55,945 nt of DNA from Bacteroidales bacterium. Lineage in GTDB: Bacteria > Bacteroidota > Bacteroidia > Bacteroidales > VadinHA17. The notes under the pieces are model-generated. The model saw only the letters and a program-made list of their open reading frames with translations, was not told the DNA's origin and ran no database searches. Below are positions 1-55,945 of this stretch, piece by piece (the first letter of the stretch is position 1; every line of letters begins with the position of its first letter). Location of the stretch: positions 7,011 to 62,955 of the forward strand of contig PLNF01000078.1 in the NCBI GenBank assembly GCA_003141715.1, given 5' to 3'. Position numbers and translations under genes: made by a program.

Positions 1-376
1 TAGCACAGACAGCGACCTATACGATAACACCAACATCAGGGAGCTGTACGGGAGGAACCTTTATAGTAACAGTAACAGTAAGTCCGGCACCGGCAATAAC
101 AACGATGACCACTTCAATATGCAGTGGAGTTGGATTTACGGTAACGCCTGTTAATAACACAAATGGTATAGTACCCGTAGGGACGACCTATGATTGGGCA
201 GCTCCGACAATTACAGGAGGCATAACAGGAGGAGCATCAGGTTCAGCAGCAGCGAATATCAGTGGTACACTCACCAATCCTACGAATATAGCACAGACAG
301 CGACCTATACGGTTACACCATTATCAGGAGGTTGTACAGGTACCCCGTTTAACCTTGTAGTTACAGTTAATCCTAC
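1..376 (+). repeat. In-frame PKD-like coding repeat, 288-bp period
   Basis: The sequence tagcacagacagcgacctat at base 1 recurs at base 289, a period of exactly 288 bp (96 codons). Both copies encode AQTATYTxTP followed by a Cys-Thr-Gly segment. This marks tandem PKD-like domains that very likely continue upstream of the window. Confidence 0.75.
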
Positions 377-3300
377 AGCAGTACTTACGAGTGCAGCGGT
401 TACCGTTCCTATTGATTGTTTTGGAGGTACAGCTACAGTAACCCTGGCAGCCACAGGAGGAACAGCTCCTATTTCATATACATTTAATGGAGTCACTAAT
501 ACTACTGGTGTGTTTACAGGGGTATTGGCAGGTACAGCCAAGGTTTACAGCATAACTGATGCACATGGTTGTGGACCTTTAACAGGTACGATAGATGTGA
601 CCCAACCTGTCGTTTTAGACGCAGCAGGATCTGTAATTAGTCAAAGCTGCAATAGTTGTAATGATGCAAAAATTAATCTCACGGTTTCCGGCGGAACTTT
701 ACCATATTCCTTTGCCTGGACCGCCCCTGGGGGCTATAGTTCCACTACTCAAAACATTACTTCATTAAAACCTAATTCTTATAGCGGCGTGGTTATGGAT
801 GCACATGGCTGTTCAAAGACAGTTTATACTGAAGTAATCAATCCTTTCGTTGTGACTAACAACGGTGATGCAAATGAAATTGGAACTCTTCGGTATGCTA
901 TTAATTATGCAAATAGCCATAATAACACCACTACTGATCTGATAACTTTTAATATACCGTTGGGACTTCAATCTACTGTTCAACCGGTTGGTCCGTTACC
1001 AGATATAACAGGGTCGTTGGTTATCGATGGCTATACCCAGCCGGGAGCTTCCTTTAATGATTTAATTTTAAGCATCGAAATTGAAGGAACAAATGCAGGT
1101 GCCGGATCTAACGGTCTGACAATTAAATCAAGTGGTTGCACTATAAAAGGACTTGTTATAGATGGATTTTCCGGAAACGGCATTCAGGTTTTCAGCGGTA
1201 CGGGAAATCTGATCAGCGCTAATTCAATTTTTAATAATGGCACACTTGGCATTGATCTGGGAACCAATGGTGCAGTAACTCCAAATGATGTGGGTGATGG
1301 TGATTCAGGTCCTAATAATCTGCAGAACTTCCCTGTTCTGACATCTGTCAATTTTAGCCCGGGAAATGTTACTGTGAATGGATCCTTAAATAGTACTAAA
1401 TCTGTTCTTTACAAACTAGAATTTTTCGCCAATAAGGTAGCTGATAATACTGGTTATGGTGAAGGACAGACTTATCTTGGTTCCACAACAGTAACAACCA
1501 ATAGTGCCGGTAACGCAACATTTGCTGTCACACTTCCGACCTTGGCCAAGTATGGCGACGTGATTACGGCTACTGCAACCAATCCTTCAGGTAACACTTC
1601 TGAATTTTCAGAAGCAATCGGAGGTTTGCAGAACCAGATACTTGCCAGTAGTAATATTCCTTTCCATTATCAAGTCAACGGACAAGGAGTAAAGATTATT
1701 CCAAGTACAGCTGTTGTCAATGAAGTAATAAAGGCATTTGGCAACTGGAGTGGAATTGCAACATCAAGCATGAGTTTCACATATGATAATAAACCAACAC
1801 CTCCACAATATGCTTCTGCTTCCGACAAGATCAATCTGGTATCTTTCACGGATAATAAATTTCCATTCAGCCCGGGAATTCTTGCTGTTACCGCCAAAAC
1901 GCTGAAGATAGGAGCAACTGATGCCGAGGCTCAGATCATTGATGCTGATATTATCTTTAATCCTTATTATGTGAATAACTCAACTTACGACTTTGGGATC
2001 GCTGACAATCCATTATATACTGGATTTTTCGATATACAGAGTGTTGCAACGCATGAAATAGGACATGTTCTGGGATTATTACATTCCGGAGTGTATAGTG
2101 CAACCATGTGGTTTGAAGTCGGGCCGGGTACTACTGATAGAAGTCTTGAGCAGGATGATAAATCGTGGTTAAGCTATCGCTATCCCAATGGTGCAAATTA
2201 TAAGGCTGCTTTCGGATCAATATCCGGGAATATTAGATATGGTTATATTGGGGACGCGACAAAAGGTTATCCTGAACCAGTAGCCGGAGCCATTGTTTTG
2301 GCCGTCGATCCCACAACTGATCTGCCAGTGGTACATGCCTACAGCGATGCGAACGGAAATTATTTAATACCCGGAGTTCCTCCCGGGACATACCGCGTTT
2401 ACATAATGCCACTAAACGGCGATGTATACGGCCGTGACCTGACACCAGCTAATATAAGCCCGTATATTTATGCCAATACTATCTATACCGATTATCCGGG
2501 AGAATTCTATAATTATCCTGATCTCGCGTATGAGCCAGGCATTCCACCAACAAATGTTAATGTTTTAGCCGGGAAAGAAACCAGTGGTATAAACTTTATC
2601 ACTAATATAGACAAAACGCCCCCAACGGTTAAATCAGTTGTTCCTGCCGTCGGTACTTCAAACGCCTCGGTACTCCCGGATATTTTGATCACATTTTCAG
2701 AACCCGTGGATATGAACACCGTGACAGGTCAGTCCTGTTATTTGACCAAGGCAGGAAGTAGTACTGCAATCAGTGGAAATTATCAGCCTGCCGGATTTGA
2801 AGAAAACTCTGATAAAATTCTGTTTACCCTTCCGGAGAATGCTCTTGATTACGAATCTGATTATACTCTTCATATTACATCAGGTGTTACTGATCTGAAA
2901 GCAAATCATTTAGTGTCAGAATATAAAAGTGCCTTCCATACAGTGGCTAAAGATGTAGAACCTCCAACTATAAAGAGTACCATACCTGAAAATAACGCTG
3001 TTAATATATTCCTGACAGATAAGATCATGGTATTTTTCTCCGAACCGATGATCAAGAGTACGGTAGAAAGCAGCTTTGTGTTGACTACTGATAATGGTAC
3101 AGTAAAAGTAGATTGTACACCCGGCTGGGATGAATATACGACTTTTACTCTTTCACCAAAGAGCCCTCTGATTGAAGGGAAGAATTATTTTCTTGCCTGG
3201 ACAAATATGGCTACTGATTTATCCGGAAACGGACTCACTGCCGGATCAATCAATTTCTGGACTATTCCTGTTGCTGCGCCAACAGTTACTTATCTGGAAC

Positions 3301-5549
3301 CTGGTTCAAGTCTGACGACAAATGTTGCGGCAGAAACTGCTTTAGTTGTTGATTTTTCAGAACCTATTAATACAACTACCATAAATTCAACAACATTCAA
3401 ATTACTTGTGGGTACGACCACACAGCAGGTTTCCGGTTCTTTTGAATTTCTTAATGATAATTCAAGAGTGGTTTTCAGACCTGCTGCAAATCTAAGCTTC
3501 GGCCAGAAATACACAATTAATCTGACCACTGGGATTCAGGATGTTTCTAAGGCAATAGGGAGCTTTGCAGGAAAGACTACAACATTTACAACTGGAACAA
3601 AACCTTCAAAACCCCATATTGATTATATTGATCCACCGTCAGGTGAAACAGGTTCGAAAGTCCTAATAGGCGGATCTGGTTTTGATCCTAATCCTTTAAA
3701 TAATAAAGTTACATTTGCTGGTTTTGCTTCATCCAGTGTGAATGCTTTTGCTGTAAGTGCATCGCTTACCAGCCTCACGGTTATAGTTCCTTACGGAGCT
3801 GTCTCAGGTAATGTGAGGGTTACCACGAATGGGGTCCTGGACGATCAGGATGCTAGCAATTTATCAATATATTTTTATATTGTTTCGAATACGGATCCTT
3901 GCAACACTGCCTATGGGAGTACTAATACAGGATCCAATCCACATGGTGGTGCATTGAGTTATGATGGCGCAACTGCTTATGTGACCAATTACGGAGATAA
4001 TACAGTTTCAGTTATTGCAAATTTGGATAAAAGTGATCCAACACAAGGACCCTACGAACTAACCCGTATTCAGGTTGGGACTTCACCAATGGAGATTGCT
4101 ATTGATCCTACCGGAACAAAAGCCTATGTGACAAATTTTAATTCGCGCAACGTTTCGGTAATAGATTTGACTGATGCAAACGGAACAAAGAATCAGGTTA
4201 TTCAAACAATTAATGTAGGCGTAAATCCTTATGGAATTGTCGTAAATGGTGATAAAGTATATGTAGCTAATTATGGCTCCAATAATATTACTATTATTAA
4301 TGTAGATCCGGCCAGCGGTGGATTCGACCACGCTGTTGCCAATATAAATACGGGAACCCAGAACAGGGATATTGGCATTACTCCAGATGGTGGACTTCTT
4401 GTAGTTACCGGTAACAATGGCCTTACATTAATTAAAATAATGCAGACGACGCTTGGCTTTGACTATGCAGTTTCTAATTCAAATTCAGGATCATCGACCA
4501 GAAATGAGTCGCTCACTACTGATGCCGGAACTGCAATTGTGACTACAATGGCCGGGGATATCTTCTTTGTTGACATAGCACCAGGAGATAATTTTGGCGC
4601 AGCTTATGGCAATTATAATGGCGGTTCCCCGTCTGGCGGTGGAAAAACATCTTATGATGGCCTGTACTATTATGTAACCAATCCTGATGATAATCAGGTT
4701 ACCGTTTATAAAATTACTTATGAAGGAAGTGGTTCAGGTTCAGGTACAGTTTCATCGTCTTCAGGATTAGCGCTTAAATATTATGCAATCATTCCTGTTG
4801 GAGATTCACCGGAAAATATAGCAATAGATCCGGCTAATGACAGGCTAATTGTAGTTAATTCCGGAAGCAACAATATCACTGAGGTCTCAATTTGTTGCCC
4901 TGCCAGTGAAACCGCTCTTGATTTAATTAAAGATATGGTTTTCCCAATAACTCAAATGATGAATGGCAATGCTATTCAGAGATTATTGGGGAGAATGCTT
5001 ATAGGGAGACTGAATGATGCAACCAAAAATATTATACTAGGTAAACCAAAGACTGCAATCATTAACCTTAATACTTTTATCCTCATAGTTAAAGTTGGTA
5101 GTATATTCCCTTTTGATGAACCTTATATTGCAGATGATCTGATAAAAACTGCACAAAGAATCATTTCCATGCTTCAAAATCCGGTCACCACCAAGTCTGT
5201 GCTGTCAGAGCCTTCTCTTGCTGATACTGAACAAGTAAATCAGGATTTGATACCGGTATCTAAGCTTGGGGTCATTTATCCAAACCCCTTCAGTCAATCA
5301 ATTACAATAAATTACCAGGTGGCTGAAGATAAAGAGACCCCGACTAAAGTGCAGATTATGGTCTATGATATTAATGGACGGATAGTATGCACTCTTGTCG
5401 ATAAAATGATGCAACAAGGCATTTATACTGATTCGTGGAAAGGGACTTATGATGATGGAACCCATGCGCCCTACGGTACCTATTTTGTACTTTTCAGGGC
5501 GGGTGGCGTAGAAGAGGTAAGCAAAGTTATACTAATCAAACCACGATAG
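3..5549 (+). CDS. Giant T9SS-secreted multidomain protein with internal metzincin domain (5'-truncated by window edge)
   Basis: The frame is open to the left edge: codons from base 3 read AQTATYTITP, so the ATG at 105 in the ORF track is internal and the true start lies outside the window. In ORF-track numbering the visible order is: PKD-like repeat (1-100), two SprB-type repeats (about 100-245), a beta-helix-like stretch beginning VVTNNGDANEIGTLRYAI (about 248-505), a metzincin/matrixin-like protease (about 520-700) with HEIGHVLGLLHS and a Met-turn candidate SATMW, a carboxypeptidase-regulatory-like beta-sandwich (about 704-800), three Big_5-like Ig domains (about 835-1165), an IPT/TIG domain (about 1166-1265), a YVTN-type beta-propeller (about 1275-1610), and a C-terminal T9SS type A sorting domain starting near YPNPFSQSITINYQ. 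The cargo is inferred to cross the outer membrane by T9SS and stay at or leave the surface. The zinc motif is complete, so protease activity is plausible; the substrate is unknown. Confidence 0.9.
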   Translation, partial: AQTATYTITPTSGSCTGGTFIVTVTVSPAPAITTMTTSICSGVGFTVTPVNNTNGIVPVGTTYDWAAPTITGGITGGASGSAAANISGTLTNPTNIAQTATYTVTPLSGGCTGTPFNLVVTVNPTAVLTSAAVTVPIDCFGGTATVTLAATGGTAPISYTFNGVTNTTGVFTGVLAGTAKVYSITDAHGCGPLTGTIDVTQPVVLDAAGSVISQSCNSCNDAKINLTVSGGTLPYSFAWTAPGGYSSTTQNITSLKPNSYSGVVMDAHGCSKTVYTEVINPFVVTNNGDANEIGTLRYAINYANSHNNTTTDLITFNIPLGLQSTVQPVGPLPDITGSLVIDGYTQPGASFNDLILSIEIEGTNAGAGSNGLTIKSSGCTIKGLVIDGFSGNGIQVFSGTGNLISANSIFNNGTLGIDLGTNGAVTPNDVGDGDSGPNNLQNFPVLTSVNFSPGNVTVNGSLNSTKSVLYKLEFFANKVADNTGYGEGQTYLGSTTVTTNSAGNATFAVTLPTLAKYGDVITATATNPSGNTSEFSEAIGGLQNQILASSNIPFHYQVNGQGVKIIPSTAVVNEVIKAFGNWSGIATSSMSFTYDNKPTPPQYASASDKINLVSFTDNKFPFSPGILAVTAKTLKIGATDAEAQIIDADIIFNPYYVNNSTYDFGIADNPLYTGFFDIQSVATHEIGHVLGLLHSGVYSATMWFEVGPGTTDRSLEQDDKSWLSYRYPNGANYKAAFGSISGNIRYGYIGDATKGYPEPVAGAIVLAVDPTTDLPVVHAYSDANGNYLIPGVPPGTYRVYIMPLNGDVYGRDLTPANISPYIYANTIYTDYPGEFYNYPDLAYEPGIPPTNVNVLAGKETSGINFITNIDKTPPTVKSVVPAVGTSNASVLPDILITFSEPVDMNTVTGQSCYLTKAGSSTAISGNYQPAGFEENSDKILFTLPENALDYESDYTLHITSGVTDLKANHLVSEYKSAFHTVAKDVEPPTIKSTIPENNAVNIFLTDKIMVFFSEPMIKSTVESSFVLTTDNGTVKVDCTPGWDEYTTFTLSPKSPLIEGKNYFLAWTNMATDLSGNGLTAGSINFWTIPVAAPTVTYLEPGSSLTTNVAAETALVVDFSEPINTTTINSTTFKLLVGTTTQQVSGSFEFLNDNSRVVFRPAANLSFGQKYTINLTTGIQDVSKAIGSFAGKTTTFTTGTKPSKPHIDYIDPPSGETGSKVLIGGSGFDPNPLNNKVTFAGFASSSVNAFAVSASLTSLTVIVPYGAVSGNVRVTTNGVLDDQDASNLSIYFYIVSNTDPCNTAYGSTNTGSNPHGGALSYDGATAYVTNYGDNTVSVIANLDKSDPTQGPYELTRIQVGTSPMEIAIDPTGTKAYVTNFNSRNVSVIDLTDANGTKNQVIQTINVGVNPYGIVVNGDKVYVANYGSNNITIINVDPASGGFDHAVANINTGTQNRDIGITPDGGLLVVTGNNGLTLIKIMQTTLGFDYAVSNSNSGSSTRNESLTTDAGTAIVTTMAGDIFFVDIAPGDNFGAAYGNYNGGSPSGGGKTSYDGLYYYVTNPDDNQVTVYKITYEGSGSGSGTVSSSSGLALKYYAIIPVGDSPENIAIDPANDRLIVVNSGSNNITEVSICCPASETALDLIKDMVFPITQMMNGNAIQRLLGRMLIGRLNDATKNIILGKPKTAIINLNTFILIVKVGSIFPFDEPYIADDLIKTAQRIISMLQNPVTTKSVLSEPSLADTEQVNQDLIPVSKLGVIYPNPFSQSITINYQVAEDKETPTKVQIMVYDINGRIVCTLVDKMMQQGIYTDSWKGTYDDGTHAPYGTYFVLFRAGGVEEVSKVILIKPR

Positions 5550-5567
5550 AAGAACGTAAAATTGATT

Positions 5568-5600
5568 AAAAGCGGAGGTATTAACTTCCGCTTTTTTTTT
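5568..5600 (+). terminator. Intrinsic terminator of the T9SS protein gene
   Basis: A stem of AAGCGGA with TCCGCTT around a short AT-rich loop is followed by a run of about ten T. It sits about 20 bases after the TAG stop, which supports this as the end of the transcript. Confidence 0.85.
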
Positions 5601-5629
5601 CGAAATATGATATTCAAGTTATTCTTTAT

Positions 5630-5734
5630 CAATTACCGTCGGTTTTTAACCTACGGTTTTGCAAACCAAAAACGTACGGGCTTTAGCCCAAAAGGATTTA
5701 TTGGTCTAAAGCTCTGGAAGAAAGTGACTCTGAA
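5630..5734. repeat. Palindromic intergenic repeat, copy 1 (shared with 53923-54026)
   Basis: About 105 bases with two imperfect palindromes: ACCGTCGGTT paired with AACCTACGGT, and GGGCTTTAGCCC paired with a degraded partner. It lies just downstream of the first TIR-TPR gene. A near-identical element lies at the same place behind the second TIR-TPR gene, where the palindromes are better preserved. It resembles REP-like palindromes common in Bacteroidota; no transposase is present next to it. Confidence 0.8.
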
Positions 5735-5750
5735 TGAACATCAGCGAATA

Positions 5751-7355
5751 TTATTTCATTATCTCCTGAAGGTGCTTGATTGTAACTTCCTTTAAATGCC
5801 TTTTTGCTTCATTAATCTTTACGGAATCTGTCTCTAAATCAATGTAATTCTGCCAAAGATCTATGCTCCTGGTTATCTTTCCGGCAGCTTCGTATGCTTT
5901 TGCCAGGTACAGGTTTGTTTCAGGTTCCTCAGGCTTGATTTTATTTGAAAGTTCAAGATATTTCAGGGCCGAATCAGGTTGTTCCTGCATTAAATAGGCG
6001 TTGCCAAGATTTCGATACACAAGGTAAATATACTTCGATCCAGGATATTGCTCCCTGGCCTTATTCAGGATTAATATTGCTTCAATTGGCTGATCCATTG
6101 AATTATATAAATTACCCAGTGCACTACATGAGCGAACATAAACCGTATCGGTGTGGAATGTGGAATCTATCTTAATTGCTTCCTTGTACCAGTGAATTGC
6201 CTGTTTATAGTCTTTCTTGTCATGCAGGGCAAAAGCCATGTTATATGCTGCCCCGCTATTTTTGGGATCATATCCTATAGCCTTAATGGTTTGCATCAGC
6301 GCCTGATTTAAATCGCCCTGTTTATAACTTAATACAGCCAAAGAACTCCACGCATACGAGTATTTTGGATCGCTTGAAAATGCAAGGTCCAGTTCTGCTT
6401 TTGCAGCCTCAAACTCTTTATTATCGATATAAACTATTGATTTTTTGACATGAGATCTTGCAACTTCTCTTTTAGAGTTACCAGCACCTAAAAAGCCGAA
6501 CGGGCCTTTCCTGCCAAATGCTAAGACAACCATTAAAGCGATAAACAAAATTGAAAAGATGTACTTATAATTGTTTTTAATCCAATAACCGCCCTGTTTT
6601 TGTAGCCAACCGGTGTCTTTTTTCTGAATTTTCCCCTTAGTTTGTGGTTGAAGACCCGATGGATTATGACTTTCATCCCCAATAAGAATGTCTGTATTTT
6701 TTTGGTCCATGGATTCAATTAATGACCAGTTTTCTACATGAGATGTTTTCCGGATACTTTTTAAGCTTCCTATAAGCTCATCAATGGCATTTGCTACTTT
6801 GTTGATCTGGTCGCGATAGTAAACTTTATTCAGATTATCGAGAGGACGGTCTTCGCTGGCTCTTAATGGTCTGTTGACGCCGACAGATTTATAAATAAAA
6901 TCAACTCCGCGAAGTGCTCCTCCCAGTACCATTTCAAACAACTTAATATCAGAAATATCCGGCTCGTGAATCCGAACAGGAAGTACACGGCTAGCCACAT
7001 TCCCATTTGGTAATGGTATCTTCAATCCAAACTGATCATGGGAGCTTTGTCCAATAAATGCTTTAAACTCATGTTCCCATGCAAATGATTTTGGATCACA
7101 ATAGGTTCGTGAAATAACCGGAATAAAAATAAGACATTTAAGCTTCTCTTTCAGGGAGGCATCAACATCGTGTGTCTCTAAAAGTCCATCATGATGGTCA
7201 ATGTCAAAATAGACACTGATCTCTTCTTTAAAAGTTGCCCCCAGTTCCCGCTTCAGATTGTCAACAAATTCAGTTACCCAACCATCATATTTATTGTCCT
7301 TCTGGCGGTAGCTTATGAAGATGTCGTATTCATAACCCGGAATTATACTTGCCAT
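5751..7355 (-). CDS. TIR domain - transmembrane - TPR protein (copy 1)
   Basis: 534 aa. Residues 1 to about 165 form a TIR domain: it opens with YDIFISYRQKDNKYDGW and contains CDPKSFAWEHEF near residue 86-97, the region where TIR NADases carry their catalytic glutamate (E94 or E96 are candidates). A variable linker (about 200-250) leads to one membrane helix (about 263-281, YIFSILFIALMVVLAF) and then to tetratricopeptide repeats (about 300-525). The TIR part is probably cytoplasmic and the TPR part on the other side of the inner membrane. It is the last gene of a minus-strand run behind the SiaB-SiaC fusion and the RyR-phosphatase, 50 bases after the latter. It is about 90% identical to the gene at 54040-55644. 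NAD hydrolysis versus pure adaptor function cannot be settled from sequence. Confidence 0.88.
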   Translation of the reverse strand: MASIIPGYEYDIFISYRQKDNKYDGWVTEFVDNLKRELGATFKEEISVYFDIDHHDGLLETHDVDASLKEKLKCLIFIPVISRTYCDPKSFAWEHEFKAFIGQSSHDQFGLKIPLPNGNVASRVLPVRIHEPDISDIKLFEMVLGGALRGVDFIYKSVGVNRPLRASEDRPLDNLNKVYYRDQINKVANAIDELIGSLKSIRKTSHVENWSLIESMDQKNTDILIGDESHNPSGLQPQTKGKIQKKDTGWLQKQGGYWIKNNYKYIFSILFIALMVVLAFGRKGPFGFLGAGNSKREVARSHVKKSIVYIDNKEFEAAKAELDLAFSSDPKYSYAWSSLAVLSYKQGDLNQALMQTIKAIGYDPKNSGAAYNMAFALHDKKDYKQAIHWYKEAIKIDSTFHTDTVYVRSCSALGNLYNSMDQPIEAILILNKAREQYPGSKYIYLVYRNLGNAYLMQEQPDSALKYLELSNKIKPEEPETNLYLAKAYEAAGKITRSIDLWQNYIDLETDSVKINEAKRHLKEVTIKHLQEIMK

Positions 7356-7405
7356 AGTGCAAGAAAATTTTACATAGTTTTTCGTAATTAGCTATCCGTC
7401 GCTCC

Positions 7406-9298
7406 TTATATCCTGATTCCAATAACCAGAATATCATCGGTCTGCTCTTCATTATTTTCTTCTCTCCACTGCTCGATCTCTTCGTATAACCTGTCACTTT
7501 GTTCAAGCATAGAACATTCCCGGAGATTAAGTAGAAAATTCATTAATCTTTTTCTCTGATATTTCTTATGATGCTTCCCGCCAAATTGATCGGCATAACC
7601 ATCTGAACATAAATAAATTATATCGCCTGAATTTAGCTGTATTTTCTCCGATGCGAACATACATTCCTCATCTTCACTGGAATCCTCAGGAAGGCTTTTA
7701 GACTGATATTCAATCAGTTCACCTTTTGTAATTCGGTATAACGAATTCTTAACTCCGGAGTATGAAAGGACATTATTCCTCGTATCCAGAATACAAAGAA
7801 CGATGTCCATATCATCCGAAATACCTGTTCCATCCGAATCATTTCGCATAAACCGGTGTATTTTGGAGTATAAATTATGTAAAATATAAGATGGTTCAGT
7901 CAGTCTTATTTCATTCACAGCCTGGTCAAGAATACCATAACCTAATATACTCAGCAGTGCCCCGGGAATCCCATGTCCGGTAGAATCCGCCACAGCAAAT
8001 ATTATCAGATGCTCCCGTTTACTGAAAAAATAGAAATCACCGCTTACAATGTCTTTTGGTTTAAACAGGACAAAACTGTCAGGGAAACATTCCCTGATAT
8101 AAAGATCATCAGGTAAAAAAGTCTCCTGGATATGCTGTGCATAATTATAGCTGCCCTCTACCTCATTGATAGCCTCTTCAATCTTATTATTCCTGATCCT
8201 TATCATTTCCTCTATCTCAGGAGTCCACGTAGCCAGTTTTCTGATCTGATCATTTAATTCCCTGGTTTCATCTAATATTTTGTGTATGCTGCTCTGAGGT
8301 TTTATTGCGTATGATAATTTTTTAATCCTGTTGGGTGAAACAGGAAAGGCTTCATAGTCAATATCCTGTAGGAAAGAGGGGATTAGTTTCACAAGTTCGC
8401 GGTCCTTTTCTTTCTCTGATTCACTCAACTCTTCATATGATATTAAGCTTGGGTGTGTTTTCTTAATATCATCTTTTATACTACCGAAAGTCCAGCCATT
8501 TAATCTCTTCTCCCAACTCCACCTGATATGTTCTACTCTGGCCATGGTTTCAATTTCTTCCTGGTTCAGATGAAGAGCAAAAGGTTTAAAGCCTTTTTTA
8601 ACCTGCCTGATCTTATATCCGATTGATAATAATTTTGTTGGAATATGTGCTGCATTGTCTATGTTAGAGTATTTTATATCGTCAGGCAGATCATCAAAAC
8701 CGGAGGTATATTGATTTCCAGAATTATAAAAAATGTAATTATTTGCCTTTATGTTTTGGTTTCTAATCTCATGCAAATACATGGAGTGAATAGCCCTGGC
8801 AAGTTTTTTAATCATTAACATGTTAATCTCAACAACCTCCTCTTGCCGGATAACTTCATACCCTATCTTTTTAAGCTCGACAGGGATTAAATAATTAAGT
8901 TCCATGCAGAATTTCTGCTGGTCTTTAATTGTACTTTGAAAGGATTTATGAGAAATGATATTGTCATGATCCCTTTGTGCAAGTTTTGTAACCTCATCGT
9001 CGGTTATAATACATGTCCTGCAAAAATCTTCAAAAGGACGTATGAAAAGATTTAAGGTTCTGAATTTATCCGGTATTTCTGCTGTATAGTCATACCAGAA
9101 TGATTTTTCAGCTTTTGTGAGGTTTTTAAATTCTTTATTGAGAGTAGAAGAAAATGTCATTGGAGAACCTGATTCCTTAATATCCTGATAAAGACTTTCT
9201 GCAATCGGGTAAACAAAAAGTTTCTTATACATTTTCTTATCAGGAAACATGTTCTGAGATAACTGATTATCGGTATTATATGTAATTTTTGAACACAT
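7406..9298 (-). CDS. RyR-domain / SpoIIE-type PP2C serine phosphatase
   Basis: 630 aa, probably soluble. A poorly characterised N-terminus (1-155) is followed by two RyR-type units: residues about 160-230 (KKLARAIHSMYLHE, then DDLPDDIKYSN and AAHIPTKLLSIGY) and about 245-315 (MARVEHIRWSWEKRLNGW, then KKTHPSLISYEEL). A helical linker leads to a SpoIIE/PP2C phosphatase (about 385-630). Its metal-site motifs are intact: SGDFYFF, ADSTGHGIPGALLS, LCSDGYADQFGG and the terminal DDILVIG. The expected activity is removal of phosphate from a protein Ser/Thr. The gene upstream in the same operon encodes a SiaB-SiaC fusion, so that SiaC domain is the likely substrate, in the place SiaA holds in known Sia pathways. 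Prokaryotic RyR domains have been proposed to bind nucleotide-like ligands; that is recalled knowledge. In-frame Met17 and Met23 are alternative starts. Confidence 0.87.
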   Translation of the reverse strand: MCSKITYNTDNQLSQNMFPDKKMYKKLFVYPIAESLYQDIKESGSPMTFSSTLNKEFKNLTKAEKSFWYDYTAEIPDKFRTLNLFIRPFEDFCRTCIITDDEVTKLAQRDHDNIISHKSFQSTIKDQQKFCMELNYLIPVELKKIGYEVIRQEEVVEINMLMIKKLARAIHSMYLHEIRNQNIKANNYIFYNSGNQYTSGFDDLPDDIKYSNIDNAAHIPTKLLSIGYKIRQVKKGFKPFALHLNQEEIETMARVEHIRWSWEKRLNGWTFGSIKDDIKKTHPSLISYEELSESEKEKDRELVKLIPSFLQDIDYEAFPVSPNRIKKLSYAIKPQSSIHKILDETRELNDQIRKLATWTPEIEEMIRIRNNKIEEAINEVEGSYNYAQHIQETFLPDDLYIRECFPDSFVLFKPKDIVSGDFYFFSKREHLIIFAVADSTGHGIPGALLSILGYGILDQAVNEIRLTEPSYILHNLYSKIHRFMRNDSDGTGISDDMDIVLCILDTRNNVLSYSGVKNSLYRITKGELIEYQSKSLPEDSSEDEECMFASEKIQLNSGDIIYLCSDGYADQFGGKHHKKYQRKRLMNFLLNLRECSMLEQSDRLYEEIEQWREENNEEQTDDILVIGIRI

Positions 9299-9367
9299 TT
9301 GGATACCTGTTTTTCTACCTGATTATTTAAGTACCATAACAAATTACATAAGATGCTTGTAGAGATA

Positions 9368-10279
9368 TTAATTTATCTCTGACTCTACATATTCAAAAGG
9401 AAATTTTACAATACTCGACATCTCTTTCCCGACCTCCAGCATATCTCCATCTTCTTTTTCATAATACCATTTTACTATTATATTAATTCCCTTTAAACGT
9501 AAACCGGCTAAAACCTTGCAAATATCAAGAATTAACTTACCCGAGGATGAATTAAAATATTCAAAATCAAAGTTAAACTCAACCGGATCTTTTTTATCGT
9601 CCGATTTGATAAGATATAAGCTGAATTCTGCCAGCCATGAGAGAATCTGGTCGTAAAACTCCCTGACATCAGGAGGCCTTGATTCACCTGAAATCAGGTA
9701 AATTTTTTTTTCAGGATCAAGAATGACCTTTGGTGAAAAGGATGTTTGGTCAATTATCAACTTTCTCATGATATATTTATTTAAAGAAATTTTTATTTCA
9801 AAATTTGAATAGCCATTAATCAGAGGTTGAAAGCTGTAACCAATTTTATTCCCTGATTTCATAGCCATATAAATAAAACCGAGCCCGGCTCCATTTTCAC
9901 CCCGAACAGATTCTCTGTTAATTTTATGTTCGTACAAAGTTTTCAGAGCTGCTTCATTGAGGTTATTTAAGTGGTCAAGCCTTCTTGTTAAGTTCTCTTT
10001 TGCACTATCCGGTACCGGATTACCGGCAACAATATATATCTTGTCATTTTCCGTCCTGACTGAAATATGGGAATTCATTCCCGGATCAGCCGATGATAGC
10101 ACTATCTGGTTTTTATAAATATTTTCAAGACACTCAACAACAATAGCATAAACCCTTTTACAGGTTATCTTATTCAAAAATGTAAACTCCTTTGTTTTCC
10201 TGAGTCTTTTTAAAAGTAGTTCTATTACCTTTAAATCAACCGGGCCATGATAATCCAGAAGAATTTCTGATTCGGACAT
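9368..10279 (-). CDS. SiaB-SiaC fusion: GHKL-type kinase joined to DUF1987 phosphoprotein domain
   Basis: The ORF track starts at 10330, but the codon at 10279 (MSESEILLDYHGPVDL) fits the family start better and gives 303 aa. In ORF-track numbering, residues about 20-185 match SiaB/DUF6272: an N-box-like VVECLENIYKN and a glycine-rich lid ENGAGLGFIYMAMKSG, as in GHKL ATPases. Residues about 188-320 match SiaC/DUF1987: FSPKVILDPEKKIYLISGES, then REFYDQILSWLAEF, FEYFNSSSGKLILDI and VKWYYEKEDGDMLEVG. SiaC is normally a separate small protein phosphorylated by SiaB on a Thr in the YxNTSS segment; here that position reads NSSS, so a Ser would be the acceptor. It is the first gene of the operon with the RyR-PP2C phosphatase (69-base gap) and the TIR-TPR gene. 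The fusion of kinase and substrate is unusual. No SiaD-like diguanylate cyclase lies in the window. Confidence 0.85.
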   Translation of the reverse strand: MSESEILLDYHGPVDLKVIELLLKRLRKTKEFTFLNKITCKRVYAIVVECLENIYKNQIVLSSADPGMNSHISVRTENDKIYIVAGNPVPDSAKENLTRRLDHLNNLNEAALKTLYEHKINRESVRGENGAGLGFIYMAMKSGNKIGYSFQPLINGYSNFEIKISLNKYIMRKLIIDQTSFSPKVILDPEKKIYLISGESRPPDVREFYDQILSWLAEFSLYLIKSDDKKDPVEFNFDFEYFNSSSGKLILDICKVLAGLRLKGINIIVKWYYEKEDGDMLEVGKEMSSIVKFPFEYVESEIN

Positions 10280-10409
10280 ATAATAAATCTTAATCCTGTG
10301 CACAGAGAATAGACAATTCCCGGTAAACAAACCGAGACATTAAAATTCTTCAATACGATGAAAATGTTTTTCTATATGCGTTATTATTACTAACTTGAAT
10401 TGCTTTAAG

Positions 10410-10417
10410 CAAAGATA
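10410..10417 (-). promoter_or_regulatory. Possible -7 element of the siaBC-phosphatase-TIR operon
   Basis: On the minus strand this reads TATCTTTG, matching TAnnTTTG. It lies in the divergent region between the Sia-like operon and the ABC transporter. No -33 TTTG is found at the usual spacing and the implied leader to 10279 is over 120 bases, so the call is weak. Confidence 0.3.
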
Positions 10418-10455
10418 TATTTTATTCATTAAAGATTATTAACAATTTTAATGCT

Positions 10456-13400
10456 ATGATTGAGACAATTTTAAAAGCACTAGTACAATTATTTGCGTTA
10501 ATAAGCGACGTTCACGATATTTCTGAGATCTCAAGCAAGGAGAAGGATATCGTAAGGATATTTCTGTCACGTCAGCTGAATAATGAACTGGTAAACAGAT
10601 ACATGGAAATGTTCGATGAGTATTTAATACAGTACAATTCGGAAAAAATTGACAGGGGAAGTATTAAAGACATGAAACGTACATCCCTCACTGCTGTCAA
10701 AATTTTAGGGATATGCGAAAAGATAAATGAAGAGTTACAGCAAAAACAGAAGTTGTACGTAATAGTCCAGCTTATGGATTTTATATTATTCGGTGCTGAA
10801 ATAACCGAAAATGAGCTGGAGTTTCTTGAAACTGTATCAATAGCCTTTAATATACCACAGACAGAGTTTCAGAACATAAGAAGTTTCATATTGAAATCTG
10901 TGAATGATATCCCTGAGAAAAACAGGGTAATGATCATAAACAGCACTTATGAAAATGAGTACATAGGGATGAAACATTTGTTCAGGGAAAATCTCAAAGA
11001 CAGTATTTTACTGCTTCATATTGAAAGCACCAATACATTTATTTTAAAATACTCAGGTAAAGAAGATCTCTTCCTGAACGGGCAGAATATATTTTCCGGG
11101 CAGACTTATACTTTTGATCACGGCTCGACAATCCGGGGCTCAGGTACGAATACAATCTATTACAATGATATTTCAAGCATTTTCACTGATGAAACATTTA
11201 AACTTAAAATATCGATTGATGCCATTGATGTTTACCTGAGGTTTAAGAACAGTGAATATGGAATTCAGAAGTTCAATTTTCATGAAGAATCAGGTAACCT
11301 TGTAGGAATTTTAGGTGGGAGCGGTGTTGGTAAGACAACCCTTTTAAATGTTTTAAGCGGTATTACTCAGCCCCAGAGCGGTGAAGTGCTGATAAACGGG
11401 TATAATCTCTATTCCGAAGAAGAAAAGATCCACTTGAAAGGGTTCATTGGTTTTGTCCCGCAGGATGATCTGCTGATTGAAGAACTTACCGTCTGGCAGA
11501 ATCTTTATTACAGTGCAAGAATGTGTCTCGATAACCTTCCTGAAGCTAAACTGGTGGATGTTGTGAATAAGACTCTTTCAGAACTGGACCTTGATGAGAT
11601 CAGAAATCTGAAAGTTGGCAACAGCCTTAATAAAGTAATAAGTGGCGGACAAAGAAAAAGATTAAACATTGCTCTGGAATTAATCCGCGAACCGACAATA
11701 CTCTTTGTTGATGAACCCACATCAGGACTTTCTTCTGTTGACTCTGAAATTGTAATGAATTTACTTAAAGAACAGACAGACAGGGGGAAACTGGTAATTA
11801 TTAATATACATCAGCCTGGTTCCGACCTTTACAAAATGTTTGATAAGATTATGATCATCGACAAAGGAGGATATCAGATATTTTATGGCAATCCTTCAGA
11901 AGCAATTGTATATTTTAAAACAAGGGCCAGTTATGCGAATGCGCATGAAGACCAATGTATTACATGTGGAAATATAAACTCTGATCAGTTACTTCAGATT
12001 ATAGAAGCCAAAGTCATCAACGAGAATGGAAAACATACTCACTTAAGAAAAGTTTCCCCTCAGGAATGGGCTAAAATGTTTATGGGAGATGCTGATAAAG
12101 CAAACCAAAAAACCTTTAACAAGTACAGTACTCTCCCTGAAAATTATTACAGCATTCCCGGTCTTATAAAACAGTCAAAGATTTTTTTTATCCGTGATTT
12201 TTTATCCAAATTGACGAATAGGCAATATGTCATGATTAGCCTGCTTGGAGCGCCTCTGCTGGCTTTTCTGCTGGCATATTTTACTAAATATACCATTGGT
12301 GGAGAATACATTTTCAGCGAAAATGAAAATCTGCCGGCATATCTTTTTATGTGTGTAATTACCTCTCTCTTCCTGGGATTAATAATCAGTGCTGAAGAGA
12401 TTGTCAAAGACAGGAAGATATTGAAAAGGGAGTCATTTCTGAATCTCAGCTGGTTCAGCTACCTGAATTCGAAGGTTATGATAATGTTTTTAATATCAGC
12501 AATTCAGACAATCTCATTCATTCTGATTGGCAATTTCATTCTGGAGATTAAAGGCATGACTATTCCATACTGGATTGTACTATTTACAACATCCTGTTTT
12601 GCGAATATGCTTGGGTTGAACATTTCATCGGCATTCACCTCAGTAATAACAATTTATATACTGATACCGTTCATTCTTATACCCCAGTTATTATTCAGCG
12701 GTGTTATTGTAAAATTCGACAGGCTGCATAAAAACAATCTCTCTTCTTACGAATATGTTCCCATTATCGGGGAAATGATGACTGCACGCTGGTCGTTTGA
12801 AGCCCTGGCAGTCGAACAATTTAAAAACAATAAATATGAAAGGAATTTTTTCAAATACAATTTGGAAATAAGCCAGAATGACTGGTACTCAGTATTCCTT
12901 ATAAATGCCCTTAAAGTTGACCTGAGGGTGTGTACGGTGCTTAAGGATAGTTTACCATACAGACAAACAGTAAATAATGATTTTTATAAACTTAATTATT
13001 ATATCGAAAAGCTGAATGGATTAGCAGGTTTTGGATTAATCCGCGGAAACTGGAAAGAATCTCTTAAAGCTGAAAATTTTAATCCTGAGGCAGCGAAAGA
13101 AGCAGGAAAATATCTTGACAGTTTAACCAGACAGTTCCGGCAGGTTCGAAAAACATACAAGGACAGAAAAGATTCGGTTTCCAGATTTATTGAGGCAAAA
13201 ATCGGGGAAGATGAGTTTATAAAACTAAAAAACAATTATTATAATAAACAATTGGAGATTGTTGTTTTGGACAGATTAAGAGTTGAACAATTTATAGAAA
13301 CAGATAAGAGAATAATTCAGAAATGTGAGCCAGGCTATATGAAACCTCTTTCAAAATATGGTCGGGCACAGTTTTATGCGCCATATAAACAGATCGGGAA

Positions 13401-13542
13401 TACTAAAATTGACACATTCTGGTTCAATCTGATGGTTTTATGGATTGTAACTTTAATTTTATATATTGCCCTGTATTATAATCTTTTACAAAAGTTGGTA
13501 ACCATTTTTGAGAATTTTAAGCTAAAGGAATCAGTTAAGTAA
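10456..13542 (+). CDS. ABCG-like ABC transporter with TerB-like and FHA-like N-terminal regions
   Basis: 1028 aa. Residues 1 to about 155 are helical and TerB-like (QLMDFILFGAEITENELEFL). Residues about 180-245 are beta-rich and FHA-like (EDLFLNGQNIFSGQTYTF). An ABC ATPase follows with all motifs: Walker A GGSGVGKTT (about 285-293), Q-loop VPQDD, signature ISGGQRKR, Walker B ILFVDEPTSGLSS and His switch NIHQPG. The permease is ABC-2 type: four or more membrane helices at about 590-790, a large hydrophilic domain of about 180 residues, and a last helix near the C-terminus (FWFNLMVLWIVTLILYIALY). Domain order matches ABCG half-transporters. It is divergent from the Sia-like operon across about 125-175 bases, which suggests shared control. 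An FHA-like domain would suit sensing of phosphoproteins. The substrate is unknown. Confidence 0.87.
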   Translation: MIETILKALVQLFALISDVHDISEISSKEKDIVRIFLSRQLNNELVNRYMEMFDEYLIQYNSEKIDRGSIKDMKRTSLTAVKILGICEKINEELQQKQKLYVIVQLMDFILFGAEITENELEFLETVSIAFNIPQTEFQNIRSFILKSVNDIPEKNRVMIINSTYENEYIGMKHLFRENLKDSILLLHIESTNTFILKYSGKEDLFLNGQNIFSGQTYTFDHGSTIRGSGTNTIYYNDISSIFTDETFKLKISIDAIDVYLRFKNSEYGIQKFNFHEESGNLVGILGGSGVGKTTLLNVLSGITQPQSGEVLINGYNLYSEEEKIHLKGFIGFVPQDDLLIEELTVWQNLYYSARMCLDNLPEAKLVDVVNKTLSELDLDEIRNLKVGNSLNKVISGGQRKRLNIALELIREPTILFVDEPTSGLSSVDSEIVMNLLKEQTDRGKLVIINIHQPGSDLYKMFDKIMIIDKGGYQIFYGNPSEAIVYFKTRASYANAHEDQCITCGNINSDQLLQIIEAKVINENGKHTHLRKVSPQEWAKMFMGDADKANQKTFNKYSTLPENYYSIPGLIKQSKIFFIRDFLSKLTNRQYVMISLLGAPLLAFLLAYFTKYTIGGEYIFSENENLPAYLFMCVITSLFLGLIISAEEIVKDRKILKRESFLNLSWFSYLNSKVMIMFLISAIQTISFILIGNFILEIKGMTIPYWIVLFTTSCFANMLGLNISSAFTSVITIYILIPFILIPQLLFSGVIVKFDRLHKNNLSSYEYVPIIGEMMTARWSFEALAVEQFKNNKYERNFFKYNLEISQNDWYSVFLINALKVDLRVCTVLKDSLPYRQTVNNDFYKLNYYIEKLNGLAGFGLIRGNWKESLKAENFNPEAAKEAGKYLDSLTRQFRQVRKTYKDRKDSVSRFIEAKIGEDEFIKLKNNYYNKQLEIVVLDRLRVEQFIETDKRIIQKCEPGYMKPLSKYGRAQFYAPYKQIGNTKIDTFWFNLMVLWIVTLILYIALYYNLLQKLVTIFENFKLKESVK

Positions 13543-13547
13543 TCATT

Positions 13548-15278
13548 TTATTTCAGCCATTCCTCAACAGCCTGCGGACTTAATCCCGATAAACCGAGTT
13601 TATTTTTCTTGTTAAAACCATTCAGATCATTAGCAAGTTTCCCGGCTTTCTCAACTTCTTTAAGTTTAGAAACGGTGGTAAAACCCAGCTTCTGTAACGG
13701 GGCAATCCATTCCTCCGGGATACCAAGCTCCATGTATTCTTCCTTTGAACTTTGAACTTTAAACTTTGAACTTACAGGCTTCATCTGAGGAAATAACAAC
13801 ACATCCTGTATTGACGACTGATTTGTAAGAAGCATTGTCAGCCTGTCGATGCCCATTCCCATACCAGACGTAGGAGGCATGCCATACTCCAGTGCTCTGA
13901 CAAAATCCATATCGATAAACATTGCTTCATCATCTCCTTTTTCTGAAAGCTTTAGTTGATCCTGGAATCTATCTATCTGATCAATCGGATCGTTCAATTC
14001 AGAATATGCATTGGCAATCTCTTTGGAATTAATAAAAAGTTCAAACCTTTCCGTGAGTCCTGATTTGCTCCTGTGCATCTTGGTAAGGGGAGAGGTCTCG
14101 GTAGGGTAATCAATAATGAATGTAGGCTGAATAAGGCTATGTTCACATTTTTCACTGAATATAGCATCTATGAGTTTCCCCTTCCCCATAGTCTTGTCAT
14201 GTTCAACCTTTAGATTATCACATACTTTTATCAATTCAGCTTCGTCCATCCCCGATATATCAATTCCAGTGTTTTCTTTAATCGAATCAAGCATGCTTAT
14301 CCTTTTAAAAGGAGTTTTTAGATTTATAGTCTTATCCCCGTAAATGATCTCGGTCTTTCCATGAAGATCAAGAGCCGCTTTTTTCACAATCTCTTCGGTG
14401 AAAGTCATCATCCAGTTATAATCTTTATAGGCTATATAAATCTCCATTACAGTGAACTCCGGATTATGGGTACGATCCATTCCTTCATTGCGGAAATCTT
14501 TGGCGAATTCATATACACCTTCGAAGCCGCCAACAATTAATCGTTTCAGATACAGCTCATTGGCAATCCTTAAATAGAGAGGGATATCGAGTGCATTGTG
14601 ATGTGTAATAAAGGGTCTGGCGGTTGCTCCACCGGGTATAGGCTGAAGGATTGGTGTTTCAACCTCAAGATAACCCTTTGAGTTAAACAACTCGCGCATC
14701 GACTGAATTATTTGCGTCCTTTTTCTGAACACATCACGTACCTGGGGATTAACAATAAGGTCTACATATCTTTGGCGATAACGCATCTCAGGGTCAGTAA
14801 CTGCATCATACAAAATTCCATCTTTCTCCTTGACTATCGGAAGCGGTCGAATAGATTTACTGAGAACCGTAAATTCATCGACATGAACAGTTGTTTCTCC
14901 CATCTGGGTTTTAAAAATATGACCTTTCACTCCGATAATATCACCTATGTCGAGAAGACGTTTAAACACAGTGTTGTACATAGTTTTATCTTCGCCGGGG
15001 CAGATATCATCTCGACGTAAATATATCTGTATCCTGCCTGAAGAGTCCATCAACTCTGCAAATGAAGCATTGCCCATTATGCGTCTGCTCATTATCCGTC
15101 CCGCAAGACAAACCTCCTGGAAATTGTTTTTTTCAGGGCTGTAATTATCGAGAATATCCCGTGCAAAAACGCTGGTTTTATATTCAGCAGCAGGATAGGG
15201 ATTTATACCAAGTTTTCTGAGTTCATCGACAGATGTCCTTCTGATCTGCTCCTGTTCGCTTAAATTCATATTGCTCAT
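13548..15278 (-). CDS. lysS: Lysyl-tRNA synthetase, class II
   Basis: 576 aa. It attaches lysine to tRNA-Lys in the cytoplasm. An N-terminal OB-fold anticodon-binding domain (about 55-150) precedes the class II catalytic core, with motif 2 FRNEGMDRTHNPEFTVMEIY and motif 3 GMGMGIDRLTMLL. The core ends near residue 500. A C-terminal extension of about 70 residues resembles a helix-hairpin-helix element (LQKLGFTTVSKLKEVEKAGK), as in many Bacteroidota LysS. At the junction is a low-complexity SSKFKVQSSK encoded by a GAACTTT repeat. It is the last gene of the minus-strand run that starts with fucI, and its stop is 5 bases from the convergent ABC transporter gene. Confidence 0.97.
   Translation of the reverse strand: MSNMNLSEQEQIRRTSVDELRKLGINPYPAAEYKTSVFARDILDNYSPEKNNFQEVCLAGRIMSRRIMGNASFAELMDSSGRIQIYLRRDDICPGEDKTMYNTVFKRLLDIGDIIGVKGHIFKTQMGETTVHVDEFTVLSKSIRPLPIVKEKDGILYDAVTDPEMRYRQRYVDLIVNPQVRDVFRKRTQIIQSMRELFNSKGYLEVETPILQPIPGGATARPFITHHNALDIPLYLRIANELYLKRLIVGGFEGVYEFAKDFRNEGMDRTHNPEFTVMEIYIAYKDYNWMMTFTEEIVKKAALDLHGKTEIIYGDKTINLKTPFKRISMLDSIKENTGIDISGMDEAELIKVCDNLKVEHDKTMGKGKLIDAIFSEKCEHSLIQPTFIIDYPTETSPLTKMHRSKSGLTERFELFINSKEIANAYSELNDPIDQIDRFQDQLKLSEKGDDEAMFIDMDFVRALEYGMPPTSGMGMGIDRLTMLLTNQSSIQDVLLFPQMKPVSSKFKVQSSKEEYMELGIPEEWIAPLQKLGFTTVSKLKEVEKAGKLANDLNGFNKKNKLGLSGLSPQAVEEWLK
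13744..13773. repeat. GAACTTT tandem repeat inside lysS
   Basis: The plus strand reads tttgaactttgaactttaaactttgaactt, repeats of a 7-8 base unit of a kind usually seen between genes in Bacteroidota. Here it is in frame within lysS and encodes a lysine/serine-rich linker between the catalytic core and the C-terminal extension. Confidence 0.7.
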
Positions 15279-15336
15279 TCTGATTTGAAAATTTGTGCAA
15301 AGATAAAAAAATCATGCATTCGTGATAGAAAGATAT

Positions 15337-16188
15337 TCAGCCTTTTAATGCTTTTATCTCATTATCGAATTTATCGCGGATGAATCTGGTCACCGGTCCA
15401 GGAACTCCCTCACCAAGAGTGTTTCCACCGAGTTCTGTTACAGGGGTAACTTCTGCTGAAGTATTTGTAATAAAGACCTCCTGGATTAATCTGATCCTGT
15501 TTTCCTGTAAAGCTTCCTCCCTGATTTTAATTCCTGAGTCCTCTGCAATCCTTATAATATTTTTCCGTGTAATTCCTGAAAGAACATGATTCGATTCAGG
15601 ATGTGTAAAAAGAGTACCATCAATCACGAAGAAGATATTTGAATGAGATCCTTCTGTAATAAACCCGTTTCTAACGAAAATACATTCTTTCAACCCATTT
15701 TCATGGGCTTCCTGAAAACTCATTGTATTGGGAAGAAGAGCCACCGATTTGATGTCGCACCTGCTCCACCTTATATCCTCTTTTAACATGACTTTAATAC
15801 CTGTTTCTTTTAACTGGCTATCAGGTACAAAACCCCAGGCACAAGCGTAGACTGTTGGTGGAACTTCAGGTGATGGGAAAGAATGACTGCGTCTGGCTGC
15901 ACCTCTTGTTACCTGAAGATATACCATTGCCGGTTGGTTTTCAAGCTTATTTAGTTTTATTAGATCATAAGCAAAAATTGGAAAGGAATCTGCTTCGGGC
16001 CAGTTAATTCTCAATTCTCTCAGACTTCTTTTCAGCCTTGTCATATGGCTGCTCATATCATAAAAAAATCCTTCATACCATCTCACAACTTCATAAATGC
16101 CATCAGCAAAGAGAAATCCCCGGTCATCCGGACTGATCTTAATTTCATCTTTCGGGAGAAGTTTCCCGTTGAAATATGCTGTTCCCAT
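15337..16188 (-). CDS. D-amino-acid transaminase-like PLP enzyme (class IV aminotransferase)
   Basis: The ORF track begins at 16362 inside fucK. The start at 16188 (MGTAYFNGKLLPKDE) fits the family and gives 283 aa and a 10-base gap to fucK. Fold type IV motifs are clear: DDRGFLFADGIYEVVRWYEG at the N-terminus, the PLP lysine in DIKSVALLPNTM, and ITEGSHSNIFFV, which binds cofactor phosphate. The segment QVTRGAARRSHSFP matches the RxxH-type carboxylate trap of bacterial D-amino-acid transaminases better than branched-chain enzymes. The likely reaction moves amino groups between D-amino acids and 2-oxo acids, for example to supply D-Ala or D-Glu to peptidoglycan. A branched-chain or ADC-lyase role is less likely but not excluded. 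Confidence 0.85.
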   Translation of the reverse strand: MGTAYFNGKLLPKDEIKISPDDRGFLFADGIYEVVRWYEGFFYDMSSHMTRLKRSLRELRINWPEADSFPIFAYDLIKLNKLENQPAMVYLQVTRGAARRSHSFPSPEVPPTVYACAWGFVPDSQLKETGIKVMLKEDIRWSRCDIKSVALLPNTMSFQEAHENGLKECIFVRNGFITEGSHSNIFFVIDGTLFTHPESNHVLSGITRKNIIRIAEDSGIKIREEALQENRIRLIQEVFITNTSAEVTPVTELGGNTLGEGVPGPVTRFIRDKFDNEIKALKG

Positions 16189-16198
16189 CTTTTGAATT

Positions 16199-17635
16199 TT
16201 AAATAGCTGATATTTCTTGATTTGGTTCAATAATTTCTGTTCTGTAATTAATTGCCGATCTTGCTTCCTCCGGCGATTCAGCATTACCGCAAGCTGCCTG
16301 AACGAATAATGAAGCACCGAGTACCGTAGTTTCTTTTTGATCAATAATCTTAAGAGGAACACCCGTATAATCAGCTCTTAGCTGATTCCATAGCCTGTTT
16401 TTAGATCCGCCGCCAACACAAAGGATACTTTCAGTTTTAAAACCACCTGCATTTTCGAGAGCCCTCTTCCCTTCGGCGAGTCTTGCAGATAGTGACTCAA
16501 GAATTGCCCGGAATATTTCATCACGGGTCGATTCCATTGTAAGACCAAGTATCTGGCCTCCGGGTATGCCCTTGAGCTCTTCATAGAATTTTGGAATGAC
16601 TTTTACTCCATTACAACCTGAGGGTATCTTTTCTGCACCTGAAACCATATAATCATAAACACCATCCTTGATTTCACTGTACAAATTCCGTCTGGCCCAC
16701 TCAAGAATTCCGGATGCAATCCACTGGTTACCTATATTATACAAACCAGGTCTGGAGTCAAGTTCGGTGGTAATACCCAAATCCAGCTGCTCTTTACCTG
16801 ACCTGAATGCTTCTGATCGCACCATCAGAATTTCCCAGGTTCCTGAACTCAGGACAGGCTGTTTTTTTTCAGCGCCTGATCCGAAAATTGCAAATTGAGT
16901 GTCATGACCTGTTGCTACAACCGGTGTTCCCTTCGGAAGACCTGTCTCAGCAGAAGCTTTAGAATTGATCTTTCCGGTAACAGTTCCAGCTTCAACGGGA
17001 GACACAATTTTTTCGAAGGGGAATTTGATTTTATTTATGATATCTTCTGAGAAACCCCTGGTCTGAAGATTGGTCAACATTGATGTACCTGCCATGGTTG
17101 TATCATTAATCATTTCGCCTGTAAGCAGAAATGAGAATATTGATGGCATGAAAAGAAAAGAGGAGCTCTTTTCAACTATTTCAGGCTTTTGTTCGACAAA
17201 CCATATGAGTTTATTTATGGTATTGAATGAGAACGGAAGAACTCCGCTCTCACAATATAACTCATTAAGAGGCAAATATTTGTCTATATTTTCCATTATT
17301 GATTTTGTCCGTTCACACTGCCATGATATTACAGGGTAAAGCATTTTCCCTGATTTATCAAAGAGTGTTCCGTCAACACCAAAAGTAGTTACTGTGACCC
17401 CGGCAATGCGGTTAACATTAATCTGACTGACCACTTTTTGTGATGCCCCGCACATTTTACCCCAGATCTCTTTTATATCCCAAATCCTGTATTGAGGGTA
17501 ATCCGGATCTGGCCATGTATTGTTAGGGAATGATTCAGAGGCCAGAATTTCACCTTTACTGTCGATTGCTATAACTCTTACGTTTGTTGCACCGCAGTCG
17601 AAAACAATTACAGTATCACCTTTTGGCATTTGCAA
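16199..17635 (-). CDS. fucK: L-fuculokinase (FGGY family)
   Basis: 478 aa. It phosphorylates L-fuculose to L-fuculose-1-phosphate. The N-terminal phosphate-binding motif is VIVFDCGATNVRVIAID, followed by VTTFGVDGTLFDKSGKMLYP. Other family segments are TMAGTSMLTN, GHDTQFAIFGSGAEKK, LSSGTWEILMVRSEAF and the adenosine-site CVGGGSKNRLWNQ. These match enteric FucK closely, more so than rhamnulokinase. L-fucose isomerase is encoded two genes upstream on the same strand. No fuculose-phosphate aldolase is in the window. A start two codons downstream (17629) is equally possible. Confidence 0.93.
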   Translation of the reverse strand: MQMPKGDTVIVFDCGATNVRVIAIDSKGEILASESFPNNTWPDPDYPQYRIWDIKEIWGKMCGASQKVVSQINVNRIAGVTVTTFGVDGTLFDKSGKMLYPVISWQCERTKSIMENIDKYLPLNELYCESGVLPFSFNTINKLIWFVEQKPEIVEKSSSFLFMPSIFSFLLTGEMINDTTMAGTSMLTNLQTRGFSEDIINKIKFPFEKIVSPVEAGTVTGKINSKASAETGLPKGTPVVATGHDTQFAIFGSGAEKKQPVLSSGTWEILMVRSEAFRSGKEQLDLGITTELDSRPGLYNIGNQWIASGILEWARRNLYSEIKDGVYDYMVSGAEKIPSGCNGVKVIPKFYEELKGIPGGQILGLTMESTRDEIFRAILESLSARLAEGKRALENAGGFKTESILCVGGGSKNRLWNQLRADYTGVPLKIIDQKETTVLGASLFVQAACGNAESPEEARSAINYRTEIIEPNQEISAI

Positions 17636-17683
17636 AGAGTTAATCTAGATTGAATTAAAGATATCCTGTTTATATTTTTACAT

Positions 17684-17733
17684 GAAAAAAGGGATCACCG
17701 ATTAAGAAACTATCGGATTATCAGAGCCCTTTT
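17684..17733 (-). terminator. Possible intrinsic terminator behind the small membrane protein
   Basis: On the minus strand AAAAGGG pairs with CCCTTTTTT, with an inner CCGAT/ATCGG stem and unequal internal loops, ending in six T. The 5' arm overlaps the stop codon of the upstream gene. It would attenuate transcription from fucI into fucK. Confidence 0.4.
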
Positions 17734-18167
17734 AAAAAAGCCATTGAAGATCCCGCAACAATCAGTACGACAATATAAAGTGAAAGAATAATAATTATCA
17801 GGACCCCGATATAGACAAAACAAGATTTTAGATTCTTTATAGCTTTGTGAAATTCCAGTTTATCAAGGGTTTGTATGGCATGTGAAGTGTGCTTTGAAAA
17901 ACGGAACAGGAAAAGGACCGGGAAAAAATAAATTACTGCCAGAAGCAGAATAGGCACAAACATAAGTGATTCAGGAATTCCCAGGTCTTTTCCCCCGGAA
18001 TTAAAAGCTGTAAGAAAAGTTCCAGCGATAAGGCCGATTATAACAATCAGGCCCAGGATGATAAAACCTATAATTGCAAGGAACATAGCCCATTTTCTTG
18101 TAGTATTCAGATGTTTAAGAGTTTCCTGTTCTATTTCTATTTTCCTGTTTTCAAGAGGTGTTTCCAT
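17721..18167 (-). CDS. Small multi-pass membrane protein (DUF5362-like)
   Basis: 148 aa. A charged N-terminus (METPLENRKIEIEQETLKHL) precedes three membrane helices: about residues 27-53, 66-88 and 116-143 (VYIGVLIIIILSLYIVVLIV). The pattern of an N-terminal helix with LNTTRKWAMFLAIIGF resembles the Bacteroidota DUF5362 family; that link is from memory. It sits between fucI and fucK, but nothing in the sequence ties it to fucose use. No catalytic motif is visible and the function is unknown. Confidence 0.75.
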   Translation of the reverse strand: METPLENRKIEIEQETLKHLNTTRKWAMFLAIIGFIILGLIVIIGLIAGTFLTAFNSGGKDLGIPESLMFVPILLLAVIYFFPVLFLFRFSKHTSHAIQTLDKLEFHKAIKNLKSCFVYIGVLIIIILSLYIVVLIVAGSSMAFLKGL

Positions 18168-18201
18168 ATATTAATTTGTTTTTCTTGTTTCGCGTTTCGT
18201 C

Positions 18202-20004
18202 TTATTTATAAAGCGCTCCGTAAGTCTGGCAAGCCCTGTAATCAGATCCTTCCTTATCCATCCCGAAGGCATTCCATGAACTTGGACGGAACACTTTATC
18301 CTCAACAACATTATGCATACAAACAGGTATTCTGAGGATTGAGGCGAGAGTGATCAGATCGGCTCCGATATGGCCATAGCTCGATGCGCTATGATTAGCG
18401 CCCCAGTTTGACATTACTGAGTAGACATCAGTGAATGGTCCTTTGCCTGTCAGTCTTGGAGCAAACCATGTTGTAGGCCATGTAGGATCCGTCCTGTCAG
18501 TGAGAATTTTATTCATTTTTTCAGGAAGTTCAACTGACCAGCCTTCTGCCAGTTGAAGGACCGGTCCCAGCCCTTTTACCAGGTTGACTCTCGAAATAGT
18601 GATCGGCATGACGCCTTTTGTATCAAATTGTGATGAGAAGCCTCCACCCCTGAAATATCCGGTATTGGCTGGTGGCCAATGTGTTGCTTCAAGACAGGCT
18701 GCAGCATCTTTTCCTGTAATTTCCCAAAATGGTTTAATGCATGACTCTTTCTTACTGGTTTGTCTGCCAGAAAAATCAAGAGCAGATGCTCCTGAATTGA
18801 TGAGGTGAATGACTCCGTTTGATGCAAGACTCTCGGGCTTTATCTTTGTTACTCTTTTAATTGCCTCAGGGCTCCAGTAGGTTCGGATATCTGAAAACAT
18901 TTGTGCTGTATTTGTAAGAAGATATCCAAAAAGCATTGGTACACCATTCATTGCATCATTCTCTGTGGCAACCAGATATGGAGGTCTGATTCCGTTCCAG
19001 TCAAATGAGGAACAGAGAATTGCCTCAAGAAAATCTCCGTTTGGCATATGATCGGTCCATTGCCGCTGACCCTGGAAACCTGAAAGTATAGCATTATGAC
19101 CCAGTGCCTCTTCACCAAAGCCAAGTTTCTTGAGCTTCGGATTGCCGACCATCAGATCGCGGGCAATGAGTGTCATTTTAACAACAGTCTCCCATTCCTT
19201 ATCTTTCTGTTTTCTTGACTTTTGAGCTGTATTCAGATCTTTTCCTTCCTTGCAGTTTTTCTTTGTCCATTCAAGTGCTTTTATGAATTCCTTTTTATCA
19301 AAAATCTCTTCGTTTAATCTCCGGTTGAATTCACTCATATCAACATACTCATTTCGCATTCCAAGATATTCCTGGAAAAAATCTTCACGTACAATTGATC
19401 CGGCTATCCCCATCGAAACCGATCCCATTGAAAGATATGATTTACCTTTCATTAATGATACTGCCAGTCCTGCACGTACAAACCTCAGAATTTTTTCACT
19501 GACATCTTCAGGTATTGACTGGTCGCCAGAATCCTGCACATCATGTCCGTAAATACCGAAAGCAGGCAGTCCCTTCATTGCATGTCCGGCCAGAGCTGCA
19601 GCAAGGTAAACCGCACCAGGTCTTTCCGTTCCGTTAAATCCCCAGATAGCTTTTGGAATATCACTATTCATGTCAATTGTTTCGCTTCCATAGCACCAGC
19701 ATGGAGTAACAGTTAAGCTGACACCAACCCCGTACTTACTGAATTTCTCAGCACACATTGCTGCTTCAGCAACACCTCCGATACAGGTATCGGCAATAAC
19801 AGACTCAACAGGTTTGCCATTCGGATATTTCAGATTTGATGAAATAAGTTTTGCGGCATTCTTTGCCATATTCATAGTCTGGTCTTCGAGTGACTCCCTG
19901 ACTCCACGCATCCTGCCGTCGATTACAGGACGTACTCCGACTTTTGGGTAATCACCAATAACTGTCTGATAGTTGTGATTTACCTTTAACTCATTATTAG
20001 CCAT
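18202..20004 (-). CDS. fucI: L-fucose isomerase
   Basis: The ORF track starts at 20082, but the start at 20004 ([20 protein letters not shown]) gives 600 aa, close to the usual 590. It interconverts L-fucose and L-fuculose with a Mn2+ site. Family segments are [73 protein letters not shown] (metal-ligand Glu region) and [18 protein letters not shown] (C-terminal His). It is the first gene of the minus-strand run leading to fucK. The leader has a good -7 box at 20049-20056 and a CACAAAGG-type repeat just upstream. Confidence 0.96.
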
Positions 20005-20048
20005 TTGATCTAATGTTTTATAAATTTTAAATTCAAATTGAAGATTAA

Positions 20049-20056
20049 CAAATATA
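20049..20056 (-). promoter_or_regulatory. -7 element of the fucI promoter
   Basis: The minus strand reads TATATTTG, an exact TAnnTTTG match, 45 bases upstream of the fucI start at 20004. A TTTG lies 23 bases further upstream (20080-20083), inside the CACAAAGG repeat, slightly beyond the usual spacing. Confidence 0.45.
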
Positions 20057-20072
20057 AGTTTTTTTAATTCAT

Positions 20073-20119
20073 TTAACCACAAAGGATCACAAAGTAAAAC
20101 TCAAAGTATCACAAAGGGA
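20073..20119. repeat. CACAAAGG-type intergenic repeat (fucI/lipA)
   Basis: Reads ttaaccacaaaggatcacaaag and continues with further CACAAAG and CTCAAAG units. It lies between the divergent fucI and lipA genes. Related repeats occur at 25557-25585, 25619-25673 and, more diverged, 31041-31092. Confidence 0.65.
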
Positions 20120-20146
20120 AAAGCCAAAAAAACTGGTTCTTTTTTG

Positions 20147-20154
20147 TAACTTTG
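20147..20154 (+). promoter_or_regulatory. -7 element of the lipA-lipB-recJ promoter
   Basis: TAACTTTG is an exact TAnnTTTG match 26 bases before the lipA ATG. No TTTG is present at the -33 position, so this is a partial promoter call. Confidence 0.4.
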
Positions 20155-20180
20155 ACACATCCAAAGTAAAAAACTTTCAG

Positions 20181-21041
20181 ATGCAAAAAAGAAGACATTT
20201 ACCCGGCTGGCTGAAAATGCAGAGAGCCAGCGGAGAAACCTATTCAATGGTTAAGCATATAGTCGTCGAAAATCATCTTCATACAATCTGCACCAGCGGG
20301 AACTGTCCGAATATTGGTGAATGCTGGAACAGGGGTACTGCCACATTTATGATACTAGGTGATATCTGCACAAGAGCATGTAAATTCTGTGCGACAAAAA
20401 CCGGAAGACCTCTTCCTCCCGATCCAAATGAACCTGACCGTCTGGCTGAATCGATTAAAGCCATGAGGTTAAAGCATTGTGTTATCACCTCTGTCGACCG
20501 TGATGATCTGCCTGATGGCGGAGCATCAGTCTGGGCAGAGACTATAAGGCGGATTAAAGAGGTGAATTCTGATACTACTATGGAAACTTTAATTCCAGAT
20601 TTTGACGCTAATCCTGAATATATTCAAAAGATTATTGATGCAGGACCTGATGTGATATCTCATAACGTTGAGACCGTAAAACGGCTTACTCCTGTCATCC
20701 GTACAAAAGCAAAATATGAAAGGAGTCTTGATGTTATAAAATATATCTCAGGAAAAGGGAAAACTGCGAAATCAGGATTTATGTTAGGACTTGGAGAAAG
20801 TGAAGATGAAACCTTTCAGACAATCAGTGATCTTTATGCCTCAGGCTGTAGAATTCTGACTATAGGGCAATACCTTCAGCCCGGGAAAGAATATATGGAA
20901 GTGGCAGAATATATTCGTCCGGAAAAATTTGAAGAATACAGAATTAAGGCTCTCGGACTTGGCTTTTCTTTTGTGGAGAGCAGTCCCCTGGTGCGTTCAT
21001 CTTTTCATGCAGAAAATCATATAAAGGCTCAATATATATAG
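20181..21041 (+). CDS. lipA: Lipoyl synthase (radical SAM)
   Basis: 286 aa. It inserts two sulfurs into protein-bound octanoyl groups to make lipoyl cofactors for 2-oxoacid dehydrogenases and the glycine cleavage system. The auxiliary Fe-S cluster cysteines are C37, C42 and C48 (CTSGNCPNIGEC) and the radical SAM cysteines are C63, C67 and C70 (CTRACKFC). The conserved C-terminal Arg-Ser-Ser element is present as SSPLVRSSFHA. The start MQKRRHLPGWLK is typical. It leads a likely operon with lipB and recJ, so octanoyl transfer and sulfur insertion are made together. Confidence 0.97.
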   Translation: MQKRRHLPGWLKMQRASGETYSMVKHIVVENHLHTICTSGNCPNIGECWNRGTATFMILGDICTRACKFCATKTGRPLPPDPNEPDRLAESIKAMRLKHCVITSVDRDDLPDGGASVWAETIRRIKEVNSDTTMETLIPDFDANPEYIQKIIDAGPDVISHNVETVKRLTPVIRTKAKYERSLDVIKYISGKGKTAKSGFMLGLGESEDETFQTISDLYASGCRILTIGQYLQPGKEYMEVAEYIRPEKFEEYRIKALGLGFSFVESSPLVRSSFHAENHIKAQYI

Positions 21042-21075
21042 TTATATTAGCATCAATTATTGAGAAAATTAAAAA

Positions 21076-21786
21076 TTGAGCTATAGCGTTATATACAAGG
21101 ATATTGGGCAAAAAGATTATAAAGAGACCTGGGATTATCAGGCTGATATCTTTAACAGACTCGTCGACAGTAAAAAACCGGGAACCAAGGCTGGCGAATC
21201 TTACCAAAATATTCTGCCTGGGACACTTATTTTTGTAGAGCACCCTCATGTTTATACACTTGGGAAAAGCGGCTCGGAGAATAATCTGCTGCTCGACTTC
21301 ATTCAGCTTCAGGCAAAGAATGCCTCATTCTACAGGATTGACCGCGGGGGAGATATAACTTATCATGGTCCCGGCCAAATTGTAGGTTATCCCATTTTTG
21401 ATCTTGAGTTAATTAAGATTGGCCTTAAAGAGTATATTTACAGGCTCGAAGAGGCAATCATAAGAACATTAAATGAATTTGGTTTAACTGCTTCAAGACT
21501 TGAGGGAGGTACCGGTGTGTGGCTAGATCCGGAGACTGCCGGGAAAGCCAGAAAAATTTGTGCAATCGGAGTCAAGGCAAGCAGATATGTAACAATGCAT
21601 GGTTTTGCCTTCAATGTTAATACCGACCTGACATACTTTAATAATATCAACCCTTGCGGATTTACTGATAAGGGAGTTACTTCACTTCAAAAAGAGTTGG
21701 GAGTCAGACAGGATTTTGAATCTGTAAAAAGCAAAGTGAAAGAAAATCTGCAGGAAGTATTTGATTTAAATTGGATTAAGGAGTAA
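21076..21786 (+). CDS. lipB: Octanoyl-ACP:protein octanoyltransferase (TTG start)
   Basis: 236 aa. It moves octanoyl from acyl carrier protein to lipoyl domains, giving LipA its substrate. Motifs are RGGDITYHGPGQIVGYP, KICAIGVKASRYVTMHGFAF with the catalytic Lys, and NINPCGFTDKGV with the catalytic Cys. The start codon is TTG at 21076: an in-frame TAA lies at 21070-21072, and translation from TTG gives SYSVIYKDIGQKDYKETWDY, the expected N-terminus. Spacing to lipA is 34 bases; recJ follows after 4 bases. Confidence 0.95.
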   Translation: MSYSVIYKDIGQKDYKETWDYQADIFNRLVDSKKPGTKAGESYQNILPGTLIFVEHPHVYTLGKSGSENNLLLDFIQLQAKNASFYRIDRGGDITYHGPGQIVGYPIFDLELIKIGLKEYIYRLEEAIIRTLNEFGLTASRLEGGTGVWLDPETAGKARKICAIGVKASRYVTMHGFAFNVNTDLTYFNNINPCGFTDKGVTSLQKELGVRQDFESVKSKVKENLQEVFDLNWIKE

Positions 21787-21790
21787 AAAG

Positions 21791-23512
21791 ATGGAAAAAA
21801 GATGGGTTGTGAAAGAAAAAGGAGATACTGCAGTTGTAAAACAGCTTGCAGGGGCTCTGGGTGTTTCGGAATCTCTGGCGAATCTGATGGCCCAGCGTAA
21901 TATTTCCTCTGCTGATGAAGCAACCGCTTTCTTTAACCCAAGTCTCGATTATCTTCACGATCCTTTTCTTATGAAAGACATGAATATTGCTGTTGACAGG
22001 ATCTCTTCTGCTGTAAAAAAGAATGAAAGAATACTTGTGTACGGTGATTATGATGTTGATGGAACCACTGCCGTCGCTCTTATGTACTCATTTCTGAAAG
22101 ATCAGTATTCAAATGTAGAATATTATATACCCGACAGATACAAAGAGGGTTATGGTGTGTCATTTCAGGGGCTTGATTTTGCTTATCAGAATAACTGTAA
22201 GGTGGTAATCACGCTCGACTGTGGTATCAAAGCAGTTGAAAAAGTAAAATATGCACGCACCAAAGGACTCGATGTTATCATCTGCGATCATCATTACCCT
22301 GGAGATGAAATACCTAAAGCATTAGCTGTTCTTGATCCAAAACAGCCGTCGTGCAGTTACCCCTATAAAGAATTATCGGGATGTGGTGTAGGATTCAAGT
22401 TGGTTCATGCTTATTCAAGGGTACATGGCATTCCATTCAGTAAAATAGCCCACTATCTTGATCTTGTTGCTGTCAGCATAGCATCGGACATTGTTCCCCT
22501 TACAGGAGAAAACAGGATAATGGCATATTTTGGCCTTAAAAGATTAAATGAATCTCCCCGTACCGGACTGAAAGAGATAATCCGCGAATCGGAAGTAACA
22601 AAAGCACTCACAATTGAGGATGTGGTTTTTAAAATTGGTCCCAGAATAAATGCAGCCGGAAGAATGGAGACAGGAAGTAAGGCTGTTGACCTGCTTGTTT
22701 CAAGTGATACCCGGCTAGCTACAGAAATAAGCAAGGAGATCAATAATTTCAATATAGAACGACGGAGTGTTGATCGTATAATAACAACAGAGGCAATGCG
22801 AATGATTGCCGAAGATCAGAGAACCGTAAATTCGAGAACGACTGTACTTTATAACCCAACCTGGAAAAAAGGAGTGATCGGAATTGTTGCTTCAAGATTA
22901 ATTGAGACATATTACCGGCCAACAGTTATTCTTACTGAATCAAACGGTTTTGCAACAGGTTCCGCCAGGTCAGTTCAGGGTTACGATCTGTACCAGGCAA
23001 TTGAAGCATGCAGCGATCTGCTTGAGAGTTTCGGGGGACATATGTTTGCGGCTGGTCTGACTTTGAAAAAAGAGAATATCCGGCCATTTATGGAAAGATT
23101 TGAACGATATGTAAACAGCACAATAACTGAGGAACAACTGGTCCCACGTATTTTTATTGATGCAGAACTCTTATTTTCTGAAATTAATGAAGAATTTTTT
23201 AAAACAATGAGCCAGTTTCAGCCTTTTGGACCTGAAAACATGTCCCCGGTTTTCGTTTCACGGAATGTATTTGATACAGGATCAGGTCGTATGGTTGGAT
23301 CGAGCGGTGAACATCTTAAACTTGATCTTTGTCAGGAATCTACAGGTCAGAAAAGTTTCTCCGCTATTGCATTCAGTCAGGCTAACCATTTTGAGTACAT
23401 AAAATGGGGGAATCCTTTTGATATTTGTTATTCATTGGAGATGAATGAGTTCAGAGGAAACAGGAACCTTCAGCTTAATGTAAGGGATATAAAAACACCA
23501 GAGCCCAAATAG
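21791..23512 (+). CDS. recJ: Single-stranded-DNA-specific 5'-3' exonuclease
   Basis: 573 aa. RecJ degrades single-stranded DNA in recombination and repair. DHH-family motifs are VYGDYDVDGTTAVALMYSFL (motif I), the DHH motif in ICDHHYPG, and SGCGVGFKLVHAY. The DHHA1 part carries GSARSVQGYDLYQAIEACSD and the SFGGHMFAAGL glycine-rich loop, followed by the OB-fold region (PFGPENMSPVF). An AAGGAG Shine-Dalgarno-like sequence lies about 8 bases before the ATG, overlapping the end of lipB. The pairing with the lip genes looks positional rather than functional. Confidence 0.96.
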   Translation: MEKRWVVKEKGDTAVVKQLAGALGVSESLANLMAQRNISSADEATAFFNPSLDYLHDPFLMKDMNIAVDRISSAVKKNERILVYGDYDVDGTTAVALMYSFLKDQYSNVEYYIPDRYKEGYGVSFQGLDFAYQNNCKVVITLDCGIKAVEKVKYARTKGLDVIICDHHYPGDEIPKALAVLDPKQPSCSYPYKELSGCGVGFKLVHAYSRVHGIPFSKIAHYLDLVAVSIASDIVPLTGENRIMAYFGLKRLNESPRTGLKEIIRESEVTKALTIEDVVFKIGPRINAAGRMETGSKAVDLLVSSDTRLATEISKEINNFNIERRSVDRIITTEAMRMIAEDQRTVNSRTTVLYNPTWKKGVIGIVASRLIETYYRPTVILTESNGFATGSARSVQGYDLYQAIEACSDLLESFGGHMFAAGLTLKKENIRPFMERFERYVNSTITEEQLVPRIFIDAELLFSEINEEFFKTMSQFQPFGPENMSPVFVSRNVFDTGSGRMVGSSGEHLKLDLCQESTGQKSFSAIAFSQANHFEYIKWGNPFDICYSLEMNEFRGNRNLQLNVRDIKTPEPK

Positions 23513-23575
23513 GCTAGAGGCTGCAGTCAACAGGCGACAGTGCAAGACCCCAAGACAGCAGACTGCATGACTATT

Positions 23576-25609
23576 TTAAAACCAAACTCTGAATTGCATT
23601 TTAATTTCATCGGCATTTTCACCTGACTTTCCATTCGTGACTTTTGTAGTTATCCCATATTTGATTCTCAACTCTGCAAAATCCCTTATCTTCCATTTTG
23701 CCATAATATAGCTTCTGCTGCCTTCTCCATATAATGCAGGAATACTGTAACTATAAAGAAGATCATTTTCGTAGGTATAAATTCTGGAATCCCAGTCGTC
23801 AGTATTGAAAAGGCAATATCTGGCCCAAAGTGTAACAGGTATCTTCCTGAAGCTGTAACTTATTTCCTGAAAAAGAATCATTCCCGTACTTCCGGAAGGA
23901 TTAACTATTTTAAAATCGACACGTGTCCCTAACGTCAGATTATTTTGAACTGAATAATGTGCAGACGCCTTAAAACTTCTTGTAATAAGCTTTTCCTGAT
24001 CGGGTATCCCTTGATTTTCAGCATTATCTGCAATTGATAACCGGTAATTATATGATGCATCAACGGAAAATTTTTCTGAAGGCAAAAATCTGACCTTTAT
24101 CTCCTGCCTCACTCCCCAGGAAGGAGCGCTGCAACGGTACTTTAGCCATGGGGAATGCTGAATATCAAATCCTCCGCTTATAAAGAGATGCCTGGCTGCT
24201 TCGAATGTGAAATTTTCCAGAACCCCATTTTCATTCGTAGTTTTTGAACCGGTTCCGGGTCCCTGTCCGTAGAAAGTTGTATAACCCGGGTTATAGTTTC
24301 TGAATAAGAAATTGATGGTTAACCGGTCAGACGGTCTGAATGAAATTCCTTGCACAAATGCATGCTTATTATTATCATCGACTGTCAACTCCCCGAAGAG
24401 CAAAATTTTCTTAACAAGGCTATTGTAATAAATAGTATAAAGACAATTTTTGTCACCTGTAAAATCATAGATCTTCACAGGATCATTCCCTGTAATTTTT
24501 ACGGGAAGCGAAAGCCTGTTTTCCGACCAGACAAGTCCAACTTTCAGGTTATCAATGTTGTATGAAAGTGATATTCCGTATGCCAAATTGGAAACAGCAT
24601 CTTTCTTGTTCAGAAGGGAAGGAGTATTGTGTATTCCTGCCAGATAGAAATTTTCGATGTAATTATTCTCAGAGCCTGATGATGAGGCAATAGTGGCATC
24701 TGAATAGTTTTTTGAAAAAAACATTGACAATTCAAGATTTTTGGCCGAAAACTGAGCAGCCACACCTCTGAAAAATTTATTCTCTTCTGTTGATGTGTAC
24801 GGCTTAATCTCATCACTGGCTGACATATAACCTGGTGTCGTAAGAGAAATGCCTCTGCGGATACCGGTATTAATATTTGTACCCTGACCAAACCGGGCTG
24901 AATAGTCGCCGACAATAATTCTCCTGATCAGTCCGCTTCCACTAAAAGCGAGGTGAGCTGAAAGAAAATCGGGAAGAGGAGGATCCCCACTGATTAGTTT
25001 CTCCCCGGGATCTTTCTCCATCGTAAATCCGCCGGAAAATCCACCGGAAGTAAATTTGTATTTTGTCAGGATTTCCCATGCTGAACCTAAGTATGATGTA
25101 TCGTCATTCCCTGATTTCAGAGAGAGATTTGATATCATTGAGTTTCTCCATCTGGCAGAATCTGAATTATTTACCAATTTATTTTCAAGAGTAATGAAAG
25201 GGATAATCATTTCGGCGGTTTCTCTATCAAATCCGGGGATATTTGCCAACTCGTATACAGAAACTATTTGTCCGGAGTTATGAACATATTCTGCCAATGC
25301 TTTTACCTGGAAATCAGAAAGAAAAAATAATCTTGAAATTTCCTCTTCAATTGAAAAATTGATCTTTACCGGGTTTTCGGCAAGTTCCTGAAGCCTTTCA
25401 ATAAAGGTTGAAACAGCTTCCGGATCTGAGTCATCAGCTGCAAGTTCTTCAGCAACTTCAGTGATTGTTTCAGATAGTTTTTCTGATTGCCCATTTACAA
25501 AAAGAGGAGTTGTGATAAATAATAATAAAAGAATAGAATTGATACTAAATCCTTTTTTAACCGCAAAGGGCACAAAGGTTTGCACATTTGATATTTCATT
25601 CTCATTCAT
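23576..25609 (-). CDS. Exported helix-hairpin-helix / outer-membrane beta-barrel protein
   Basis: 677 aa. A signal peptide (SINSILLLLFITTPLFVNG) lies behind an unusually long N-terminal segment. Residues about 40-150 are helical and contain ComEA-like helix-hairpin-helix elements (SDFQVKALAEYVHNSGQIVSVYELANIPGF). The rest, about 160-677, alternates aromatic and polar residues as in outer-membrane beta-barrels and ends in the aromatic MQFRVWF. This architecture is a conserved Bacteroidota family of unknown function; DNA uptake is a guess from the HHH element only. It follows the PorV-like gene on the same strand by 68 bases. Codons 9-18 come from a CACAAAGG-type repeat (QTFVPFAVKK), so the native start may have been altered; no later ATG exists before the signal peptide. 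Confidence 0.75.
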   Translation of the reverse strand: MNENEISNVQTFVPFAVKKGFSINSILLLLFITTPLFVNGQSEKLSETITEVAEELAADDSDPEAVSTFIERLQELAENPVKINFSIEEEISRLFFLSDFQVKALAEYVHNSGQIVSVYELANIPGFDRETAEMIIPFITLENKLVNNSDSARWRNSMISNLSLKSGNDDTSYLGSAWEILTKYKFTSGGFSGGFTMEKDPGEKLISGDPPLPDFLSAHLAFSGSGLIRRIIVGDYSARFGQGTNINTGIRRGISLTTPGYMSASDEIKPYTSTEENKFFRGVAAQFSAKNLELSMFFSKNYSDATIASSSGSENNYIENFYLAGIHNTPSLLNKKDAVSNLAYGISLSYNIDNLKVGLVWSENRLSLPVKITGNDPVKIYDFTGDKNCLYTIYYNSLVKKILLFGELTVDDNNKHAFVQGISFRPSDRLTINFLFRNYNPGYTTFYGQGPGTGSKTTNENGVLENFTFEAARHLFISGGFDIQHSPWLKYRCSAPSWGVRQEIKVRFLPSEKFSVDASYNYRLSIADNAENQGIPDQEKLITRSFKASAHYSVQNNLTLGTRVDFKIVNPSGSTGMILFQEISYSFRKIPVTLWARYCLFNTDDWDSRIYTYENDLLYSYSIPALYGEGSRSYIMAKWKIRDFAELRIKYGITTKVTNGKSGENADEIKMQFRVWF
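25557..25585. repeat. CACAAAGG-type repeat within the HHH gene 5' coding region
   Basis: Plus strand ttaaccgcaaagggcacaaag. It is inverted relative to the repeat at 25619-25673: 18 of 21 bases can pair with 25645-25665. The two copies flank the start codon of the HHH-barrel gene. Confidence 0.65.
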
Positions 25610-25618
25610 TTTTTCATG

Positions 25619-25673
25619 TCTTTTCTTTGCGTCCTTTGAGCCTTCTTTGTGAGCTTTGTGGTTAATGAATTTA
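25619..25673. repeat. CACAAAGG-type repeat upstream of the HHH gene
   Basis: On the minus strand it reads ttaaccacaaagctcacaaag followed by GGCTCAAAGGACGCAAAG units. It fills most of the gap between the PorV-like gene and the HHH-barrel gene and so forms the latter's leader. Confidence 0.65.
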
Positions 25674-25677
25674 AATA

Positions 25678-26505
25678 TTAACGGATTTTAAATATCAATG
25701 ATACAGAGGAAGTTACACCTAGTCTTTCATGAGTCACGAAACCTATATCCATCTGCACAATCTTTACCAGCCATCCTAATCCGAAACTAAAAGAATTATT
25801 GTCCGTACTAAATCCCCCTCTCAGCCAAAATTTCTTTGCTGCCTCATACTCAAAACCAGTTCTCACAATCAATCTACTTCCTGAACTCATTTCAGCTTCG
25901 ACCCCGGCAAAAAGTGATTTGTTAAGATAAGTTCCCGCACCAACCCTCACCGACATTGGCAGGAAAGTTTTTCTTAATGAATTAGGGACAGGATTAAAAA
26001 TATGAATACCAATCCTGGTGTTTTCGGAGGGAGTTATCAGCAGACCTGCTTCGCATGTAAGAGATTGAATATTATCATATTCCCCTGAAGTTCTTTCTGA
26101 AAAATAATCCACCTGTAACCCGGCAGATATTTTATTGGAAAGTTTCATTCCACAAGCCAGACCCGTCATATCCCTCTTAAAATCGGTATATCCGAAATGT
26201 GAATAGACGGCTCCAAGAGAGGCTTTTCCAGCCGGGATAATCAATCCAAGAGAACGTGTTCCAAGTTCACTTATATTGAATCTGTTTTGGTAGTTGAATC
26301 CAAATGAGAATGAGTTATTATAAGCCAGAGTTGCCTGATTATGGAATGAAGACCAGAAACCGTTCTTCATGATGCAGACATATCCTGTTCCTGCTTCACC
26401 TGCTCCTGCAGAAGGACGATACGGATCTCCTCCTGAAGCGGTTAAAGAGAAAAAAATAAATAAAACAGAAACAGATATTTTCAGCAGCGAGCTCAACTGT
26501 TTCAA
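25678..26505 (-). CDS. Predicted outer-membrane beta-barrel (PorV/UPF0164-like)
   Basis: 275 aa. An N-terminal signal peptide (KISVSVLFIFFSLTASG) is followed by YRPSAGAGEAGTGYVCIMKNGFWSSFHNQATLA, then alternating beta strands ending in SVSLIFKIR. The opening resembles the FadL/PorV fold, in which an N-terminal glycine-rich segment and a small helix precede the barrel. It lacks the recognisable signatures of PorV or PorQ proper, so a T9SS role is not claimed. It precedes the HHH-barrel gene on the same strand and the two probably form one unit. Confidence 0.65.
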   Translation of the reverse strand: MKQLSSLLKISVSVLFIFFSLTASGGDPYRPSAGAGEAGTGYVCIMKNGFWSSFHNQATLAYNNSFSFGFNYQNRFNISELGTRSLGLIIPAGKASLGAVYSHFGYTDFKRDMTGLACGMKLSNKISAGLQVDYFSERTSGEYDNIQSLTCEAGLLITPSENTRIGIHIFNPVPNSLRKTFLPMSVRVGAGTYLNKSLFAGVEAEMSSGSRLIVRTGFEYEAAKKFWLRGGFSTDNNSFSFGLGWLVKIVQMDIGFVTHERLGVTSSVSLIFKIR

Positions 26506-26525
26506 AAATTGTTACCATAAATATA

Positions 26526-26561
26526 CGAAAAAGTTCAATCCGGGTAACAGGATGGAACTTT
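26526..26561 (-). terminator. Intrinsic terminator of purE
   Basis: AAAGTTC-A-ATCC and GGAT-G-GAACTTT form a stem with one mismatch and an 8-base loop (26530-26561). On the minus strand it is followed by TTTTTC and lies directly after the purE stop codon. A T-run on the other side makes it symmetric. Confidence 0.75.
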
Positions 26562-26563
26562 TT

Positions 26564-27070
26564 TTAGTTTGTTTTGTATTGATATTTTACACCCTTTAAT
26601 TCTTCATTTGCCTGAACGATCTTCTTTTTGAGGGATTCCTTATACTTTATAACCTCTGACATTATTGCCTTATCACCGGTAGCGATAATCTGAGCTGCAA
26701 GGATCCCGGCATTCTGGGCGGCATTTACTCCTACGGTAGCTACAGGTATCCCGGGAGGCATCTGGAGAATAGAAAAAATTGAATCCAATCCTTCGAGCGA
26801 AGCCTTGATAGGTACACCAATAACAGGGAGCGGTGTCATTGCAGCAATCACACCCGGAAGATGGGCTGCCATTCCCGCCGCAGCTATAATCACTTTTATT
26901 CCCCGCGCTTCAGCATTTTTAGCAAATTTTTCAACCTCTTCGGGTGTTCTGTGTGCTGACAGTGCATTCATCTCAAAAGGTATCCTGAAATTATTTAATA
27001 TCTCTGCTGCTTTCTCCATAACAGGCAGGTCAGATGTGCTGCCCATTATGATGCTGACGATCGGTTCCAT
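26564..27070 (-). CDS. purE: N5-carboxyaminoimidazole ribonucleotide mutase
   Basis: 168 aa, the usual class I PurE length. It converts N5-CAIR to CAIR in purine synthesis. Family motifs are IIMGSTSDLPVMEKAAEIL, the active-site loop ALSAHRTPEEV, AAAGMAAHLPGVIAAMTPLP and GVPIKASLEGLDSIFSILQMP, followed by GVNAAQNAGILAAQI. It is divergent from hpt, another purine gene, and stands alone with its own terminator. Confidence 0.97.
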   Translation of the reverse strand: MEPIVSIIMGSTSDLPVMEKAAEILNNFRIPFEMNALSAHRTPEEVEKFAKNAEARGIKVIIAAAGMAAHLPGVIAAMTPLPVIGVPIKASLEGLDSIFSILQMPPGIPVATVGVNAAQNAGILAAQIIATGDKAIMSEVIKYKESLKKKIVQANEELKGVKYQYKTN

Positions 27071-27102
27071 TTAAAATAATTTAATTTAACTTGCTGATGA
27101 GG

Positions 27103-27110
27103 ACAAAAAT
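27103..27110 (-). promoter_or_regulatory. -7 element of the purE promoter
   Basis: The minus strand reads TATTTTTG, a full TAnnTTTG match 32 bases upstream of purE. On the other strand TATTTTCG at 27126-27133 is a one-mismatch candidate for hpt, so the two purine genes may share a compact divergent promoter. Confidence 0.4.
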
Positions 27111-27162
27111 AAGGTATTATTTTCATATTTTCGCACCGGCAAACAGTTCAAATATTGTCTTC

Positions 27163-27699
27163 ATGAAAGAAATCCGTATACTTGATAAAAAGTTCAGAGA
27201 ATTTTTAACTGAAAAGGCTATACAGCAGAGGATTGAAGAACTTGCCAGGCAGATGAATAACGATCTTGCAGAAAAGGAGGTGGTCTTTCTTGGTATTCTG
27301 AACGGAGCATTTCTTTTTGCCGCTGATCTTTTCAGACGTATCGACTTTCCGGCGAGGATATCATTTGTGAAACTTGCTTCATATCAGGGAACAAGCTCTT
27401 CGGGATTAATAAAAGAGCTTATCGGTTGGAATGAAGATATCAAAAACAAAACGATTGTCGTGGTGGAAGATATCGTTGATACAGGAAATACTTTGGAACG
27501 AATTGTGGATGAGCTTGTTATAAGAAAAGCTGCTGAAGTGAGAATTGCAGCTATGCTTTATAAACCTGCAGCATATACTAAGGATATCGCTCTTGATTAT
27601 ATAGGATTCGAAATACCGAATGATTTTGTGGTTGGATATGGCCTTGACTATGATGGTTTCGGACGTAATCTGCCATCCGTTTATACATTAATTAAATAA
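27163..27699 (+). CDS. hpt: Hypoxanthine phosphoribosyltransferase
   Basis: The ORF track starts at 27091, but MKEIRILDKKFREFL at 27163 is the family start and gives 178 aa. It salvages hypoxanthine (and possibly guanine) to nucleotides using PRPP. The PRPP-binding motif is TIVVVEDIVDTGNTLERIV. FLGILNGAFLFAADL and the C-terminal IGFEIPNDFVVGYGLDY complete the type I PRTase signature. The one-mismatch -7 box at 27126-27133 agrees with the later start. It is followed closely by adk. Confidence 0.95.
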   Translation: MKEIRILDKKFREFLTEKAIQQRIEELARQMNNDLAEKEVVFLGILNGAFLFAADLFRRIDFPARISFVKLASYQGTSSSGLIKELIGWNEDIKNKTIVVVEDIVDTGNTLERIVDELVIRKAAEVRIAAMLYKPAAYTKDIALDYIGFEIPNDFVVGYGLDYDGFGRNLPSVYTLIK

Positions 27700-27723
27700 T
27701 TCATAATTCGTAATTCATAATTT
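27698..27723. repeat. AATTCATAATTCGTAATTCATAATT repeat
   Basis: Three AATTC-type units in tandem in the 34-base gap between hpt and adk. Such AT-rich units are common Bacteroidota intergenic repeats. Function not evident. Confidence 0.55.
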
Positions 27724-27733
27724 AATTTATCCT

Positions 27734-28309
27734 ATGGTTAATTTTTTGATTTTTGGCCCTCCCGGTTCAGGTAAGGGAACGCAGTCAGTCAGACTGGCTG
27801 AGAAATTCAATCTTATTCATTTTTCAACAGGCGACATGCTTCGGGCCGAGATTACTGCCGGTACTGAACTTGGTAAAAAAATGAGCCTAATTATGTCGAA
27901 AGGTGAATTAGTCCCCGATGAGGTGGTGATTGAAATGATTGCTCATAAGATAGATACAAGTAAAGGGTCGGCTGGATTTCTCTTTGACGGATTTCCACGT
28001 ACTGTTGCTCAGACAGTTTCTCTCGAAAAAATGTTAAATGACCGTGGTATGAAGATTGATCAGATGCTGGTTCTGGATGTTGATCATGATGAGCTCGTTA
28101 AGAGATTAATAGCCAGAGCTGAATTGTCAGGAAGACCTGATGACAAGGATCCTGCAGTTATCGAAAACAGGATTGATGTTTATAAGGAGAAAACAGAACC
28201 AATAATTAATTACTGTAATCAGAAAGGACTATATCAGCCTGTAAATGGTATGGGTACGATTGATGATATATTCAAGAGACTCTCTGATTATATGAAAAAG
28301 CTGGTTTAG
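27734..28309 (+). CDS. adk: Adenylate kinase (short-lid form)
   Basis: 191 aa. It balances ATP, ADP and AMP. The P-loop is GPPGSGKGTQS (residues 8-18). AMP-site motifs are FSTGDMLRAEI and FLFDGFPRTVAQ. After RLIARAELSGRPDD the lid is short and lacks the four-Cys zinc insertion found in long bacterial forms, which fits Bacteroidota. It is probably co-transcribed with hpt (34-base gap); a GC-rich palindromic repeat follows the stop. Confidence 0.96.
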   Translation: MVNFLIFGPPGSGKGTQSVRLAEKFNLIHFSTGDMLRAEITAGTELGKKMSLIMSKGELVPDEVVIEMIAHKIDTSKGSAGFLFDGFPRTVAQTVSLEKMLNDRGMKIDQMLVLDVDHDELVKRLIARAELSGRPDDKDPAVIENRIDVYKEKTEPIINYCNQKGLYQPVNGMGTIDDIFKRLSDYMKKLV

Positions 28310-28324
28310 CCCCATGTCCCTATT

Positions 28325-28405
28325 GACCCCCTAAATCCCCCCAAGGGGGGACTTTGAAATCCTTCTCTGTTTTCAGCCCCCCTTGGGGGGTTTGGGGGTA
28401 GGGGA
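28325..28405. repeat. C/G-run palindromic intergenic repeat, member 1
   Basis: Two arms, gaccccctaaatcccccc with aaggggggac and cagccccccttggggggttt, form a long imperfect inverted repeat around a 25-base centre. It lies between adk and obgE. One of five related elements in the window. Confidence 0.75.
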
Positions 28406-28473
28406 AAGGACTATTACTATTTTATTAAAATTGATTTAATATCATTTACTTATAGTTTTGAAAAATAAAGGAT

Positions 28474-29466
28474 ATGTCCGGATCAAATTTTGTCGATTAT
28501 GTAAAAATTTATTGCCGCTCAGGTAACGGAGGCGCCGGATCAGCTCATTTCCGCAGGGAAAAATTTGAACCCAAAGGCGGACCTGACGGAGGTGATGGCG
28601 GAAGAGGAGGACACATAATATTGAGAGGTAATGATCAGATGTGGACTCTTCTGCATTTAAAATATCAGCGTCATATATTTGCAGAGAATGGTGTCGGGGG
28701 TAGCAGGCAACAGTCAACCGGAGCTGAAGGAAAAGATGTGATTGTCCAGGTTCCTCTTGGTACAATTGCAAAAAACAGTGAAACAGGAGAGTCAATTTTT
28801 GAAATAACAAAGAATGGTGAAGAAAAGATCCTTGCAAAAGGAGGAAGGGGAGGACAGGGAAATGTCCATTTCAAATCACCAACCAACCAGACCCCGAGAT
28901 ATGCCCAGCCCGGAGAACCCGGGATTGAGGAAGAATTTATTCTTGAGCTTAAAATACTGGCTGATGTAGGACTCGTAGGATTTCCGAATGCAGGCAAATC
29001 AACTCTGCTGTCGGTAGTTTCTGCTGCCAAGCCTAAGATTGCCGATTATGCTTTTACTACGCTTGTCCCCAACCTCGGAATCGTAAGTTACAGGGACGAA
29101 AAGTCTTTCGTCATGGCAGATATTCCGGGTATTATCGAAGGAGCTCATGAAGGCAAGGGTTTGGGAATTAGGTTCCTAAGGCATATTGAAAGAAATTCGA
29201 TGCTTCTTTTCCTGGTGCCTGCCGACAGCAAAAACATTAAAGAGGAATATGAAATCCTTATTAATGAACTAAAAATGTACAACCCTGAACTTCTTGATAA
29301 GAAACGTGTTCTAGCTATTTCAAAGACAGATATGCTTGATGAAGAACTGATAAATGAGATAAGAAATGATCTGCCTGATATTCCAAGGGTGTTTATCTCC
29401 TCTCTTACAGGTCAGGGCATAGTTACATTAAAGGATATGATTTGGAAAGTACTTAACTTCGACTGA
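28474..29466 (+). CDS. obgE: Obg-family GTPase
   Basis: 330 aa. It is a ribosome-assembly and stress GTPase. The glycine-rich Obg fold (residues 1 to about 160) shows [34 protein letters not shown] and [13 protein letters not shown]. The G domain has G1 [10 protein letters not shown]2 TT in [12 protein letters not shown]3 DIPG and G4 SKTD. The variable C-terminal OCT domain seen in some bacteria is absent, as usual in this phylum. Confidence 0.97.
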
Positions 29467-29475
29467 TATTAATAA

Positions 29476-30072
29476 ATGCTTGAACGATTTGACCAACAGC
29501 TTTTTTTGTTTATTAATTCATCAAATTCGCCATTCTTCGACCAGGTGATGTATGCAATTAGCGGGAGATTAATCTGGGTTCCGTTATACCTTACCATTCT
29601 TATTTTTTTGGGTGTTAAATACAAAAGGAAATTCCTTATTATACTCATTTTTATAATTCTGGCTGCCACACTGTCTGACCAGACATCTGTTATTCTTAAA
29701 AATATTATTCATCGTTTACGTCCCTGTCATGAGCCATCTCTTATAAGCGTTGTCCATCTGGTAAACGGTGAATGCGGAGGGATATACGGTTTTGTTTCTT
29801 CACACGCTACAAACACCTTTGATGTTGCTCTGCTCAGTCTGTCATTTATAAAAAAAAGATGGTACTCAATAAGTATTATTTTATGGGCAGGAATTATTAG
29901 TTATAGCAGGGTCTACCTTGGCGTTCACTATCCGGGTGATGTGTTATGCGGCTCACTTCTCGGTGCGTTTATAGGCTGGAGCATCTATAAACTTTATGTA
30001 CTGACTGACAATAGGATACTAAAGTACAATCCTTATTTTGATTCGCCCCAAAGTCTCCCATCAACTCATTAA
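29476..30072 (+). CDS. PAP2-family membrane phosphatase
   Basis: 198 aa, about five membrane helices. The three PAP2 catalytic motifs are present: KNIIHRLRP (motif 1), SSHATNTF (motif 2) and SRVYLGVHYPGDV (motif 3, with catalytic His). Such enzymes remove phosphate from lipid diphosphates or phosphatidic acid outside the inner membrane. Undecaprenyl-diphosphate phosphatase, phosphatidylglycerophosphatase or lipid A phosphatase are possible; sequence alone does not separate them. It starts 9 bases after obgE, and lplA follows 11 bases after its stop. Confidence 0.88.
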   Translation: MLERFDQQLFLFINSSNSPFFDQVMYAISGRLIWVPLYLTILIFLGVKYKRKFLIILIFIILAATLSDQTSVILKNIIHRLRPCHEPSLISVVHLVNGECGGIYGFVSSHATNTFDVALLSLSFIKKRWYSISIILWAGIISYSRVYLGVHYPGDVLCGSLLGAFIGWSIYKLYVLTDNRILKYNPYFDSPQSLPSTH

Positions 30073-30083
30073 GCTATACATTC

Positions 30084-31034
30084 ATGTATTGCATAAATCT
30101 GGAATCGTTCGACCCATTCTTCAATCTTGCAATTGAAGAGTCACTTTTTAAAAACAGCAAAGAGGAATATCTGATACTTGGTGTCAATGATCTCTCTGTA
30201 ATTATAGGTAAACATCAGTCGGGGCACATGGAGGTAAATACAAAGTTTGTCAATGAAAATCATATCCCGGTAATAAGAAGAATTTCAGGCGGAGGAACAG
30301 TTTTTCATGATCATGGAAACCTGAATTTCAGTTTTATCAGGCAAAGTGAAAGTGGCAAACAGGTCGACTTCCGGAAGTACACCCAACCGGTCATAGATTT
30401 TTTAAAATCCGTTGGAGTTGAAGCGAGATTTGAAGGGAAAAATGATCTGAAAGTTGATGGTTTAAAGATATCGGGGAATGCAGAGCATATTCACGGTAAC
30501 CGGGTACTTCATCATGGAACATTACTATTCAGCACCTCACTGGAAATGCTTCGGAATTCCATTCGGAAAGATACTTCATGCTATACATCTAGAGGAGTTG
30601 CCTCGAACTCATCATCTGTTGTAAATCTGAATGAGAAAATTGACTGTTTTCAGGATATTAATGAATTCAGATCAGAAATGATGAATTATTTCCTGAAAAA
30701 CTATTCTGATAATTTTCCTTATAACCTTACTCAGGCAGAAATACAGCAATCGCAATCTATAGCTGATTCAAAATATAAAACATGGGAGTGGAACTGGGCG
30801 TACGGCCCGGAGTACACTTTTAATAATAATTTTGAAATAAATAAATCACATCATTCGTGCAGTCTGTTTATAAAGGACGGGATTATCCGGAACTGTACTA
30901 TTGAAGGGAGCGATCAGATGAAGAGCGCTTCAAAAAAGCTTATTGGGCGCAGGCACATGATCAGCGATTTATCAGAAGTTTTCCGGAATGGAAATATTTT
31001 TTTAACTGAAGAGGAAATCTTTAATTTCTTTTAA
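30084..31034 (+). CDS. lplA: Lipoate-protein ligase A family protein
   Basis: 316 aa. It activates lipoate with ATP and attaches it to lipoyl domains. The catalytic domain shows FFNLAIEESLF, VIIGKHQSGHMEVN, RRISGGGTVFHDHGNLNFSF and the lysine-bearing NDLKVDGLKISGNAEHI followed by HHGTLLFSTSL. A C-terminal accessory domain follows (KTWEWNWAYGPEYTF and onward). Together with lipA and lipB this gives both salvage and synthesis routes in one window. An octanoyl-transfer variant cannot be excluded. Confidence 0.92.
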   Translation: MYCINLESFDPFFNLAIEESLFKNSKEEYLILGVNDLSVIIGKHQSGHMEVNTKFVNENHIPVIRRISGGGTVFHDHGNLNFSFIRQSESGKQVDFRKYTQPVIDFLKSVGVEARFEGKNDLKVDGLKISGNAEHIHGNRVLHHGTLLFSTSLEMLRNSIRKDTSCYTSRGVASNSSSVVNLNEKIDCFQDINEFRSEMMNYFLKNYSDNFPYNLTQAEIQQSQSIADSKYKTWEWNWAYGPEYTFNNNFEINKSHHSCSLFIKDGIIRNCTIEGSDQMKSASKKLIGRRHMISDLSEVFRNGNIFLTEEEIFNFF

Positions 31035-31040
31035 ATTTTT

Positions 31041-31092
31041 TATTACACAAAGATGCACAGAGGATTCACAGAGGAACACAGAGAAAAAGAGA
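31041..31092. repeat. CACAAAG/CACAGAGG-type repeat upstream of plsC
   Basis: Reads ttacacaaagatgcacagag and continues with ATTCACAGAGGAACACAGAG. A diverged relative of the CACAAAGG repeats, lying directly in the plsC leader six bases before the ATG. Confidence 0.5.
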
Positions 31093-31098
31093 CAATAA

Positions 31099-31845
31099 AT
31101 GGATATCTTTAAATCATTAATTGTTTGGTTCATAGGCATTTGCTTTGTCATTGTGACATTTCCTGTAAACCTGATAATATGGGTGCTGGCTCTGCCATTT
31201 GACAGGAATAGAGCACTTATTCACTGGTTCCTGATGCACGAAAGTCTCTTTCTTTCATTTTTAATACCAATCTGGACAATCCACATTGAGGGTAGAGAAA
31301 AAGCAATGAAAGGGACTATTTATGTTATCATTTCAAACCATCAGTCGGTTCTCGATATTCTTCTGGTAAATTGCCTCAGGTACAAATTCAAATGGATATC
31401 GAAAATTGAAAATTTTAATGTTCCTGTTATTGGCTGGTACTTAAAAATGGCTCAATATATTGTTGTTGACCGCGGAAATGAGGAGAGCAAGATCGAAATG
31501 CTTGAAAAGTCATATAATTGTCTTAAAAAGGGAATTTCAATTTTGATGTTTCCCGAGGGTACCCGCTCTCTGAACAATGAGATTGGTTTTTTTAAAAGAG
31601 GAGCTTTTCAGCTTGCATTACAGGCGGGTGTTCCAATCCTTCCTGTTCTGATTGACGGTACAGGAGGGATTCTTCCAAAACATGGTCTGGTTTTCGGAAG
31701 TGGTCATCAGATCAGGATAAAGGTACTGGATCAAGTTAATCCTGCTGATTTTGGGACAGATAATCCGGACGATCTTGCAAAGCAATTCAGTTCATTGATG
31801 ACAACCAGGTTAGTGGAATTAAGAGCTCAAAACAGTCCCCGATGA
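31099..31845 (+). CDS. plsC: 1-acyl-sn-glycerol-3-phosphate acyltransferase
   Basis: 248 aa. It acylates lysophosphatidic acid to phosphatidic acid at the inner membrane. Two N-terminal hydrophobic segments (IVWFIGICFVIVTFPVNLIIWVLAL and the region before IPIWTIHIEG) anchor the protein. Block I is SNHQSVLDI (HX4D), block III FPEGTRS, and block IV is around VPILPVLIDGTGGILPKHG. The stop overlaps the next gene by 4 bases (ATGA), which implies translational coupling. Confidence 0.94.
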   Translation: MDIFKSLIVWFIGICFVIVTFPVNLIIWVLALPFDRNRALIHWFLMHESLFLSFLIPIWTIHIEGREKAMKGTIYVIISNHQSVLDILLVNCLRYKFKWISKIENFNVPVIGWYLKMAQYIVVDRGNEESKIEMLEKSYNCLKKGISILMFPEGTRSLNNEIGFFKRGAFQLALQAGVPILPVLIDGTGGILPKHGLVFGSGHQIRIKVLDQVNPADFGTDNPDDLAKQFSSLMTTRLVELRAQNSPR

Positions 31846-32618
31846 CGCAAAGTTTGTCATATCGAAGAATGCTCAGTAAGATGCATTACTATAACTATCA
31901 GAATGGACTGATAATTCATCATGTGAACCAGGAAGGCGGATGGGAAAGTCACCAGGAGCACTGCAGGAGTTTTATAATCAAAGCATTGGAATTATACAAG
32001 CCTGAAAAGATAACCGTTCTTGGCAGCGGATGGCTTCTTGATCTGCCCTTTGCAGAGTTGATTGAGAGAACCGGCAGAGTCTGCCTGATAGATATAATTC
32101 ATCCACCGGATGTTATAAACCAGGCTGGAAGTTTTAATAATGTTGAGTTAATAGAACAGGATATCACCGGAGGATTAATTGAAGAAGTATGGCAACTGAC
32201 AGAAAAATACTCGTTTTTTAAAAAGTTGAAATCGCTTGAGAATATAATTATACCTGAATTTAAACCGGATGGTGATCCCGGAATGGTTATTTCACTTAAT
32301 ATCCTTACCCAGCTCGAGTCACTATTGATAGATTTTTTAAAAAAGAGGGCAAAAATTAAGGAAGAAGAATTTGACTTTTTCAGAACTGAGATACAGAGGA
32401 AGCATATTGATTTTCTTAAGAAGCACAGGTCAGTTCTAATTACAGATTATGCTGAGGTTATTACGAACAGGTCCGGAAGTGTTAAGTCTATTCCAACTTT
32501 GTTAACTGATCTTCCGCAATCTCAGTTTACTGAAGAATGGACATGGAATTTTGATCAGACAGGAGCTGATCTGTACAACAGCAGAAGTCAATTCAAAGTT
32601 GTAGCCTTAATAACCTGA
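31842..32618 (+). CDS. Uncharacterised protein with a possible Rossmann/methyltransferase-like core
   Basis: 258 aa, no signal peptide or membrane helix. A central KITVLGSGWLLDLPFAELIE followed by RVCLIDIIHPP looks like a nucleotide- or SAM-binding beta-alpha-beta unit, with a charged helical second half (KKRAKIKEEEFDFFRTEIQR). I do not recognise a named family. Its start overlaps the plsC stop, so it may be linked to lipid synthesis, but that rests on position only. Confidence 0.65.
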   Translation: MTQSLSYRRMLSKMHYYNYQNGLIIHHVNQEGGWESHQEHCRSFIIKALELYKPEKITVLGSGWLLDLPFAELIERTGRVCLIDIIHPPDVINQAGSFNNVELIEQDITGGLIEEVWQLTEKYSFFKKLKSLENIIIPEFKPDGDPGMVISLNILTQLESLLIDFLKKRAKIKEEEFDFFRTEIQRKHIDFLKKHRSVLITDYAEVITNRSGSVKSIPTLLTDLPQSQFTEEWTWNFDQTGADLYNSRSQFKVVALIT

Positions 32619-32727
32619 TGAAATTAAGAAAGGCAAGGTCAAATTGTGTTAAATTCCGAAATAAGAAGGTCCAAGCTAAATATTTGTTAGTTTCAAAGTT
32701 TTAAAAACTAATTGGATATCTCTAATT

Positions 32728-32835
32728 ATGAATAAAACAATAATTGCTTTATTTGTCTTTACCCCCTTCCCAACCTTCCCCCATCCCCCACGGGGGGGAC
32801 CGAGCGTTAAGAACTTGCCCGGTGGGCAAGTTTAG
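32728..32835 (+). pseudogene. Possible gene 5' remnant running into a palindromic repeat
   Basis: An ATG opens MNKTIIALFVF, which looks like the start of a signal peptide or membrane helix, and then runs into the C/G-run repeat (TPFPTFPHPPRGG) and stops after 35 codons. It could be the 5' stub of a gene broken by the repeat or a chance ORF. Not in the ORF track because of length. Confidence 0.25.
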
Positions 32836-32895
32836 CGAAGGTGCCAGACTGCTGGGGTGGCCTTTTCCCCCTTGGGGGAAACAGGAAAGGGGGTT
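32760..32895. repeat. C/G-run palindromic intergenic repeat, member 2
   Basis: The outer arms are acccccttccc and ggaaagggggt. Inside are cccccacggggggg and a perfect hairpin AACTTGCCC-GGT-GGGCAAGTT (32812-32832). It fills much of the 352-base gap before the APC permease; the flanking 32619-32759 holds no gene beyond the short remnant ORF noted. Confidence 0.75.
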
Positions 32896-32970
32896 TTTCA
32901 AAGGAAAAGTTTAAACATTAACATCAAGAATAATTTTACTTCTTTTTGAAGATTAATAAATTGAAACTTT

Positions 32971-34362
32971 ATGAATAATATCAAATTTGAAAATAATTCA
33001 GGCAATATAGAATTAAAAAGAGAATTAGGTCTTGCTGCCGCAGTAGCTATTGTAGTTGGTAATTGTATCGGTTCGGGCATCTTTACTTCGGCAGCTTCCC
33101 TGGCTGCTGCATCAAATCCGAAAACCGCAATAATTGCATGGATAATTACATCGGCCGGGTCTTTGTTGATTGCGTTAAGTTTTGCAAGCCTTGGTACTGC
33201 CATGCCAAGAACAGGTGGTCCCATTGTTTATACAAGGGCTGCATTCGGTGATTTTGCAGGCTTCTTAATTGCCTGGACATACTGGATAGGAGCCTGGGTA
33301 GGGAATGCAGCTATCATTACAGCTTTTATGCTTTATTTCACTTATTTTGTTCCTGGTGCAACGACACCCATATTGGCATTCTTAATTACTTCTGGTGTAT
33401 TGTGGTTTTTTACTATAATAAATATTCTTGGTGTTAAAGGAGCAGGCCGGGTTAGCATAGTAACCACGATATTGAAAGTAGGTGCCCTGGTGGTATTTGT
33501 AATAATTGCTGCATTGCATTTTAATCCGGCGATGCTTAGAACTGTGTCAAGTGTAAAGGTCTCAGGAATGAGTACGTTGCCGGCAGCAATTGCAATCGCA
33601 CTCTGGGCTTTTGTAGGAATAGAAAGTGCAACAGTTCCTGCAGGGGAAATTAAAAATCCACAAAAAAATATCAGAAAAAGCACAATATATGGTACTTTAA
33701 TTGCAGCTGCAGTGTACATTATCGTTTCGGTAGTGGGTATGGGTGTCCTGGATCAGTCAACACTGGCCGGATCCAATGCACCTCTTGCAGATATTATAAA
33801 CAAAGCAACAGGTGGCAACTGGGGTGGAAACTTTATTGCATTGGGAGCTATAGTATCTACTCTTGGTGCCTCCTCAGGCTGGATATTAACCACTGCAAGG
33901 AGTGCATTTGGCGCTTCTCAGGATAAGCTTTTTCCGGCGATGTTCGGGAAAATACATCCAAAGTATCTGACACCGGTTACTTCTCTTATAATAAGTGGTC
34001 TGGCAGCTAATATCCTTCTTATTTTGAACTATATGGGTACATTAAGTTCAGCTTTTAATTTTATGCTGTTACTCGCTACCCTGGCATTTTTACCGGCTTA
34101 TGCTTTTTCGGCAGCAGCTGATATTGTGCTCCTGAAGAATCATTCATCAGATTTTAATCTTTTCAGTTTTCTGAAAAATTCCTTCTTTGCCTTGCTTGCT
34201 TTTGGATATTCTATATATGCAATCTATGGCACAGGAGCCAAAGTTGTAATGTATGGGTTTATACTTATGTTAGCAGGTATTCCGGTCTATCTGTTTATGA
34301 TGCTCCAGAATAATAAAAAAGATAAGGCGGTTGATAATTTGAGAAAAGATGCAGGGGTATAG
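32971..34362 (+). CDS. APC-superfamily amino acid permease
   Basis: 463 aa, about 12 membrane helices. The first helix carries the unwound-helix signature VGNCIGSGIFTSAASLA and is followed by SLGTAMPRTGGPIVYTRAAFG, both typical of the AdiC/PotE-like branch. WAFVGIESATVPAGEIKNPQKN in helix 6 is the usual substrate-binding region. A soluble N-terminal tail of about 17 residues and a short charged C-terminus are present. Substrate class (amino acid or polyamine, antiport or symport) is not determined. No decarboxylase gene is adjacent. Confidence 0.9.
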   Translation: MNNIKFENNSGNIELKRELGLAAAVAIVVGNCIGSGIFTSAASLAAASNPKTAIIAWIITSAGSLLIALSFASLGTAMPRTGGPIVYTRAAFGDFAGFLIAWTYWIGAWVGNAAIITAFMLYFTYFVPGATTPILAFLITSGVLWFFTIINILGVKGAGRVSIVTTILKVGALVVFVIIAALHFNPAMLRTVSSVKVSGMSTLPAAIAIALWAFVGIESATVPAGEIKNPQKNIRKSTIYGTLIAAAVYIIVSVVGMGVLDQSTLAGSNAPLADIINKATGGNWGGNFIALGAIVSTLGASSGWILTTARSAFGASQDKLFPAMFGKIHPKYLTPVTSLIISGLAANILLILNYMGTLSSAFNFMLLLATLAFLPAYAFSAAADIVLLKNHSSDFNLFSFLKNSFFALLAFGYSIYAIYGTGAKVVMYGFILMLAGIPVYLFMMLQNNKKDKAVDNLRKDAGV

Positions 34363-34550
34363 CCACTTCGTGGCTAATTTTTTAAGAAAAAGAAAAGTGT
34401 GGGTGTAGTCATTTATCAACATTTTTTCTGAAATCGTAATTATCATTTAATCAGCTAAATATTTTAGATACTGCCTGATTACATTTTTTTCATTGTTAAA
34501 AATCACTCCGATTGTTGAAAAATTGACAAAAAACGCCTGTTCTAAATCGT

Positions 34551-34558
34551 TATATTTG
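34551..34558 (+). promoter_or_regulatory. -7 element of the parE-parC-aroK promoter
   Basis: TATATTTG matches TAnnTTTG exactly, 17 bases before the parE ATG, which predicts a very short leader. TTGACA lies at 34523-34528, somewhat far for the -33 box. Confidence 0.45.
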
Positions 34559-34575
34559 CGCAAAATTTCTGCAAA

Positions 34576-36420
34576 ATGTCAGTTGGTTATTCGGAAGAGC
34601 ATATAAAAACACTTGAGTGGAGAGAACATATCCGCCTGAGGCCCGGTATGTATATCGGGAAGCTTGGTGATGGGTCTTCCCAGGATGATGGGGTTTATGT
34701 CCTTCTCAAAGAGGTTATGGATAATGCCCTCGACGAGTACATGATGGGATACGGCAAAAAAATAGATGTCTCAATCAATGGAAAGGAGGTCAGAGTTCGC
34801 GACTGGGGTCGTGGAATACCTCTCGGTAAAGTACTTGACGCTGTCTCCAAAATGAACACAGGGGCAAAATACGATTCTAAAGCATTCAAAAAATCAGTGG
34901 GCCTAAACGGAGTCGGAGTGAAAGCTGTGAATGCCCTATCAAGTAAATTTGTAATAAGATCCATCCGTGACGGACAGGTTAAAGTAAGTGAATTTGAGCA
35001 TGGAAGAACAGTCATAGATCGTCCTCTTGAATCCACAACGGAGGAGAATGGAGTTGAAGTGATATTCCAGCCTGATGAAGAAATGTTCGGCAACTACTAT
35101 TACATTTCGGAATATGTAGATACAATGCTGAAAAACAATGTATATCTTAACTCCGGACTGGTAATCAATTTCAACGGGAATAAGTTTTTCTCACGAAACG
35201 GTCTTGTTGATCTGCTCAACGAGAATATGAGCAAGGAAGGTCTCTATCCGATCATTCATCTTACCGGTGAGGATATCGAGATAGCATTCACTCACGGATT
35301 GCAGTACGGAGAAGATTATTACAGTTTTGTCAATGGTCAGAATACAGCACAGGGCGGAACACATCTTATTACCTTCAGGGAAGCGATTGTTAAGACTATC
35401 AGGGATTTCTATAAAAAAGATTATGACCCCTCCGACATACGATCATCGATAATTGCAGCTATCAGCATAAAAGTTGAAGAGCCAATCTTTGAATCTCAGA
35501 CAAAGACAAAACTGGGATCGAAAGATATGGGGCCCGAGGGACCATCAGTCAGGAATTTTATCAGCGAGTTCATAAAGAAGCAGTTAGACGATTTCCTACA
35601 TAAAAACCCTGAAACAGCAAGAGCTATTCTAAAAAAAATACAGGACTCAGAGAAAGAGAGAAAAGCTATTTCATCAATTCAGAAACTCGCACGAGACAGG
35701 GCAAAGAAAGTGAGTTTACATAATAAGAAGCTGAGAGATTGCCGTGCACATTATAATACTAATGATGCAAATAAACTGGATTCAACTATCTTCATAACGG
35801 AAGGAGATTCAGCAAGCGGCTCAATTACTAAATCGAGAAATGTGGAAACACAAGCCGTCTTCAGCCTTCGCGGCAAACCTCTTAACTCTTTTGGTCTGAC
35901 TAAGAAGATTGTATATGAGAATGAAGAGTTTAACCTGCTTCAGGCTGCACTCAATATAGAAGACGGTATCGAAAACCTGAGGTATAATAATGTTGTGGTT
36001 GCTACTGACGCTGATGTCGATGGTATGCATATAAGGCTCCTCCTGCTCACATTCTTCCTTCAGTTCTTTCCCGATCTTGTAAGAAAGGGGCATGTTTATA
36101 TTCTTCAGACACCTCTTTTCCGGGTCAGGAATAAAAAAGAAACAAGATATTGCTATTCTCCCGATGAGAAAGCTAAAGCATTGAAAGCCCTTGGACCAAC
36201 TCCGGAGATAACACGTTTTAAAGGGCTCGGGGAGATTTCTCCTGACGAGTTCAAGAACTTCATCGGGAAAGATATGAGGCTCGAACCGGTGAGGATGAAG
36301 AAAAACGACTCTGTTAACGGATTCCTTGAATTTTTTATGGGGAAAAATACCCCTGACCGTCAGGATTTCATCATTGAAAACCTGAGAATTGAAGAGGATA
36401 TTATCGAGGAGGAAAAATAG
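34576..36420 (+). CDS. parE: DNA topoisomerase IV subunit B
   Basis: 614 aa. It is the ATPase subunit of the enzyme that decatenates chromosomes. GHKL motifs are [24 protein letters not shown] and [14 protein letters not shown]. The TOPRIM domain has [11 protein letters not shown] and [21 protein letters not shown]. The QTKTKLGS element closes the transducer. The size and the parC neighbour (32-base gap) argue for ParE rather than GyrB. Confidence 0.95.
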
Positions 36421-36452
36421 TAGAAATATTTTAATGAAGTGTGAGTTAATTT

Positions 36453-39065
36453 ATGGAAGAAGAGGATCTTGAAATTGGCAAAGCAGACGGAAAAGAAATA
36501 GTTCCGCCGGGACCTGTAGCTCTTCATTCCGTAACAGCATTATCGGGCATGTATCAGGACTGGTTCCTTGATTATGCATCGTATGTTATTCTCGAAAGAG
36601 CTGTGCCGCACCTTCATGATGGACTCAAGCCTGTGCAGCGCCGTATACTTCATTCAATGAAGAGGATGGATGACGGGCGTTACAATAAAGTGGCAAATAT
36701 AATCGGGCATACAATGCAGTTCCATCCTCATGGTGATGCCTCAATTGGAGATGCACTTGTTCAGCTCGGGCAAAAGGACCTCCTGGTTGATGCACAGGGC
36801 AACTGGGGGAACTTACTGACAGGCGATGGTGCCGCTGCGCCAAGATATATCGAATCCAGGCTATCAAAATTTGCTCTTGAAGTAGTATTTAACCATAAAA
36901 CAACAGAATGGAAATTATCATACGACGGGCGAAATAAAGAACCTGTTACGCTTCCGGTGAAATTTCCTTTGCTTCTCGCACATGGTGTGGAAGGTATCGC
37001 TGTCGGTCTTGCTTCAAAAATTCTTCCTCATAATTTTAATGAGCTTATTGATGCCACTATAGATTATCTGCAAGGGAACGATTTTGTTATTTATCCTGAT
37101 TTCCCCACGGGAGGAATGGTCGATGTTTCAAAGTATAACGACGGACAACGTGGAGGAGTAATTAAAGTAAGAGCAAAGATCGAGAAGGTTGATAAAAAAG
37201 CTCTTATTATAACAGAAATACCATTTGGGAAAACAACTACTACCCTCATTGAATCAATTATAAAGGCAAACGAAAAAGGGAAGATCAAGATCAGAAAGAT
37301 CGATGATAATACATCGGCAAATGTCGAAATAGTAGTTCATTTAGTCCCTGGCGTATCTCCCGATAAAACAATTGATGCACTTTATGCGCTTACCGATTGT
37401 GAATATTCAATCTCGCCAAATACCTGCGTAATTGTCGATGATAAACCCTCATTTATGGGGGTTAGTTCCATACTTAAACATTCTGCTGACAGAACAGTTG
37501 AGCTTCTGAAAAATGAACTTAAGATAAGGCTTGGCGAGTTGCGGGAAGAATGGCATATGTCATCTCTCGAGAAGATATTCATCGAGGAAAGGATTTACCA
37601 CGATATTGAAGAGTGTGAGACATGGGAAGCCGTTATTGTTGCAATTGACAAAGGGCTTGATCCGTTCAGGAAACTTTTACTGAGGGAAGTTACCAGGGAG
37701 GATATAATCCAGCTTACCGAAATAAAGATCAAGAGAATCTCAAGATTCGATGTAAAAAAAGCCGACGAACATATAAAGGGAATTGAAACCGAGCTTGAAG
37801 AGGTCAAAAATCATCTTAATAATATCGTTCCGTTCGCGATCAATTATTTCAGACAGATAAAGAAAAAGTACGGCAAGGGAAAGGAACGGAAAACCGAACT
37901 TAGAAGTTTTGATACAATTGAAGCCACGAAAGTGGTAGCCAATAATGCAAAACTCTATATAAATTATAAGGAGGGATTTATCGGCACCGGTCTGAAAAAA
38001 GATGAATTCATCTGCGATTGCTCTGATATTGATGATGTTATCGTTATCAGAAAGGATGGAGTGTATCTTATAACAAAGGTAGCCGATAAGGTGTTTGTTG
38101 GTAATGATATACTCTATGCACAGATCTTTCTTAAAAATGACGAACGTACTATTTATAATATTGTTTATCAGGATGGTAAGGACGGGTCTTTACTTGCAAA
38201 ACGGTGTGCCATTTCAGGCCTGACACGCGACAAAGAATATAATCTGACCAGGGGGACCCCAGGTTCGAAAATAGTATATTTAAGTGCGAATCCGAATGGT
38301 GAGGCAGAAGTAATTAAAGTCCATCATAAACCAAAGGCAAGGCTTAAAAAACTTATGTTCGAATTTGATTTCGGCCAGATGAACATAAAGGGAAAATCCT
38401 CAATGGGTAACATCCTTACAAAGAATGCGGTTCATAAAATAAGTCTGAAAGAGAAGGGACTCTCAACCCTCGGAGGAAGAAAAATCTGGTTTGATGATGC
38501 GGTTTTCAGGCTTAATGTTGATGGCAGGGGACCTTTCCTTGGCGAATTCAGCGCTGATGATAAAATTCTCGTGATTACAAAAAATGGCTATTTCAGAATC
38601 GCAGGGTTTGATCTGTCAAACCATTTTGAAGACAACATCCTCATAATTGAGAAATTCAGACCCGGGAAGGTCTATTCAGTCATTTACTGGGACGCTGAGC
38701 AGAAGTTTTATTATGTGAAACGGTTCACAATTGAAGAGTCCGAAAAACCACAGTGTTTCATAAATGAAGATCCTGAATCAAAACTTATAAGTCTCACAGA
38801 AGTAGAATATCCCCGTTTTGAAATATATTTCGGAGGCAAGCATAAGGGCAGGGATAATGAGATTATTGAAGTTGCTGAATTTATTGGAGTGAAGAGCTAC
38901 AAAGCAAAAGGGAAGAGAATGACCAGTTATATGGTGGAAAATATCCAGGAAATTGAGCCCGTTATTAAAAAGGAGGTTGAGATACCAAAGGAAGAAAAAC
39001 CAGATGAAGACCCTCAGCAACCTGTTATCCATGATGATCCTGCACAGATGAAGCTTGAGTTATGA
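36453..39065 (+). CDS. parC: DNA topoisomerase IV subunit A
   Basis: 870 aa. It is the DNA-cleaving subunit. The N-terminal region has DYASYVILERAVPHLHDGLKPVQRRILHSM, the winged-helix HPHGDASIGDALVQL and the catalytic tyrosine Y132 in AAAPRYIESRLS. A coiled-coil tower (around EHIKGIETELEEVKNHLNN) leads to a C-terminal beta-pinwheel-like half with GyrA-box-like degenerate repeats, and an acidic tail (KEEKPDEDPQQPVIHDD). The stop overlaps the aroK start (ATGA). Confidence 0.95.
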   Translation: MEEEDLEIGKADGKEIVPPGPVALHSVTALSGMYQDWFLDYASYVILERAVPHLHDGLKPVQRRILHSMKRMDDGRYNKVANIIGHTMQFHPHGDASIGDALVQLGQKDLLVDAQGNWGNLLTGDGAAAPRYIESRLSKFALEVVFNHKTTEWKLSYDGRNKEPVTLPVKFPLLLAHGVEGIAVGLASKILPHNFNELIDATIDYLQGNDFVIYPDFPTGGMVDVSKYNDGQRGGVIKVRAKIEKVDKKALIITEIPFGKTTTTLIESIIKANEKGKIKIRKIDDNTSANVEIVVHLVPGVSPDKTIDALYALTDCEYSISPNTCVIVDDKPSFMGVSSILKHSADRTVELLKNELKIRLGELREEWHMSSLEKIFIEERIYHDIEECETWEAVIVAIDKGLDPFRKLLLREVTREDIIQLTEIKIKRISRFDVKKADEHIKGIETELEEVKNHLNNIVPFAINYFRQIKKKYGKGKERKTELRSFDTIEATKVVANNAKLYINYKEGFIGTGLKKDEFICDCSDIDDVIVIRKDGVYLITKVADKVFVGNDILYAQIFLKNDERTIYNIVYQDGKDGSLLAKRCAISGLTRDKEYNLTRGTPGSKIVYLSANPNGEAEVIKVHHKPKARLKKLMFEFDFGQMNIKGKSSMGNILTKNAVHKISLKEKGLSTLGGRKIWFDDAVFRLNVDGRGPFLGEFSADDKILVITKNGYFRIAGFDLSNHFEDNILIIEKFRPGKVYSVIYWDAEQKFYYVKRFTIEESEKPQCFINEDPESKLISLTEVEYPRFEIYFGGKHKGRDNEIIEVAEFIGVKSYKAKGKRMTSYMVENIQEIEPVIKKEVEIPKEEKPDEDPQQPVIHDDPAQMKLEL

Positions 39066-39589
39066 TGGCCAAAAACCATATTATCTATATAATTGGTTTC
39101 ATGGGAAGCGGTAAAACAACCGCAGGAAAAAAACTGGCATCACTTCTTGGCTGGTTATTTATCGACCTCGATAAAAAGATTGAAGAACATACCGGGAAAA
39201 CTATTCCTGAGATTTTTTCACAAAATGGAGAAAACTATTTCCGTGATATTGAAACTCAGCTTCTTAGAAACCTTAAGTCTTGTACAAACACTATAATCTC
39301 GACTGGCGGCGGAACACCCTGCTATAGTGATAACATGGATTTTATGATTGAAACCGGGCTGACTCTTTATCTGAAACTAACGCCGGCAGAGTTGAAAAGC
39401 CGACTTTCTGAATCTAAAGGAAAAAGGCCTTTGATAAAAGATTTAGATCAGGAGAAACTACAGTCTTTTATTGAGGAAAAACTTGCAGTTCGTGAAAAAT
39501 GTTATAACAGGTCTGACATAACTGTCGAGGGAATTAATCTTGATATCAATCTGGTACTATCCCTTCTTAAATCAAGACTGAACATCTGA
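39062..39589 (+). CDS. aroK: Shikimate kinase
   Basis: 175 aa. It phosphorylates shikimate in aromatic amino acid synthesis. The P-loop is IGFMGSGKTTAGKKLA, the substrate-binding Asp is in FIDLDKKIEEHTG, and STGGGTPCY plus the LID segment SESKGKRPLIKDL complete the family set. The start overlaps the parC stop by four bases; the tandem ATGATG offers starts at 39062 or 39065. No other aro gene is present. Confidence 0.94.
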   Translation: MMAKNHIIYIIGFMGSGKTTAGKKLASLLGWLFIDLDKKIEEHTGKTIPEIFSQNGENYFRDIETQLLRNLKSCTNTIISTGGGTPCYSDNMDFMIETGLTLYLKLTPAELKSRLSESKGKRPLIKDLDQEKLQSFIEEKLAVREKCYNRSDITVEGINLDINLVLSLLKSRLNI

Positions 39590-39740
39590 TTTTCTGCTGA
39601 CTCAATCTGGAAATGAGGTGGCTGTTTCAGCGGCACACCTTATTAAATTCTATAAATTATGGTTCAAAAAGTAATGGATTGACTAATCTTTTAATTTAAA
39701 TTGTTAATTTAGTGTGTTATAATTTGTAAAGGGGCAATTT

Positions 39741-42700
39741 ATGAGAGATAAGTTACGTACTCTCCTTCAAATTGAATCAGGAGAGGAGTCAATGGTATCA
39801 ATGCTTCTGACACAATCGGTCTTTCTGGGGATTTTTATCGGAGCATTTGATATTGCTGCACATTCCCTTTTACTCTCGACTTTTGACGAAAAAATGATGG
39901 CACGGGGATATGTTTTTTCCGGGATTGCCGGCATTATCCTTACATCACTTTATTCACGGTTCCTTACAAGATTACAATTCAAAAACTTCGCAATCATTAA
40001 CCTTATTGTTGTTACAGTACTGACACTTTTCCTTTGGTCTGCAATGATTTTTTCACCGGCAAAATGGATAATATTCATGGTGTTCATGATGTTTGGACCT
40101 CTGAATATTCTGGCACTGTTCGGCTTTTGGGGAACTGCAGAACGGTTGTTTACAGGTAAACAGGGAAAAAGATTGTTCCGGCTCGCCGATACAGGACTGA
40201 TCGTCGGAATAATTATTATTTCTTTCGCCATTCCGGTAATAATGTCTTTTAAATTTCATTCACACACCATTTTATTTGTAAGTGCATCTTCCGTATTTAT
40301 TGCGACCATTATCCAGAGTGTGATCGGGAAACAGTTAAGTCTGGCTGCTATTGACGGGGAGCAATATGCTGAAAAACCTGAAAAGAGAAAATCTCTTTTT
40401 GTTGTTTTACGTGAAGACCCTTATATCAGAACTATAGCCATTTTTGCATCTCTTTCGGTTTTAACTGCATTTTTCATACAGTATTCATTCATGGCAATTA
40501 CAAGAGAACAATATCCTGTAGCAGAAGATATGGCCGGTTTTCTGGGCCTTTTCACCGGCAGCATGATGATCTTCATCCTGTTTGTTAAACTGGTTGTCTT
40601 TCCATATGTTCTTCGTAACTACGGACTTCGAACCTGTCTTATAACTTCACCGGTACTTATTGCTGTTTTTACAGCAATAGTAATACTCACTGGTTTGTTC
40701 ATGGGTTATAGCCCTGAAGCATCAGGCGGATTTATGTTATTCTTCCTTCTTCTTGCATTTAGCAGGCTCATTTCAAAATCTCTGAAAGACTCAGTAGAAT
40801 TTTCTTCTTTTAGAGTCATTTATCAATCAATTGATAAAAAAGTAAAATCAGGGATCCAGTCTGGAATGGTTGGTACCGTGAATGAAATGGCGGTATTCTT
40901 TTCGGGACTTATCCTGACGGGCCTTGGTCTTTTTAGCTTTATTAAGCTTATTCACTTTTCATTGTTCCAGTTTATTATTGTCTTAATATGGCTTTTTGTT
41001 GCTCTCAGGTTATTTAGGGAGTACAGAAAATCAATTGTAAAAGCAACGGAAATAACGGCTATGGAAGGATCAGTAGCCAATATTTCAAATAAACAGGATA
41101 CTTTAAAAAACAGATTTTCTGCTTATATAAACTTCAGAACAGATTATTTTAGTCTTTTATCGGGTGATTTTTCAGTTTTGAACAGAATCAGGAATAGTTG
41201 GTATTTTGAAGAAATAATTGATTACGCCTACTCGAAAAAGGATATAAATCTTTTACCGGTTCTGAAAAAAACTGCAATTAATACCGACCTTGATGAAGGA
41301 GTCAGACAGCACTCCGCTGAGGTAGTCGAGATTCTGCAACAGCATTCGACTTTTCTTGAGTCTGATAATGAAAAGATTAGCAAAGCAAAAAAAGTCCTTT
41401 CGGGTTCCAGGATGCCTGAAACAACAGAAATTCTCAGACTTTTAAGAGATAACTCTATTGAATCCAAAAAACTGGCAATTTACATGATTGGTAAATTCAG
41501 GTTAACTGACTTAATATCAGAAGTATGTGGATGTCTGAGTATCCCCGATTTGAAAAATGATGCTTATGAAGTTCTAAAGACCTTTGGCTCGGGTGCAAAG
41601 GATGAATTAGTAAGGTTTTATCTACTCACATCAGGAAATACAAAGTTAAGCAAAACAATATTGCATCTTTTAGGTAAAACATGTACAAAGGAGACTGTAG
41701 CATTCCTGTTTTCCCGACTCTGGTCAAATTCAAGACAGCTAAAGGAGATTGCCGTTAAATGTCTTATTGACTGTAAGTTCAGCCCATCTGAAGAGGAGAA
41801 GCAACGCCTTCATCAACTAATTTCTGAAGTTATTGGTTTAATTACCTGGAATCTTTCAGCAAAAGTCTCTCTTGAAAGAGATAATGATAATTTCCTTCTC
41901 GATAAAATTAACCGGGAAATAGACAGGTGGAATACGTTTCTTTTTAATCTGCTTTCAATAACTTATGATTCAGGTTCTATAGCCAGGATCAGGGAAAATT
42001 TTGGTATTGAAACCATGGAGAGTGTCACTTACGCGCTTGAAATGACAGATATAGTAGTTTCTGATTTAATAAAACCAAAGTTGATTTCTCTTCTTGATGT
42101 TGTTCCGGATGAGGATAAAGTAATAAATCTATTTCAATTCTTTCCTGGAGAAATTCTACCACGTAAAAAACTTCTTGAAGACATAATTAATTGCGATTAT
42201 AATCTCATAAGTCTATGGACTAAGGCATGTGCGTTGAGGATTATTAAAAATATTGAAGGTGATGATATGGCTGAATCTGTGACCGCTCTTCTTTTCAGTC
42301 CGGAAGAATTGATTCAGGAAGAGTCCGCGAACCTGATTGCACGGTCAAAGCCTGAGCTCTACATCTCAGTTTCTCAGAGAATACCTGGTTCAATAAAAAC
42401 GCGACTGGATAAAATAATAAATGGGACCACAGCTAAAGAAGAATTCCTTTATGAGAAGGTTCAATTCCTCTCAAAGTATTTTGGAGTAATTACAGAAGAT
42501 GAGTTGTTGTCATTAGCCTGTGATATGAAGTATATTAAAAACTTTGATAGCATCTCCATCCAATCTTCCGGAGGTTGCATCATTTGGCCTATAAACGGCG
42601 ACAATGGGAGTAATGAAGTTCATGTGGTTTACAGCGGAGAGATAGAAAGACTGACCCGGAAATATCAAAGTCGGTACAATCTCTCTTTTTACTTTTTACC

Positions 42701-42785
42701 TCTAAGTGCAGTTGAAGAATATCATTTTCAGTTCCCCGACCATTCATTTGAGATTTTAAAATATATAGATAATAACGAGGAATAA
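39741..42785 (+). CDS. NTT/MFS-like transporter with alpha-helical (HEAT-like) repeat tail
   Basis: 1014 aa. Residues about 20-430 contain roughly 12 membrane helices and resemble the nucleotide-transporter (NTT, ADP/ATP carrier of bacteria) branch: QSVFLGIFIGAFDIAAHSLLL, then NILALFGFWGTAERLFTGKQGKRLFRLADTG. Residues about 470-860 are cytosolic helical repeats of HEAT type (GKTCTKETVAFLFSRLWS, REIDRWNTFLFNLLS). The last 110 residues turn beta-rich (VHVVYSGEIERLTRKYQ) and may be a degenerate cyclic-nucleotide-binding fold. NTT-HEAT-cNMP combinations are known in bacteria. The stop TAA shares its last base with the ATG of the STAND-WD40 gene, so the two are translationally coupled. Whether nucleotides are the substrate is unproven. 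Confidence 0.75.
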   Translation: MRDKLRTLLQIESGEESMVSMLLTQSVFLGIFIGAFDIAAHSLLLSTFDEKMMARGYVFSGIAGIILTSLYSRFLTRLQFKNFAIINLIVVTVLTLFLWSAMIFSPAKWIIFMVFMMFGPLNILALFGFWGTAERLFTGKQGKRLFRLADTGLIVGIIIISFAIPVIMSFKFHSHTILFVSASSVFIATIIQSVIGKQLSLAAIDGEQYAEKPEKRKSLFVVLREDPYIRTIAIFASLSVLTAFFIQYSFMAITREQYPVAEDMAGFLGLFTGSMMIFILFVKLVVFPYVLRNYGLRTCLITSPVLIAVFTAIVILTGLFMGYSPEASGGFMLFFLLLAFSRLISKSLKDSVEFSSFRVIYQSIDKKVKSGIQSGMVGTVNEMAVFFSGLILTGLGLFSFIKLIHFSLFQFIIVLIWLFVALRLFREYRKSIVKATEITAMEGSVANISNKQDTLKNRFSAYINFRTDYFSLLSGDFSVLNRIRNSWYFEEIIDYAYSKKDINLLPVLKKTAINTDLDEGVRQHSAEVVEILQQHSTFLESDNEKISKAKKVLSGSRMPETTEILRLLRDNSIESKKLAIYMIGKFRLTDLISEVCGCLSIPDLKNDAYEVLKTFGSGAKDELVRFYLLTSGNTKLSKTILHLLGKTCTKETVAFLFSRLWSNSRQLKEIAVKCLIDCKFSPSEEEKQRLHQLISEVIGLITWNLSAKVSLERDNDNFLLDKINREIDRWNTFLFNLLSITYDSGSIARIRENFGIETMESVTYALEMTDIVVSDLIKPKLISLLDVVPDEDKVINLFQFFPGEILPRKKLLEDIINCDYNLISLWTKACALRIIKNIEGDDMAESVTALLFSPEELIQEESANLIARSKPELYISVSQRIPGSIKTRLDKIINGTTAKEEFLYEKVQFLSKYFGVITEDELLSLACDMKYIKNFDSISIQSSGGCIIWPINGDNGSNEVHVVYSGEIERLTRKYQSRYNLSFYFLPLSAVEEYHFQFPDHSFEILKYIDNNEE

Positions 42786-45700
42786 TGCGAACTCAAACGA
42801 TCAAAGATTGCAATCCCTTCCCCGGACTAAGACCCTTTACTACTGAAGATAGCGATCTGTTCTTCGGACGGGAAGCTGAATGTGATGAGGTAATCTTAAG
42901 ATTACTTAAAAACAGGTATATAACTGTTATTGGTGCTTCAGGAAGCGGCAAATCATCACTTATCTATGCCGGAGTCCTTCCAAAAATCATGAATTTAAAA
43001 ATCAGGGAATCCTCCATCTGGAAGATTATTTCTTTCAGACCCGGGAACGACCCGTTCGGAAATCTGGCTGGAGCATTATCAAATGGGATTATTGACTCAG
43101 GGCAGACAAGAATTGAACGAGAGATAATTCTTTCTGATTTTCTCGATAACCCTGGTAGTTTTTCTGATGTCCTAAGGAAACACATGATTAGACATGATGA
43201 CAATGTCCTTCTGGTTATTGATCAGCTTGAAGAACTTTTCAGATACTTTTCACCCGGAAAATCTGAAATTTCTCATGCAACTGCAATAAAATTTGTTGAT
43301 TTTCTGGTAAACTCCATCATAAAGTCTGACGAAAATGTTTTTATAATTGTTACGATGCGTTCTGAATACCTGGGAGAATGTTCACATTACAAGAGTCTCA
43401 CCAGGCTGGTCAACAACAGCAATTATCTTGTTCCTGAGATGGGGAAGGAAAGTTGGAGAAAAGTTATTGAGGGGCCTGTAAATTTTGCCGGAGCAAAAAT
43501 TGACCCGGAACTTATCGAAACACTTCTAAATGACATCAAAGACCGGACTGATCAGCTTCCTGTTTTGCAACACGCCATGATGAGGACATGGGAACACTGG
43601 CAGGAGCTTGATCAACCTGACAAACCAATTACCATAGCAGATTATGACTTAGTTGGTACAGTTAATAATGCTGTTTCACTCCATGCGGATGAGGTTTATG
43701 AAGAACTAAGCCAGCACGGAAAAGAGATCTGCGCGATATTATTTAAAACTATTACGAGGAAAGGTTCAGATAATAAAGGTTTACGGCATCCTTCAGATAT
43801 TGAAACGATAAAGTCAATTGCCGGGTGTTCAGATGAAGAATTATTTGATATTATTGAAAAGTTCAGGAGCGCATCACGATCCTTTGTCACACCACGGGAG
43901 GATATCATTCTGAGTAATAGCTCTGTAATAGACCTTCAGAACGAATGTACTATCCGTTTGTGGGATCGCCTGAAGGATTGGATAGATAATGAAGATTATT
44001 CAATGCAGATGTATTTACGGATATCAGAAGCATCTGCTCTTTATCATCAAGGGAAGACCAGTTTATACAGACCCCCTGACCTGCAACTCGCAATAAACTG
44101 GCGCGATCAGTATAATCCAACGCTCTCATGGGCAGTTCAATACAATCCTGCTTTTGAAAGGGCAATGGTTTACCTTCGGACCAGCGAAAAAGCATATCTC
44201 GAAGAGGAACAAAATAAAATCAGACAGCAGAAAAGGAAAGTGAAGAGGACCAGGTTTATTACAAGGGTTCTTGGAATTGCCTTTTTATTATCTGTAGGAT
44301 TCATGCTCTTTGAATATGTTCAGAAGTCAACTGTTGAAAGGCAGTCCATTCTTGCAGAAAAACAAAGGATCCAGGCTGTCAAGGAAAAAGCGATAGCTGA
44401 TTCGTTTGCTATTATTGTTATTAAACATAAGATTATTTCAGATTCAACTGCCTCTGCTGCCATAAAGAATGCTGAAGAGGCAAAGGAGCAGAAAATTGTT
44501 GCAGACCTTCAGAAATCTTTTGCTGAAAGAAATGCTAAAGAGGCATTGCGTCAAAAAAATCTTGCCGTTGAACAAAAAAATGGAGCCCAGCGCCTGAGGA
44601 TGCTGTCTATTGGTAAGTCAATGTCACTTAAATCGTTGCAGATGACAGGCCAAAAAGACCTGCAGACACTTCTGGCTTATCAGGCCTATCTGTTTAATAA
44701 AAGGAATAACGGACCTGATAATGATGCCGATATTTATGCCGGTTTGTACAATGTTGCTCTCCAGTATGGTAGTATTAACTTTAAGTCCTTCAAAGGGCAT
44801 AATGGAGAAATTAAGAGTATAGCATTTGTACCCGGAAAAAACGAATTTTTTACTTCGGGGAATGATGGAAAGGTACTGAAATGGTCACTTGAGAAAAAAG
44901 ATCAGACACTTCAGGTCATTTATTCAGGAAGCGATATTATCGAGGTTTTGGCCGTCAGTCCTGATGCTTCCTGGCTTGCATGTGGGAGTTCAAACTCCTC
45001 TATAAAGATGATCCCATTAAAAGGGAACGATCCTGGATATGAGATGACGGGTCACAAGGGAGGAATTAAATCACTTATCTTTTCATATGACGGGAAATAC
45101 CTCTATTCAGCGGCGCTCGATGGGAAGGTGCTCAAATGGGACATTGCTGCGAGGACAAGTGTTAATGTTTCTACAGGCTTGATGGAGATAACTTCAATTG
45201 ATATCTCCTCAAAAGGGAATTATCTTGCCGGTATCAGTGCCGATGGTAATGTTGTTGTTTGGAATCCCGGACAAAACTCAGATAATTTCAGAATCGAGAC
45301 GGCCGAGAAAAATATTAAAGTGGTTAAGTTCAATCCCGAAAACAACCTTCTCGCAATAGGTGATGCTGATGGCACTGTCGAACTATGGGATATTGACCTT
45401 CATAAAAAACTTTCAGAGGTGAAAGCCCATAGTGGACAGGTTAATGATATTCAGTTTAATACATCCCTGAAGCAGATGGCGACAGCAGGTAATGACAAAA
45501 AACTGAAAATATTTAATATTGAAGATCCAACCGACCTGACAGAACCACCGGTTACATTATCCGATAATGAAGGATTTGTCCTGGTAATGCAATTCAGTCC
45601 CGACGGCCAGATGATCGTATCCGGAGAATCAGGTGGAGGGAATAACCTTATCAGAAGACCTTCGCATGTTGACTATCTGGTTCATGATATATGCAATATG

Positions 45701-45844
45701 GTCTCAAGGAACATGACTCAGGAAGAGTGGAATGTATATGTTGGAAAGGATATACCTCTGGAAAAGACCTGCCAGAATAAGAATTTTAATATTAAAGTAG
45801 AACCGATAACATCGATAAACAAATATAGAAACATTAACAGATAA
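42785..45844 (+). CDS. nSTAND1-like NTPase with transmembrane helix, coiled coil and WD40 propeller
   Basis: 1019 aa. It begins directly with the nSTAND1 signature NPFPGLRPFTTEDSDLFFGRE. Walker A is GASGSGKSS and Walker B VLLVIDQLEELFRYF, followed by the DRTDQLPVLQHAMMRTWEHW helical module. One membrane helix (about 495-515, VLGIAFLLSVGFMLFEYV) and a long Lys/Glu/Ala coiled coil (about 520-615) lead to about seven WD40 repeats (about 660-970; e.g. GHNGEIKSIAFVPG, GHKGGIKSLIFSYDGKYLYS). STAND NTPases are ligand-gated switches used in signalling and immunity. There is no N-terminal effector domain, so the coupled NTT-like membrane protein is the obvious candidate partner. The ligand is unknown. 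Confidence 0.88.
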   Translation: MRTQTIKDCNPFPGLRPFTTEDSDLFFGREAECDEVILRLLKNRYITVIGASGSGKSSLIYAGVLPKIMNLKIRESSIWKIISFRPGNDPFGNLAGALSNGIIDSGQTRIEREIILSDFLDNPGSFSDVLRKHMIRHDDNVLLVIDQLEELFRYFSPGKSEISHATAIKFVDFLVNSIIKSDENVFIIVTMRSEYLGECSHYKSLTRLVNNSNYLVPEMGKESWRKVIEGPVNFAGAKIDPELIETLLNDIKDRTDQLPVLQHAMMRTWEHWQELDQPDKPITIADYDLVGTVNNAVSLHADEVYEELSQHGKEICAILFKTITRKGSDNKGLRHPSDIETIKSIAGCSDEELFDIIEKFRSASRSFVTPREDIILSNSSVIDLQNECTIRLWDRLKDWIDNEDYSMQMYLRISEASALYHQGKTSLYRPPDLQLAINWRDQYNPTLSWAVQYNPAFERAMVYLRTSEKAYLEEEQNKIRQQKRKVKRTRFITRVLGIAFLLSVGFMLFEYVQKSTVERQSILAEKQRIQAVKEKAIADSFAIIVIKHKIISDSTASAAIKNAEEAKEQKIVADLQKSFAERNAKEALRQKNLAVEQKNGAQRLRMLSIGKSMSLKSLQMTGQKDLQTLLAYQAYLFNKRNNGPDNDADIYAGLYNVALQYGSINFKSFKGHNGEIKSIAFVPGKNEFFTSGNDGKVLKWSLEKKDQTLQVIYSGSDIIEVLAVSPDASWLACGSSNSSIKMIPLKGNDPGYEMTGHKGGIKSLIFSYDGKYLYSAALDGKVLKWDIAARTSVNVSTGLMEITSIDISSKGNYLAGISADGNVVVWNPGQNSDNFRIETAEKNIKVVKFNPENNLLAIGDADGTVELWDIDLHKKLSEVKAHSGQVNDIQFNTSLKQMATAGNDKKLKIFNIEDPTDLTEPPVTLSDNEGFVLVMQFSPDGQMIVSGESGGGNNLIRRPSHVDYLVHDICNMVSRNMTQEEWNVYVGKDIPLEKTCQNKNFNIKVEPITSINKYRNINR

Positions 45845-45859
45845 GGTCGCTAAGGTTTT

Positions 45860-45976
45860 TTGCCCCCCACCCCCCCCTATAGGGGGGCTAAATTCGTTAT
45901 TCAAGAGTAATTCAGGTAAATCCACAAAATTAATCCCCCTTCTAGGGGGATGTCCCGCTTCGGCGGGACAGGGGGT
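45860..45976. repeat. C/G-run palindromic intergenic repeat, member 3
   Basis: Contains ccccccctataggggggc, the palindrome ATCCCCCTTCTAGGGGGAT, and a perfect hairpin GTCCCGC-TTCG-GCGGGAC (45952-45969) with a stable TTCG loop. It occupies the first part of the 337-base gap between the STAND-WD40 gene and gpmI and may end the STAND transcript. Confidence 0.75.
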
Positions 45977-46017
45977 CTTACTTCCAAAACAAAATTCCTT
46001 TAGGGTGAAGTTCTGTG

Positions 46018-46100
46018 TCAGCCAGCCAGGGGTTGTGCTTACCTGGCACCCTCTATGGTTAAAAAGGTCTTTTTAAACGACCTATATAGGGGTTTCCCAA
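46018..46100 (+). other. Unassigned intergenic stretch with several short hairpins
   Basis: GCCAGG/CCTGGC (46025-46030 with 46042-46047) and AGGTC/GACCT (46065-46069 with 46079-46083) can pair. No ORF, tRNA or known riboswitch was recognised. It lies upstream of the gpmI promoter, so it could be a small RNA or repeat debris. Confidence 0.25.
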
Positions 46101-46122
46101 TTTTAATTAAATTTGCCCCCGG

Positions 46123-46155
46123 TTTGGTACCCTGAACAAGGGTACTTTATTTTTG
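46123..46155 (+). promoter_or_regulatory. gpmI promoter with an inverted repeat in the spacer
   Basis: TTTG (46123-46126), a 21-base spacer and TATTTTTG (46148-46155) match the Bacteroidota -33/-7 consensus. The spacer is almost filled by a perfect 7-bp inverted repeat GTACCCT-GAACA-AGGGTAC (46127-46145), the position where a dimeric repressor would block the polymerase. The gpmI ATG is at 46182. Confidence 0.6.
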
Positions 46156-46181
46156 TTTAGTGTTTATTTAGATTTAAGATA

Positions 46182-47702
46182 ATGAAGAACAGAAAGACTT
46201 TACTTATGATACTTGATGGCTGGGGAATCGGCGATGGTTCGAAAGCAGATGTAATTAGTCAGGTTCCAACACCTAATCTTACTTATTACAAAAATAATTA
46301 TCCGAATTCCAGGCTTCATGCATCAGGGGAGGATGTCGGATTGCCCGACGGGCAAATGGGAAATTCTGAAGTAGGTCATCTGAATATCGGAGCCGGAAGA
46401 GTTATTTATCAGGATCTTGTTAAGATAAATAAGGAATGCAAGACAGGTGATATCAGGAAGAACAAAGTTTTGACAGATGCATTCTCTCATGCCCGTGATA
46501 ATAACAAACAGGTTCATTTTATGGGATTGTTGTCCGATGGAGGTGTTCACTCCCTTGATAAACACCTTTATTATCTGTGCGATATGACAATGGATTATGG
46601 ATTAAAAAATGTGTTCATTCATGGTTTTGGCGACGGTAGGGATACGGACCCCCGCAGTGGGATTGGCTATATGAAGAATCTTCTGGATCATCTCAAAAAG
46701 TCTAATGGGAAAGTCGCTTCATTCATTGGAAGATTCTATGCAATGGACCGTGATAAGAGATGGGAAAGAGTTAAAGAGGCATACGACCTTATCGTAAGTG
46801 GAACAGGTGCTCCAACCGGTAATATAATAGATGGTATGCAGGAATCATATAATGCCGGAGTTACTGATGAATTCATGAAACCGATTGTTGTTACTGATAA
46901 TTATGGCAATCCTGTTGGCCTGGTGAAAGAGGGTGATGTTATAATTTTTTTCAATTTCAGGAATGACAGGGCAAAGGAACTGACAATTGCACTTACTCAA
47001 AAAGATATGCCTGAGAATGGGATGAAGACCATTCCATTGTACTATTGCACTATGACCCCCTATGATGCTACCTTTAAAGGTCTGCATATCATTTATCCGA
47101 AAGATAATGCTGATAATACTATAGGAGAAGTACTTGCAGCAGCAGGGAAACATCAGCTAAGAATTGCGGAAACCGAAAAATATGCCCATGTTACCTTTTT
47201 CTTCTCCGGGGGACGCGAGGAGAAATTCAATAACGAAGAAAGGATTATGATACCTTCCCCAAAAGTTGCAACATACGATCTGCAACCGGAAATGAGTGCT
47301 TACGCTGTTACTGAAGCCGTTATTAATGCAATTGAATCAGAAAAGTACGATTTCATCTGTCTGAATTTCGCAAATGGCGACATGGTTGGCCATACCGGGG
47401 TTTATGAAGCAATTAAAAAAGCTGTCGCAACTGTTGACGAGTGTGCAGGGTCTGTAATTAAATCAGCCCGCAAGTTTGGTTATGATGTTCTGGTTATTGC
47501 TGATCATGGTAATGCCGACAAGGCATTAAATGAAGACGGATCACCTAATACAGCTCACTCGCTAAATCCTGTTCCCTGTGTACTTATAAGTGATGACTAT
47601 AAAAAGATCAATGAGGGAATACTTGCAGATGTAGCACCTACATTACTGAAAATAATGGGTATTCCCATACCAAAAGATATGACTGGGAAAGTGCTTGTCT
47701 AA
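46182..47702 (+). CDS. gpmI: 2,3-bisphosphoglycerate-independent phosphoglycerate mutase
   Basis: 506 aa. It interconverts 3- and 2-phosphoglycerate in glycolysis with two metal ions, usually Mn2+. D12 in [11 protein letters not shown] and nucleophile S62 in [18 protein letters not shown] belong to the phosphatase-like domain; [14 protein letters not shown] and [15 protein letters not shown] to the transferase domain; and [16 protein letters not shown] plus [11 protein letters not shown] close the metal site. It is monocistronic, with a promoter-like region upstream and a palindromic repeat downstream. Confidence 0.97.
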
Positions 47703-47721
47703 AACATTTGTCTCAACTATG

Positions 47722-47822
47722 TAAACCCCCCAACCCCCCTGAAGGGGGGCTAAAGCTCGGATACAATGATAATTTTGCTTAAAAAACGAGAATTAACCCC
47801 CCTATAGGGGGGCAGGGGGGGC
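47722..47822. repeat. C/G-run palindromic intergenic repeat, member 4
   Basis: The outer arms are aaaccccccaacccccctgaaggggggc and aacccccctataggggggcaggggggg, separated by about 45 AT-rich bases. It lies just after gpmI and could end its transcript. Confidence 0.75.
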
Positions 47823-47853
47823 AAAAAATGATTGACAGATAAGTAATCTTCTT

Positions 47854-48438
47854 ATGCTCCATATTAACAATACCATATTCAGTTTCGACATTCTCGAAAA
47901 AAAATTCAGATGTGACCTGCCTTTATGTCTTGGTAATTGTTGCAGATATGGGGATTCAGGTGCACCATTAAGTGTCGCCGAGACACTTATTCTGGATGAC
48001 ATCTGGACTGTTGTTAAACCCTATCTCAGGCCAGAAGGGATTGCTGCAATACAAGAGAAAGGCAGAAGTGTAAGAGATTTTGAAAACGAGAGAGTTACAC
48101 CCCTTATTGGCAATGAGGAATGTGCATATACAAATATGGAGGGAAATATTTTCAAGTGTGGAATTGAACAGGCATGGTCAGATGGTAAAACCTCATTCAG
48201 AAAACCATTGTCATGCCACCTTTTTCCTGTTCGTATTAAAGATTATTCTGATTTCAGAGCAGTCAATTATGAAGAGTTGGCAATTTGCTCGCCGGCGCGC
48301 AAGACAGGCATGGAAGAGGGTATTTATGTATATGAATTTCTAAAAGAGCCATTAATCAGGGCTTTAGGAGAAGACCTGTACAAAGAGTTGTGCATTGCTG
48401 CAGAAGAATTAAGGAAGAATAAAACTTTGAAGAAGTGA
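47854..48438 (+). CDS. DUF3109 family cysteine-rich protein
   Basis: 194 aa, soluble. Conserved cysteines occur as CDLPLCLGNCCRYGDSGAPL, NEECAYTN, FKCGIEQAW, LSCHLFPVRI and ICSPA. The pattern matches DUF3109 and is related to the YkgJ-type metal or Fe-S cluster-binding proteins. The function is unknown. It begins 31 bases after the palindromic repeat behind gpmI. Confidence 0.85.
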   Translation: MLHINNTIFSFDILEKKFRCDLPLCLGNCCRYGDSGAPLSVAETLILDDIWTVVKPYLRPEGIAAIQEKGRSVRDFENERVTPLIGNEECAYTNMEGNIFKCGIEQAWSDGKTSFRKPLSCHLFPVRIKDYSDFRAVNYEELAICSPARKTGMEEGIYVYEFLKEPLIRALGEDLYKELCIAAEELRKNKTLKK

Positions 48439-48661
48439 TTCCCTGTTGTTTAATATGTATTCAACAAAAATCCATTACGTTATAACTCGAAAGAGTATTT
48501 TGTTATTAAAAAATAAAGGGATCAGTAATTAAACTATTTATGTCAGAATTTAGGAGAAACTTCCAAATTTGAGCATCTTTATTTATCATATCATAATTCA
48601 CATTTTTCTTAATTAATGTGACTATATGAAATGATGTATCTAAGATCCAAAATCTCTTGAA
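48439..48661. other. AT-rich intergenic stretch, nothing recognised
   Basis: The first part of a 505-base gap between the DUF3109 gene and susC. Only short chance ORFs (up to about 25 codons) are present and no hairpin terminator or RNA gene was found. Confidence 0.5.
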
Positions 48662-48826
48662 AATCAATTTATTTACCCCAACCCCAACCTTGCTTTGCCG
48701 AAGCGGCTACGCGAAGGCGAGGGGGGTTTAAATTGATTTTGACTGCGTCGAGCTCGTCCCGATAAATCGGGACTCGGTTCTTCGCTCTCCGCCGACTGAC
48801 GGAGCCGGGGTAAAAGAAGAAAATCA
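48662..48826. repeat. C/G-run palindromic intergenic repeat, member 5 (composite)
   Basis: The outer arms are aatcaatttatttacccc and ggggtaaaagaagaaaatca. Inside are GTCCCGAT-AA-ATCGGGAC (48756-48773) and GCCGAAGCGGCTACGCGAAGGC. It is the longest and most composite member and lies in the gap upstream of susC. Confidence 0.7.
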
Positions 48827-48877
48827 ATGAATTTTTATGGAGTATACCAAGTACTCACATAAAATAAAATTGTTTAG

Positions 48878-48909
48878 TTTGGAAATTTAAAAAAGTTCCC
48901 ATATATTTG
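48878..48909 (+). promoter_or_regulatory. susC promoter
   Basis: TTTG (48878-48881), a 20-base spacer and TATATTTG (48902-48909) match the Bacteroidota consensus in both boxes and spacing. The ATG follows at 48944, giving a leader of about 30 bases. Confidence 0.65.
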
Positions 48910-48943
48910 GTTGTTGACTTAAACCTATTAAACCTAAATTCGT

Positions 48944-51900
48944 ATGAAGAAACTATTTCTGCTGATTGTTTTGTTTGTGTTTATAAGTGGCTACACTTTA
49001 TTGGCACAAACAATAGTCATTACAGGTTCGGTTACCTCTTCAGTCCAGGGGGAAGGTGTAATTCCTGGTGTGACTATAACTGTTAAAGGTACCACTTTGG
49101 GTGCAATAACAGGTGTGAATGGAGGATATTCAATTACAGCTCCACAGAAAGCCACCACACTCGTTTTCTCCTATATCGGGATGAAAACACAGGAGATTGA
49201 AATCGGAGGCCGTAAAGTAATTGATGTTGTGATGGAACCCGCTCTTCTGGGTTTGAATGAAGTTGTTGTTACTGCCTTGGGTATTTCAAGAGAGAGAAAA
49301 GCTCTTGGATATTCAGTTTCAGATGTTAAATCTGATGAAATCGCTTATTCGAAAAATACAAACGTTATGAATTCCCTCGAGGGGAAAGTTGCGGGTGTTC
49401 GTATCACCAGCTCAACCGGGGCTGTTGGTGCTTCATCCTTTATTGAGATTCGTGGTTCGGCTTCCTTAACCCGTAATAATCAGCCACTTTATGTTATTGA
49501 TGGAGTCCCAATAATTTCTGGCGGCGTTGCTGATGGAGTTGACGGTGTTGCTCATAAGGATGCTCTTGCTGACCTTAACCCCGATGATATTGACAACATC
49601 TCTGTATTAAAAGGTGGTGCAGCTACGGCTTTGTATGGTTTGAGAGCTGCTACTGGTGCAGTAGTTATTACGACTAAAAAAGGAACAGCTGGCAAAACTG
49701 TGGTTAATTTCGGTTCCAGTGTTTCAATTGAAAAAATAACCCAGGTACCCGCGCTTCAGAATACATATTCAGAGGGATCTAATGGAGCATTTGCCAAGTT
49801 CGCCAGCGGATCATGGGGAGGACGAATAGATACACTCCGGTATACGCAAAACCCTGCTGCTCTCCCGGCAGATGCTGCCCACTATAGCAGTATGGCTGAT
49901 TATATGGCTAAATGGGATCCCAACGGATTTATTGTTAATCAACACAGCCCATACGCTGACCCTAATGCCACTATTAAAACATATAATCCATACGATTTTT
50001 TTCAGACCGGGATTACATATAATAATAATTTTAGTGTTTCGGGCGGTGATGCGAATTCAACCTACTTCTTTTCTTTGGGAAACACTTCACAATCAGGTAT
50101 TATTCCCCATAATACATTTGATAAAACCAATATCAAGGTATCTGCTGATCACAAATTCAACAAGCAAGTATCAGTAGGCACAAATATTAACTATGTATAT
50201 GATCAGGGAAATAAAATTCAGCAAGGATCAAACACCTCCGGTGTTATGCTTGGCCTGGTGAGAACACCACCAACATTTGATGATGCATTCGGATATATTT
50301 TCCCTAATGGAAAACAGCGCAGTTACCGTGGTGGAACAGGTTATGACAATCCATACTGGACAGCAAATAAAAACTCGTATAAGGATAAAACCAATCGCAT
50401 GTTTGGCGACGTTCATGCAAGCTATATTCCGACAGATTGGCTTAACTTTAGCTATCGTCTTGGTGTAGACTGGTTTAATTCTTATTACAAAGACTATTTT
50501 GCAATTTTTTCAAATAGTACGCCTGCAGGAAAAGTTACCGTGGCTAATTCACTAAACCGCGATATCAACTCCGACTTGTTAATGACTCTTCATAAGGCTT
50601 TTGGCGATTTTGATGCTAGCTTAACAATTGGCGACAATTTGTATTCATCATATTATGAATCAACAACAAGCCAGGCTAATGGGCTGATATTGATTGATTT
50701 CCCCGACATGAATAACACAACTAATAACCGGGGATATGAATTAACAAACCAAAAACGTACCAGTGCAGTATTTGGCGATCTTTCCTTAAATTATAAGAGC
50801 ATGATTTTCTTAGATGGGACGCTTCGTGACGAAAAATCAACAACTCTTCCGGCAGCCAATAATTCATTTGCCTATCCTTCCGGGAGTTTTGGTTTTATTT
50901 TCACCGAATTGGGCGGACTTAAAGGTAATAAGATTCTGCCTTATGGGAAAATCAGAGTTTCTTATGCTGTTACTGCTCAGGATGCTCAATTATATTCAAC
51001 AGATAATTATTTTTATGCACCTGATTTCGTTGATGGATGGACCAGCCCTGATGGTATGCTATATCCCTATAATAGTACTCTGGCATATACGTATACTGAC
51101 CAACTCGGGAACAATACCCTGAAACCGGAAAAGATGAAAACATTTGAGGTTGGTACAGAATTAAAGTTCCTTGATAATCGGGTTGATCTGGATCTTTCTT
51201 ATTTTGTTAATCATAACCAGGATCTTCTGATGCAGGTGCCTATTGCGTCTTCAACTGGATTTAGTACAAAATATATGAACGCTGGTAAAATGTCGACCAA
51301 AGGCATAGAACTCCAATTGGGCGGAGACATAGTGAAAGGTAATGGTTTTAACTGGAATCTTACCGTTAACTGGTCAAATCCAAGGACTATGGTTGATGAA
51401 CTTGCCCCTGGAGTTAGTAATCTTTTCCTCGGTGGATTTACAGGTTCACAAATCCGTGCGGTTGCAGGGCAAGCATACCGTTCAATATATGCAACAGTAT
51501 GGGCTCATGATGACCAGGGAAATATTTTAATCAATCCGACCGGAACATTTAAAGGTTATCCAGTTGCTTTGGGAGATATGAAGTACATTGCAGATGTTCA
51601 GGAAAAATGGAGAATGGGTATTACAAACACTTTTTCATACAAGGGCATTCGGCTCTCTGCAACGCTTGAGATCAAAAGAGGAGGACATATGTGGAATGGA
51701 ACACGCGGAGCACTTGATTACTTTGGAACCTCTGCAGGTACTGCAAATCGCGCTGCCACTGACGTAGTAAATTTTGGCGGAGTTTATGGATATGTGGATA
51801 GCAAAACTGGTGCAATAATTCACACGGATGCAGCAGGGAACGATTTAACCAGCACAGATGCTCCTGTCACAAATTCTCTTCCTGTACAGGAAAACGCACA

Positions 51901-52204
51901 GAATTGGCGCCAGGGTAATGGAAGTGGTTTCCAGGGTCCATCAGAATTCTACGTTGAAAAAACCGATTGGACAAGACTAAGAGAAGTCACACTTTCTTAT
52001 GATTTACCAAAGAGCCTTCTTGACAGGATTAAATTACAGAAACTTGGCGTATACTTCACCGGAAGGAATCTCTGGTTAAAGACTCCATATACCGGAATTG
52101 ATCCTGAAACTAGTTTGGTGGGAGCATCTAATGCACAAGGGATGGATTACTTTAATATGCCGGGGACAAAATCCTATACCGTTGGACTTAAGGTCACTTT
52201 TTAA
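48944..52204 (+). CDS. SusC/RagA-type TonB-dependent outer-membrane transporter
   Basis: 1086 aa. A signal peptide (LFLLIVLFVFISGYTLLAQ) is followed by a carboxypeptidase-regulatory-like domain (about 25-105), the SusC-type LNEVVVTALGISRERKALGYSV, and the plug with SLEGKVAGVRITSSTGAVGASSFIEIRG and NQPLYVIDGVPI. The 22-strand barrel fills the rest and ends with an aromatic GLKVTF. It forms a pedal-bin complex with the SusD-like lipoprotein encoded 72 bases downstream and draws energy from TonB. No glycoside hydrolase, peptidase, sigma/anti-sigma pair or hybrid sensor is next to it, so the substrate (glycan or peptide) is unknown. Confidence 0.96.
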   Translation: MKKLFLLIVLFVFISGYTLLAQTIVITGSVTSSVQGEGVIPGVTITVKGTTLGAITGVNGGYSITAPQKATTLVFSYIGMKTQEIEIGGRKVIDVVMEPALLGLNEVVVTALGISRERKALGYSVSDVKSDEIAYSKNTNVMNSLEGKVAGVRITSSTGAVGASSFIEIRGSASLTRNNQPLYVIDGVPIISGGVADGVDGVAHKDALADLNPDDIDNISVLKGGAATALYGLRAATGAVVITTKKGTAGKTVVNFGSSVSIEKITQVPALQNTYSEGSNGAFAKFASGSWGGRIDTLRYTQNPAALPADAAHYSSMADYMAKWDPNGFIVNQHSPYADPNATIKTYNPYDFFQTGITYNNNFSVSGGDANSTYFFSLGNTSQSGIIPHNTFDKTNIKVSADHKFNKQVSVGTNINYVYDQGNKIQQGSNTSGVMLGLVRTPPTFDDAFGYIFPNGKQRSYRGGTGYDNPYWTANKNSYKDKTNRMFGDVHASYIPTDWLNFSYRLGVDWFNSYYKDYFAIFSNSTPAGKVTVANSLNRDINSDLLMTLHKAFGDFDASLTIGDNLYSSYYESTTSQANGLILIDFPDMNNTTNNRGYELTNQKRTSAVFGDLSLNYKSMIFLDGTLRDEKSTTLPAANNSFAYPSGSFGFIFTELGGLKGNKILPYGKIRVSYAVTAQDAQLYSTDNYFYAPDFVDGWTSPDGMLYPYNSTLAYTYTDQLGNNTLKPEKMKTFEVGTELKFLDNRVDLDLSYFVNHNQDLLMQVPIASSTGFSTKYMNAGKMSTKGIELQLGGDIVKGNGFNWNLTVNWSNPRTMVDELAPGVSNLFLGGFTGSQIRAVAGQAYRSIYATVWAHDDQGNILINPTGTFKGYPVALGDMKYIADVQEKWRMGITNTFSYKGIRLSATLEIKRGGHMWNGTRGALDYFGTSAGTANRAATDVVNFGGVYGYVDSKTGAIIHTDAAGNDLTSTDAPVTNSLPVQENAQNWRQGNGSGFQGPSEFYVEKTDWTRLREVTLSYDLPKSLLDRIKLQKLGVYFTGRNLWLKTPYTGIDPETSLVGASNAQGMDYFNMPGTKSYTVGLKVTF

Positions 52205-52276
52205 ATTACGGTTTGTATAAAAATTCATCTTGTAAAAATTGCGATTTGATTATATCAACACATTAATTTTAAAAAT

Positions 52277-53650
52277 ATGAAAAACAGACACTTAAGATAT
52301 TTAACGAATATTTTGCTAATGGTAGTTATTCTCACTACCTCATGTAAAAAATGGGTCGATCCTAGTCTAAACATTGATCCGGATAATCCAAGGGATGTTT
52401 ATTCCGCTCTTATAGTACCAAGTGCCGAAGGAAGCCTGGCATTCACTATGCAGGGTTTTGATTATGTTGGAGTCACAGGCATGTGGCTGCAATATTTCGA
52501 AGGACTTGATCGCCAGGCTTATGGTATGTACAATTATTCTTTTACTTCCGATGACTGCGACAACCTATATACTTCATTGTATGCAAGTACAATGGAGGAT
52601 TGTCAGAAAATAATTGATAAGACCTCAGTAGCTGATGCTGCCAGCCCACACATGAAGGGAATGGCAGAAGTTCTAAAGGCAACTGCCCTGGGTACAGCGG
52701 TTGGTTTATGGGGAAGCATCCCCAATAGCACGGCATTTCAGGGGAATACTCAGCTTAAACCTACTTTTGATGATGAACAAACAGTATATGCCGCAATTCA
52801 AACCATGTTGACCGATGCTATTGCTAACTTGTCTGTTGCTGGAACCGATTATGAAGAGCAATATATGAAAGTTGCCGGGCAGGATTTAATATATTCCGGT
52901 AATCTTTCCAAATGGATTAAAGCAGCTTACTCTTTAAAAGCCAGGTATGAATTGAGACTATCAAGACAATCAGGGTTTAGTGCCGATGATATACTTAATA
53001 ATCTTGCTCTGGGTATTAATAACAAAAATAATGATTTCCAGCTGAACTTCGTTGGAAGTGAAGCTTTTGTTGATGACAATCCTCTGTGGGAATTCACTGA
53101 AGACCGTTATGGATATGCCGGTAATAATGGTAATTTTCTTAACCTCTTGAATAGCAATAGTGATCCACGTATAGCTGCTTTTGATGATGGGGACCTCTTC
53201 ATTGGAGGACCTGCTCTTGGATATCCCAGTTCTCCGGGATTATTTATGTCTTATTTTGAAGGATTGTTTATCAAGGCAGAATGTCTATTTAGTAAAGGAG
53301 ATCTGCCTGGTGCAGCCACTGCTTACAACGCTGCTGTTACTGCATCTCTTGATAAATGGGATGTTACTGATGCCGGATGGCTTGCAACTAATGCAGCAGA
53401 AACCGCAGGTACAATAACCCTTGCAAAAATTATGAATGCAAAATATATTGCAATGTATGCAGAGGGCGAATCATGGTGTGACTATCGCAGATACCAATTT
53501 GCTTATCCTGCACTTGTACCTCCGGTCAACAATGCGACATCTGGTGTTCAGCCTTCTTCATACCCCTATCCTACTAATGAGAAAGTTTCGAATGCAGCTA
53601 ACGTACCTACAAGGGGTGGAATTACAGCGAAACTTTGGGCTTTTCAATAA
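52277..53650 (+). CDS. SusD/RagB-like nutrient-binding outer-membrane lipoprotein (SusD-like_2)
   Basis: 457 aa. A lipoprotein signal peptide ends at TTSC, so the cysteine is lipidated and the protein sits at the cell surface. The N-terminal half contains TPR-like helices and the family segment DLIYSGNLSKWIKAAYSLKARYELRLS; the C-terminal part has GESWCDYRRYQFAYP. The size and pattern match the SusD-like_2 branch rather than classical starch SusD. It partners the SusC-like porin upstream. A strong terminator follows, so the operon holds only these two genes. Confidence 0.93.
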   Translation: MKNRHLRYLTNILLMVVILTTSCKKWVDPSLNIDPDNPRDVYSALIVPSAEGSLAFTMQGFDYVGVTGMWLQYFEGLDRQAYGMYNYSFTSDDCDNLYTSLYASTMEDCQKIIDKTSVADAASPHMKGMAEVLKATALGTAVGLWGSIPNSTAFQGNTQLKPTFDDEQTVYAAIQTMLTDAIANLSVAGTDYEEQYMKVAGQDLIYSGNLSKWIKAAYSLKARYELRLSRQSGFSADDILNNLALGINNKNNDFQLNFVGSEAFVDDNPLWEFTEDRYGYAGNNGNFLNLLNSNSDPRIAAFDDGDLFIGGPALGYPSSPGLFMSYFEGLFIKAECLFSKGDLPGAATAYNAAVTASLDKWDVTDAGWLATNAAETAGTITLAKIMNAKYIAMYAEGESWCDYRRYQFAYPALVPPVNNATSGVQPSSYPYPTNEKVSNAANVPTRGGITAKLWAFQ

Positions 53651-53710
53651 AAGAAATTCTGCCTGATCAAGGTAAGGCAAATAAATTAGTATAAATAGCA
53701 TTTAAAATTA

Positions 53711-53744
53711 GAGGCTGACTTTATTGAGTCAGCCTCTTTTTTTT
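53711..53744 (+). terminator. Intrinsic terminator of the susCD operon
   Basis: A perfect 10-bp stem GAGGCTGACT/AGTCAGCCTC with loop TTATTG is followed by eight T. It lies 60 bases after the susD stop. Confidence 0.92.
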
Positions 53745-53785
53745 ATCGTCTATAAAGGGACACTCTAGTAACTTATTACAAAACA

Positions 53786-53902
53786 CTATCCGATCAAATC
53801 GTTGCAGTACTTTACAAGCCTTAGCAGATCTTCCTGTTTCTTTATATTGATGTCAGATTTATTAATGAATTGTTTTATCTCCTGACTTAGACACTGGGAC
53901 AC
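53786..53902 (-). pseudogene. Short ORF or gene-fragment on the minus strand
   Basis: A 38-codon frame from GTG (53902) to TAG reads SQCLSQEIKQFINKSDINIK and ends KKQEDLLRLVKYCNDLIG, with the composition of a real helical protein. GGGACACT occurs on both sides (53757-53764 and 53898-53905). It may be a decayed gene or the edge of a lost mobile element. It lies within the 389-base gap after susD. Confidence 0.3.
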
Positions 53903-53922
53903 TTAAATTATTATTGTGAGTT

Positions 53923-54026
53923 CAATTACCGTCGGTTTTAACCGACGGTTTTACAAACCAAAAACGTACGGGCTTTAGTCCAACAGGATTTTTTGGGCTG
54001 AAGCCCTGAAAGAGAGTGACTCTGAA
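53923..54026. repeat. Palindromic intergenic repeat, copy 2 (shared with 5630-5734)
   Basis: Two palindromes, ACCGTCGGTT-TT-AACCGACGGT and GGGCTTTAGTCC with GGGCTGAAGCCC, lie directly behind the second TIR-TPR gene. The match to copy 1 extends from CAATTACCGTCGG to GTGACTCTGAA with scattered differences. Confidence 0.8.
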
Positions 54027-54039
54027 GACATATCACACA

Positions 54040-55644
54040 TTATTTCACTATCTCCTGAAGATGCCTGATTGTAATTTCCTTTAAATGCTTCTTAGCTTCG
54101 TTAATCTTTACTGTATCAGTCTCTAAATCAATATAATTCTCCCAAAGATCAATGCTCCTGGTGATCTTTCCGGAAGCTTCATAAGCTTTTGCCAGGTATA
54201 GGTTTGTCTCAGGTTCACGAGGTTTTATATTATTTGAAAGTTCAAGATATTTCAGGGCTGAATCAGGTTGTTCCTGCATTAAATAGGCGTTGCCAAGGTT
54301 TTTATACACAAGGTAAATATACTTCGATCCAGGATATTGCTCCCTGGCCTTATTCAGAATTAATATTGCTTCAATTGGCTGATCCATTGAATTATATAAA
54401 TTACCCAGTGCACTACATGCACGAACATAAACCGTATCGCTGTGGAACGTGGAATCTATCTTAATTGCTTCCTTGTACCAGTGAATTGCCTGTTTATAGT
54501 CTTTTTTGTCATGCAGGGCGAAAGCCATGTTATATGCTGCCCCACTATTCTTGGGATCATATCCTATGGCCTTAATGGTTTGCATAAGTGCCTGATTTAA
54601 ATCACCCTGTTTATAACTTAATGCAGCCAGGGAACTCCACGCATAGGAGTATTTGGGATCGCTTGAAAATGCAAGATTAAGTTCTGCTTTTGCAGCCTCA
54701 AGCTCTTTGTTATCGATATATGTTACTGCTTTTTTGACGTGTGATCTTGCAACTTCTCTTTTAGAGTTACCAGCACCTAAAAAGCTGAACGGCCACTTCC
54801 TGCCAAATGCTAAAACAACCATTAAAGCGATGAACAAAATTGAAAAGATGTACTTATAATTGTTTTTAATCCAATAACCGCCCTGTTTATGTAGCCAGCC
54901 GGTGTCTTTTTTCTGAATTTTTCCATTAGTTTGAAATTGAAGGCCTGAGGTTTTATGACTTTCATCCCCAAGAATAATGGCTCTGTTTTTTTGTTCCCCG
55001 GGTTCAATTAATGACCAGCTTTCTGAATGTGAGGTGTTCTGGATTTTTTTTAAGCTTCCTATAAGCTCATCAATGGCATTTGCTACTTTGTTGATCTGGT
55101 CGCGATAGTAAACTTTATTCAGATTATCGAGGGGGCGGTCTTCACTGGCTCTCAATGGTCTGTTGACACCCGCAGATCTATAAATAAAATCAATTCCGCG
55201 AAGTGCTCCTCCAAGAACTGATTCACACAATTTAATATCTGAAATATCCGGCTCATGAATTCGGACAGGAAGTACACGGCTGGCCACATTCCCGTTTGGT
55301 AATGGGATCCTCAATCCAAACTGATCATTGGAGACTTGTTCAATAAATGCTTTAAACTCGTGTTCCCATGCAAAAGATTTGGGATCGCAATAGGTTCTTG
55401 AAATAACCGGAATAAAAACAAGACATTTAAGTTTCTCTTTCAGCGAGGCATCAACATCGTGTGTCTCTAACAGTCCGTCATGCGGGTTGTTATCAAAATA
55501 TACACTTATCTCTTCCTTGAAAGTTGCTTCGAGCTCCCGCTTCAGATTGTCAACAAATTCAGTTACCCAGCCATCATATTTATTGTCCTTCTGACGGTAG
55601 CTGATAAAAATGTCATATGTGTAACCCGGAATAATGCCTGACAT
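54040..55644 (-). CDS. TIR domain - transmembrane - TPR protein (copy 2)
   Basis: 534 aa, the same length as copy 1 at 5751-7355. Aligned by eye without gaps they differ at about 55 positions (about 90% identity). The TIR domain (1-165, with YDIFISYRQKDNKYDGW and CDPKSFAWEHEF), the membrane helix (263-281) and the TPR part are all intact. Differences cluster in the linker (about 199-245) between TIR and membrane helix. Unlike copy 1 it has no Sia-like genes upstream; it stands alone, divergent from an exported-protein gene at 55835. The homology includes the 3' palindromic repeat but fades within about 20 bases of the start codon, so the duplicated unit is the gene plus its 3' flank. Confidence 0.88.
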   Translation of the reverse strand: MSGIIPGYTYDIFISYRQKDNKYDGWVTEFVDNLKRELEATFKEEISVYFDNNPHDGLLETHDVDASLKEKLKCLVFIPVISRTYCDPKSFAWEHEFKAFIEQVSNDQFGLRIPLPNGNVASRVLPVRIHEPDISDIKLCESVLGGALRGIDFIYRSAGVNRPLRASEDRPLDNLNKVYYRDQINKVANAIDELIGSLKKIQNTSHSESWSLIEPGEQKNRAIILGDESHKTSGLQFQTNGKIQKKDTGWLHKQGGYWIKNNYKYIFSILFIALMVVLAFGRKWPFSFLGAGNSKREVARSHVKKAVTYIDNKELEAAKAELNLAFSSDPKYSYAWSSLAALSYKQGDLNQALMQTIKAIGYDPKNSGAAYNMAFALHDKKDYKQAIHWYKEAIKIDSTFHSDTVYVRACSALGNLYNSMDQPIEAILILNKAREQYPGSKYIYLVYKNLGNAYLMQEQPDSALKYLELSNNIKPREPETNLYLAKAYEASGKITRSIDLWENYIDLETDTVKINEAKKHLKEITIRHLQEIVK

Positions 55645-55834
55645 CGCACTAAAAAATTTTCAAAACGCCTCCAAGAGTTCTAAATACTTCTTTATCAAAA
55701 TTAAACCATAGTTATATTAAAAGCAATTATATTCCCATAGAAACTATGAATTCAAATTTATTTATTAAATTTACTTGTAACAATATAAAGGAAATCAGAT
55801 AGTAGTCGTACTTTAACTCATATTTTCAATTAAT

Positions 55835-55945
55835 ATGAAAAAACAGATTTTCTTTCAGGTAGCAATAATTGCTTTTATCGTTTCATTATTCTCCGGCAGA
55901 AATGATTGCTTGCAGGCTCAAACTGCGATTCCTGATTCATCAAAA
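55835..55945 (+). CDS. Exported protein, N-terminal fragment (cut by window edge)
   Basis: The last 37 codons of the window encode MKKQIFFQVAIIAFIVSLFS and then GRNDCLQAQTAIPDSSK: a basic start, a hydrophobic core and a likely signal peptidase site after LQAQ. The mature part is too short to assign. It is too short for the ORF track. It lies divergent from the second TIR-TPR gene. Confidence 0.7.
   Translation, partial: MKKQIFFQVAIIAFIVSLFSGRNDCLQAQTAIPDSSK

What the first reader, a model, noticed from the sequence alone, without database searches (positions are those of the whole stretch)
9368..10279. Kinase and phospho-substrate of a Sia-type switch fused in one protein
The N-terminal half has GHKL kinase boxes of SiaB (VVECLENIYKN, ENGAGLGFIYMAMKSG) and the C-terminal half is a full SiaC/DUF1987 domain. 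In the Pseudomonas pathway these are separate proteins whose reversible contact matters. A fusion would allow phosphorylation in cis and change how the substrate is released. The acceptor position looks like Ser (YFNSSSGK) rather than Thr.
Basis: partly seen in the sequence, partly recalled or inferred. Interest (0 to 1): 0.75.

Follow-up and report, generated by a model that had tools for sequence, protein, structure and literature searches.

The report
Kinase fused to its switch protein
In one lineage of Bacteroidales bacteria, two normally separate parts of a phosphorylation switch (a kinase and the protein it switches) are made as a single protein, differing from the usual two-gene form by a single stop codon, and the switch sits beside a membrane transporter that is probably what it controls.

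Summary
The minus-strand ORF 10279-9368 (303 aa) joins a SiaB-type kinase domain (DUF6272, E 2e-27) to a complete SiaC/DUF1987 domain (E 2.9e-29). The kinase motifs are intact, and Ser244 occupies the column of the P. aeruginosa phospho-acceptor Thr68.

It is not an assembly accident: the fused frame is kept in 19-20 of 62 species of the genus, down to 48% identity, at the same locus. One relative (G006), nested inside the fused clade, and the nearest outgroup (G042) have the two genes split by an in-frame TAA exactly where fused genes have a sense codon. It is not the standard form: in about 400 genomes each of phylum and order, SiaB and SiaC are mostly separate, but fusion recurs (two other single fusions, about 13 apparent SiaB-SiaB-SiaC triples).

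Downstream lies a SiaA-like phosphatase with an RyR domain. No GGDEF protein was found, so a SiaD-type cyclase is unlikely as target; an adjacent ABC-2 transporter is the constant neighbour and likeliest output. Ser as acceptor is ordinary. Kinase-substrate fusion has a precedent (Rv1364c) in another partner-switch family, so this is a new variant of a known kind. Phosphorylation in cis is plausible but untested.

The parts
9368..10279 (-). Whole fused gene, 303 aa (SiaB-type kinase + SiaC)
   Evidence: conserved in 19-20 species
9779..10279 (-). SiaB/DUF6272 kinase half (residues 1-167)
   Evidence: Pfam DUF6272 2e-27; NCBIfam SiaB_fam_kinase 103.7 bits against cut-off 85; fold match 6kko_A
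10121..10135 (-). N-box E49-C-L-E-N53 of the GHKL-type kinase
   Evidence: E49 and N53 invariant in 8 aligned fusions; VE...N motif in all 21 homologs
9872..9898 (-). Glycine box (about residues 128-136, GENGAGLGFI region)
   Evidence: conserved, with AELGF in 3 species
9773..9775 (-). Tyr169 codon TAT at the position where the split homologs G006 and G042 have the stop TAA
   Evidence: junction DNA table
9767..9769 (-). Met171 ATG, the start codon of SiaC in split homologs; possible internal start
   Evidence: kept in all 19-20 fused genes; weak RNA-structure signal
9371..9769 (-). SiaC/DUF1987 half (residues 171-303)
   Evidence: Pfam SiaC 2.9e-29; fold match 6kkp/6kko_C/7e6g
9548..9550 (-). 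Ser244, predicted phospho-acceptor (column of P. aeruginosa SiaC Thr68), at the start of a helix
   Evidence: alignments; helix 244-262 in the model; invariant in the fusions
7406..9298 (-). RyR + SpoIIE (PP2C) phosphatase, predicted SiaA counterpart
   Evidence: Pfam RyR 3.4e-14, SpoIIE 3.7e-16; NCBIfam SiaA C-terminal half 2.1e-49; downstream of most fusions
10456..13542 (+). Divergent ABC-2 transporter with a weakly TerB-like N-terminal region; predicted output of the switch
   Evidence: Pfam ABC_tran 6.2e-30, ABC2_membrane 8e-18, TerB only 0.018; linked to SiaB/SiaC at all loci of this type examined and 28 of 45 sampled loci

Best explanation
The gene encodes a one-chain partner-switch module of the Sia type. 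The N-terminal SiaB-type GHKL kinase domain uses ATP to phosphorylate Ser244 of the C-terminal SiaC domain, within the chain or between chains of a dimer (inferred). The RyR-SpoIIE phosphatase of the same operon removes the phosphate on a cytoplasmic signal (inferred from the domains). Unphosphorylated SiaC binds and activates a target. The target is probably not a SiaD-type cyclase, because no GGDEF protein was found; it is most likely the divergent ABC-2 transporter (inferred from constant linkage). The fusion arose by loss of the stop codon between two adjacent in-frame genes. It fixes a 1:1 ratio and probably insulates this pair from the other 7 SiaC and 3 other DUF6272 domains of the cell (inferred). 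Shown here: architecture, motif integrity, conservation, the one-codon difference, gene neighbourhood. Not shown: any activity.
For: Both domains over cut-off in one frame and by fold. Fused frame kept in 19-20 of 62 genus members, 48-83% identity, with a fixed linker length. Split homolog G006 lies inside the fused clade with good support, and outgroup G042 is split at the same codon. Kinase boxes and acceptor kept. RyR-SpoIIE phosphatase next door in about 11 of 15 loci. No GGDEF in the genome while the search rings in 8 of 14 controls. ABC transporter beside the fused and split loci of this type that were examined, beside a lone SiaC in G008, beside the separate paralogous SiaB-SiaC pair of the same genome, and in 28 of 45 sampled SiaB/SiaC loci with only about 1.5 kb flank. 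The genome holds 8 SiaC and 4 DUF6272 domains.
Against: No biochemical data. Three species have Gly to Glu in the glycine box (AELGF), which may weaken their kinase. Four fused loci show no RyR-SpoIIE gene nearby, though some end at contig ends. About a third of sampled SiaB/SiaC loci show no such transporter within the short flank, and two of four such transporters in the genome are not beside SiaC. The relative placing of the two halves is not resolved: the linker region has pLDDT below 50 and pTM is 0.58. Genome completeness is 94%, so a missed GGDEF gene is not fully excluded.
Confidence: 0.68

Rival explanations
1. The single frame makes two products: the full fusion and free SiaC started at the retained internal ATG (Met171), so the cell still has a diffusible SiaC and the fused copy is a tethered reserve or self-inhibited form.
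For: The ATG is kept in all 19-20 fused genes while the former stop codon and the next codon vary; two SiaB-SiaB-SiaC triples (G045, G051) have lost the Met; RNA around the ATG is less structured than synonymous recodings (mean percentile 0.65 against 0.45 elsewhere, p=0.004).
Against: The neighbouring residues R172, K173 and L174 are about as conserved, so Met may be kept for protein reasons; the species are related, so the p value overstates the support; no ribosome or protein data.
Confidence: 0.22
2. The fusion is a neutral stop-loss: it behaves as two domains on a string with no change in regulation, and persists by drift.
For: One codon separates the forms and G006 is split within the fused clade, so the two forms interchange easily.
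Against: The fused frame survives in 19-20 species down to 48% identity with no indel in the linker, and fusion recurs elsewhere. In the split outgroups G042 and G825 the linked phosphatase is a different type (HAMP in G042), suggesting a reworked module.
Confidence: 0.2
3. The kinase half mainly phosphorylates other SiaC proteins in trans, and the fused SiaC half serves as docking or inhibitory domain.
For: The genome has 8 SiaC but only 4 DUF6272 domains, two of them in a single protein, and six SiaC genes have no kinase next door.
Against: The acceptor Ser244 and its surroundings are among the most conserved parts of the protein, and the SiaC half is better conserved than the kinase half.
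Confidence: 0.12
4. Assembly or sequencing artefact joining two genes.
For: The split form exists at the same locus in G006 and G042.
Against: Some 19 other species assembled independently are fused, with sense codons for four amino acids at the former stop.
Confidence: 0.01

Closest known systems
SiaABCD of Pseudomonas aeruginosa (SiaB kinase, SiaC phosphoprotein, SiaA phosphatase, SiaD cyclase)
   Same: Homologous kinase and SiaC domains, acceptor in the same column, SiaA-like SpoIIE/PP2C phosphatase encoded alongside (PMC7647112, PMC7278518)
   Different: SiaB and SiaC are separate proteins there; SiaA is a membrane protein, here the phosphatase carries an RyR domain; no GGDEF protein found here; an ABC-2 transporter is the linked gene
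Rv1364c of Mycobacterium tuberculosis (PAS-PP2C-kinase-STAS in one chain)
   Same: GHKL-type kinase and its STAS-like substrate in one polypeptide (PMC9138534, section 8.5); its RsbU-RsbW part appears weakly in the fold search (3ke6_B, E 0.075)
   Different: RsbW/RsbV family rather than SiaB/SiaC, controls a sigma factor, phosphatase fused too
Separate SiaB-SiaC pairs of Bacteroidales, for example contig C46 of the same genome
   Same: Same domains, same gene order, same type of adjacent ABC-2 transporter
   Different: Stop codon between the genes; 29-36% identity; acceptor Thr
SpoIIAB/SpoIIAA and RsbW/RsbV partner switches
   Same: Kinase fold and Ser acceptor at the start of a helix (PMC7647112)
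   Different: Two proteins, sigma-factor output; seen here by fold only, not by sequence profile

Membership tests
SiaB-type protein kinase (DUF6272) | Match to the family profile over cut-off | tested here: met
   PF19788 95.9 bits (cut-off 26.6); NF038262 103.7 bits (cut-off 85)
SiaB-type protein kinase (DUF6272) | GHKL N-box (E...N) and glycine box | tested here: met
   E49, N53 and GAGLGF
SiaB-type protein kinase (DUF6272) | ATP-dependent phosphorylation of SiaC | not testable with these tools
   needs an assay
SiaC/DUF1987 | Match to the family profile over cut-off and SiaC fold | tested here: met
   PF09345 101.6 bits (cut-off 24.5); fold match 6kkp/7e6g
SiaC/DUF1987 | Ser/Thr acceptor in the Thr68 column at the N-terminus of helix 2 | tested here: met
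   Ser244
P. aeruginosa-type SiaB and SiaC equivalogs | NCBIfam equivalog cut-offs (225 and 150 bits) | tested here: not met
   57.9 and 59.9 bits; homologous families, not the same equivalogs
SiaABCD pathway | SiaA-type PP2C phosphatase encoded nearby | tested here: met
   window 7406-9298, SpoIIE domain over cut-off; NF038263 2.1e-49 over its C-terminal half, below that equivalog's cut-off of 700 bits
SiaABCD pathway | SiaD diguanylate cyclase as output | tested here: not met
   no GGDEF domain found in the genome (94% complete)
Rv1364c-like single-chain partner switch | Kinase and STAS-like substrate in one chain | tested here: met
   architecture, (analogous; family differs)
Rv1364c-like single-chain partner switch | Phosphatase in the same chain | tested here: not met
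   separate gene 7406-9298

The most novel reading that the evidence does not exclude
A Sia-type switch controls an ABC-2 transporter instead of a cyclase, and in this lineage the kinase and substrate are toggled between fused and free forms by a single codon, with the retained internal start giving both a tethered and a free SiaC from one gene.
Probability: 0.18. Interest if true: 0.65.

Novelty: new variant of a known kind. Interest (0 to 1): 0.45.

Why it matters
It gives a natural single-chain version of a kinase-substrate pair studied only as two proteins, with an almost exact natural control (the split form one codon away), so the effect of tethering on a partner switch can be tested directly. 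It also points to a concrete output for the many Sia-type switches of Bacteroidales: an adjacent ABC-2 transporter. In the open-access library searched, only one paper uses the name DUF1987 and none uses DUF6272 or 'SiaB family protein kinase'.

Tried and rejected
Artefact of assembly: rejected by 19-20 species. Ancestral 4-base overlap with a frameshift (ATGA at the junction): rejected, since split homologs are in the same frame with a TAA two codons before the ATG. Ser acceptor as a peculiarity: rejected, as Ser and Thr alternate among paralogs. Cyclase output: no GGDEF found. Phage or plasmid origin: no phage match, no viral contig, plasmid matches are distant, and those with annotation list SiaB and SiaC as two features. 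The genome-contig scan for names gave only two loci. The SiaB-SiaC crystal paper (EMBO J 2020) is not held, so published interface residues could not be compared. Row G066 was labelled 'split' by my script only because of an N gap; its open frame runs through the junction without a stop.

Full report
What is there. On the minus strand, 10279-9368 is one open frame of 303 codons. Residues 38-160 match DUF6272 (2e-27) and residues 176-299 match SiaC/DUF1987 (2.9e-29). The NCBIfam SiaB-family kinase model passes its cut-off, but the stricter P. aeruginosa-type SiaB and SiaC equivalogs do not. The closest solved structures are the two chains of the P. aeruginosa SiaB-SiaC complex, 6kko, by sequence and by a predicted model (mean pLDDT 77 from five rows) against the PDB (6kko_A 5.7e-09; 6kkp 4.1e-07). 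The N-box residues E49 and N53 and the glycine box are present. The acceptor column of Thr68 (PMC7647112) holds Ser244, at the start of a helix in the model.

Is the fusion real? In the genus, 62 species were searched. Nineteen have the fused frame over its full or nearly full length and a twentieth (G066, with an N gap) runs through the junction without a stop or nearly so counted; G006 has it split, and G008 has only the SiaC half at this locus. The count is therefore given as 19-20. Fused copies range from 83% down to 48% identity. At the junction all copies have the same spacing. Fused genes read N-K-(Y/H/N/S)-x-Met with small variations; G006 reads N-T-stop-I-Met and G042, from another family, N-E-stop-F-Met. 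The TAA sits exactly at the codon where the fused genes have TAT, TAC, CAT, CAC, AAT or TCT. On a maximum-likelihood tree G006 lies within the fused group (supports 95/95, 97/96, 93/85), so the simplest history is one stop-loss in the ancestor and one return to TAA in G006; a base error in G006 cannot be excluded without reads.

How common is it? In 396 genomes across the phylum no other fused frame passed 1e-30; the seven other two-domain hits had a stop between the domains. In 295 genomes of the class 170 have DUF6272; the rows printed are mostly ORFs of 180-220 codons. In 393 genomes of the order most two-domain hits have a stop in between. In the part of the list that was printed, the exceptions are this gene, G1022 (318 aa), G751 (317 aa) and about 13 proteins of 500-535 aa. 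G1022 and G751 carry both domains in one frame. Of the long ones, G045 was checked by Pfam (two DUF6272 domains then SiaC) and G051 by BLAST; the others are inferred from length and open frame. So fusion recurs but is a minority form. Only one paper in the searched library uses any of these family names, and the passages read do not mention a fusion.

Surroundings. Downstream on the same strand lies a RyR-SpoIIE phosphatase whose C-terminal half matches SiaA. The phosphatase beside the split genes of G042 carries a HAMP domain instead. RyR-SpoIIE (or a fragment at a contig end) is found in about 11 of 15 loci; G026, G010, G018 and G029 show none in the stretch fetched. The divergent gene 10456-13542 encodes an ABC-2 transporter with a weakly TerB-like N-terminal region. 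It is present at every fused and split locus of this type examined, beside the lone SiaC of G008, and as a 42% identical paralog beside the separate SiaB-SiaC pair on contig C46 of the same genome. In 45 SiaB/SiaC loci with about 1.5 kb of flank, 28 show this transporter and 23 a SpoIIE phosphatase. The genome has four such transporters, two of them next to SiaB-SiaC. It has no detected GGDEF domain, while the same search rings in 8 of 14 control genomes. The known output, SiaC activation of the cyclase SiaD (PMC8457831), is therefore probably not available here. My inference is that the transporter is the target; this rests on linkage only.

Why fuse? The genome carries 8 SiaC and 4 DUF6272 domains. 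In a cell with so many similar substrates, tethering fixes stoichiometry and would limit cross-talk. That is inference. A possible complication is the retained internal ATG. It is kept in all the fused genes and lost in the two triple proteins examined, and the RNA around it is less structured than synonymous recodings (mean percentile 0.65 against 0.45, p=0.004, related sequences). The adjoining residues are nearly as conserved, so this is suggestive only.

Comparison with the known. By sequence and fold both halves belong to the SiaB and SiaC families. As a pathway it fails the SiaD criterion. Single-chain kinase plus STAS substrate is known from Rv1364c (PMC9138534), in the RsbW/RsbV family, so the idea of the fusion is not new; its occurrence in the Sia family, the one-codon difference from the split form, and the transporter link are, as far as the searches here show, undescribed. 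Subscription papers and InterPro architecture tables could not be consulted.

Verdict. Observation confirmed; interpretation partly supported; moderate interest. Confidence is high for the architecture and its conservation, fair for the phospho-switch, and lower for cis action and the transporter as target.

Noticed in passing
L061:6825-8411, L062:2010-3581, and about 11 further order-level hits: Apparent triple proteins DUF6272-DUF6272-SiaC of 500-535 aa occur in several families of the order; in the two examined the Met at the start of SiaC has been lost.
   Followed up: partly
L060:6408-7523 (contig C40 of the window's genome): A 372 aa protein with two DUF6272 domains and no SiaC gene nearby.
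   Followed up: no
window 10456-13542; L059:2603-5677; 28 of 45 sampled loci: An ABC-2 transporter with a weakly TerB-like N-terminal region is a frequent neighbour of SiaB-SiaC pairs in this order, a candidate output of the switch in bacteria without GGDEF proteins.
   Followed up: partly
L110:4798-6051 and 6051-6440 (contig C25): Another SiaC paralog directly abuts an ORF that looks like an ABC transporter permease (judged by eye only).
   Followed up: no
window 5751-7355: Weakly TIR-like N-terminal domain (Pfam TIR_2 0.029, below cut-off) with TPR repeats; homologs of its first 200 residues with other C-termini lie near many of the fused loci.
   Followed up: no
fused proteins of G001, G012, G066 (L019, L022, L069): Glycine box reads AELGF instead of AGLGF, so the kinase half may be weakened in these species.
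   Followed up: no
window 7406-9298 compared with L057:7511-9703: The sensor part of the linked phosphatase differs: RyR domain in the fused lineage, HAMP in the split outgroup.
   Followed up: partly
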